Both the position numbers and the translations under genes were made by a program. 34,801 nucleotides of DNA from a virus: positions 1 through 34,801 of the IMG/VR virus record IMGVR_UViG_3300042472_000280; one strand, given 5' to 3'. Each line of letters opens with the position of its first letter. The first letter of the stretch is position 1. Positions 1-34,801 of this stretch are shown here, piece after piece. Below the pieces are notes generated by a model. It saw only the letters and a list, made by a program, of their open reading frames with translations. It was not told the DNA's origin and ran no database searches.

Positions 1-185
1 ATAACACAATGGAACGCATGGGAAATGATAATTTTAAATTAGAATACAAAAGTAAGACAGGGGCTACTTACAAGCCCCTTATGCTTTCCGATTGTGAAAG
101 GTTTATATTTGTAGAATGTAATTATAAAAATGGAATTATATTAAAAAAATGGTTCTGGAGTTGTCATAGAATATTTAAAAATTAA
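1..185 (+). CDS. Hypothetical protein, 3' part of a gene that runs across the window ends
   Basis: The frame is open from base 1, and its first codon is completed by the last base of the window (C34801). Read through the join, the gene starts at ATG 34720 and encodes about 88 residues. The nearest internal start is ATG 9 (58 residues), but no promoter or A/C-rich leader precedes it, so I prefer the joined gene. The C-terminal part contains LEYKSKTG, resembling LEYKSETG near the start of the protein at 26334. No function is recognised. A GC-rich hairpin (GGGGCT / AGCCCC) lies inside the coding sequence near 60-79. Confidence 0.6.
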   Translation, partial: NTMERMGNDNFKLEYKSKTGATYKPLMLSDCERFIFVECNYKNGIILKKWFWSCHRIFKN

Positions 186-236
186 TTATTCAACATTAAA
201 AAATAATTTTAGACAAAATACAAAAAATAAAACAAA

Positions 237-446
237 ATGAAAACACCAAAAGAAAAAGCAGCTGAGTTAATTGATAAATTTACTTACTGGAATACATCGG
301 AAGCCGAAAGGGAAGGTATAAAAAGTGCTTTGCATTGCGTTGCTGAAATTATAGGAGTAAAATTATTATGGTTTCAAAAAGACACAAAAGAAATAGAATA
401 CTGGCAAGAAGTAAGAAATGAAATAGATAAAATAAATAATTTATAG
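237..446 (+). CDS. Conserved small phage protein, function unknown
   Basis: This 69-residue, mostly helical, charged protein begins after an A-rich leader (AAAATAAAACAAA before ATG). The C-terminal stretch EYWQEVRNEIDKI and the N-terminal KEKAAELIDKF resemble a small family common in phages of Bacteroidota, which have no assigned role as far as I know; I recognise this by pattern only. It lies two bases before the next gene, so the two are probably translated from one message. No membrane segment or metal motif is visible. Confidence 0.7.
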   Translation: MKTPKEKAAELIDKFTYWNTSEAEREGIKSALHCVAEIIGVKLLWFQKDTKEIEYWQEVRNEIDKINNL

Positions 447-448
447 TT

Positions 449-925
449 ATGACACTACAAGAAATAAAACAATTGTTCGGAATAGACCTAACAATTAAGA
501 ATAGAAAGCCGCATTTCGTATATTTACGAGGTATTTATATGGATCAGGAAATTGAAAACGGTAGGAATAATTTAAACATTTGCAAAGAATTAAAATGTAA
601 TCATGCCACAGGGTTTCACTACTTCCAACGTAAAGATTTTTATAAAAACATTAAAGAATATAATGAGGTTAAAATAGCTTTTGATAATAAAGATGCTGAA
701 TTGTTTAAAGATATTGATTTTAGACTCAATAATGTTAAGTACATTCATTATCGAGAATTAGAACGTAAAAAGCCTAAAAAAATAAAGTTAGAAGAAATGC
801 CAAAGGTAAGATGGCATTATTTAAGAATTATTGAAGCATTACGCAAAGATAACAGGCATAGTTTATGGGAAAAGCCTATGAAAGAATTTACAATAAATGA
901 TTATAAAGTTTTGGAAGCTTTATAA
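449..925 (+). CDS. DNA-binding protein with a DnaA domain IV-like region
   Basis: This protein has 158 residues. Residues about 18-67 resemble domain IV of the replication initiator DnaA: a basic helix with LRGIYMDQEI, then a helix-turn-helix ending in CNHATGFHYF, which parallels the DHTTV.H signature that reads the DnaA box. There is no AAA+ ATPase domain, so it cannot be an initiator alone. The rest is basic (ERKKPKKIK near 104-112) and ends in a helical segment. Binding to DnaA-box-like sites, or competition with host DnaA, is inference. It starts three bases after the preceding stop. The alternative is an unrelated helix-turn-helix protein. Confidence 0.5.
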   Translation: MTLQEIKQLFGIDLTIKNRKPHFVYLRGIYMDQEIENGRNNLNICKELKCNHATGFHYFQRKDFYKNIKEYNEVKIAFDNKDAELFKDIDFRLNNVKYIHYRELERKKPKKIKLEEMPKVRWHYLRIIEALRKDNRHSLWEKPMKEFTINDYKVLEAL

Positions 926-977
926 ATACTCGTTTTAACGGCGATTAATGCCGTAATAACTTAAAAATTTAAATAAA

Positions 978-1163
978 ATGAAAACAAAAATATATATATC
1001 TAAAATAGAATATTTAACTAATGGAATTGATTTAAGAGAATATAATAATATTAAATCTATTAAAATAATTGACCCATTACATAAAGAATTTATGCTTATG
1101 CATACTGAAATTTATTTTGAATGTGAAGAAAAAGACTTTATTTGTATAGTTTTAGAATACTAA
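978..1163 (+). CDS. Small hypothetical protein
   Basis: This 61-residue protein of mixed charge has a beta-rich pattern (IYISKIEYL, IKSIKIIDP, EIYFECEEKDFICIVLEY) that could form a small beta sheet. The start follows AATTTAAATAAA. A 52-base gap upstream contains a small hairpin (938-954). I recognise no family. It ends four bases before the next start and sits in a run of co-directional small genes. Confidence 0.55.
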   Translation: MKTKIYISKIEYLTNGIDLREYNNIKSIKIIDPLHKEFMLMHTEIYFECEEKDFICIVLEY

Positions 1164-1167
1164 TAAA

Positions 1168-1299
1168 ATGGCAAATAAAAGAATTAAAAAACCGTTAACT
1201 CAAAGAGTATCAATTTACGAACAGGAATATAAATTGAAAGAACAAGCGAAAGAAGTATTAAAAAAAATAAAAGAAGATGCCAGATATAACACTTTGTAA
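1168..1299 (+). CDS. Small basic hypothetical protein
   Basis: This 43-residue protein is strongly basic and helical (MANKRIKKPLTQRVSIYEQE, then KEQAKEVLKKIKED). ATG 1168 lies five bases after the preceding stop with TAATAAA between. It overlaps the next gene (start 1277) by 23 bases in another frame, like other overlaps in this cluster. A single amphipathic helix with a basic N-terminus could bind nucleic acid, but that is speculation. Confidence comes from tight packing and the leader, not homology. Confidence 0.45.
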   Translation: MANKRIKKPLTQRVSIYEQEYKLKEQAKEVLKKIKEDARYNTL

Positions 1300-1570
1300 G
1301 GGAATTAATTGCAATATAAAAGATAATTGCTATAGATTTAAAGCCGAACCAAGTAAGTTTAGACAATCGTGGTTTTGTGAAAGTCCTAATGTAGACGAAA
1401 ATAATTGTGATTATTACTGGGAAGTAACCAAACCAATTCATAAGTTCAATTCAGGAATTGGAGGAACACTATGCAATAAATGCAGTAAAATAATAAGCAC
1501 AGGATTAACAAAGGATTTATATTGTTCAACTAAATGTAAAAATAATGAAAATAAAAATGCAAAGGATTGA
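1277..1570 (+). CDS. Cysteine-rich protein with two likely metal-binding regions
   Basis: This protein has 97 residues and 12 cysteines. The N-terminal half (CKGINC, DNCYRFKAEP, SWFCESP, NNCDYYW) matches the pattern of a small cysteine-rich family I associate with phages of Bacteroidota (C.....C....CYR...P....Q..F...P......C.YYW). The C-terminal part (CNKC, then YCSTKCK) looks like a short zinc ribbon of the FCS/MYM type. The combination suggests two structural zinc or iron-sulfur sites. Function is unknown; modulation of a host protein or nucleic-acid binding are both possible. It overlaps both neighbouring small genes. Confidence 0.6.
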   Translation: MPDITLCKGINCNIKDNCYRFKAEPSKFRQSWFCESPNVDENNCDYYWEVTKPIHKFNSGIGGTLCNKCSKIISTGLTKDLYCSTKCKNNENKNAKD

Positions 1571-1670
1571 TAGGATTATAAAATACTACTACGATAGAGG
1601 TACTAATAGAGAGAAAGTAAATGATATTAAAAGAAAACTATTGAAAAATGAAACCACCATGTCCCCCTAA
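1557..1670 (+). CDS. Small basic hypothetical protein
   Basis: This 37-residue protein is basic and helical (MQRIDRIIKYYYDRGTNREK). ATG 1557 overlaps the end of the preceding gene by 14 bases, and the stop lies inside the next small gene. The composition resembles a short amphipathic helix. There is no family match. It fills what would otherwise be a gap, which supports it being real, but the evidence is weak. Confidence 0.35.
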   Translation: MQRIDRIIKYYYDRGTNREKVNDIKRKLLKNETTMSP

Positions 1671-1821
1671 AAGTAATTGTTGGTGCATAGAACATCCAAA
1701 CCACAAAGATTGTATTCCAGCTTTACCAATTTATAGCGCTATTTTTGGAATGATAATAATAATATTGATAATAATTAAAACTTATAAAAAATGCGAACTC
1801 ACAAAAAAGCACTTGAAGTAA
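1648..1821 (+). CDS. Small membrane protein with a cysteine-rich N-terminus
   Basis: This protein has 57 residues. The N-terminus has four spaced cysteines (CPPKSNCWC, then KDC at 21-22), followed by one hydrophobic membrane segment at about 24-43 (PALPIYSAIFGMIIIILIII) and a basic tail (KTYKKCELTKKHLK), which predicts the tail in the cytoplasm. The end overlaps the next gene (start 1791) by 31 bases; the last codons share a 29-base direct repeat with the region before 2101. The role is unknown; small phage membrane proteins before the packaging genes often affect the host envelope. Confidence 0.45.
   Translation: MKPPCPPKSNCWCIEHPNHKDCIPALPIYSAIFGMIIIILIIIKTYKKCELTKKHLK
1768..1796 (+). repeat. 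29-base direct repeat, copy 1
   Basis: The 29 bases ending in ATGCGA, start codon included, are identical to 2078-2106. The core is TAATTAAAACTTATAAAAA directly before ATG. It acts as the translation-start region of the gene at 1791. Confidence 0.9.
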
Positions 1822-2078
1822 TAGCTAATGATTTTCTAACACAAAATGCAGAAGCAATAGGACATGAAAACAAACCAAACTATTCAAATAGGGATTTTAT
1901 GAATACAATTATAATTTTCCAAACTGCATTAATGGACAAAATGTATGATATCCAAGATTACGATATTATGTCCGTTGAGGATAGAATGAAAATGGCTGAA
2001 AATTGTGGTTTAGCTTTACGAAAGCTGATACACACTTTTACAGGATTAGATACACATAATATTGATGAATTTATTTAA
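1791..2078 (+). CDS. Helical hypothetical protein
   Basis: This protein has 95 residues and is predicted helical throughout, with several methionines (SNRDFMNTIIIFQTALMDKM, VEDRMKMAENCGLALRKLIH). The start follows TAAAACTTATAAAAA, the same leader as the gene at 2101. I see no catalytic motif and recognise no family. It is acidic at the C-terminus (DTHNIDEFI) and is probably co-transcribed with its neighbours. Confidence 0.65.
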   Translation: MRTHKKALEVIANDFLTQNAEAIGHENKPNYSNRDFMNTIIIFQTALMDKMYDIQDYDIMSVEDRMKMAENCGLALRKLIHTFTGLDTHNIDEFI

Positions 2079-2106
2079 TAATAATTAAAACTTATAAAAA
2101 ATGCGA
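2078..2106 (+). repeat. 29-base direct repeat, copy 2
   Basis: Identical to 1768-1796 and placed the same way, spanning the start codon of the gene at 2101. It begins at the last base of the preceding stop codon. Confidence 0.9.
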
Positions 2107-2292
2107 GTAGTATTTATAGCTATTTTGATAGCAGCGGTTGGGGTTATAATGTTTCATTTAGGCATGAAAAATTATAAACATTTAGATAAAACAATAGTAT
2201 TGACTACTAAAGGAATAAAGCCAAGCGATGGCGATTTAATGAGAGTTCAATATGTAGCTAATGATTCTGTTTATTTATGTATAATTGATTAA
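2101..2292 (+). CDS. Small single-pass membrane protein
   Basis: This protein has 63 residues. An N-terminal hydrophobic segment at about 3-20 (VVFIAILIAAVGVIMFHL) is followed by a soluble domain of about 40 residues with a beta-like pattern (IVLTTKG, LMRVQYVANDSVYLCIID). It is either a membrane anchor or an uncleaved signal, with the C-terminal part probably in the periplasm. It is one of four consecutive tiny envelope proteins (1648, 2101, 2345, 2437). Function is unknown. Confidence 0.6.
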   Translation: MRVVFIAILIAAVGVIMFHLGMKNYKHLDKTIVLTTKGIKPSDGDLMRVQYVANDSVYLCIID

Positions 2293-2297
2293 GTTTA

Positions 2298-2324
2298 GTC
2301 CCAAATTTAAACAATATTAGGGAC
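2298..2324 (+). other. Intergenic hairpin without a T-tract
   Basis: GTCCC (2298-2302) pairs with GGGAC (2320-2324), and after an A/A mismatch AAT pairs with ATT inside. No run of T follows, so an ordinary intrinsic terminator is unlikely; an RNA-stability or pause element fits better. Confidence 0.45.
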
Positions 2325-2344
2325 AGAATTAAAAATAAAAAATT

Positions 2345-2440
2345 ATGGAAGACTTTGCAACAGGAATAACAATAGGGTTTATGATGGGAATATGTTTTTC
2401 GTTAGTAGCTTATATTTTAAAAACAAAAAATTATATATGA
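2345..2440 (+). CDS. Very small membrane protein
   Basis: This 31-residue protein is a single membrane helix (about ATGITIGFMMGICFSLVAYI) with a basic end (LKTKNYI). ATG 2345 follows an AAAAATAAAAAATT leader. Its stop overlaps the start of the lipoprotein gene (ATGA at 2437-2440), which suggests translational coupling. It is too short for an inner-membrane spanin with a periplasmic coiled coil. Confidence 0.5.
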   Translation: MEDFATGITIGFMMGICFSLVAYILKTKNYI

Positions 2441-2631
2441 AAAAATTAATGTTTATTTTAGTAGTTGTTGGGGTGACAAGCTGCTCAAAAAATTGTGATG
2501 ACTTAGAAGATGCGGCTTATAAACAATATCAAGACGCTGTTTTTAGATGTGGAGGTAGTTCAGCTTGTAGGATTGAAATAAAAAGGCAATATGACGATAA
2601 GATAAAACGAATAAGAAAAGATTGTAATTAA
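2437..2631 (+). CDS. Small phage lipoprotein
   Basis: This protein has 64 residues from ATG 2437, chosen because it gives a clean signal peptide: KK, a hydrophobic core (LMFILVVVGV), then TSC as lipobox with Cys16 as the lipidation site. An upstream in-frame start at 2392 would spoil it. The mature part has four further cysteines (20, 38, 44, 63), probably two disulphides, and a charged helical C-terminus. It should be anchored in the envelope. Superinfection exclusion or an outer-membrane spanin are the usual roles of such proteins; distance from the lysis genes argues mildly against a spanin. Confidence 0.65.
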   Translation: MKKLMFILVVVGVTSCSKNCDDLEDAAYKQYQDAVFRCGGSSACRIEIKRQYDDKIKRIRKDCN

Positions 2632-2636
2632 TTTTG

Positions 2637-2644
2637 TAACTTTG
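2637..2644 (+). promoter_or_regulatory. Promoter -7 box for the packaging operon
   Basis: TAACTTTG fits the Bacteroidota -7 consensus TAnnTTTG and is followed by TATT and the ATG of the small terminase gene. The expected transcription start is at or within a few bases of the ATG, so a leaderless message is likely. No TTG lies at the usual distance upstream. An almost identical arrangement precedes the gene at 10631. Confidence 0.45.
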
Positions 2645-2648
2645 TATT

Positions 2649-3095
2649 ATGGCAAGACCTTTTGGAACAAAGAAAATAGCAACTCCAGAGATACTTTGGC
2701 AACACTTCTTAGACTATAAAGAATGGGTTAGAAATAACCCTATTTTAGTTCAGGATTATATAGGCAAAGAATCTCAAATGGTATATAGAGAAAGACAAAG
2801 ACCTTTGACAATTGAAGGCTTTGAGTGTTTTTGCTATGATAATGATGTTATAAGCGATTTAAGCAATTACTTTGCTAATTCTGATAATAAGTATTTAGAT
2901 TATTCAACTATCTGCACACGCATACGCAAAGATGTTAGAAGCAATCAAATTGAGGGTGGAATGGCTGGGATCTATAATGCAAGCATAACACAGCGTTTGA
3001 ATGGGCTTACTGAAACTATTAACCAAGATATTAAAAGCAATGGTAAAGAAATTAGCAATACTATTAAAGTAGAGATTGTAAGGAATAAAGAATAA
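2649..3095 (+). CDS. terS: Terminase small subunit
   Basis: This 148-residue protein should recognise phage DNA and regulate the packaging motor. The N-terminus (MARPFGTKKIATPEILWQHF) and the helix-rich pattern through DYSTICTRIRKDVRSNQIEG, followed by GMAGIYNASITQRLNGL, match the phi29-unrelated 'gp3-like' small terminase family frequent in Bacteroidota phages. The C-terminal tail (NTIKVEIVRNKE) is the usual beta-strand/tail that contacts the large subunit. The large terminase normally follows directly; here a homing endonuclease gene lies between. It starts four bases after a promoter box. Confidence 0.8.
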   Translation: MARPFGTKKIATPEILWQHFLDYKEWVRNNPILVQDYIGKESQMVYRERQRPLTIEGFECFCYDNDVISDLSNYFANSDNKYLDYSTICTRIRKDVRSNQIEGGMAGIYNASITQRLNGLTETINQDIKSNGKEISNTIKVEIVRNKE

Positions 3096-3108
3096 TTTCG
3101 TATATTTG
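3076..3108 (+). promoter_or_regulatory. Promoter for leader RNA 1
   Basis: TTG at 3076-3078 and TATATTTG at 3101-3108, with 22 bases between, fit the Bacteroidota promoter. The predicted transcript start is about 3112-3114, just before leader RNA 1. The -33 element lies inside the small terminase gene. Confidence 0.6.
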
Positions 3109-3111
3109 TAT

Positions 3112-3199
3112 ATCGGAATTCAGGAAGTCGATAATTAAAAGTTAATCTAAAGATATGCGAGTACACGCCTGAATCGTGGAAAGCGTATCTTTTTTTATT
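3112..3199 (+). ncRNA. Structured leader RNA 1 with terminator-like hairpin (attenuator candidate)
   Basis: Between promoter and start codon: ATTCAGG (3118-3124), then CAGGAAG (3121-3127), a small AT hairpin (ATTAA 3134-3138 / TTAAT 3142-3146), then a stem AAAGATATGC (3149-3158) / GCGTATCTTT (3183-3192) followed by T's up to 3196. Inside it CACG (3164-3167) / CGTG (3175-3178) presents CCTGAAT (3168-3174) as a seven-base loop, exactly complementary to ATTCAGG upstream. This allows a pseudoknot that could stabilise or disrupt the terminator. The same architecture with different bases occurs at 30398-30504. It is not a family I can name. Confidence 0.6.
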
Positions 3200-3784
3200 A
3201 TGATAGGAATTTATAAAATTACAAGCCCAACGAAAAGAGTTTATATCGGTCAAAGTTTAGATATTAAAAAAAGAATTAGTAAGTATAAATATAATGATTG
3301 TAAAAAACAACCTAGACTTTATAATTCATTAAAAAAATACGGATTTGAAAGCCACACTTTTGAAGTTATAGAGGAATGCAGTATTGATTTACTTAATGAT
3401 AGAGAAAGATATTATCAAGAATTTTATAATGTTTTGGAAATCGGATTAAATTGTAATTTGGTAAAAACAGAATTCAAGAAAATGAAACATAGTCAAGAAA
3501 GCATTTTAAAAATTAAAGAAGCTAGTAGAAATAGAGTTTTTTCTGAAGAATCAAAAGATAAAATCAGACAAAAAGCATTAAATAGAAAAGCAACTACAGA
3601 AACTAAATTAAAGCTATCTAAATCTGCTAAAAAAACAAAAAACGGTAAAAAAATAGTTTTAGATATAAACACAGGTATATTTTATGAAAGTGTTTTTGAG
3701 TTATGTTGTATTATTAAAAAATATAAATTAACATATTTAAGAAAATTAATAAGAGATAAAAAAACACAATACATATATGCTTAA
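3200..3784 (+). CDS. GIY-YIG homing endonuclease
   Basis: This 194-residue selfish endonuclease cuts DNA at or near its insertion site in related genomes so that repair copies it in. ATG 3200 is chosen because the GIY motif then sits at residues 3-5; an upstream GTG at 3176 lies inside the leader hairpin. The domain shows GIY (3-5), YIG (15-17), Arg25 and Glu69 of the active site. The C-terminal half has NUMOD3-like repeats (SQESILKIKEASRNR, SEESKDKIRQKALNRK) and a NUMOD1-like DNA-binding end. Its last eight bases overlap the large terminase start. All catalytic residues are present, so it is probably active. Confidence 0.85.
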   Translation: MIGIYKITSPTKRVYIGQSLDIKKRISKYKYNDCKKQPRLYNSLKKYGFESHTFEVIEECSIDLLNDRERYYQEFYNVLEIGLNCNLVKTEFKKMKHSQESILKIKEASRNRVFSEESKDKIRQKALNRKATTETKLKLSKSAKKTKNGKKIVLDINTGIFYESVFELCCIIKKYKLTYLRKLIRDKKTQYIYA

Positions 3785-5147
3785 AGCAACAGTAGTTTTT
3801 GAACAAATATGGAGCGCTATAAATGCAAAGAATGAAGACGGAACCCGTAGATATAAGTACATTATAAATACTGGATCTTCACGTTCAAGTAAAACATTTT
3901 CAATACTTCAATCGCATTGGCTATCTTGTTTACATAACGAAAATAAACGTATATCAATTTGGCGTGAAACAAAAGCTGATTGTAAAATGACAATTCTAAC
4001 GGATTTAAAAAAGGCTATTCCTTCACTACCTAACAATGATAATGTAGAATTTAATAAAACGGAATCTATTTATAAATTCAAAACAGGATCTACTATTGAA
4101 TTCATGGGTGGTGATGAGGAAAATAGATTACACGGTTTTCAAGGCGATATTGCGCATTTAAATGAGCCGTATAATTTTACAGAGGAAGCATTTAATCAAA
4201 TTGACATGAGAACTTCAGATTATATTTTGATTGATTGGAATCCTAAAGCTAATCATTGGATTGATAAATTAAGCAAACGAGAAAACGCTATTGTAATACA
4301 TTCGACTTATAAAGATAATCCTTTTGTGCCTGAGCAGCAACTTAAAAAAATATTAAGTTATTTACCTATTAAATATACAAAAGTTGTAAAAAACGGACTA
4401 ATAACAGAATTAAACGCAAAAGCATATAATTTAGAATTAAATAATCTTTGCTTTACAGAAAGCGAATTAAATGAATTAAAATTAGCTATATTTAATGAAT
4501 CACAAACGACTGCAAATGATTACTTACATTTAGTTTATGCAGAAGGACTTAAAGCTGAAAAACAAGGAAGGATATACAATTGGAAGCCTATTGACTACTT
4601 TCAATACTTACAAATAGATAAAACGGTTTACTACGGCTGTGATTGGGGTTTGGTTGATCCATTTGCAATTGTTGAGGTTAAGTACCACGATGGTAATTTA
4701 TACGTTCACGAGGTGAACTACAAATCTGAAAATGAAATTAGAAAAACATTAACAACAACAGAAAACCATCAAATAAACGCACAATCCGATGAGGGTTTGG
4801 TAAGTTGGTTATTTACAAAACTAAATATACCAAAAGATAAAACAATTGTATGCGATAGTAACAGACCAAGTAAAATAATAGCTTTAAGGCGTTCAGGTTG
4901 GGAATATGCTATTTCGGTAGGTGGGAAAACTCGATTAATTGATAGAATTGGAACTATGCAAAGTTTAAATGTTTACTATACATCCACTTCAAAAAACCTT
5001 GAATTTGAGCAAGAAAATTATAGTTACCAGAAAGATAGGTTCGGAGTTACTTTGGAGCAACCTGAGGACGGAAATGATCACCTGATCAATGCCACCGAAT
5101 ATATTACGCAAAAACTATTCGAAATGAATATAATAAAAAATATTTAG
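3777..5147 (+). CDS. terL: Terminase large subunit
   Basis: This 456-residue packaging motor and headful/cutting nuclease acts at the portal. The N-terminal ATPase has a Walker A GSSRSSKT (33-40), a Walker B-like DIAHLNEP with Glu130 as catalytic base, and IDWNP (152-156). The C-terminal RNase H-like nuclease has Asp289 (CDWG), Asp360 (VCDSN) and Asp434 (GNDH). It belongs to the PBSX/Terminase_3 group. Residues about 200-248 form an extra segment between the two domains that looks longer than in the typical family. The start codon lies inside the end of the homing endonuclease gene. Confidence 0.95.
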   Translation: MLKATVVFEQIWSAINAKNEDGTRRYKYIINTGSSRSSKTFSILQSHWLSCLHNENKRISIWRETKADCKMTILTDLKKAIPSLPNNDNVEFNKTESIYKFKTGSTIEFMGGDEENRLHGFQGDIAHLNEPYNFTEEAFNQIDMRTSDYILIDWNPKANHWIDKLSKRENAIVIHSTYKDNPFVPEQQLKKILSYLPIKYTKVVKNGLITELNAKAYNLELNNLCFTESELNELKLAIFNESQTTANDYLHLVYAEGLKAEKQGRIYNWKPIDYFQYLQIDKTVYYGCDWGLVDPFAIVEVKYHDGNLYVHEVNYKSENEIRKTLTTTENHQINAQSDEGLVSWLFTKLNIPKDKTIVCDSNRPSKIIALRRSGWEYAISVGGKTRLIDRIGTMQSLNVYYTSTSKNLEFEQENYSYQKDRFGVTLEQPEDGNDHLINATEYITQKLFEMNIIKNI

Positions 5148-5155
5148 TATCTTTG
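5148..5155 (+). promoter_or_regulatory. Possible promoter -7 box before the portal gene
   Basis: TATCTTTG follows the large terminase stop directly and lies 14 bases before the portal start. No TTG is visible 17-23 bases upstream. One of three TAnnTTTGTA boxes at starts of late genes. Confidence 0.4.
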
Positions 5156-5169
5156 TAAAAAATAAATTA

Positions 5170-6324
5170 ATGGGTTTTAATTTTAATATAGGTTTTGGAA
5201 GTAACGCACCGCAAACAATCGAGAGAGATTTAAGTGGTAATTTCTTTTACGAGGTAATAAACCAACAGGCAAACCTAAATAAGTTTAAGAACGATCAAGA
5301 TAAAATTAATGTTATTTTATCTAATCCAGCAGCGTTAAAAGTATTTGCATTAAACTGTGATCTTTTTAGTTTAGGTAAGATTAACACGCCGGCAGTTAAC
5401 GACTTTCTTTACACTCAAAGAAAAAAACCAAACTTTAAACAGAACTGGACTCAATTCCTTTGGGATTATATGTTTTTTGTTCAATTAGGTACTGCATATC
5501 TTTGGACTCCTAACAATTCATTAAATGAAACATCACCTATTCAATGGCTTAATCCTGCCAAACTTGATTTTGATAGTAATTTAATTGATAAATTAAACAA
5601 CCTTATTTTATCAAATGTAACTTATAAAGACTTATTAAAAGGGACTGTTAAATATAGTTTTGGTAATACTTCAAAATTAATACCAATTAGCGAAATTACA
5701 CCATTTTACGATCTTACTAATACCGTTTCAAATAATAGTTTTAAAGGTGTTTCAAGAATTGACGCATTATATAAAGTTATTTCTAATTCAGAAAATGCGC
5801 TAAATGCAAAATCTATTAATTTAGAATTTAGCCAGAAATTTATAGCAAGCGCAAAGAGTGAAAGTTTAGAATCGGTTAATATGACCGATACAGAAAAAAG
5901 AAATATTGAAGGAGTAGTAAGAGGGAATAAGAACGTACACGCTATTAAAAAGCCTATTGATATAAAGCGTTTTGTTGACGATATTGCACGTTTAAAATTG
6001 GATGAGTGTTTCTATAATGACTATTTTATGATTGGGTCAATGTATGGAATACCACGTGACGTATTAGAAGCTAATTTAAAAGGCAGTACATACGAAAACC
6101 AAGAGAAGGCAGTAAATAGACACGTTGAATATGTTTTAAAGCCTAAAGGGCAAATGTTGACTGATTCATTAGAAGACTTATTTAACTATCCTGAATTAAC
6201 TATGAGCTGGGAGCATTTAAGTTTTAACCAAGTATTTGAAAAGGAACGTCAAGAGGTTATTAAATTAAAATTAGAAAATCAAATATTAGCAAATGATAAT
6301 AATATTAATATAGCTGAATTATGA
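5170..6324 (+). CDS. Portal protein
   Basis: This 384-residue protein should form the dodecameric ring at the head vertex through which DNA passes. Features of the HK97-type portal family are visible: the N-terminal helical part (NPAALKVFALNCDLFSLGK), the wing/clip part with FLWDYMFFVQLGTAYLW, and the stem/crown part with FMIGSMYGIPRDVLEANLKGSTYENQEKA, the typical GxPxxxxG...(S/N)xxExxxx region. Position between large terminase and prohead protease agrees. The end is helical and overlaps a tiny frame at 6321. Confidence 0.9.
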   Translation: MGFNFNIGFGSNAPQTIERDLSGNFFYEVINQQANLNKFKNDQDKINVILSNPAALKVFALNCDLFSLGKINTPAVNDFLYTQRKKPNFKQNWTQFLWDYMFFVQLGTAYLWTPNNSLNETSPIQWLNPAKLDFDSNLIDKLNNLILSNVTYKDLLKGTVKYSFGNTSKLIPISEITPFYDLTNTVSNNSFKGVSRIDALYKVISNSENALNAKSINLEFSQKFIASAKSESLESVNMTDTEKRNIEGVVRGNKNVHAIKKPIDIKRFVDDIARLKLDECFYNDYFMIGSMYGIPRDVLEANLKGSTYENQEKAVNRHVEYVLKPKGQMLTDSLEDLFNYPELTMSWEHLSFNQVFEKERQEVIKLKLENQILANDNNINIAEL

Positions 6325-6392
6325 TAACCAAAGAAGAAATAGAAGAACTAAAAAAAAACAAAAAAGATGAAAATACCATCGTTCGAAAATAA
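6321..6392 (+). CDS. Possible 23-residue peptide between portal and protease
   Basis: ATG 6321 overlaps the portal stop (ATGA) and encodes 23 charged residues (MITKEEIEELKKNKKDENTI and a short end), overlapping the protease start at 6367 by 26 bases. It may simply be a coupling frame that carries ribosomes from portal to protease. No homology; weak call. Confidence 0.2.
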   Translation: MITKEEIEELKKNKKDENTIVRK

Positions 6393-7173
6393 AGAACAGG
6401 AAATTGATTTTATCGTAAAGAATCAAAATAAACTGATTGCATTTAAAAAAGCATCATTTAAAAAAGCCGATACGTTTTCGTTTAGTCCTATTGAAACTAC
6501 AAAGGCAATTGTTAATAATACGCCAATTCAAGAAGCCGAAGAAGAACTAAAAGTAAAAGTTGTTATTAATTCAACTAACTTTTTAGACTCTCACGGTGAT
6601 GTACATATTAAGGGATTGTGGAATAAGTCAATATCTGAAAACAAAAATATTGTACATTTGCAGGAGCATTGTATGGAGTTTGACAAAATTATTTCAGACG
6701 GTGAAGACTTAAACGTATATACTCAACAATTTACTTTTAAGCAATTAGGATACAATTATGAGGGTAAAACCGAATGTTTGATATTTGAAAGCAAAGTAAA
6801 AGAGGACCGCAACGAGTTTATGTATGAACAATATTCAAAAGGATTTGTTAAAAATCACAGCGTCGGAATGTCTTATGTTAAAATGTTACTTTGCGCTAAT
6901 AATCCATCAAGTATACAAGAATATGAAAACTGGAATAAATACCTTCCTGAAGTTGCTAACCAAGATACAGCAATTGAGAAAGGTTATTTCTGGGCTGTAC
7001 TTGAAGCAAAATTAATTGAAGGCAGTGCAGTAGTTATAGGATCTAATCCAGTTACACCAACCTTAGAAAATAATATGAAAGCCGTTCACACACTTTCAGA
7101 AAATGAGCCAGCCGTTGAGGTTACTCAAAAAATGAATGAAAACGAATTTAACCAATTATTAAACAAATTTTAA
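6367..7173 (+). CDS. Prohead maturation protease
   Basis: This 268-residue serine protease of the HK97 prohead/assemblin-like type cleaves the scaffold part of the capsid protein during head maturation. The core runs from about 61 to 230: VVINSTNFLDSHGDVHIKGLW, a histidine in KNIVHLQEH (97 or 101), and Ser165 in NHSVGMSY as likely nucleophile. The N-terminal 60 residues precede the fold, and the C-terminal 40 are a low-complexity tail, both perhaps self-cleaved. It lies directly upstream of the major capsid gene, two bases away, as expected. Confidence 0.8.
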   Translation: MKIPSFENKEQEIDFIVKNQNKLIAFKKASFKKADTFSFSPIETTKAIVNNTPIQEAEEELKVKVVINSTNFLDSHGDVHIKGLWNKSISENKNIVHLQEHCMEFDKIISDGEDLNVYTQQFTFKQLGYNYEGKTECLIFESKVKEDRNEFMYEQYSKGFVKNHSVGMSYVKMLLCANNPSSIQEYENWNKYLPEVANQDTAIEKGYFWAVLEAKLIEGSAVVIGSNPVTPTLENNMKAVHTLSENEPAVEVTQKMNENEFNQLLNKF

Positions 7174-7175
7174 AA

Positions 7176-8336
7176 ATGATTACACAAGAACAATTAGACG
7201 CCTTAAGCGCAAAAGTTGAAGGATACAAAGCACAAGATGTTGAAGTATCTGCATTAAAAGCTGAATTAGAGGCTTTGAAAGGAAAAGAAACGATTGAAAA
7301 ATCAGTATTCGAAAATTTACAAGAACAAGTTAACCAATTAAAAGAAATGGGAACATCACAAGAAGTGAAAAGAACTTTAGTTGACGAGATTAAAGAAAAC
7401 AAAGAAGCATTAAAAAACATCGCAAAAGGTGGAAATGATGAAGTAGTATTGAAAGCCGACACTTTGAGAGCTTCTATCGCTACAAATCCACACGTTGAGT
7501 TAGTTGATGGTATTGGTCAATTGCAACGTAAAAAAAGAAGTTTATACGACCTATTCAGAAAAATTCCTGTTGGAGCTGGTAACCATAACGGTACTGTTGC
7601 TTATGTTGATTGGGATGAGGCTACTACTGTAAAGGCTGCCGCTTCAGTTGCTGAAGGTGTTGCGTTTGCTGAAAGTACTGCTAAATTCAAAGGTTATACT
7701 TTGGCATTGCAAAAAATCGGAGATTCGCTTCCAGTTTCTGAGGAGTTTTTCAATGATGAGGTTATGGCTGCTGCTGAATTGGATATGTTTTTAGAAGCTA
7801 ACGTTTTAGACAAAGTTGCTTCTCAAATCGTAGTAGGTGATAACACAGGAACTAACTTGAAAGGTTTAATCACTTCTTCTCCTCTTTACACTGCTGCTGC
7901 TTCTGGAATTACAGACGCTAACATTTATGACCTTATTGCAAAAGTATCTGAAGACATTACTTCAGTAGGTGGTGCTAAATATGCTCCTGACTTTGTAGCA
8001 ATGAACATTGCAGATATCAATAAATTGAAATTGAAAAAAGATAGTACTTACAACTATGTTTTCAACTTTAATGATCCACGTATCGGAGCTTTGAACATCG
8101 TAGAAGATAATAACGTTGTGGCTAATACACTTTATTTAGGTGATTCAAGATTTGCACGTATCTATGAAATGGGTGGTGTAGTTGTATCAAAAGGATTTAA
8201 CGGTACTGATTTTGCAGAAGATATGATGACTTTGAAAGCACGTAAAAGATTAGCTTTTTTAGTTCGTGAAGCTGACAAAACAGGTTTTAGAAAAGTGGCT
8301 TCTATTTCTGCTGCATTAACTACATTGGCAACATAG
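7176..8336 (+). CDS. Major capsid protein, HK97 fold
   Basis: This 386-residue capsid subunit has an N-terminal coiled-coil delta domain (about 1-90, many K, E and L) that should act as scaffold and be removed by the protease just upstream. The mature part (from about residue 93) has the HK97-fold pattern: RKKRSLYDLFRKIPV, the E-loop region (VAYVDWDEATTVKAAA), KIGDSLPVSEEFFND in the spine helix, and a C-terminal beta part (ARIYEMGGVVVSKGF). Codons are visibly richer in G/C-ending and GGT/GCT choices than those of neighbours, which fits high expression. Confidence 0.93.
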   Translation: MITQEQLDALSAKVEGYKAQDVEVSALKAELEALKGKETIEKSVFENLQEQVNQLKEMGTSQEVKRTLVDEIKENKEALKNIAKGGNDEVVLKADTLRASIATNPHVELVDGIGQLQRKKRSLYDLFRKIPVGAGNHNGTVAYVDWDEATTVKAAASVAEGVAFAESTAKFKGYTLALQKIGDSLPVSEEFFNDEVMAAAELDMFLEANVLDKVASQIVVGDNTGTNLKGLITSSPLYTAAASGITDANIYDLIAKVSEDITSVGGAKYAPDFVAMNIADINKLKLKKDSTYNYVFNFNDPRIGALNIVEDNNVVANTLYLGDSRFARIYEMGGVVVSKGFNGTDFAEDMMTLKARKRLAFLVREADKTGFRKVASISAALTTLAT

Positions 8337-8339
8337 TAG

Positions 8340-8477
8340 ATGAAAAAAGTAGAGTTTACAAAAGACTTTGCAACTAAATTGAAAGGCGATGTCTGGGAAT
8401 GTGATTCCCAGCTCGCTTCTCACTTAGTAAATGTTGACAAAGTAGCTAAGTATTACGAACCAAAAAGCAAAAAATAA
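8340..8477 (+). CDS. Small protein directly after the capsid gene
   Basis: This 45-residue protein starts at ATG 8340, three bases after the capsid stop, and ends exactly one base before the next start. The pattern MKKVEFTKDFATKLKGDVWE ... LVNVDKVAKYYE matches the small SH3-like or beta-rich proteins often found after capsid genes (K.V.F.KDF...KGDV.E.D...A..LV...VA.Y). Their role is not settled; a structural or assembly role is likely from position. It encloses a perfect 8-bp hairpin at 8393-8411. Confidence 0.7.
   Translation: MKKVEFTKDFATKLKGDVWECDSQLASHLVNVDKVAKYYEPKSKK
8393..8411 (+). repeat. Perfect GC-rich inverted repeat inside the gene after the capsid
   Basis: CTGGGAAT (8393-8400), loop GTG, ATTCCCAG (8404-8411): an 8-bp perfect stem with a 3-base loop, about 55 bases after the capsid stop. 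No T-tract follows. It could cap or stabilise the capsid message. Confidence 0.7.
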
Positions 8478-9116
8478 ATGTATTTAATTGACCAAACATA
8501 TTTTATCAAAGAATTAAACGTTCCTAACATCAATGAGATGGATTCGGACAGTTTAACAATCTTAACACAGTACATTGATAAATATAGCCGTCAATTACTA
8601 CAAAATGCTTTAGGGTATACATTATTTAAAGACCTTGATCTAAACATAACTGCTGGGGTTTTAAATGTAGGAGCATCACAACGTTGGAAAGACCTTGTAA
8701 ATGGTAAAGAATACGTTAAGGATGGCAATACATACAAATGGAAAGGGCTATTGCATACAGAGGGCTTATTTAAAGGCTCTTTATTAGCAAACTATGTATT
8801 TTATCATTGGTTAAAAGATAATACAACAACGGTAACAGGAACAGGAGAAAAAAGTATTAACGCTCAAAATTCTGAAACTGTTAATTCAAATCAAAGATTA
8901 GTAACCGTATGGAATGACTTTGCAGCCGAATATCAAGGAAATAACACACACTTTCCTTCAATTTGGTTTAAAGGTTGTACAACTGTTATTGATTGGTTTG
9001 GAAGTGGTGAGCAGTTGGGGTATGTTAGTTTAATTCAGTTTTTAGCTGATAACGATACAACCTACACCGATGCAAATATGACTATATTCAGAAATCAAAA
9101 TCAATTTGGATTATGA
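8478..9116 (+). CDS. Head-tail connector candidate
   Basis: This protein has 212 residues. The first part is helical (YFIKELNVPNINEMDSDSLT, then YIDKYSRQLLQNALGYTLFK), like adaptor proteins that bind below the portal, and the rest includes a WKDLVNGKEYVKDGNTYKWK loop and a helical hairpin (LFKGSLLANYVFYHWLKDN). Proteins of this pattern at this position are frequent in Bacteroidota phages and are usually annotated as virion or hypothetical. Position between capsid and tail terminator supports a neck role; the exact protein is inference. Confidence 0.6.
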   Translation: MYLIDQTYFIKELNVPNINEMDSDSLTILTQYIDKYSRQLLQNALGYTLFKDLDLNITAGVLNVGASQRWKDLVNGKEYVKDGNTYKWKGLLHTEGLFKGSLLANYVFYHWLKDNTTTVTGTGEKSINAQNSETVNSNQRLVTVWNDFAAEYQGNNTHFPSIWFKGCTTVIDWFGSGEQLGYVSLIQFLADNDTTYTDANMTIFRNQNQFGL

Positions 9117-9604
9117 TAGTAGTCGAAAACAGCTTAAAAGATTTATTCGCACAATTACCAACTATTAATGGATTTAAGCCAAAATTTAACTGGGGTTCAC
9201 AAGATACTTTGAATTTGTATTTATCGCAGTTAAAAACAACTAATAAATATCCGTTAATTTGGTTAGTAGAAACGCCTGAAAATGGTAACTTTGCAACGCA
9301 ATCAGTTGAAAAATCTTTGAAGTTAATAATTGCTAAACAATCGGTACACGTTACCAATACAAATCCAATCATTTGGGATACTGAATTTAAAGACGTATTA
9401 AATCCACTTTTGGAAAATGTTTTAAAAGCATTAGACAGGAGTACAATTACAGAAATAAAAGACAGTAAGTATAAAATTCAAAGGATTAGCAACTATTCAG
9501 AGGACAATGGCAAAAATGCAAAGACTATTGACAACTGGAATGTAATTGTTTTAGAAGTCGATGTATATTTTAAGGATAACTGTTTAAAACTAATAAAATT
9601 CTAA
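9113..9604 (+). CDS. Tail terminator or tail-completion candidate
   Basis: This 163-residue alpha/beta protein has the pattern of tail terminator families (gpU/Tc1-like): an N-terminal helix (SLKDLFAQLP), then YPLIWLVETP, KLIIAKQSV, a long helix (EFKDVLNPLLENVLKALDRS) and a closing strand (NWNVIVLEVDVYF). Such proteins cap the tail tube and join it to the neck. It overlaps the connector gene by four bases (ATGA) and comes just before the tail tube gene, which fits. Confidence 0.6.
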   Translation: MIVVENSLKDLFAQLPTINGFKPKFNWGSQDTLNLYLSQLKTTNKYPLIWLVETPENGNFATQSVEKSLKLIIAKQSVHVTNTNPIIWDTEFKDVLNPLLENVLKALDRSTITEIKDSKYKIQRISNYSEDNGKNAKTIDNWNVIVLEVDVYFKDNCLKLIKF

Positions 9605-9628
9605 CAACAATTAAAAAAAATTAATAAA

Positions 9629-10564
9629 ATGGCATTAACAACAATCGTAAATTCAGTAAACTGTGGAGCTTCAGAAGTTTTAGGAACAGGGCTGAAAAAT
9701 TGCAAACAAGACATTAAAAGAGTAACTACTCTTGGTCTTTTAGAAAGAGGTTTAAAATTTGATGAGGCTCGTTCACTTGAATTAGCTTATATTCAAGAAT
9801 TGCAACAAAAAGGGCAATTAATTATTTTACAAGGTGTAATTGAATTAGCTGACAACACGGCAGAAGATACAATTATCACACGTGCTGGATCAGGCGAGAA
9901 AATCGTAGCTGGGAAAAACCCATACGAATATACTGTAATGTTTGACAACGGTCTTAACTTTCACAAGGCTTTGACTTCTTTGTCATCTCACAGACAGTAT
10001 GACTTGATCATGTTTGACTCAAAAGGTGATGCTATCTTTACTCAAACAAAAGCTGGTGAGTTCAAAGGATTTACACTTGGTATGTTCGAAAATGGTAAAT
10101 ACACTATGAGCAACGGAACTGACGCATCTGCACAATCAGTAACTTTCCAAATGGTTAACAGATTAGAGTTTGACGAGCGTGTAAGCTGGATTACAGCAGA
10201 TAACTTGGACTATAACGCACAAGAGGACTTAGACGGAGTTAATGACGTAGTGTTCACACTTACTACACCAACTGCTGGAACTTCTATTGTATTTACTGCA
10301 AAAACATTAGCTGACAATCACCAAGTTTCATTAAGTGGATTGCTTAAGACTGATTTGCTTTATACTGTTGACGGTGTAAGTACAACTATCACTACATTAG
10401 CAGAAAGTACAACCGAAGCGGGAAAATATACTCTTACCGTTCCTGCATTCATTGCTGGTAAAGTATTAACTTTGAAAACTTGGGATACTACATTATTGAA
10501 AACTATCATCAATTTATCTGATGTATTGTATAAATCAAATGTAGCAACTACAACAGCAATTTAG
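9629..10564 (+). CDS. Major tail tube protein with a C-terminal Ig-like domain
   Basis: This 311-residue protein should stack as rings to form the tail tube. Residues 1-200 form the tube domain (beta-rich, with AGEFKGFTLGMFENGKYTMS and VTFQMVNRLEFDERVSW). Residues about 205-300 look like an Ig-like or Big-type domain (VFTLTTPTAGTSIVFTA, GKYTLTVPAFIAGKVLTLKT) decorating the outside of the tail. Codon use is optimised as in the capsid gene. A strong terminator follows at 10588, so this ends a highly expressed unit. Confidence 0.8.
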   Translation: MALTTIVNSVNCGASEVLGTGLKNCKQDIKRVTTLGLLERGLKFDEARSLELAYIQELQQKGQLIILQGVIELADNTAEDTIITRAGSGEKIVAGKNPYEYTVMFDNGLNFHKALTSLSSHRQYDLIMFDSKGDAIFTQTKAGEFKGFTLGMFENGKYTMSNGTDASAQSVTFQMVNRLEFDERVSWITADNLDYNAQEDLDGVNDVVFTLTTPTAGTSIVFTAKTLADNHQVSLSGLLKTDLLYTVDGVSTTITTLAESTTEAGKYTLTVPAFIAGKVLTLKTWDTTLLKTIINLSDVLYKSNVATTTAI

Positions 10565-10587
10565 TAGTTTAGATTGTTTTTATAAAT

Positions 10588-10618
10588 AAGCGCATCATAA
10601 TAGGTGCGCTTTTTTTTG
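10588..10618 (+). terminator. Intrinsic terminator after the tail tube gene
   Basis: AAGCGCA (10588-10594) and TGCGCTT (10605-10611) form a GC-rich 7-bp stem with a 10-base loop, followed by eight T's (10611-10618). A new promoter box begins immediately after it. Confidence 0.9.
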
Positions 10619-10626
10619 TACTTTTG
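10619..10626 (+). promoter_or_regulatory. Promoter -7 box after the terminator
   Basis: TACTTTTG, then TATT and ATG 10631. The spacing is the same as before the small terminase gene and predicts a leaderless or nearly leaderless transcript. The terminator hairpin occupies the place of a -33 element. Confidence 0.5.
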
Positions 10627-10630
10627 TATT

Positions 10631-11071
10631 ATGAGAACTATTAAGGATTATATGGACTTTGTTAAAAATGTTAGGGATAATATTCCGCAACAAACAGAGG
10701 GTATAATTAACAGAAATAAAGCCGAAATAATAGACTTAAACAGACAGGGTCAATTGTATGCAAAAGGTGAGGATAGTTTAGGATTAGACTTAAAACCTTA
10801 TGCATTTTTTACGGTGGAAATAAAACAACTATTGGGGCAACCATATGACAGAACAACTTTGAACTATTCAGGCGCCTTTTATGATGGCTTTTATTTAACA
10901 GTAGACAAAGACAATTTAATACTTACATTTAACTCAAACGATAGAAAAACACCTGATTTAATTGGAAAATATGGTAAAAATATTTTTGGATTGAATTACG
11001 ATAATCAACAAAAACTTAATTATGAAATTATTAAACCTGAATTGGATAAATACATCCGTCAATATTTATAA
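10631..11071 (+). CDS. Tail assembly or completion protein, unknown
   Basis: This protein has 146 residues from ATG 10631. An in-frame GTG at 10604 lies within the terminator stem and cannot be the start. The middle has NYSGAFYDGFYL, a strand pair (NLILTFNSND) and LIGKYGKNIFGLNYDNQQKL, a pattern recurring in Bacteroidota phage proteins near the tail tube gene (xxGxFYxxF ... K.G..IFGL). The HK97 gp10-like neck proteins share parts of this shape. Function is inferred from position only. Confidence 0.6.
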   Translation: MRTIKDYMDFVKNVRDNIPQQTEGIINRNKAEIIDLNRQGQLYAKGEDSLGLDLKPYAFFTVEIKQLLGQPYDRTTLNYSGAFYDGFYLTVDKDNLILTFNSNDRKTPDLIGKYGKNIFGLNYDNQQKLNYEIIKPELDKYIRQYL

Positions 11072-11084
11072 AAAGTGTGATGAA

Positions 11085-11651
11085 ATGCCACTTTGGAACT
11101 TTCAAAAGTATCTTGAAACTAACGAACTAAAATACTTTACAAAGGAATTAAAAGACGTAAAAGGGTTAGATATTGTGATGAATGATTTTTTTGTTGAGTA
11201 TTTAGAACTAACACAAAATAATACTGTTTATCAAAGATTCTCAAAGATTTATAAATTATTGAAATTAGAGGGTAAATACAATTGTGTTTCTTTGATATTA
11301 AAATCTTTGTACAATTATGATAAAGGTTTAAATTTAGATATGTTTCATGCTTTGACTTGGGAGCTTGAAAAATGGCATTATAGAATTGACAGGGCAAAAG
11401 ATATATTTTCACAGCTTGAAAGCATTAACCAAAGATTGCAAAATGTTAAAACACAAATTGAGATACTACAATTAGAACTTAAAAAAGATGATCAACAAGA
11501 AAGCCAAAGTATAGAAAGCCAATTAATTTCAGTTAGTCGTATTTTAGAATTAAAGTACAAATTAGATGCAAAAGAAATTACGGTAAAAGAATGGATTGAA
11601 TACCAAAAACAAGCTGAAAAAACAATAAAATCACAAAAGAATGGCAAATAG
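11085..11651 (+). CDS. Helical protein in the tail assembly chaperone position
   Basis: This protein has 188 residues from ATG 11085 (the earlier ATG 11022 would overlap the upstream gene by 50 bases). It is helical: YFTKELKDVKGLDIVMNDFF, a second helical block, and a coiled coil from about 110 (FSQLESINQRLQNVKTQIEI and onward). Its place between tail tube and tape measure is that of tail assembly chaperones. No frameshift site or second overlapping frame is visible, so if it is the chaperone it is a single-product form. It overlaps the tape measure gene by 11 bases. Confidence 0.5.
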   Translation: MPLWNFQKYLETNELKYFTKELKDVKGLDIVMNDFFVEYLELTQNNTVYQRFSKIYKLLKLEGKYNCVSLILKSLYNYDKGLNLDMFHALTWELEKWHYRIDRAKDIFSQLESINQRLQNVKTQIEILQLELKKDDQQESQSIESQLISVSRILELKYKLDAKEITVKEWIEYQKQAEKTIKSQKNGK

Positions 11652-14274
11652 TATTGATTTAATAGTAAGTAAAGAGGCACAAGCTGGACTTGATGCATTA
11701 TATAAATCATTGACAAAAACACATGAAGAAGTAGTTGCAATTTCAAAACTACAACTTTCTTTTAATGGTGGTCAATCACCTAAAAGTGTTACTGATTTAA
11801 ACGAAAAAATAAAGGATCAAGCAAAAATTCAGGCTCAATTAGAAAAACAAATTGAAAGGAACAGACTTGCAGAAATAAGACTACAACAAACAAGGGAAAA
11901 AGCCTTTGATAAATATACTGCACAATTACAAAAGGAAGAAGCCAAACTAAAAGCATCCGAATCAGTTTACAATAAAATTCAAAATAGTATGAATTTATTG
12001 CAAAAAAGCTATAAAGATTTAGCTATTAGAAAGGAATTAGGAAGCCAATTAACAGATAAAGAGGAGAAAAGTTTAGAACGGTTAGGTAAAAGAATACAAG
12101 ACTATGATAGAGCCTTAAAAGCTGTTGATGGTCAAATGGGTAAATACCAGCGAAATGTTGGTAACTATGCTGGGGCTTTTAATCCATTAAGCAACTCAAT
12201 CAATCAATTAAGCCGTGAAATGCCAGCCTTTGCAAATTCCGTACAAACTGGATTTATGGCAATTTCGAATAACTTACCTATATTTTTTGATGCTATGGGT
12301 GGCATCATTAATCAAAATAAAGAATTACAGAAACAAGGATTACCAACTCAATCTGTATTTAAACAACTTGCCGCTTCTGTTTTTAGTTTAGGAACTGCAT
12401 TAAGTGTTGGAGTTACTTTGCTTACTTTATATGGCAAAGATATTGTAACCTTTATAGGTAAATTATTTGATGGCGGTAAACAGATGCAAACTATATCTGA
12501 TCAAATGAATCAAATAACGGATGCAAGAAAAAAAGCTTCTGAAAGCGCATCGACTGAGATATCTGAATTAGATACACTTTATAAAGTAAGTCAGGATGTT
12601 TCAATATCTATTGATCAAAGGCGTGAGGCGGTTAATAAGTTACAGGAACTTTATCCAAACTTTTTAGCTAATATATCAGACGAAAACATTTTAAATGGTA
12701 AAGCTGAAAGTCAATATTATAAGCTTAGAGATGCTATAATGGCAAAATATATGGCACAAGCAATTGGCGACAAATTAGCAGAAAACGCAAAAGATAGTTT
12801 AGAGGATTATTTAAGTATTCAAGAAAAAATACAAGAAACAGAAACTGAAATTGCAAAATTAAGAAAGAGTGGTAAAGATTTAATTATTCCTGGATCAAGA
12901 GAAGAAAAAACTCAAACAATTAGAATATCTAATAATGATTTGATTTTAGCACAAGAAAGAAAATTAATAATATTAAATAAGGATAAAAACAATTTAAAAA
13001 CACAAGAAAGACAAGAAAATTCATTGCTTATTAAAACTATGCAAGAAATGCTTGTTCAGGCTAAGCCATTGGAAATTGAAGACAAAAAACAAATTTCAAG
13101 AACAAAAGAAAAAACCAAATTAGCAAAAGAAAAAATAAAAGTTGACAAAGAAATAAACAGAGGGACTGAAGAATATTTTCTTTCTGAAATTTCACGTTTG
13201 GAAAAATTAAGGTCGTCAGTTGCAACAACTACAAAAGAATATGAATCATATAACGCACAATTAGAGTTATTAAACGCAAGTTTGATGTATTTAAGAGGTG
13301 GCGAAAGGTTAAATATGGCTGGATTAGTAACTGGTGGCAAAAGCGAAATTGAACAACTTCCAATATCGGCAAAAGAAAGTTTAGAGCAAACAAGCCAATA
13401 TTTGCAAGGTTTTTACGATCAATTTGGAAGTGAATCGGGTATGCCAACTTTGTTTAAGGTTATGAATAAAGAGATTGAAGGCTTTGGCGACAATTGGAAA
13501 GTTACTGCCGTAGCGATGATGGAAATAGGTCAGGAATTGACTAATACATTAATGAAACAAAGCGAGGCACGTTTTAATGCTGAATATGCACGTTTAGAAC
13601 AACAAAAAAATATATCAATTGCATTTGCTGGAAGTAGTGCAACGGCTAAATCTGAAATAGAGCGCCAATATGAAGAAAAACGAAAATCAATACAAAGGCG
13701 ACAAGCTCAAGACGAAAAGAAACAGGCTATGTTTAATATCGCAATAAATACAGCTCAAGCGGTTATGGCTACACTTGGAAAAGGTGGTTTCTTTGCGAGT
13801 CCTTTGTCTATTGCAGTTGCTGCAATTGGAGCGGCTCAATTAGCTATGGTTGCAGCTCAGGAAATACCAGCATTTGCAGAAGGTGGGGTTCATGAAGGTG
13901 GAAGGATGTTAATTAATGATGCTAAGGGTTCAAAATTTCAGGAAACTGTTATAACGCCTGACGGTAAAGTACGACAGTTTAAAGGCAGAAATAAAGTAGT
14001 AGACGCACCAAAAGGAACGCAAATTTTCACGCCTGATCAATGGAGTAAGCAAATTAATAACTTACTTTTGAAAAACAATATATCACCGTTGCAAACAAAC
14101 CAAACCAACGGAATAAATAAAGATGATCTTGAAAGTGTTTTTAGAAAATACAGCGGTTCAAATGAGGTGGCAATTGATATAAATGAAAACGGATTTAAGA
14201 AAATGATTAGTTCAAACGGTAGAACGCGCGAAATATTAAATAGCAGACTAACCACTAAAGGCAGAATAGTATAA
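11641..14274 (+). CDS. Tail tape measure protein
   Basis: This 877-residue protein should set tail length and later pass into the host envelope. It has long N-terminal coiled coils (about 40-170, QIERNRLAEIRLQQTREKA and similar), a hydrophobic part near 235-270 (VFSLGTALSVGVTLLTLYG), more coiled coil, and a second hydrophobic part near 710-740 (SPLSIAVAAIGAAQLAMVAA) followed by FAEGGVHEGG, a signature common near the end of tape measures. Length predicts a tail of roughly 130 nm by the usual 0.15 nm per residue, an inference. Confidence 0.93.
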   Translation: MANSIDLIVSKEAQAGLDALYKSLTKTHEEVVAISKLQLSFNGGQSPKSVTDLNEKIKDQAKIQAQLEKQIERNRLAEIRLQQTREKAFDKYTAQLQKEEAKLKASESVYNKIQNSMNLLQKSYKDLAIRKELGSQLTDKEEKSLERLGKRIQDYDRALKAVDGQMGKYQRNVGNYAGAFNPLSNSINQLSREMPAFANSVQTGFMAISNNLPIFFDAMGGIINQNKELQKQGLPTQSVFKQLAASVFSLGTALSVGVTLLTLYGKDIVTFIGKLFDGGKQMQTISDQMNQITDARKKASESASTEISELDTLYKVSQDVSISIDQRREAVNKLQELYPNFLANISDENILNGKAESQYYKLRDAIMAKYMAQAIGDKLAENAKDSLEDYLSIQEKIQETETEIAKLRKSGKDLIIPGSREEKTQTIRISNNDLILAQERKLIILNKDKNNLKTQERQENSLLIKTMQEMLVQAKPLEIEDKKQISRTKEKTKLAKEKIKVDKEINRGTEEYFLSEISRLEKLRSSVATTTKEYESYNAQLELLNASLMYLRGGERLNMAGLVTGGKSEIEQLPISAKESLEQTSQYLQGFYDQFGSESGMPTLFKVMNKEIEGFGDNWKVTAVAMMEIGQELTNTLMKQSEARFNAEYARLEQQKNISIAFAGSSATAKSEIERQYEEKRKSIQRRQAQDEKKQAMFNIAINTAQAVMATLGKGGFFASPLSIAVAAIGAAQLAMVAAQEIPAFAEGGVHEGGRMLINDAKGSKFQETVITPDGKVRQFKGRNKVVDAPKGTQIFTPDQWSKQINNLLLKNNISPLQTNQTNGINKDDLESVFRKYSGSNEVAIDINENGFKKMISSNGRTREILNSRLTTKGRIV

Positions 14275-16883
14275 TGGAAAACTTTACATTTTATTTAAAC
14301 TTTAAAAATGATGCAACAGGCTTGATTGAAATAACCGAGCCTGTTAAATTCGATGGTGCCAGCTTCACAGTTGAGCAAGATAAAAGCCGTTATGGAAGAG
14401 ATATAAGTTACGGAAATGAGGAAGTAAGTTTGGAGTTTTATGATGGAACTTTTGAAAATGGTTTAACAATGGGATTATTCCAATTATTAGATTATTACAA
14501 AACATACGGCTTTGAAAGTGAGGTTGAATTTATATTAAAGAAAAACGGTATAACTTTTACGGTTGGATTATTAGACTTTCAAATGGCAAAGACAGACTTA
14601 CTTACTTATTTTGAATGTAAAGTAATTCAGGAAAATAACAGAGCAATAATAAACAGGCGCAAAGAAATAAACGTTGATGTTTTTAGCGATAAAGATTTGG
14701 ATTTAAACACAATTACACCGTTAACAACAGAAAATATACTATTAAAGGCAAAGCCAGTATTACAAATAAGTGAGTGGAAAAGTGTAGGATCTGAAACATT
14801 TCCTATTGACTCTACAGATCCTACGAAAATATGGGGTTTATTTAACTTTGCTCAAACAAATGTATCTTATGGAATTGAAAATTCTTTAGGCTGGTTACAA
14901 AATATTATTTATACATCAAATATTTTAGATGCTGAAAAATTTGGAATAATATACGCGCAAAATAAATTAAATGACATAAAGGTAACAGCTACAATAGATA
15001 TGACTTATGTAGTAACTCAGGGAGTTTTTCCTGATTTTGGTTTTATGGCTTTATATTTATGTTGGGGTGATACTTTTGATCCTTCAAATACATCCACTAC
15101 AAGACATTTATTATATAACGATATTTGGGGCGCTTCGGTAGAAAAAACGGTATTATTAAATGATACATTTGAATTTACAATTGATGAAGTTAATCAGGGC
15201 GGTAAAGTTTGGTTATTTTGGGCCGGTATTGGTTATGTTGATTGCAATATAGATGTAACGCATAGAAGTTTTAATATAAAAGTTGATGCCGTTTCTACTT
15301 CTATTGATAGTGTTATTAAAGGTGTGAGATATATTGACTTATTCAAACAAAATATAAAATCAATATCAGGATTAAATATTGACGCTCCAAAATTTGATGT
15401 TTCTGGCGAGTTTTATGAACAATTTGCATTTAATGGTAAATTAATAAGACAATACACAGATAAGCCGTTTTATGTTAATTTTAAGGATTTAACGGAAGGA
15501 TTACAGGAACTTAATGCAGACTATCAAATAAACCAAAACGATGTATTTATAGGGCAGTATAATGACTTTTATAATAATGTTGATTTAGGTGGATTTTTAC
15601 AGGCGCCAGATACAGAATTTAACACAAATTTTAATGACAGATATAGTATTAACGCTTTTAATTATTCTTATAAGACTTTTGAGCAAAATAAAGACGAAAA
15701 CAACACAGTTGACAGCATACATACGGAAGCTCAATTTTTATTGCCTAATAAATTGGTTGAGAATGTTAAAAAAGTAGAAGTAAATTATATACGCGATCCG
15801 TTTAGTATTGAAGCATCAAGAAGTCAGGGAATAAATACAAAAGAAAGTACTTCTTTAGATAATGATGATAAAATATTTTTAATTGATATATATCCATTAG
15901 ATCCTTCATCTGTAGGTGGCTTTGGTTTGCGATTATTAATGAGAATGAATGATGACAAACTTGAAATATTAAATAATACATTAGATGGCGAAGGAACTCC
16001 ATTTGATTGGACTTTGTTAGGTTTTGTTGTAGGTTCTGAATTTTCAATTGTATCAGGTAAAAATATAGGTACTTATATAGTATTTTCATTAGATAAAGAA
16101 AAAATATCGTTAACGCCTGTTGGATTTACACCAGCTTTTGAGGGTGATGGTTTTATTAAAACTGAATATCCTCTAAATAATGTATCTTATGTAAATAGAA
16201 CAAATCAGGGATTCACTGAAATACTAAATTTGTCAAGTGGCGACAATTATAGTAATTTAAGATATTCTATTAAAAGAAATATGAAGCATTGGCAAAGCTA
16301 TTTAAAAACAGCATCCAAATACAAACCAAATGGAATAATACAAAATACCTTCTTTAAAAATAACGGTTTACTTTCAACAAAATACGGATCAGAAACGGTT
16401 GCAACTATTGAGGGCGCAAATATTAACGTAACAGATTTAAATGATGCCATTTTGTCGCCTATTTTTTACAAAACAAAAGTTGTTGCAGAATTTGAAACGG
16501 TTAAAACTTTGCTGGATAATTTAGCAACTCAAAAAGGATTTATTAGAGTTGTCGATACAAATAACAGGGTTTTAAAAATACACCCTACTAAATTAGATTA
16601 TGAATGGGTTACTAATTTATTAACAATTGAGGGTGAGCAAAGAAATGAAAGCGACTATGTAACTATTGACACTTTAGGAGCTGAATTAGTAACGATTAAT
16701 GAAGTAGGCTATAATAATATCATATTAAAAAGAAAGTGGTTTAAAATTGATGGTTTTTTTGTAACTTTGTATGATTTCAATAACATACCATTAATTAATC
16801 CTACAAGGATAGAAAAAATAAAAGTTAATGGCATTATTTACACGACATCAATAACCCTATCAGACGCTTTAAATGGATTATAG
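14274..16883 (+). CDS. Large tail tip protein (distal tail / tail-associated)
   Basis: This protein has 869 residues and starts inside the tape measure stop. The first about 200 residues (FYLNFKNDATGLIEITEPVK, then YGRDISYGNEEVSLEFYDG, FECKVIQENNRAIINRRKEI) resemble distal-tail or baseplate hub domains; the middle and end are beta-rich with long runs of D, N, F and Y. Position directly after the tape measure and size make it a hub or central tip component. I cannot separate Dit-like from Tal-like function. No lysozyme or peptidase motif is visible. Confidence 0.65.
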   Translation: MENFTFYLNFKNDATGLIEITEPVKFDGASFTVEQDKSRYGRDISYGNEEVSLEFYDGTFENGLTMGLFQLLDYYKTYGFESEVEFILKKNGITFTVGLLDFQMAKTDLLTYFECKVIQENNRAIINRRKEINVDVFSDKDLDLNTITPLTTENILLKAKPVLQISEWKSVGSETFPIDSTDPTKIWGLFNFAQTNVSYGIENSLGWLQNIIYTSNILDAEKFGIIYAQNKLNDIKVTATIDMTYVVTQGVFPDFGFMALYLCWGDTFDPSNTSTTRHLLYNDIWGASVEKTVLLNDTFEFTIDEVNQGGKVWLFWAGIGYVDCNIDVTHRSFNIKVDAVSTSIDSVIKGVRYIDLFKQNIKSISGLNIDAPKFDVSGEFYEQFAFNGKLIRQYTDKPFYVNFKDLTEGLQELNADYQINQNDVFIGQYNDFYNNVDLGGFLQAPDTEFNTNFNDRYSINAFNYSYKTFEQNKDENNTVDSIHTEAQFLLPNKLVENVKKVEVNYIRDPFSIEASRSQGINTKESTSLDNDDKIFLIDIYPLDPSSVGGFGLRLLMRMNDDKLEILNNTLDGEGTPFDWTLLGFVVGSEFSIVSGKNIGTYIVFSLDKEKISLTPVGFTPAFEGDGFIKTEYPLNNVSYVNRTNQGFTEILNLSSGDNYSNLRYSIKRNMKHWQSYLKTASKYKPNGIIQNTFFKNNGLLSTKYGSETVATIEGANINVTDLNDAILSPIFYKTKVVAEFETVKTLLDNLATQKGFIRVVDTNNRVLKIHPTKLDYEWVTNLLTIEGEQRNESDYVTIDTLGAELVTINEVGYNNIILKRKWFKIDGFFVTLYDFNNIPLINPTRIEKIKVNGIIYTTSITLSDALNGL

Positions 16884-18021
16884 TTTTATAAAATTATCAA
16901 AAACAACTGAAGATGAGAATCCAAAAATCTCACAAATAAATTATTCAGATTGTGTGCAATTATTGCCGTCAGAAAGTTACTTACAAATTACTAATAATAT
17001 TGACGGTATTGCGTTTGATACCGACTTTGCCGTCTTTGTTGTTAATTGTCAAAATGACACTTTAGCGGACATAACGACAAATGTGTCAATATACGAGTTT
17101 ACAGATATTAAAGGGATTCAACAAATAGCCTTTGAATTAAATTTTCTTACTATTGATTTTGGATTTCAACCTGTAAAATTAAAATTTGTTAAAACTACTG
17201 GATCTGACATTTGGTATTCAAATGAAATATTAATAACTGAAGAAGCTGAAGAACAAACCACACGTTTTGACTATAAAGCAAACGGATATTTTCACGGCAT
17301 TTCTTATGATGTTTTAGACTTTTATCAATCAATCCGTTTAAGATGCTTTTTTGACCGTTTAGACAATGAAACAGAAGTGAAAGACTACTATCAGATAAGC
17401 AAAGGAAATACAATAAGTACGCGCGCTTTATTAAAAGAATTAAGTCATTATAAATTTGTAAATATTAATCCTTTTGTTTTCACGCGTATAAATGTTTTAT
17501 TAATCCACGATATTATTTATGTTGATGGATTGAGAATGACCAACAAAACAAATGTAAAAGGATCGGAGCGTTTAGGCTATTCTAATTTATCGGAAGGGGA
17601 ATTTTCTGCATATATAAATAACAGCGATATTTTTACTTTTGAATACCAAATTTATGAAGCTTTACGAATTATAGAAAATAATCCAGTAGGACAAATAAGC
17701 ATTTATGAGTTTATAGGTCAAATTGAATTTATTACAAATAAATTAGATGCAACTTTAAATAGTGCAGGAAAATTCATAAAATTAAAAGATTCTTTAGGAA
17801 ATGTTTTATTTTCTTATGATTGTTCTTATTTAATTTTTGACGGGACTTATTTCTATATTTCAATGTATCCTTTTACTCCATCCGTTGGAAGTTATACAAT
17901 AGAATTGCCAAGTGGTTTATTTTCTTCAACATTCGAAACTACATCGGCTTATTCTTGGAGTTTTAATATAGTTGCAGGGGATTATTCCGATTCAGATTAC
18001 TCAACAGATTACTTAATATAA
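16873..18021 (+). CDS. Tail tip protein, unknown
   Basis: This 382-residue beta-rich protein overlaps the upstream gene by 11 bases. The N-terminus (DYSFIKLSKTTEDENPKISQ) and repeated patterns such as CQNDTLADITTNVSIYEFTD look like virion tail proteins of Bacteroidota phages. The C-terminal 110 residues (IYEFIGQIEFITNKL ... GSYTIELPSGLF) resemble a small Ig-like or carbohydrate-binding sheet. Context supports a structural role in the tail tip; the exact function is unknown. Confidence 0.55.
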   Translation: MDYSFIKLSKTTEDENPKISQINYSDCVQLLPSESYLQITNNIDGIAFDTDFAVFVVNCQNDTLADITTNVSIYEFTDIKGIQQIAFELNFLTIDFGFQPVKLKFVKTTGSDIWYSNEILITEEAEEQTTRFDYKANGYFHGISYDVLDFYQSIRLRCFFDRLDNETEVKDYYQISKGNTISTRALLKELSHYKFVNINPFVFTRINVLLIHDIIYVDGLRMTNKTNVKGSERLGYSNLSEGEFSAYINNSDIFTFEYQIYEALRIIENNPVGQISIYEFIGQIEFITNKLDATLNSAGKFIKLKDSLGNVLFSYDCSYLIFDGTYFYISMYPFTPSVGSYTIELPSGLFSSTFETTSAYSWSFNIVAGDYSDSDYSTDYLI

Positions 18022-18025
18022 AAAT

Positions 18026-18520
18026 ATGACACAAGCAGAACTAACAGCGCTAATAGACGCTAAAATTAGAAACAAAACGCCTAAGGTAGTAAAGATTGAG
18101 CATGCAGACGTAGAGCAGGCAATTACAGATGAATTGTTTTCGAGAGTTGCTACATTAAATACTACAATTAGCGATTTAAATACAATTGTTACAAATCAAG
18201 GAAAATTACTACCTATTAGGAGAGGTTATTTAACAGGCATTAATTTGCCAGTAACTTCAGGGACTGTTACATCGAGCGGTGATATATCAATTGCAACAGG
18301 TACTGGAAGCGGTATTTTAGTGACGTTAAGCACAGCAATGCCAAGCACTAATTATAAAGTTAGATTTGATGTTGAAAGTTTAGGAGGCGCAAATGATGAT
18401 CAAGTTCTTTGCCCTTCATTTAGAAAGGTTTCAACAACTCAATTTTATTTAATAGTTTCAGAACCCGGCAACTTTACGCAAAACTTAAGATTTCACATTG
18501 AAGTAATTTCATTAGACTAA
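18026..18520 (+). CDS. Short tail fibre protein with coiled coil and beta head
   Basis: This protein has 164 residues. Residues 1-65 are helical with a short trimeric-type coiled coil (ATLNTTISDLNTIVTNQGK), then a beta domain (RRGYLTGINLPVTSGTVTSS, VTLSTAMPSTNYKVRFDVES, FHIEVISLD) of jelly-roll or lectin-like type. The arrangement fits a small trimeric fibre whose head binds a receptor or another fibre. It lies four bases after the upstream stop and five before the large fibre gene. Confidence 0.55.
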   Translation: MTQAELTALIDAKIRNKTPKVVKIEHADVEQAITDELFSRVATLNTTISDLNTIVTNQGKLLPIRRGYLTGINLPVTSGTVTSSGDISIATGTGSGILVTLSTAMPSTNYKVRFDVESLGGANDDQVLCPSFRKVSTTQFYLIVSEPGNFTQNLRFHIEVISLD

Positions 18521-18525
18521 AAAAT

Positions 18526-21309
18526 ATGGCAACATTAGAAATACGCAAAAAGAGTCTTAAAACTTGGCTTCACGTTCCAAGTGATGCGAGTAATTTTATT
18601 TTATCTAAATTCTATTGTAAAACGGACTCAAATACATTTAAAATTGTAGAAGAAAGCGGAAGCAATAGAAGGGAATATTCATACACTAATATTACTGTTT
18701 ATGATGATACAGATATAGGAACTCCTGAAACATTTGCAAGCGCTCAGGCTTTGATGTTAAGATTGGAAGCACTCAAATATACGGGTTTTAATAGGGATGG
18801 GGACATCCCAACATCGTACATTGAAAGTGTTGTAGCTGGAACTAACGTAACAATTGATGATACAGACCCATTAAATCCTATCATATCGAGTACGGGTGGC
18901 GGAGGTACTCAAAATTTAAACGAGGTTTTAGTCGAGGGTAATACTACAGGTGGCGAAAACATATCTATTTCAAGTGGCGATTCTATAATATTAGACAATG
19001 GCTCACTACTAAAAAAAGGTACAATTGACGCAGGTTACGGCGGTGCAAATGGTATATCTCAAATATGCGCAGTAGGTTACGAATTGAAATGGGAAGCTGG
19101 TCGGTTATATGTAATGGGCGATGGCGGTACAACTATAAGAGAAGTATCTCACAATTTTACAACTACTCCTGCTACTACAGACGATATAAGTAAAGGCTTT
19201 ATAGTTGGTAGTCGTTGGATTTTAGATGACGGTGATTTATATGTTTGTACCGATAACACAAGTACGGCAGCCGTTTGGGTATTACAGCCAAATATACCAA
19301 CAAAAACAAGCGACTTAATAAATGACGGCGACAATGGTACAAGTCATTTCATATCATTAGAAGATTTACCAAGCACATTAACAGTTTACCCTACAACTGT
19401 AGCAAGTGGAATTGGTGGTTATAATAAATTGGTATCTTCTATTACAGACCCTGACTATAATACCACAGCAGTAGATGTAAGCACTGGAGCGATAACAGGA
19501 ACGGATCAATTAATTGCTGGATTGATAACAGACCAAAACCAAATTGTCGGTAATCCTGGTGTATTCAATATAACCACTATCGGTAATATTAGAAAAACAG
19601 CTGGGTCAGGTCAGGCGGAATTTTTCTTTAGAGTTTATAAAAGAGATTCAGGCGGAACTGAAACATTAATACTACAATCTAACAATACACAACAAATTAC
19701 TTCGGCTATTTATGCTGAATTTTTTGCAAATGGTTTATGGAATGATGGCATTTTTGTTTCAACAGATAGAATTGTAATTAAATTTTACGGTACAAAAGTT
19801 GGCGGGGGTTCAAATCCTACTTATGACTTTCAATTTGGGGGAACATCTCCAGTGAGAAGTATTATTCCAGTACCTTTAAATGTTATTCCAAGTGGAGGAG
19901 TGCCATTAACAAGAGAAGAATTTAGTTACACAAGTTCTCATGATTTTACATTATCAGGTACACCAAGTTTTATTTATGCGGTTTTTGTTAATGGTCAAGA
20001 ATTAAACAGTTCTCAATATTCTTTTGTAACTACTACTTTAACAATAGATGACGCTTTAGAAAGTGGCGACAAAGTAAATATTCTTTATACACCGACATCG
20101 GGCGGATTTTTAGAGTATTACACGAAAGCTGAAATAGATGCCTTTGATTACGAAAGCAATCACGCAGAATTTATTGAGGTAAATGCTTTGACAGACTTAC
20201 CAAGCGCAATAAGCGGAGTAATTACATTAGTAGGCGGTTATACTTACTTATTTTTAAAACACATCGACTTAGGAGGTTCTCGTTTGGTATGTGGTCAAGA
20301 TACAGTTATCGTAGGTTGGTCATCAGAAAATTGTTCTATTAGTTCAACGGGTTTAAGTAGTGGAACGGCTTTAGTAACTTCTGTTTATTCTTTACCGATT
20401 AGAAATATATCATTTACTCACGCTTTGGTATTTGATTTACAAGGCGATGGAACTACAACGGCTTTGGATTGGTTCGGGGTTAACCTTTTAAATTGTGCAA
20501 GCGGTGGAACGATTAAGAATTACACAAACTTTGTAGCAGGAGATAGCGCACTATTAAATAGTGGCGGTTTTATCTTTGATGGCACGATAGGTACAATAGC
20601 ATTTAGTAACTGCCTTTTCGATACAGCAAGTACAAAAACAGCTATTACCGTTTTGTCAACTTGTACCGTTAGCAGACGTTTGAGAATTATCTATTCGTCA
20701 TTTGTAACTTTATCAGGCGAAACAGGGGTAAATTTTAATAGTTCAGCAACGGTTGGCGATGAAAAATATATTTTAGATACTTGTAACTTTAGCGGTGGGG
20801 GTACTTATATTAGTGGATTTGATGCTACTTCTAATAAGTCTTTATTCTCAAATTGTGTAGGTATTACCAATACTTCAACGCGTGGATTTTTGCATATGTT
20901 GGACAATACAACAGCAACGGCAATAACAGGGACAGCTTCTTATTTTAAAGCAGCAGGAACTACTACAGCAAGTAGTGCGAACTCAAAATTCACTTCGCCA
21001 AGTTCAAACCGATTGACATATATAGGCGCATTTACACAAAGTTTTTTTGTAACTGTAAATTGTAATGTTAGAACTTCGGTTTCTACTCAAACAATTAATA
21101 TTGTAATAGTTAAAAACGGAACTAATATAAGTGAAAGTGAAATGACTATTCTTTGCGCTGCAGGTAGTACGCCTTCTTTTGGCGGTACACAAGCAGTAAT
21201 TGAGTTAACCGCTAATGATTATATCGAGTTATTTGTTAGAAATACTTCAAGCGTTAATAACGTTATAGTTTCTGATTTGAATATGAATATTTTAAAAATA
21301 CCTGTATAA
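18526..21309 (+). CDS. Large tail fibre / receptor-binding protein
   Basis: This protein has 927 residues. The first 110 form an attachment domain (LEIRKKSLKTWLHVPSDASN), followed by the fibre-type segment VVAGTNVTIDDTDPLNPIIS and glycine-rich linkers. Residues about 590-790 show a repeated short-strand pattern rich in N, S, G and T (FVAGDSALLNSGGFIFDGTI, FSNCLFDTASTKTAI) as in right-handed beta-helix fibres. The C-terminal 120 residues (TQTINIVIVKNGTNI ... NDYIELFVRNTSSVNN) resemble a C1q/TNF-like jelly roll, a common receptor-binding head. It may also carry depolymerase activity, but no catalytic residues are clear. Confidence 0.7.
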   Translation: MATLEIRKKSLKTWLHVPSDASNFILSKFYCKTDSNTFKIVEESGSNRREYSYTNITVYDDTDIGTPETFASAQALMLRLEALKYTGFNRDGDIPTSYIESVVAGTNVTIDDTDPLNPIISSTGGGGTQNLNEVLVEGNTTGGENISISSGDSIILDNGSLLKKGTIDAGYGGANGISQICAVGYELKWEAGRLYVMGDGGTTIREVSHNFTTTPATTDDISKGFIVGSRWILDDGDLYVCTDNTSTAAVWVLQPNIPTKTSDLINDGDNGTSHFISLEDLPSTLTVYPTTVASGIGGYNKLVSSITDPDYNTTAVDVSTGAITGTDQLIAGLITDQNQIVGNPGVFNITTIGNIRKTAGSGQAEFFFRVYKRDSGGTETLILQSNNTQQITSAIYAEFFANGLWNDGIFVSTDRIVIKFYGTKVGGGSNPTYDFQFGGTSPVRSIIPVPLNVIPSGGVPLTREEFSYTSSHDFTLSGTPSFIYAVFVNGQELNSSQYSFVTTTLTIDDALESGDKVNILYTPTSGGFLEYYTKAEIDAFDYESNHAEFIEVNALTDLPSAISGVITLVGGYTYLFLKHIDLGGSRLVCGQDTVIVGWSSENCSISSTGLSSGTALVTSVYSLPIRNISFTHALVFDLQGDGTTTALDWFGVNLLNCASGGTIKNYTNFVAGDSALLNSGGFIFDGTIGTIAFSNCLFDTASTKTAITVLSTCTVSRRLRIIYSSFVTLSGETGVNFNSSATVGDEKYILDTCNFSGGGTYISGFDATSNKSLFSNCVGITNTSTRGFLHMLDNTTATAITGTASYFKAAGTTTASSANSKFTSPSSNRLTYIGAFTQSFFVTVNCNVRTSVSTQTINIVIVKNGTNISESEMTILCAAGSTPSFGGTQAVIELTANDYIELFVRNTSSVNNVIVSDLNMNILKIPV

Positions 21310-21617
21310 TGGAAGGAACAAAAAAAATACCAAAAGGGCAACTACAAAACGGATTAGTTGACGTTGTACAAGTAACACCGATAACACTAACTACAGGAGG
21401 TTGGTCGTTAGTTAGTGGATTATATGAATATACTTATTCAAATGCTGCAATAACAGCAGCAAGTATTGTGGATGTAATTCCGGCAAGTTCTACAATCGCA
21501 ATTGTAAAGGCAGCCGATATTATGCCAGCAACTTTGAGTGCTTCGGGTAGTGTTAAAATTTACGCAACTAACGCACCAACCGCAGACATAATAGTAACTT
21601 TTAATATTTACAACTAA
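21309..21617 (+). CDS. Small beta-rich tail accessory protein
   Basis: This 102-residue protein is beta-rich with YEYTYSNAAITAASIVDVIP and ATNAPTADIIVTFNIY, a pattern seen in small fibre-tip or head-fibre domains of many phages (Y.....I........P.......A.......G...I.A...PT.DI.......). It overlaps the genes on both sides by one base. A role in the fibre or as an adhesin partner is inference. Confidence 0.6.
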   Translation: MEGTKKIPKGQLQNGLVDVVQVTPITLTTGGWSLVSGLYEYTYSNAAITAASIVDVIPASSTIAIVKAADIMPATLSASGSVKIYATNAPTADIIVTFNIYN

Positions 21618-22795
21618 TGGCAGTAGGTTCTTTTAAATTACCAATTGTTGCAGCTGCAGCACCATCAAATGATTGGGTTAGACCAACAGATTGGTTAGCT
21701 ATGCCGAGTATAGGTACTCAGGAATTCATCGGATTATTAGCAATTACAGATGATGAATCTAATCATATAGCATTAACGTGTCAAGGTGCATATACAGTTG
21801 ATTGGGGCGATGGTACTTCAGAAAATGTAGTGTCTAACGTAAAGTCACAACATACTTATACTTATTCATCAATAAGCAGCGGTACGATTTCAACACGTGG
21901 ATATAAGCAAGTGTTGGTAAGGGTAACACCTCAAGCTGGTCAAAACTTAACCGTTATTAATATACAGCAACAAAACAGTGCTTTAGCTAAAGCGCACACC
22001 GTTGGTTGGTTAGATATTGCAATAAAAGGTTCTAATATAACATCTTTAGTATTGGGTGGATCAACTGTATATATGTATATGTGTGAGAATGTAGACATAT
22101 ATTCTTTTGGTAGTATTACTGTTTTACAACAATTATTTTTTAATTTTTACGCTTTACAAAAATTCTCACTTCCAAGTAATATAAGTTCTGTAACTGATAT
22201 GTATAGAATGTTTGCTGGCTGTAGAACATTAAAAAAAATACCGATATTTGATACAAGTGCTAATACCAGTTTTAGTAGTTTTTGCGTAGATTGTTATTCA
22301 TTACAGGAGTTTCCGTTGTTCAACACAGCGGCAGGAATCAATTTTTCAAATATGTTTGAAAGTTGTTATTCATTGCGTACTATTCCATTGCTAAATGTAG
22401 CAAACGGTACTTCTTTTAATTATATGCTAAATGCTTGTGTTAATATTCAGATAGTACCTTTATTAGATACGATTAAAGGAACTACTTTTACAGGAATGTT
22501 TCAACAAATGTTCTCATTGCAAATAGTTCCTAATATCAATACAGCTTTAGGTACTGCATTTGGGTCTGTGGTTAATTTATCAACATCAATTGCAAGGGGA
22601 GCATTTCAAGGCACAAGATATGCAATATCTTATAACAATTTATGTTTATCTCGAACTGCTATTGTTGAGATATTCAACGGATTAGGAACGGCAGTAGGAA
22701 CACCTACAATAACGGTAACCAATAATCCTGGAAGGGCAGCATTGACAGCGGGAGAGATATTAATAGCTACTTCAAAAGGTTGGATAGTAGTATAA
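21617..22795 (+). CDS. Tail adhesin with PKD-like domain and BspA-type leucine-rich repeats
   Basis: This protein has 392 residues. Residues about 35-110 form a PKD-like Ig domain with the signature VDWGDGT (61-67). Residues about 198-317 hold five tandem 24-residue BspA/DUF285-type leucine-rich repeats with consensus MF..C.SL..IPL.NT..GT.FS, preceded by one degenerate unit (172-197) and followed by a partial unit. Such repeats are known on bacterial surface proteins of Bacteroidota and are used as variable receptor-binding surfaces in phages and elements. It is the last gene before lysis and probably determines host binding. Confidence 0.75.
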   Translation: MAVGSFKLPIVAAAAPSNDWVRPTDWLAMPSIGTQEFIGLLAITDDESNHIALTCQGAYTVDWGDGTSENVVSNVKSQHTYTYSSISSGTISTRGYKQVLVRVTPQAGQNLTVINIQQQNSALAKAHTVGWLDIAIKGSNITSLVLGGSTVYMYMCENVDIYSFGSITVLQQLFFNFYALQKFSLPSNISSVTDMYRMFAGCRTLKKIPIFDTSANTSFSSFCVDCYSLQEFPLFNTAAGINFSNMFESCYSLRTIPLLNVANGTSFNYMLNACVNIQIVPLLDTIKGTTFTGMFQQMFSLQIVPNINTALGTAFGSVVNLSTSIARGAFQGTRYAISYNNLCLSRTAIVEIFNGLGTAVGTPTITVTNNPGRAALTAGEILIATSKGWIVV

Positions 22796-22807
22796 AATAA
22801 ATAAATT

Positions 22808-22966
22808 ATGATAATAGAAACAATACCTGATTTTTTTATCCATATAACAGCCGATAATGGTAAGTTATTAACCAACGGAGAGATTAAAACAAAAGAGATA
22901 TTTGCGCCGTTAGACAGCGATATAACGAATTGGTTTGAAATAGATGAACCCACTGAATTTTTGTAG
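22808..22966 (+). CDS. Small hypothetical protein before the holin
   Basis: This 52-residue acidic protein (MIIETIPDFFIHITADNGKL ... APLDSDITNWFEIDEPTEFL) has its stop two bases before the holin start. The leader AAATAAATAAATT before ATG is typical of this genome. The pattern ITADNGK(L/Y)LTNGE recurs in small proteins behind fibre genes of Bacteroidota phages. Function unknown. Confidence 0.6.
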   Translation: MIIETIPDFFIHITADNGKLLTNGEIKTKEIFAPLDSDITNWFEIDEPTEFL

Positions 22967-22967
22967 T

Positions 22968-23417
22968 ATGACAATACCAATTAGAAAAATAGAGCCTATA
23001 ACGTTTATAGGAATTGCTTTAGCATTTATTGCGCCTATTTACCCATTAATGGCAACCGTTTGCACTTTCATAATAGCCGATGCATTACTTGAGGTTATAA
23101 ATTCCTTTAAAAACAAGCAATTTTGCCCGACTTTTGTAAAAAGATTAGTATTAAAATTCCTATCTTATAACATTTGTTTGATAATTATTTACGTTTTAGA
23201 GGTCAATTTATTAGGCGAATTCGTTAAAATTATAGTAGGAATACCTTTATTAATTACAAAGGTTATTAGCGTTGGTTTAATATGGTTAGAACTTAATTCA
23301 ATAGACGAAAACTTTTATAAAATAACAGGTAAAAGGTTCGTAAAAGAGTTTAAAAAAATGATTATATTTGGCAAAGAAATTAAAAACGAAATAGAAAATG
23401 GACAAAATAACGCTTGA
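22968..23417 (+). CDS. Holin
   Basis: This protein has 149 residues from ATG 22968; the earlier in-frame ATG 22944 lies inside the upstream gene. About four hydrophobic segments are visible: 11-24 (ITFIGIALAFIAPI), 26-44, 61-82 (VLKFLSYNICLIIIYVLEVN) and 86-107 (KIIVGIPLLITKVISVGLIW), followed by a charged tail (KRFVKEFKKM). That fits a phage holin that forms the membrane hole releasing the endolysin. It overlaps the peptidase gene by 20 bases, the usual holin-endolysin coupling. Confidence 0.75.
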   Translation: MTIPIRKIEPITFIGIALAFIAPIYPLMATVCTFIIADALLEVINSFKNKQFCPTFVKRLVLKFLSYNICLIIIYVLEVNLLGEFVKIIVGIPLLITKVISVGLIWLELNSIDENFYKITGKRFVKEFKKMIIFGKEIKNEIENGQNNA

Positions 23418-23874
23418 AAGAATTGAAAATGCGCATCCTAAAATTAGAGAGGAATTAAGCGTATATTATAGAGAATGTAACAACTTACTTCCTAAACACG
23501 TTAGGCTTCGTTTTAGCCACGTTTTTAGAAGTCCACAGGAGCAAAGAGAATTGTTTTTAAAACGTCCAAAAATAACAAATGCGGATAGTTGGCAATCAAT
23601 TCATAATTACGGATTAGCCTTCGATATTGTTTTATTATATGATAAAAATGGTGATGGAACTTTTGAAACTGCAAGCTGGACAATAGATGAGCATTGGGAT
23701 AGAGTAGTAAGTTACTTTAAAAGTAAAGGTTATGAGTGGGGTGGCGATTGGAAAACATTTAAAGATAAACCACACTTTGAAAAAAACTTTGGGTTTGATT
23801 GGAAAACGCTTAAAAGTAGATTTGACAAAGGAATAATTATAAATGACAACGGAATTACATACCCTAAAATTTAA
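23398..23874 (+). CDS. Endolysin, M15-family peptidase
   Basis: This 158-residue zinc peptidase of the VanY/L-alanyl-D-glutamate endopeptidase type should cut the peptide of peptidoglycan. Zinc ligands are His69 and Asp76 in SIHNYGLAFD and His126 in PHFE, with GYEWGGDWKTFKD (111-123) before it. A loop DKNGDGTFE (82-90) resembles the first half of an EF-hand and may bind calcium, as known for the T5 endolysin. There is no signal peptide or membrane segment, so release depends on the holin. Confidence 0.88.
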   Translation: MDKITLERIENAHPKIREELSVYYRECNNLLPKHVRLRFSHVFRSPQEQRELFLKRPKITNADSWQSIHNYGLAFDIVLLYDKNGDGTFETASWTIDEHWDRVVSYFKSKGYEWGGDWKTFKDKPHFEKNFGFDWKTLKSRFDKGIIINDNGITYPKI

Positions 23875-23878
23875 CAAA

Positions 23879-24040
23879 ATGGAAAAAAAAGATTTGATTA
23901 ATTTAGCATTAAAAGAAGTAGCTACAAAGTATAGTGAAAGTCCTGCAACAACAAACGCTGGAAGATGGTTGAGGTTAATTGTAAAGTATTTACCTACTGA
24001 TTTAATTGTTAAGGCATTTGCTCACAAATTGAGTAGATAA
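23879..24040 (+). CDS. Small hypothetical protein closing the lysis operon
   Basis: This protein has 53 residues from ATG 23879, four bases after the endolysin stop. It is helical with YSESPATTNAGRWLRLIVKY and LIVKAFAHKLSR, possibly amphipathic and membrane-associated. An earlier in-frame ATG at 23843 lies inside the endolysin gene. It is followed by the terminator at 24088. A role in lysis control is possible from context only. Confidence 0.6.
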   Translation: MEKKDLINLALKEVATKYSESPATTNAGRWLRLIVKYLPTDLIVKAFAHKLSR

Positions 24041-24087
24041 ACGTACTTATAGCGCTTACCATTAGAACAGCCTTTAAGTCTTTTTTT

Positions 24088-24120
24088 AAAACCTTGTAAT
24101 TAATTTTGCAAGGTTTTTTT
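24088..24120 (+). terminator. Strong terminator at the end of the late operon
   Basis: AAAACCTTG (24088-24096) pairs with CAAGGTTTT (24109-24117) and T's continue to 24120; the stem can extend inward by TAA/TTG pairs. A T-run on the 5' side (24081-24087) may make it work in both directions. It separates late genes from the early promoter. Confidence 0.92.
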
Positions 24121-24130
24121 ATGTTTTGTT

Positions 24131-24158
24131 TTGTAATTGAAATTTATTACTATATTTG
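24131..24158 (+). promoter_or_regulatory. Early promoter 1
   Basis: TTG (24131-24133), 17 bases, TATATTTG (24151-24158), preceded by TATTAC. It drives the Cro-like regulator and the recombination operon. A/C-rich leader follows. Confidence 0.8.
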
Positions 24159-24185
24159 CATTTATAATCATAAAAACAAAATACT

Positions 24186-24353
24186 ATGAATAAAAAATTA
24201 AAAGAACTATTCTTAAAATCAGGCTTAACAAAAGCCGAGTTTTCCAGAAAGTGCGGAATTAAAAAACAAAACCTTAATCCGTATTTAACCGACCTATACG
24301 AGATGAAATTATCAACTTTTGAAAAAATAAAAAAGAATTATTTGCGTAATTAA
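24186..24353 (+). CDS. Cro-like helix-turn-helix regulator
   Basis: This 55-residue protein is little more than one helix-turn-helix: LKELFLKSGLTKAEFSRKCG, IKKQNLNPYLTDLYEM, STFEKIKKNY. The pattern L(T/S)..EFS...GI....(L/V).. is that of the XRE/Cro family. It is the first gene after the early promoter at 24151, and a second promoter begins right at its stop, so self-repression or an early-late switch is likely. No opposing repressor gene is present, which argues against a normal lysogeny switch. Confidence 0.75.
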   Translation: MNKKLKELFLKSGLTKAEFSRKCGIKKQNLNPYLTDLYEMKLSTFEKIKKNYLRN

Positions 24354-24371
24354 AATTTATTACTATCTTTG
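24342..24371 (+). promoter_or_regulatory. Early promoter 2
   Basis: TTG (24342-24344, inside the end of the Cro-like gene), 19 bases, TATCTTTG (24364-24371), preceded by TATTAC. An A/C-only leader (AAAACAAAAACAAAACAACT) leads to ATG 24394. Confidence 0.75.
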
Positions 24372-24393
24372 TCAAAACAAAAACAAAACAACT

Positions 24394-24486
24394 ATGAAAA
24401 ATTTCTTTTTAAAACTCGAGTACCAAATTAGATTTGCTTACATTTTAGCAATCATTTTTATCTTAAACTTTATATTTAGATCATAA
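24394..24486 (+). CDS. Very small membrane protein
   Basis: This 30-residue protein has one hydrophobic helix (IRFAYILAIIFILNFIFRS) after a basic start. It has its own promoter and A/C-rich leader, and its stop overlaps the next start by one base. First product of early promoter 2. Function unknown. Confidence 0.5.
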   Translation: MKNFFLKLEYQIRFAYILAIIFILNFIFRS

Positions 24487-24587
24487 TGGAAAACAAAGAA
24501 AAATTTAACGAGTGGATGCAAAAAATAAAAAATATCTATTTTGCAGATAACGAACAAATGACTAACGCTTATACTAAAATCAATTAA
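24486..24587 (+). CDS. Very small hypothetical protein
   Basis: This 33-residue charged helical protein (MENKEKFNEWMQKIKNIYFA) starts at the last base of the previous stop and ends one base before the next start. Tight packing supports it; there is no homology. Confidence 0.45.
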   Translation: MENKEKFNEWMQKIKNIYFADNEQMTNAYTKIN

Positions 24588-24588
24588 T

Positions 24589-24840
24589 ATGAATAGTTAT
24601 GATGCTTGGAAAGATGGCAGGTTTAATCCTGAATCACCAATAAACCAAATAGAAACAGATGCCGAAATAGTTACAGGATACGATACATTATCACAAGCCT
24701 ATTACAGCGGACACGAAGAAGCCTTTTATAATCTTCAAATAGAAATATTAAAAGAATTAGATATACTTTTAGAGATAGCAAAATTAAACGCATCAGGTAC
24801 AAAAAGCAGAATTGAAGATTTAATAAATAAATGTAAATAA
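24589..24840 (+). CDS. Hypothetical protein in the recombination operon
   Basis: This 83-residue acidic, helical protein (AYYSGHEEAFYNLQIEILKE, LDILLEIAKLNASG) ends in a basic helix. It starts one base after the previous stop and ends one base before the next start. I recognise no family. Confidence 0.6.
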   Translation: MNSYDAWKDGRFNPESPINQIETDAEIVTGYDTLSQAYYSGHEEAFYNLQIEILKELDILLEIAKLNASGTKSRIEDLINKCK

Positions 24841-24841
24841 G

Positions 24842-25348
24842 ATGGCAACTGACTGGAGAAAATATAGAAAAAGCACACATTTAGCAAGTGCTGATTTGGA
24901 TGCAATGGAAACGGATGGTTTAGCGTTAATATTCCAAATTAAAGAGGTAAAATACGAAACTAATGTAGATGTTTCAGGAACTAAACAAGACGGCATTTTT
25001 TGCTACTTTATGGAAGCCGTTAAGCCTTTAAAATTAAATAGCACTAACAATAAGATATTAGCTGGTTTTGCTAAACAAGATGGCTTAATTGGTAAAGAGT
25101 GCCACGTTATAGAAAATTGGTCAGGAATGAAAATAGAATTGTTTGTTGACCGTAACGTTAAAATGATGGGCAGTTTAGTTGATGGAATTAGAATTAAACC
25201 ATTAAGACCAAAAGCAAAGGTAAAAAAAGAATTTACAGAAAGTAATTTTGAGGCAGCATTTAAAGCCAATGCAACTATCGAGCAAATAGAAAAATCTTAT
25301 ACAATAACTGAAGAAATTAAAACTAAATATTTGAACTATGGAAAATAA
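24842..25348 (+). CDS. Conserved phage protein paired with the exonuclease
   Basis: This protein has 168 residues. The first 120 match a pattern I associate with a phage family next to recombination genes: STHLASADLD, then a strand (FQIKEVKYE), FMEAVKPLKLNSTNNKILAG, DGLIGKECHV and DGIRIKPLRP. The fold may be a small beta barrel. The C-terminal 45 are a charged tail (AKVKKEFTESNFEAAFKANA) with helical character. The gene overlaps the exonuclease by 11 bases. It could take the place of the annealing protein; no RecT, Erf or Sak gene is seen here. Confidence 0.6.
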   Translation: MATDWRKYRKSTHLASADLDAMETDGLALIFQIKEVKYETNVDVSGTKQDGIFCYFMEAVKPLKLNSTNNKILAGFAKQDGLIGKECHVIENWSGMKIELFVDRNVKMMGSLVDGIRIKPLRPKAKVKKEFTESNFEAAFKANATIEQIEKSYTITEEIKTKYLNYGK

Positions 25349-25958
25349 CATTGAACAAAGAACTGCAGAATGGCACGAACAACGCAAAGGAAGATTCACA
25401 GCTTCCGAAATTGTTAAACTGCTTGGGGTTCGTGGATTAGGAGAAACTGGTAAAAGTTACGCAATTGATAAAGCTATTGAGCAACTATATGGAGAAATGG
25501 ACGAAACATTTGTTTCTTATGATATGCAAAGAGGAATAGATTTAGAACCGTTAGCCTTTGCTAAATTTGCAGATACAAAAGAATTAGAGTTCATTGAGGT
25601 TAAAACGTGCGGTTTTTTTGAGTTTGGCGAAGATGCTGGAGCAAGTCCTGACGGATTAGTAGGCGAAGATGCAATTTTAGAAATAAAATGTCCACGTTCA
25701 ACTACTTTTTTTGAATTAGTAGCGACAAATGAAGTAGATAAAAAATACTACGCACAGATGCAAATGCAAATGTTAGCTACGGATAGAAATAAAGCCTATC
25801 TTTTTAACTATTTAGTTCACGAGGGTAAAGAGTATTGGCACGAAATATTAGTTGAACGTGATGAGGTTATGATTGAATTGATTAAAAACAGAATTTTAGA
25901 AGCAACAGAAATTAAAAACGAATTTATTAACAAATTAAATACAAATAAACAATGGTAG
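25338..25958 (+). CDS. YqaJ-type (lambda exonuclease-like) recombination nuclease
   Basis: This 206-residue nuclease resects double-stranded DNA ends to leave single strands for annealing or repair. Family motifs: EQRTAEWHEQRKGRFTASEI (6-25), RGIDLEPLA with Glu70, and the active-site core GASPDGLV with Asp105 and LEIKCP with Glu115 and Lys117. A final QMQMQMLATDRNKAYL matches the Q-rich helix of the family. With the SSB immediately after and the conserved partner before, it forms a recombination module. Confidence 0.92.
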   Translation: MENNIEQRTAEWHEQRKGRFTASEIVKLLGVRGLGETGKSYAIDKAIEQLYGEMDETFVSYDMQRGIDLEPLAFAKFADTKELEFIEVKTCGFFEFGEDAGASPDGLVGEDAILEIKCPRSTTFFELVATNEVDKKYYAQMQMQMLATDRNKAYLFNYLVHEGKEYWHEILVERDEVMIELIKNRILEATEIKNEFINKLNTNKQW

Positions 25959-26281
25959 TCACAGGTAGAATTTCAGTAAAAAACGAAAATGTAGGAAACG
26001 AAAAATTTCAAAAGAGTGAATTAGTAATTGAAACTAACGAGCAGTACCCTCAATCAATTTTAGTTGAGTTTGGAGGTAATAAAAGCGAATTAGTAAAAGA
26101 TTATGCAGTAGGTCAAGAGGTTGAAATTGACATTAATTTAAGAGGTCGTAAATGGACTAACGCTGAAGGAGTAGATAAATATTTTAATACTATTTCAGGG
26201 TGGAAAATTAAAAAACTTTCAGACGTTAAAGAACAACAAGCGGTGCCAGTTGAATTAGATTCAGATCCGTTACCATTTTAG
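25952..26281 (+). CDS. ssb: Single-stranded DNA-binding protein (DUF3127-like, OB fold)
   Basis: This 109-residue protein has an OB-fold pattern of strands (VTGRISVKNENVGNE, KSELVIETNEQYPQSILVEF, GQEVEIDINLRGRKW, YFNTISGWKIKKL) and the acidic tail DSDPLPF, the hallmark by which bacterial SSBs recruit partner proteins. It resembles the Bacteroidota DUF3127 family. It protects strands made by the adjacent exonuclease and at the fork, and overlaps the exonuclease gene by seven bases. Confidence 0.88.
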   Translation: MVVTGRISVKNENVGNEKFQKSELVIETNEQYPQSILVEFGGNKSELVKDYAVGQEVEIDINLRGRKWTNAEGVDKYFNTISGWKIKKLSDVKEQQAVPVELDSDPLPF

Positions 26282-26293
26282 TATTAATAAAAT

Positions 26294-26313
26294 CCCCCTA
26301 TTAATTTAGGGGG
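26294..26313 (+). other. Intergenic hairpin without a T-tract
   Basis: CCCCCTA (26294-26300), loop TTAATT, TAGGGGG (26307-26313): a perfect 7-bp GC-rich stem 12 bases after the SSB stop, followed by A-rich sequence. It could attenuate transcription or protect the message end. Confidence 0.6.
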
Positions 26314-26333
26314 TTATAAAAACAAAAAACAAA

Positions 26334-26582
26334 ATGGAATATAGATTAGAATATAAATCAGAAACAGGACATTTTCATTTAGATAATTATAGTCACGAAG
26401 AAAACACTAATGGCTATATAACAATTAAAAAATCTATTACAGACAGAGAATCAAGGTTGTTTTTTGATTTTATGGAGTATGGATTTCCTTTTAAAATAAA
26501 AAAATATACTAATAATCAAGTTTTAGGTAAAATTAACATTTTTAATCAAATATTAAATTTAAAACAAAATGAACAAAAGTAA
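26334..26582 (+). CDS. Hypothetical protein
   Basis: This 82-residue protein has an A/C-rich leader before ATG. The start MEYRLEYKSETG resembles LEYKSKTG in the gene that spans the window ends. Later it has mixed charge and aromatics (LFFDFMEYGFPFKIKKY). Function unknown; it overlaps the next gene by 14 bases. Confidence 0.6.
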   Translation: MEYRLEYKSETGHFHLDNYSHEENTNGYITIKKSITDRESRLFFDFMEYGFPFKIKKYTNNQVLGKINIFNQILNLKQNEQK

Positions 26583-26817
26583 AAAAGTTAATATGCATAA
26601 ACTATACTGTTTACTGCAATTAGTACAGGAAAATTTAGACGATTTAAAAGTAACAAATCAAAAAGCAATTAGATTGAAAGATAATATAAGCGAGTTTTGT
26701 GAACTTATTAATGATGAGGTTGCCGATACTTATACCATACAAAAAAGCACCTACTTTCAGGAAATCACTAAAAAAATAGATACGATTTTAAGGATTAATT
26801 TTAACGAAAATATGTAA
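26569..26817 (+). CDS. Helical hypothetical protein
   Basis: This 82-residue protein is all-helical (MHKLYCLLQLVQENLDDLK, DNISEFCELINDEVADTY, FQEITKKIDTILRI), probably two or three helices. It ends two bases before the next start. No family recognised. Confidence 0.6.
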   Translation: MNKSKKVNMHKLYCLLQLVQENLDDLKVTNQKAIRLKDNISEFCELINDEVADTYTIQKSTYFQEITKKIDTILRINFNENM

Positions 26818-26819
26818 TT

Positions 26820-27011
26820 ATGGAAACACCAAAACATTATGACAACAGCAAAGGAACGCTCTACAAAGTAGCATCCGAAAGAAACTGGAATCCTTATTTA
26901 TTCGATATTGTAAAAAGACTTGAAAGAGCCGAAAAAAAAGGAGAGTTTGAAAGTGATTTGAAAAAATCAATATTAGTAATTGAATTATGGTTAAAAGAAA
27001 ATGAAAAATAA
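26820..27011 (+). CDS. DUF3310-like protein (nucleotide kinase-related)
   Basis: This 63-residue protein has the DUF3310 pattern: PKHYDNSKGTLYKVASERNW, then DIVKRLERAEKKG as the K(R)xLxR helix and SDLKKSILVIELWLKE as the closing helix. The family includes the T7 gp1.7 region linked to nucleotide phosphorylation. It is a short form. It overlaps the next gene by 11 bases. Function as a kinase is not shown by the sequence. Confidence 0.6.
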   Translation: METPKHYDNSKGTLYKVASERNWNPYLFDIVKRLERAEKKGEFESDLKKSILVIELWLKENEK

Positions 27012-27219
27012 ACAAACACCGGTAGAATGGTTAACTGAAAAATTAAGAATTGAATTTGGATTTGTATTTTCAAATAATATTTTAGAACAAGCCAAAGAAA
27101 TGGAAAAGGAACAGATTATTGATGCTTATCAACAGGGTTTTAATAATGCTTACTTTAGTGATCCATTAAACAAAGAACAATACTACAACGAAACATTTAA
27201 ACAAAATGGAAACAAATAA
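27001..27219 (+). CDS. Small hypothetical protein
   Basis: This 72-residue protein has TPVEWLTEKLRIEFGFVFSN and QAKEMEKEQIIDAYQQGFNN, a pattern very common in Flavobacterium and Bacteroides phages (VEWL...L........F..AKEMEK.QI..A...G). It is probably helical; no role is known to me. It overlaps the next small gene by 14 bases. Confidence 0.7.
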   Translation: MKNKQTPVEWLTEKLRIEFGFVFSNNILEQAKEMEKEQIIDAYQQGFNNAYFSDPLNKEQYYNETFKQNGNK

Positions 27220-27346
27220 AATCGCACAATTAATAGAATGGATTGATACAGAACCGAATTTAGTAAAAGTACAAGACGGTTTTTTATATCACGGACAATA
27301 TTTTACAAACCAACAAATAATAGAAATGTATGCTAAACGAGGTTAG
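27206..27346 (+). CDS. Small hypothetical protein
   Basis: This 46-residue acidic protein (METNKIAQLIEWIDTEPNLV, DGFLYHGQYFTNQQIIEMYA) overlaps both neighbours (14 and 17 bases), as translationally coupled genes do here. The LYHGQYFT pattern suggests a short strand and helix. Function unknown. Confidence 0.55.
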   Translation: METNKIAQLIEWIDTEPNLVKVQDGFLYHGQYFTNQQIIEMYAKRG

Positions 27347-27812
27347 AGAATTTCAGAAAACAGGTCAACAAATTGTAAACGATTTACCAACGGTTAACAG
27401 TTATAACGATTGTGAATTACGATACAAGCTAATGAAAGAGGAAAATTTAGAATATTTGGGTGCCATTACTTTTGATACTTCGATAGCACACCGTAAAGGT
27501 TTTAGATATTATAATAACCTAATTGGAACTACTCACGGAGACGGAGCAAAACAGGAATTGTTACCTTTATTAATGGCTCAGGAGTTCCCTATTGAATGGA
27601 GTTTAACAAAACATAGATATGTATATACACACCACGTACACCACAAAACAAGTAAAGATTACGTAGGTATCACAGTTGAATCTTTAAGAAGTCCTTCGAG
27701 TGCGGATAGTTGGCATAGTAGAAACGGTTACCAACATTCGCCAAAAGCAGTAGAGGGTTTTTTACATTGCAAAAATAATGGTCAAATCGCCCGAATTACC
27801 CACGTTTTCTAA
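27330..27812 (+). CDS. Chimeric protein: MazG-like N-terminus joined to the C-terminal half of a phage metallophosphoesterase
   Basis: This protein has 160 residues. Residues 1-43 (REFQKTGQQIVNDLP, CELRYKLMKEENLEYL) match the start of phage MazG-like pyrophosphohydrolases, but only the first acidic helix; the second ExxD helix is missing. From about residue 45 the sequence matches the C-terminal half of a phage calcineurin-like phosphoesterase: YYNNLIGTTHGDG, LPLLMAQEFP, YTHHVHHK and SADSWHSRNGYQHSPKAVEG. The first phosphoesterase half (DxH, GDxxD, GNHD) is absent. Neither active site is complete, so it is probably a deletion product retained as a small protein, or inactive. A terminator follows. 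Confidence 0.75.
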   Translation: MLNEVREFQKTGQQIVNDLPTVNSYNDCELRYKLMKEENLEYLGAITFDTSIAHRKGFRYYNNLIGTTHGDGAKQELLPLLMAQEFPIEWSLTKHRYVYTHHVHHKTSKDYVGITVESLRSPSSADSWHSRNGYQHSPKAVEGFLHCKNNGQIARITHVF

Positions 27813-27820
27813 TACATTTT

Positions 27821-27852
27821 AAATCGGTTATTAATTTAGCCGATTTTTTTTT
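27821..27852 (+). terminator. Terminator ending the early recombination operon
   Basis: AAATCGG (27821-27827) pairs with CCGATTT (27840-27846), with a T-run continuing to 27852. It lies just before the next promoter. Confidence 0.88.
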
Positions 27853-27861
27853 GCTTTTTAT

Positions 27862-27891
27862 TTGCATAATAAAAAACTATTACTACATTTG
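27862..27891 (+). promoter_or_regulatory. Early promoter 3
   Basis: TTG (27862-27864), 19 bases, TACATTTG (27884-27891) followed by C and preceded by TATTAC. Drives the helicase and methyltransferase. An A/C-rich leader (AATAATAAAACAAAACAAAA) ends at ATG 27920. Confidence 0.8.
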
Positions 27892-27919
27892 CATATATAA
27901 ATAATAAAACAAAACAAAA

Positions 27920-29287
27920 ATGACAGATTACAAAGAATTTTTAGAAACAAAAAGACACTCAATAGGCAACTATGGGTTTAAAGCAAATTACATTCCTGAT
28001 ATTGCTTTTGACTTTCAAAAATACGTTATTGAAAAAGCTACTTTAAAAGGTCGTAGCGCTGTTTTTTTAGATACTGGATTGGGTAAGACTTTAGTACAAT
28101 TATCTTTAGCTAAAAACATAGTAAACCATACCAATAAAAAGGTATTAATATTAACTCCTTTAGCGGTTGCGTTTCAATTTATTTTAGAAGCTGAAAAGTT
28201 AGGTATTGACGATATTGAATACTCAAAAGATGGCAAGCACACTAAAAAAATAGTTGTATGTAATTATGAAAGATTACACTATTTTAATGAGAATGATTTT
28301 GAAGGAGTTATTTTAGATGAAAGTAGTATTTTAAAAAACTTTGACGGTAAAATCAAACAAGAAGTAACAAGCTTTGTTAAGAAAATACCTTATAGATTTT
28401 TAAGTACGGCTACACCATCACCTAACGACTTTATAGAATTAGGTACGAGTTCGGAGGCGTTGGGGTATATGGGGTATATGGATATGTTAGGGAAGTTTTT
28501 TAAACAAAATAATAATGCAATTGATTCAACTAATAGAAATATTGGAGAAAAGTTTTACTTAAAACCACACGCAGAAAAAGACTTTTTTGCTTGGGTTAAT
28601 CAATGGTCAATTATGGCAAAAATGCCAAGCGATTTAGGTTTTTCAAATGATCGTTATAATTTACCTGAATTAATTGTAAATAAACATATAGTTACAAATG
28701 ATAGCCAAATTTCCATAGAGGGTCAATTACAAATGTTTAATATAGTAGCTAAAAATTTTAATGAAATTCGTTATGAACAAAAGCAAACGGAAGAAAAAAG
28801 ATGTGAAAAAGCTATTGAATTAGCAAAAAATAAAACTTCGGTATATTGGTGTAATACTAATAACGAAAGTAGTATTTTAAAAAGTTCAGATAAAAATGCT
28901 GTTGAAATTATAGGATCTCAAAGTATTGACAAAAAAGAAGAAATACTTTTAGCTTTTGCAAATGGAGAAATTGAAAGACTAATTACAAAGGCAAAAATGA
29001 CCTCTATGGGTTTAAACTGGCAGCATTGCAATCATTCAGTATTTTTTCCAACGTGGAGTTATGAACAATATTACCAAGCTATAAGACGTTTTTGGAGGTT
29101 TGGACAAACAAAAGACGTTACTATTGATATGGTTATTTCTGACGGGCAAACAAGGGTTTTAGAAGCCTTAGAACAAAAAACACAAAAAGCAATACAATTA
29201 CATAGAAATCTAACAGAAAACGTAAACCGTTCATTTGAACACAAAACAAAAGAATTTAACAAATCAATTATTAAACCTAAATTTTAA
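27920..29287 (+). CDS. SNF2-type DNA helicase/translocase
   Basis: This 455-residue SF2 ATPase has Walker A DTGLGKT (51-57), motif II LDES (132-135), motif III TATPSPND (163-170), and motif VI QAIRRFWRFGQT (386-397), typical for SNF2-like translocases. It lacks obvious extra domains. It is followed 12 bases later by a DNA methyltransferase; the two are probably co-transcribed. Roles in replication-fork remodelling or in protecting phage DNA are possible. Such pairs recur in Bacteroidota phages. Confidence 0.88.
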   Translation: MTDYKEFLETKRHSIGNYGFKANYIPDIAFDFQKYVIEKATLKGRSAVFLDTGLGKTLVQLSLAKNIVNHTNKKVLILTPLAVAFQFILEAEKLGIDDIEYSKDGKHTKKIVVCNYERLHYFNENDFEGVILDESSILKNFDGKIKQEVTSFVKKIPYRFLSTATPSPNDFIELGTSSEALGYMGYMDMLGKFFKQNNNAIDSTNRNIGEKFYLKPHAEKDFFAWVNQWSIMAKMPSDLGFSNDRYNLPELIVNKHIVTNDSQISIEGQLQMFNIVAKNFNEIRYEQKQTEEKRCEKAIELAKNKTSVYWCNTNNESSILKSSDKNAVEIIGSQSIDKKEEILLAFANGEIERLITKAKMTSMGLNWQHCNHSVFFPTWSYEQYYQAIRRFWRFGQTKDVTIDMVISDGQTRVLEALEQKTQKAIQLHRNLTENVNRSFEHKTKEFNKSIIKPKF

Positions 29288-29299
29288 AAACAAAACAAA

Positions 29300-30304
29300 A
29301 TGGTAAAAGATCAAATTATTACAGAAAATTACGCAATCTATAATGGCGATTGTATGGAAGTGTTGCCAACTTTAGACACTGAAAGTGTAGACTTAGTTGT
29401 TTATAGTCCTCCTTTTGCAGGATTATACAATTATTCAAGTTCAGAAAAAGACTTTTCAAATTGTGAAAGCAAAGAACAATTCTTAGAGCAATATGAATTT
29501 ATGGTAAAAGAAATGGCAAGGGTAACTAAAAGAGGTCGTATTAATGCGGTACACGTTACGGATGTTCATACAAATACCTGTCACCTTTGGGACTTTCCAC
29601 ACGAAGTAATTAGAATACACGAGAAGTACGGTTTTGATTATAGAAATAGAATAACTATTTGGAAAGAACCTTTAAAAGTTCGTATGCGTACTATGGTCCA
29701 GTCTTTAATGCACAAATTTATTGTAGAAGATTCGACAAAGTGTTTTACTGCTATGCCTGATTATGTTTTAGTATTTACTAAAAAAGGCGAAAATGAAGTA
29801 CCAGTAACTCATCCTTTTGGAATGAATCATTATGCGGGTGAAATTCCAATTTTACCAAACATTTTAAGAGCTTGGAATAATGCTAATAATTCAGATTTAA
29901 ACGAGGTGCAACTTTGGTATCATTTAAACAATATTAATGAGGATGACAAAATAACTAAATTAAATCATTATATATGGCAGCGTTACGCATCCAGTGTATG
30001 GGATGATATTAGAATAGATAATGTTTTACCTTTTAGAGATTCAAAAGAAGAAGATGACGAAAAACACGTACACCCTTTGCAATTAGATGTAATTGATAGA
30101 ATTGTAGAATTATATTCTAATCCTGGGGAAATTGTTTTAACTCCTTTTATGGGTGTAGGTAGTGAAGTTTTTAGTCCTGTTTCAATGGGTAGAAAAGCAA
30201 TAGGTATCGAGTTAAAAGATAGTTACTTTAAACAAGCTAAGTTAAATTTACAAGAAGCTGCAAAAAGATTTAAAGAAAGTATAAAACAAGAAACTTTATT
30301 TTAG
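29300..30304 (+). CDS. DNA methyltransferase (N6-adenine or N4-cytosine, beta class)
   Basis: This 334-residue protein has motif IV SPPF (36-39) before motif I (FMGVGSE, 283-289), the order of beta-class N6A/N4C methyltransferases; HPLQLDVIDRIV (258-269) matches motif X. The catalytic motif SPPF instead of DPPY leaves the target base open. The region 100-240 between motifs should hold the target-recognition part. No cognate endonuclease lies beside it, so it probably shields phage DNA from host restriction, or works with the helicase upstream. Confidence 0.88.
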   Translation: MVKDQIITENYAIYNGDCMEVLPTLDTESVDLVVYSPPFAGLYNYSSSEKDFSNCESKEQFLEQYEFMVKEMARVTKRGRINAVHVTDVHTNTCHLWDFPHEVIRIHEKYGFDYRNRITIWKEPLKVRMRTMVQSLMHKFIVEDSTKCFTAMPDYVLVFTKKGENEVPVTHPFGMNHYAGEIPILPNILRAWNNANNSDLNEVQLWYHLNNINEDDKITKLNHYIWQRYASSVWDDIRIDNVLPFRDSKEEDDEKHVHPLQLDVIDRIVELYSNPGEIVLTPFMGVGSEVFSPVSMGRKAIGIELKDSYFKQAKLNLQEAAKRFKESIKQETLF

Positions 30305-30325
30305 TACATTTACACGTTTTGTTTT

Positions 30326-30354
30326 AGCCGCTGAAGAAATTTAGCGGTTTTTTT
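30326..30354 (+). terminator. Terminator after the methyltransferase gene
   Basis: AGCCGCT (30326-30332) pairs with AGCGGTT (30343-30349, one G-T pair), and T's run to 30354. It separates this unit from leader RNA 2. Confidence 0.85.
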
Positions 30355-30362
30355 ATATCTTT

Positions 30363-30394
30363 TTGTTATTTATTCAAAAAAAGTATTATATTTG
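30363..30394 (+). promoter_or_regulatory. Promoter for leader RNA 2 and the primase gene
   Basis: TTG (30363-30365), 21 bases, TATATTTG (30387-30394). The predicted start is about 30398-30400, just before leader RNA 2. Confidence 0.7.
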
Positions 30395-30397
30395 TAC

Positions 30398-30504
30398 TCG
30401 TTGAAGCACTACCAACAGGAAGATATTTTAGACAATAGTCTAACCGAGAAACCCTAACCAGTAGTAGTGCATTGGTTGGGGTTTTCTCTTTTTTAAACAA
30501 TATT
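30398..30504 (+). ncRNA. Structured leader RNA 2 with terminator hairpin (attenuator candidate)
   Basis: GCACTAC (30406-30412), CAGGAAG (30416-30422), small hairpin TTAGAC (30428-30433) / GTCTAA (30438-30443), then a long terminator stem GAGAAACCCTAACCA (30446-30460) / TGGTTGGGGTTTTCTC (30473-30488) followed by T's to 30494. The loop (30461-30472) contains GTAGTGC, perfectly complementary to GCACTAC upstream, so a pseudoknot is possible. It repeats the architecture of leader 1 (3112-3199) with different pairing bases. It could be a riboswitch, an attenuator under protein control, or a stand-alone small RNA ended by the terminator. Confidence 0.65.
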
Positions 30505-32745
30505 ATGGAAAAACATTTTGTTAAGAAAATAGTTGAAAAAGGATTTTCAATTATACCAGTCAATGATGACAAAACACCGAAGGGATCATGGAAAAAGAAT
30601 CAGGAAACAGCTTATACAATTAATGAGATTGATTCTATTGAATCAAATACTTGGGCAATAATTACAGGTTATAATGACCTTGAGATTATTGATTTTGATT
30701 GTAAGGTTTTAAGTTCTTTAAAAGAACAAAATGAATTTTGGAATGAGGTTATTACATTTTTAAAAGATAATATAGATGACTTTGATAAAAAGTTTTCTAT
30801 TTATAAAACTAAAAATAAAGGGTATCATATTTTATACCGTTGCAAAGTTATTGAAGGTAATACTAAAATAGCAAAATTAAAAGGTCATAAAGAGGCTATT
30901 ATTGAAACACGTGGTAAATTTGGTTATGCAATTTTATATGATGACTGTATTAGCGATAATAACTATTCTAATATTCAAGAAATTAGTGAGGAGGATCGTT
31001 TTATTTTATGGTCTTGTTTAAAAACCTATAATTATGTAGAAGATTTACCGATTGAGCCAAAGAAAACAAAACACGAATATCAAGAAGCTGAAATTGCATG
31101 TTGGGATGACTATAATAATAAAACAGATATTTTTGATGTTATTGGATCTGATTTTAGTATAGTAGCAAATCACGCAAAAAAATACATTATTAAAAGACAC
31201 GGAGCAACCTCTCCGCATAGTGGTTATATTTATAAAGAAGATAATAGAATGTTTCTTTTTAGTACAGGAACTTTATATCCACACGAAAAACAAATTACAC
31301 CTTTTATAGCTTATTGTTATAAAAATCATAACGGTAATTTATCGGAAGGTGCAAAAGACTTATATCAAAAAGGTTTTGGATCTCGTTTAAAATCAAAAAT
31401 TAACGAACTTAAAGAAGAAATTCAAGTTCAAACAATAGTTAAAACTGAAGATTTAATATTTCCAATAGATATTTACCCTACTGATATTCAAAAATATATT
31501 TTAGAATGTAACTCGAAATTAGATAGTTCAGTTGAGTATATGGGTTGTTCTTTACTTTGGCTTATTTCTGTATGCGTTGGTAATTCAATTGATGTAGAAG
31601 TAAAAAAAGGATGGAATGAGAATTTATCTATTTGGTTATCTATTGTTGGTAAAGCTGGATTAGGTAAAACACCAAGTATAAACAATATAATTTATCCTTT
31701 ATCTAAAATAAACTCAAAAGAGATAAAAAACTTTGTTAAAGAAAATGAGAAATTCGAATACTATAACTCACTTTCTAAAAAAGAAAAAGACGAACATAGC
31801 GAAGTGCAAAAGCCTATTAAAACTCAATTTATTGCTAATGATATTACTTTAGAGGCTTTAGTAGATTTACACCAAGAAAGTGATAATTGTGTAGGTGTTT
31901 TTAAAGATGAGTTGGCAGGATGGTTAAAAGATATGAATAAATATCGGGAAGGTTCAGACCTTGAATTTTGGTTAAGTACTTGGAGTGGTAAAAGTGTTAA
32001 TTTTAATAGAAAAACTGCTAAAAGTTCATTTGTTGAAAAACCTTTTATTCCCGTTCTTGGTGGTATTCAACCGAGTATATTCAATACATTTTATACCGAA
32101 GAAAACAAAGATAACGGTTTTATGGATAGGATGTTACTTTGTTACCCTGATTTAAAGATTGATTATTATAACGATAATGAGATAGAAGATACTATTTTAA
32201 CGTGGTATAAAGAAAGCGTAATTTCTTTTTATGATACCATTAAAAGTATCATTAAACGTGATGAGGATGGCGATATTATAACTTTAACGGCTAAATTTTC
32301 AGACGATGCAAAGATAGAATGGAAACGTATGTTTAATGAAATGACCAACGTACAAAATGATAATGAGGAAAATGAGTATTTAAAATCAATGTACCCTAAA
32401 CAAAAATCATATATTCCTCGTTTCGCTTGTTTAATACACGTTTTTAATGAGTTTTTTAGTGAGGGTGGTAATTCTCTATTAATTTCAAAAGATAGTATCT
32501 TAAAAGCCGAGAAATTAAGTAAATATTTTATTGCAACGGCTAAAAAAATTAAGATTAATTCAGTTGAGGTTTCTAAGATTAAAAATACCATTGGTTTGAA
32601 TAAAGGTAAAAACGAGAAAGAAAAACTTTTTGAAATATGGAAAACAAATAAAAAATTCAATAGAAGTGAAACATCTGAACTTTTAGGAATAAGTAGAAGA
32701 AGCACGCAAAATTGGATTAAAGAGTTTGAAATTGTGCAAAAATAG
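30505..32745 (+). CDS. Prim-pol type primase joined to a DUF3987 helicase-like domain
   Basis: This protein has 746 residues from ATG 30505; an upstream in-frame GTG at 30472 lies inside the leader terminator. The N-terminal prim-pol domain has a metal pair Asp63/Asp65 (EIIDFDCK) and His108 (GYHILYRC). The middle is a linker. The C-terminal part (about 320-650) is DUF3987-like with Walker A GKAGLGKT (382-389), DE 468-469 in FKDELAGWLKDM, FWLSTWSGKSVNFNRKT, and a C-terminal helix-turn-helix (about 711-742, SETSELLGISRRSTQNW). It primes and unwinds at the fork and may load at the origin that follows. Confidence 0.85.
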   Translation: MEKHFVKKIVEKGFSIIPVNDDKTPKGSWKKNQETAYTINEIDSIESNTWAIITGYNDLEIIDFDCKVLSSLKEQNEFWNEVITFLKDNIDDFDKKFSIYKTKNKGYHILYRCKVIEGNTKIAKLKGHKEAIIETRGKFGYAILYDDCISDNNYSNIQEISEEDRFILWSCLKTYNYVEDLPIEPKKTKHEYQEAEIACWDDYNNKTDIFDVIGSDFSIVANHAKKYIIKRHGATSPHSGYIYKEDNRMFLFSTGTLYPHEKQITPFIAYCYKNHNGNLSEGAKDLYQKGFGSRLKSKINELKEEIQVQTIVKTEDLIFPIDIYPTDIQKYILECNSKLDSSVEYMGCSLLWLISVCVGNSIDVEVKKGWNENLSIWLSIVGKAGLGKTPSINNIIYPLSKINSKEIKNFVKENEKFEYYNSLSKKEKDEHSEVQKPIKTQFIANDITLEALVDLHQESDNCVGVFKDELAGWLKDMNKYREGSDLEFWLSTWSGKSVNFNRKTAKSSFVEKPFIPVLGGIQPSIFNTFYTEENKDNGFMDRMLLCYPDLKIDYYNDNEIEDTILTWYKESVISFYDTIKSIIKRDEDGDIITLTAKFSDDAKIEWKRMFNEMTNVQNDNEENEYLKSMYPKQKSYIPRFACLIHVFNEFFSEGGNSLLISKDSILKAEKLSKYFIATAKKIKINSVEVSKIKNTIGLNKGKNEKEKLFEIWKTNKKFNRSETSELLGISRRSTQNWIKEFEIVQK

Positions 32746-33000
32746 TGCGCAAATGTAAACTGCGCAAAGTTAATTTGCGCAGTAAAAACTCAATAAAATC
32801 AATACTTAACATATAAAAGTGCGCAAAATGCACAGTTTACATTAGATAATTAAATAAAAATAAAAATAAAAAAAATAAAATACTTACTGCGCAAGTGTGC
32901 AAATGCACAGTAAACCTTTGTAAAGCCTTGTAAACATTGAAAAACAACTGCGCAAAACGTGCGCAAAACAACTGCGCAAATAGTGCGCATTTAAAAATAT
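32746..33000 (+). other. Putative replication origin with iteron-like TGCGCA repeats
   Basis: Nine TGCGCA motifs occur at 32746, 32761, 32776, 32820, 32888, 32949, 32960, 32973 and 32984; the last four are spaced 11, 13 and 11 bases, about one helical turn. The region also holds TGTGCA/TGCACA variants (32897-32909), repeats of GTAAAC in both orientations, and an AT-only stretch at about 32842-32881. It is the longest gap of the genome and lies between the primase and helicase genes, the usual setting of an origin. Confidence 0.65.
32759..32783 (+). repeat. Perfect 10-bp inverted repeat in the putative origin
   Basis: ACTGCGCAAA (32759-32768), spacer GTTAA, TTTGCGCAGT (32774-32783). It contains two of the iteron cores in opposite orientation, suitable for a dimeric binding protein or a cruciform. 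Confidence 0.85.
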
Positions 33001-33005
33001 AAAAT

Positions 33006-34235
33006 ATGCAATTAAGAAATTATCAAATAGAACTTTCAAACAAAGGATCTGAAATATTAAAAAGAAAAGGATTGGTTTATTATAACTTTGCACCAAGAGT
33101 TGGTAAAACATTAACGGCATTGCAAACGTGCCAGAATGTTAATGCAAAGGATGTTTTATTTATTACAAAGATAAAAGCCTTTAAAAGCATACAGGATGAT
33201 TTTAACTCTGCTGGATATAGTTTTAATCTAACAATCATAAACAAAGAATCAATTCACAAAATAGAACACAATAAATTTGATGTTATTATTTATGATGAGG
33301 CACACGATTTATTTTCAACCTATCCAAAACCTAATAACTTTTATAAAATAGCTAAAAAACGTTTTTCTAAAATACCAGCAATACTTTTAAGTGGCACTAT
33401 GTGCGTTGAATCAGGATCACAAATATACCATCAATTTAATTTTAGCGATTATAGTCCGTTTAAATACTATACTAACTTTTATAAATGGGCTAAAGATTAC
33501 GTTAAAGTAACACAAAAGCAATTAGGATATGGTTTAATAAACGATTATAGTAAATGCGATATATTTGCCGTAAATGTAATTATAGAGCCTTACACGTTAA
33601 AATATACGCAAGAGCAAAGCGGGTTTGTTTCAAAGGTTAATAAACACGTTATTGATTTTCCAAGTTTAAATAAGTCATTAATTGAAAGGTTAAAAAGAGA
33701 TAGTTTAATTGAGGGTAAAAATGAGTTAATTATTGCGGATAGCGGTGTTAAACTTTTACAAAAAATACACCAATTAGAAAATGGAACTATTATATTTGAA
33801 TCAGGTAATAATAAGATTTTAAGCGATGCAAAAGGTCAATTTATTAAGAAATATTTTGAAGGTAAAAAGTTAGCTATTATCTATAATTTCAAAAATGAAT
33901 TAACTTTATTACAGGATGTTTTTAAGAATCAATGCACAACAGATTTAAACGAGTTTAATAATACTGATAAACATTACTTAGGGCAGCAGGTAAGTTCTTG
34001 TGAAGGTATATCATTATCTAAAGCGGATTGTTTAGTATTTTATAATTTTGGTTATTCAGGTAAAAACTTTATTCAGGCTATTGATAGGCTAACTTTAAAA
34101 GATAGACCAACAAATGATGTTTATTTTATCTTTGAAAAAGGATCACTAACAGAGGCAATTTATAAAACTGTAAGCAAAAAAGAAAAATTTAACATAAAAC
34201 AATTTAATGAGTACAGAGCAACAAATCCAAAGTAA
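33006..34235 (+). CDS. SF2 DNA helicase of the DEAH type
   Basis: This 409-residue helicase has the Q-motif-like start LRNYQIEL, Walker A APRVGKT (29-35), motif II DEAH (97-100), motif III SGT (129-131), and a reduced motif VI QAIDRLTLKDR near the C-terminus. The C-terminal RecA lobe is shortened and its arginine finger is less clear. It follows the putative origin by a few bases and overlaps the VRR-NUC gene by 29 bases, so it probably works in replication or recombination-dependent repair with that nuclease. Confidence 0.82.
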   Translation: MQLRNYQIELSNKGSEILKRKGLVYYNFAPRVGKTLTALQTCQNVNAKDVLFITKIKAFKSIQDDFNSAGYSFNLTIINKESIHKIEHNKFDVIIYDEAHDLFSTYPKPNNFYKIAKKRFSKIPAILLSGTMCVESGSQIYHQFNFSDYSPFKYYTNFYKWAKDYVKVTQKQLGYGLINDYSKCDIFAVNVIIEPYTLKYTQEQSGFVSKVNKHVIDFPSLNKSLIERLKRDSLIEGKNELIIADSGVKLLQKIHQLENGTIIFESGNNKILSDAKGQFIKKYFEGKKLAIIYNFKNELTLLQDVFKNQCTTDLNEFNNTDKHYLGQQVSSCEGISLSKADCLVFYNFGYSGKNFIQAIDRLTLKDRPTNDVYFIFEKGSLTEAIYKTVSKKEKFNIKQFNEYRATNPK

Positions 34236-34476
34236 AATAAAAAAATATGCTGAAGGTAAAGGCTGGATTGTAATAAAAACAATTAAATTATCTGAAGCTG
34301 GTTTTCCAGATCTATTTATGTTTAAAAATGGTAAAACTATATTCATAGAAGTAAAGAAACAAGGCGGTATTGTTTCACCATTACAGGAATTAAGACAAAG
34401 ACAATTAAGAGAGCAGGGGTTTACTTGTGAGGTTATTGATAATTTAGAACAATTCAAAAATGAAATTAGCCGATAA
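34207..34476 (+). CDS. VRR-NUC domain nuclease
   Basis: This 89-residue protein is a minimal PD-(D/E)XK nuclease: Glu5 in the first helix, GFPD (32-35) with Asp35, IEVKKQ with Glu48 and Lys50, and Gln60. The pattern is that of VRR-NUC proteins, structure-specific nucleases with Holliday-junction or flap activity. It is next to an SF2 helicase with an overlapping start, a frequent phage pair used in recombination or replication intermediates. Confidence 0.88.
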   Translation: MSTEQQIQSKIKKYAEGKGWIVIKTIKLSEAGFPDLFMFKNGKTIFIEVKKQGGIVSPLQELRQRQLREQGFTCEVIDNLEQFKNEISR

Positions 34477-34666
34477 AATAGAATTATTTAAAAAAAACAA
34501 TCCTGATAGATTAGAACATACCTTTAAAAATGGATTAAAGTTTAAAGGATTGGGAAAACAAAAGTTACATTGGTGGCTTGATAGTCTTTATAAAGATGCT
34601 GTAAATGAGTGGAATACAAAAAAAGAAAAAAATATTGCAAATTTTATTGAAAAAATAATTGCATAA
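34460..34666 (+). CDS. Small basic hypothetical protein
   Basis: This 68-residue basic protein (MKLADKIELFKKNNPDRLEH, FKGLGKQKLHWWLDSLYK) is helical. It overlaps the VRR-NUC gene by 17 bases. It could bind DNA or the nuclease; no family recognised. Confidence 0.6.
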   Translation: MKLADKIELFKKNNPDRLEHTFKNGLKFKGLGKQKLHWWLDSLYKDAVNEWNTKKEKNIANFIEKIIA

Positions 34667-34688
34667 TAAAATATTATTACGATATTTG
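34659..34688 (+). promoter_or_regulatory. Early promoter 4
   Basis: TTG (34659-34661), 19 bases, GATATTTG (34681-34688, one mismatch to TAnnTTTG), preceded by TATTAC. It has the extended early motif. It would drive the gene spanning the window ends and the small genes that follow. Confidence 0.65.
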
Positions 34689-34719
34689 CTAAAGAAAACA
34701 ACAACAAAACAAAAACAAA

Positions 34720-34801
34720 ATGAAAAGAACAATAAAATACATTTATTACAGAGAAGTACAAGGATCTTCAGATAGGTCATTTAAAACAATTCAAGAAGTA
34801 C
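34720..34801 (+). CDS. Hypothetical protein, 5' part of the gene that crosses the window end
   Basis: ATG 34720 follows an A/C-only leader (AACAACAAAACAAAAACAAA). The 27 codons and one base present (MKRTIKYIYYREVQGSSDRS and seven more) continue in frame at base 1 to the stop at 185, giving an 88-residue protein. The function is not recognised. The open junction supports circular closure of the sequence. Confidence 0.7.
   Translation, partial: MKRTIKYIYYREVQGSSDRSFKTIQEV

Follow-up and report, generated by a model that had tools for sequence, protein, structure and literature searches.

Predicted kissing-loop leaders upstream of early genes in phages of Bacteroidota

Two leaders in one phage genome

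The window analysed here is a whole IMG/VR virus record (IMGVR_UViG_3300042472_000280) of 34801 bases. It encodes terminase, capsid and tail proteins together with a YqaJ recombinase, a SNF2-type helicase, a DNA methylase, a DUF3987 primase-type protein and a VRR-NUC nuclease, and the nearest named phages to its terminase are phages of Flavobacterium. Two of its genes are preceded by leaders of one plan, leader B (3101-3199) before a GIY-YIG homing endonuclease and leader A (30387-30504) before the primase. The first-pass annotation had described a leader at 3112-3199. That leader is real, but its anatomy differs from the one proposed, since a hairpin at its 5′ end (H1) had been missed; H1 places ATTCAGG of leader B and GCACTAC of leader A in loops, so that the contact is one between two loops. 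The features, all on the + strand, are as follows.

3101-3108, +: -7 promoter box of leader B, TATATTTG, matching TAnnTTTG (Bacteroidota-type)
3111-3133, +: hairpin H1 of leader B, stem TATCGG/TCGATA with an 11-nt loop containing ATTCAGG (sequence, detector)
3118-3124, +: ATTCAGG, 5′ strand of the putative kissing helix, exact complement of 3168-3174; the equivalent helix covaries in alignment A1
3134-3148, +: A/T-rich linker of leader B; an AARAYATT-like core is enriched in family linkers
3149-3197, +: intrinsic-terminator-like hairpin and U tract of leader B (fold, loop-E family alignment A1, -14.6 kcal/mol)
3149-3158/3183-3192, +: terminator stem of leader B, AAAGATATGC/GCGTATCTTT
3159-3163/3179-3182, +: putative bulged-G loop, GAGTA/GAAA
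3164-3167/3175-3178, +: inner stem, CACG/CGTG
3168-3174, +: CCTGAAT, 3′ strand of the putative kissing helix, in the apical loop of the leader B terminator
3200-3784, +: GIY-YIG homing endonuclease ORF (Pfam PF01541), its ATG 7 nt past the leader B terminator stem
30326-30349, +: ordinary terminator with a GAAA loop, between the methylase gene and the leader A promoter
30387-30394, +: -7 promoter box of leader A, TATATTTG
30400-30416, +: hairpin H1 of leader A, GTTG [AA GCACTAC] CAAC
30406-30412/30464-30470, +: complementary putative kissing strands of leader A, GCACTAC/GTAGTGC, the second in the terminator apical loop
30428-30443, +: mid hairpin of leader A, TTAGAC-AATA-GTCTAA (fold, alignment)
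30446-30494, +: intrinsic-terminator-like hairpin and U tract of leader A
30505-32745, +: primase-polymerase/helicase-type ORF (DUF3987), its start codon 16 nt past the leader A terminator stem; downstream proteins in the family include Prim-Pol

With H1 stems in round brackets and kissing strands in braces, leader B (3101-3202) reads TATATTTG-ta-(TATCGG)a{ATTCAGG}aag(TCGATA)-attaaaagttaatct, followed by AAAGATATGC gagta-cacg{CCTGAAT}cgtg-gaaa GCGTATCTTT ttttattATG. Leader A (30387-30507) reads TATATTTG-tactc-(GTTG)aa{GCACTAC}(CAAC)-aggaagatattttagacaatagtctaacc, followed by (GAGAAACCCTAACCA) gta{GTAGTGC}at (TGGTTGGGGTTTTCTC) ttttttaaacaatattATG, where the last two round brackets enclose the terminator stem. 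In leader B, H1 sits at the likely transcription start, and its loop is predicted to form a kissing loop in cis with the loop of the terminator. Nested folding gives nothing notable for leader B (z = -0.61), while the leader A stretch, which includes the ordinary terminator upstream, folds far beyond chance (z = -6.5).

ATTCAGG, CCTGAAT and the terminator stem with its U tract had thus been correctly located, and the claim that both leaders share an architecture with complementary segments is borne out, GCACTAC/GTAGTGC having the same role before the primase. A separate small hairpin, also claimed for both, is present in leader A (TTAGAC/GTCTAA) but is marginal at best in leader B. CAGGAAG (3121-3127) had been listed as a further shared part; it overlaps ATTCAGG, occurs three times in the window against 1.9 expected and does not recur in the family, and was rejected as a heptamer shared by chance.

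The ordinary terminator ahead of leader A (GAAA-type loop, motif CTGAAGAAATTTAG) has a counterpart before a leader promoter in phage mumin6-1 (L209, approximately 12640-12665), and looks as if it insulated the leader from upstream transcription. Just 3′ of the primase gene, at 32746-32990, lies a cluster of TGCGCA/TTGCGCA repeats in both orientations, which resembles an iteron-type region and is possibly a replication origin; in one relative (L146) TGCGCA-like repeats are found upstream of the leader too. The helicase gene of the window (at 27920) is preceded by a terminator (27821-27846) and a TACATTTG box (27884) without a kissing leader, unlike the helicase genes of relatives L133, L005 and L210, which do have one.

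Related leaders in other phages

Relatives were fetched with the GIY-YIG protein (L004-L083), the primase (L084-L163) and the terminase (L164-L208). By eye, the same plan recurred in their upstream regions in different letters. We scored candidates with a detector whose terms were TAnnTTTG, H1, loop complementarity of at least 6, a terminator stem and a U tract. A first detector, without the promoter term, gave the two window leaders scores of 23.9 and 21.8, and three 35 kb dinucleotide shuffles reached 21.6. Two leaders within the window, which the first-pass annotation took as an argument against chance, are therefore close to what shuffled sequence yields. The reality of the family rests instead on comparative evidence, because the window alone is not far beyond chance. 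At a score of at least 22 the loci of the first 205 relatives plus the window contained 78 matches, against 2.0 per dinucleotide-shuffle set; at a score of at least 24 there were 60, against 0.33. Three scaffold patterns picked from detector matches were also scanned in IMG/VR, yielding loci that were not selected by gene, and raised the count to 142 distinct leaders at a score of at least 22. The family is large, carried by phages of Bacteroidota and apparently undescribed so far.

The computed plan consists of a promoter-like box, two hairpins and a terminator with its U tract. The exact -7 box TATATTTG is present in 99 of the 142 members and is mostly separated from H1 by 3-5 nt, which places H1 at or beside the inferred transcription start. 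The kissing helix is 6-9 bp long (mostly 7), with a median energy of -9.9 kcal/mol against -18.3 kcal/mol for the terminator hairpin. The two energies are uncorrelated (rho 0.04, p 0.62), giving no sign that the kiss makes up for weak terminators. Once the mid hairpin is removed, the effective linker has a median of 13 nt, a length that by general RNA geometry should suffice for pairing in cis in most members; its AARAYATT-like core is found at a frequency of 0.44 against 0.14 in shuffles. Every stem is followed by a U tract (median 8 T in the 12 nt around the stem end), partly through selection, as the detector requires one. In nearly all members a start codon lies 4-25 nt past the stem (median 15), and an ATG ORF begins within 60 nt of 94% of leaders compared with 25% of random positions. 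In the class of leader B the sequence suggests a bulged-G (loop E) internal loop, GAGUA/GAAA; its pattern, AGUA opposite GAA between two helices, is kept in alignment A1, which was itself selected for it. A few members resemble a hammerhead (CUGAUGAG, GAAA), but the family at large does not, and the idea was dropped. Near 1091 (- strand coordinates) and 1169 (+) of L274, leader-like elements with long H1 stems (12-13 bp) lie on opposite strands.

Outside these loci, two exact scaffold patterns were absent from 395 genomes sampled from one bacterial class, which, for those two scaffolds, would fit restriction to phages. A search with model R1 of the 395 class genomes and 395 genomes of its phylum returned nothing and was uninformative, only 10 candidates per genome being scored. 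No leader at a score of at least 19 was found in crAss001 (first 50 kb), Cellulophaga phi18:1 or phi38:1 (first 50 kb), and GenBank phages held no direct nucleotide relative of leader B.

The two loops change together

It had been argued that complementarity kept in two leaders of different sequence amounts to covariation. That argument is weak, because leaders A and B come from separate subfamilies, between which no base-by-base alignment can be made; covariation was nonetheless found across the family. Detector matches cannot prove complementarity, since the detector requires it. In a test independent of the detector, scaffold position alone decided which word of the terminator loop was used, a 7-mer for the loop-E scaffold and an 8-mer for the GGAGGCA scaffold. 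Among cases with a -7 box, the exact reverse complement of the leader's own loop lay within 95 nt upstream in 26/34 loop-E cases and 20/20 GGAGGCA cases, whereas the 7-8-mers of other members were found there in only 2/1072 (0.2%) and 0/272 (0%) of comparisons, respectively. The eight loop-E failures resemble chance matches of the pattern in coding sequence.

Alignment A1 contains 22 loop-E leaders chosen with the detector. Both sides of its kissing helix change in 7/7 pairs, with 92% of cells paired, and whole-structure covariation is 0.386 against 0.172 in shuffled alignments (0/500). Moreover, cultured Flavobacterium phages carry compensatory loop pairs at the same locus within otherwise similar leaders (GTGGAACG/CGTTCCAC, GTGAGACG/CGTCTCAC and GTGAGAAG/CTTCTCAC). 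Two loops complementary over some 6-9 bp, with covariation, are what defines a kissing loop, and both are found here.

Genes that follow the leader

The 92 downstream proteins included Prim-Pol (13), NUMOD4/HNH (12), DUF3987 (8) and GIY-YIG (6) proteins, along with helicases, DUF6291 and further replication-type proteins; no virion family was among the families listed (25 per library). This sampling is partly biased by the primase and GIY-YIG endonuclease queries, while gene identity played no part in the three scaffold scans. A detected leader lay directly upstream in 12/80 GIY-YIG relatives and somewhere within the locus in 53/80 primase loci, and is thus common but not obligatory. Muminvirus isolates and their relatives have two or three leaders each, with an endonuclease among the genes that follow and, in hattifnatt9-1, a helicase; the cultured Muminvirus carriers are reported to be virulent (PMC7077304). 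Flavobacterium phage FL-1 (L211) has two leader-like elements of other subfamilies, one at 18919 followed by a hypothetical gene at 19063 and one at 3690 with no annotated gene until 4201.

Exchange of leaders and genes between relatives

In the inspected junctions of terminase relatives without an endonuclease (e.g. L171, L172 and L165), the genes for the small and large subunits are continuous and no leader separates them. The first-pass annotation had proposed to check whether the leader is absent together with the endonuclease; in these relatives it is, and at the terminase junction a leader was found only with an endonuclease. These junctions support the view that leader and endonuclease occur as one insert. 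The suggestion of a moving element holds in this sense, but for a leader mobile by itself there is no evidence among the relatives compared.

Comparison of relatives also indicates that the leader and the gene downstream are separable modules. L164 carries leader B with a single difference (101/102 nt), next to a small-subunit region that is identical at 314/370 positions, and the ORF that follows is an HNH NUMOD4-type rather than a GIY-YIG endonuclease (named from sequence and family scan). Conversely, L185 has a GIY-YIG gene at the terminase junction behind a different leader. At the primase locus, L084 matches the window over 2138/2235 nt of the primase and 108/111 nt of the upstream region but over just 69/99 nt of the leader, so that leader A has diverged either by recombination or by fast change. 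The differences include compensatory changes in the terminator stem and in the mid hairpin (TTAGTC/GACTAA against TTAGAC/GTCTAA in the window).

How the leader might act

We consider it reasonably probable that the leader works as a cis-acting RNA attenuator on the early genes of these phages, probably determining the level at which each is expressed. Promoter, H1, terminator and start codon follow in this order, so if the promoter is used, read-through must control the gene; hence the label of attenuator. Transcription would start at the TATATTTG-type promoter, so that H1 is made first; after it come the A/T-rich linker and the intrinsic terminator, which has the complement of the H1 loop in its apical loop. 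The 6-9 bp kissing helix would draw both hairpins into one compact fold, and the polymerase would reach the U tract 4-25 nt ahead of the start codon. Some transcripts would be released at that point, giving RNAs of approximately 90-110 nt; in the others, transcription would continue into the gene behind the leader, be it prim-pol, helicase, replication or endonuclease. The fold would in this way set gene dose and perhaps timing. The kiss may strengthen termination, or it may hinder zippering of the stem and favour read-through. We infer termination, an effect of the kiss on its efficiency, and some form of regulation. This would not be the usual two-state attenuator, because no conserved antiterminator competes and the kiss does not exclude the terminator stem; across the 142 members, neither strand of the stem paired with upstream leader sequence more than in shuffles. 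Against an attenuator count the lack of an alternative structure that might act as a switch partner, the missing correlation between kiss and terminator energies, and an ATG so near the stem that translation could be what the fold affects.

An alternative, which we regard as unlikely, is that the leader, once terminated, builds up and acts in trans, its loops pairing with the H1 or terminator loop of newly made transcripts that bear that leader. This would resemble the antisense RNAs that control plasmid copy number, and the loop sequence would be the specificity code. Paired loops of 7-8 nt are the usual kissing format, their identity varies between relatives with compensation, leader A has diverged between near-identical flanks in L084, and pT181 attenuators are switched by a kissing antisense RNA (PMC4878617). 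Pairing in cis should usually win, and the virulent isolates (PMC7077304) have no lysogenic immunity for such a system to serve. The loops within one contig are always distinct (23 contigs), yet chance predicts this (P = 0.68), and it was discarded as a signal.

A common docking site is about as improbable: one phage or host factor (an antiterminator, an RNA-binding protein or a small molecule) would read the fold or the linker and switch all leaders together. The first-pass annotation had raised a single regulator of both leaders; such a regulator must recognise the fold, the weakly conserved linker or both, because the loop sequences differ. Rop/Rom, which binds kissing hairpins with little regard to sequence, provides a precedent. 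Several early operons of one phage have the leader, the fold is conserved while the loops vary, and the linker core is enriched as given above, but the mid hairpin and the terminator arm's internal loop vary from one subfamily to another, making a common surface uncertain, and Rfam returned no known aptamer.

Still less likely, in our estimation, is an element of translation or mRNA stability, in which the U tract would have no role of its own and the fold at the 5′ end would shield the message or restrict how easily ribosomes reach the ATG. H1 at the likely 5′ end and an ATG so close to the stem would suit it, as would the leader hairpins by which T4-type homing endonucleases are translationally controlled (PMC2988022). 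The start codon is not covered by the terminator stem, though, and the U tract follows the stem throughout (partly by detector selection). Finally, chance hairpins in A/T-rich DNA, to which the near-shuffle scores of the window by itself would point, can be set aside almost entirely, being refuted by covariation (in alignment A1 and in the compensatory pairs of cultured phages) as well as contradicted by the scaffold complementarity test and the comparison of the family with shuffles.

Under the preferred reading of a cis-acting attenuator, endonuclease cassettes would bring their own promoter and attenuator, able to stay when the endonuclease is replaced. The timing and dosing of early genes in phages of Bacteroidota is largely open in the literature that we found, and since virulent Flavobacterium phages in culture carry the leader in naturally compensated versions, its function is directly testable; the family is also a natural set of exchangeable loop pairs. 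More speculatively, and at long odds in our own judgement, this may be a phage RNA family in which a 5′ hairpin reads the terminator loop and freely changing loops give a self-specific address. Each early operon or endonuclease cassette would then have its own RNA dose meter, and related phages would differ in 'incompatibility type'.

Relation to known RNA elements

We found no published description of such a leader, although a 2017 list of 224 structured RNAs lay outside the search and a prior description there is possible. The window and 13 family loci gave no match to Rfam 15 at gathering score, the c4 model (RF01695) included, and lax local scans gave sub-threshold matches or none; BSnc120 and Chlorobi-RRM on leader A fell far under their gathering scores.

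Structured RNA also limits the expression of phage endonucleases of the T4 type (mobE, segB, I-TevI), whose hairpins either mask the ribosome binding site or are situated within coding sequence, with no kissing loop described (PMC2988022). Those hairpins, unlike the present family, are not shared with prim-pol or helicase genes, and here nearly all members have their ATG 4-25 nt beyond the 3′ end of the stem, so that no stem sequestering the ribosome binding site or start codon was found. The pT181 repC leader likewise has a 5′UTR hairpin and an intrinsic terminator before a replication gene, with loop-loop kissing as the recognition step, but there an upstream strand serves as antiterminator by pairing with the terminator stem, and the kissing partner is a separate antisense RNA (PMC4878617). 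The leaders described here kiss within one RNA, and with the terminator loop. They have, judging by sequence, the intrinsic terminator between promoter and gene, whereas an upstream antiterminator strand competing for the terminator stem was not found in the 142 members.

The P4 CI RNA, or c4 antisense RNA (Rfam RF01695), is a short, early-terminated phage RNA with complementary segments in a replication operon, and the leader family, with its predicted early termination, is similar in these respects. It is a processed RNA that acts in trans for prophage immunity, and the virulence of the cultured leader carriers (PMC7077304) argues against such a role here. The pT181 attenuators and P4/c4 are the closest in logic, and each fails at least one of the defining features tested.

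As for the contact itself, kissing complexes are known from RNAI/RNAII with Rop/Rom, the HIV-1 DIS and L2-L3 of the purine and lysine riboswitches. These share with the leader a loop-loop helix of 6-9 bp, often with a 5′ A before the paired bases. We know of no kissing complex in which one partner loop sits on an intrinsic terminator; a terminator loop kissed in cis would add an architecture to RNA-based control.
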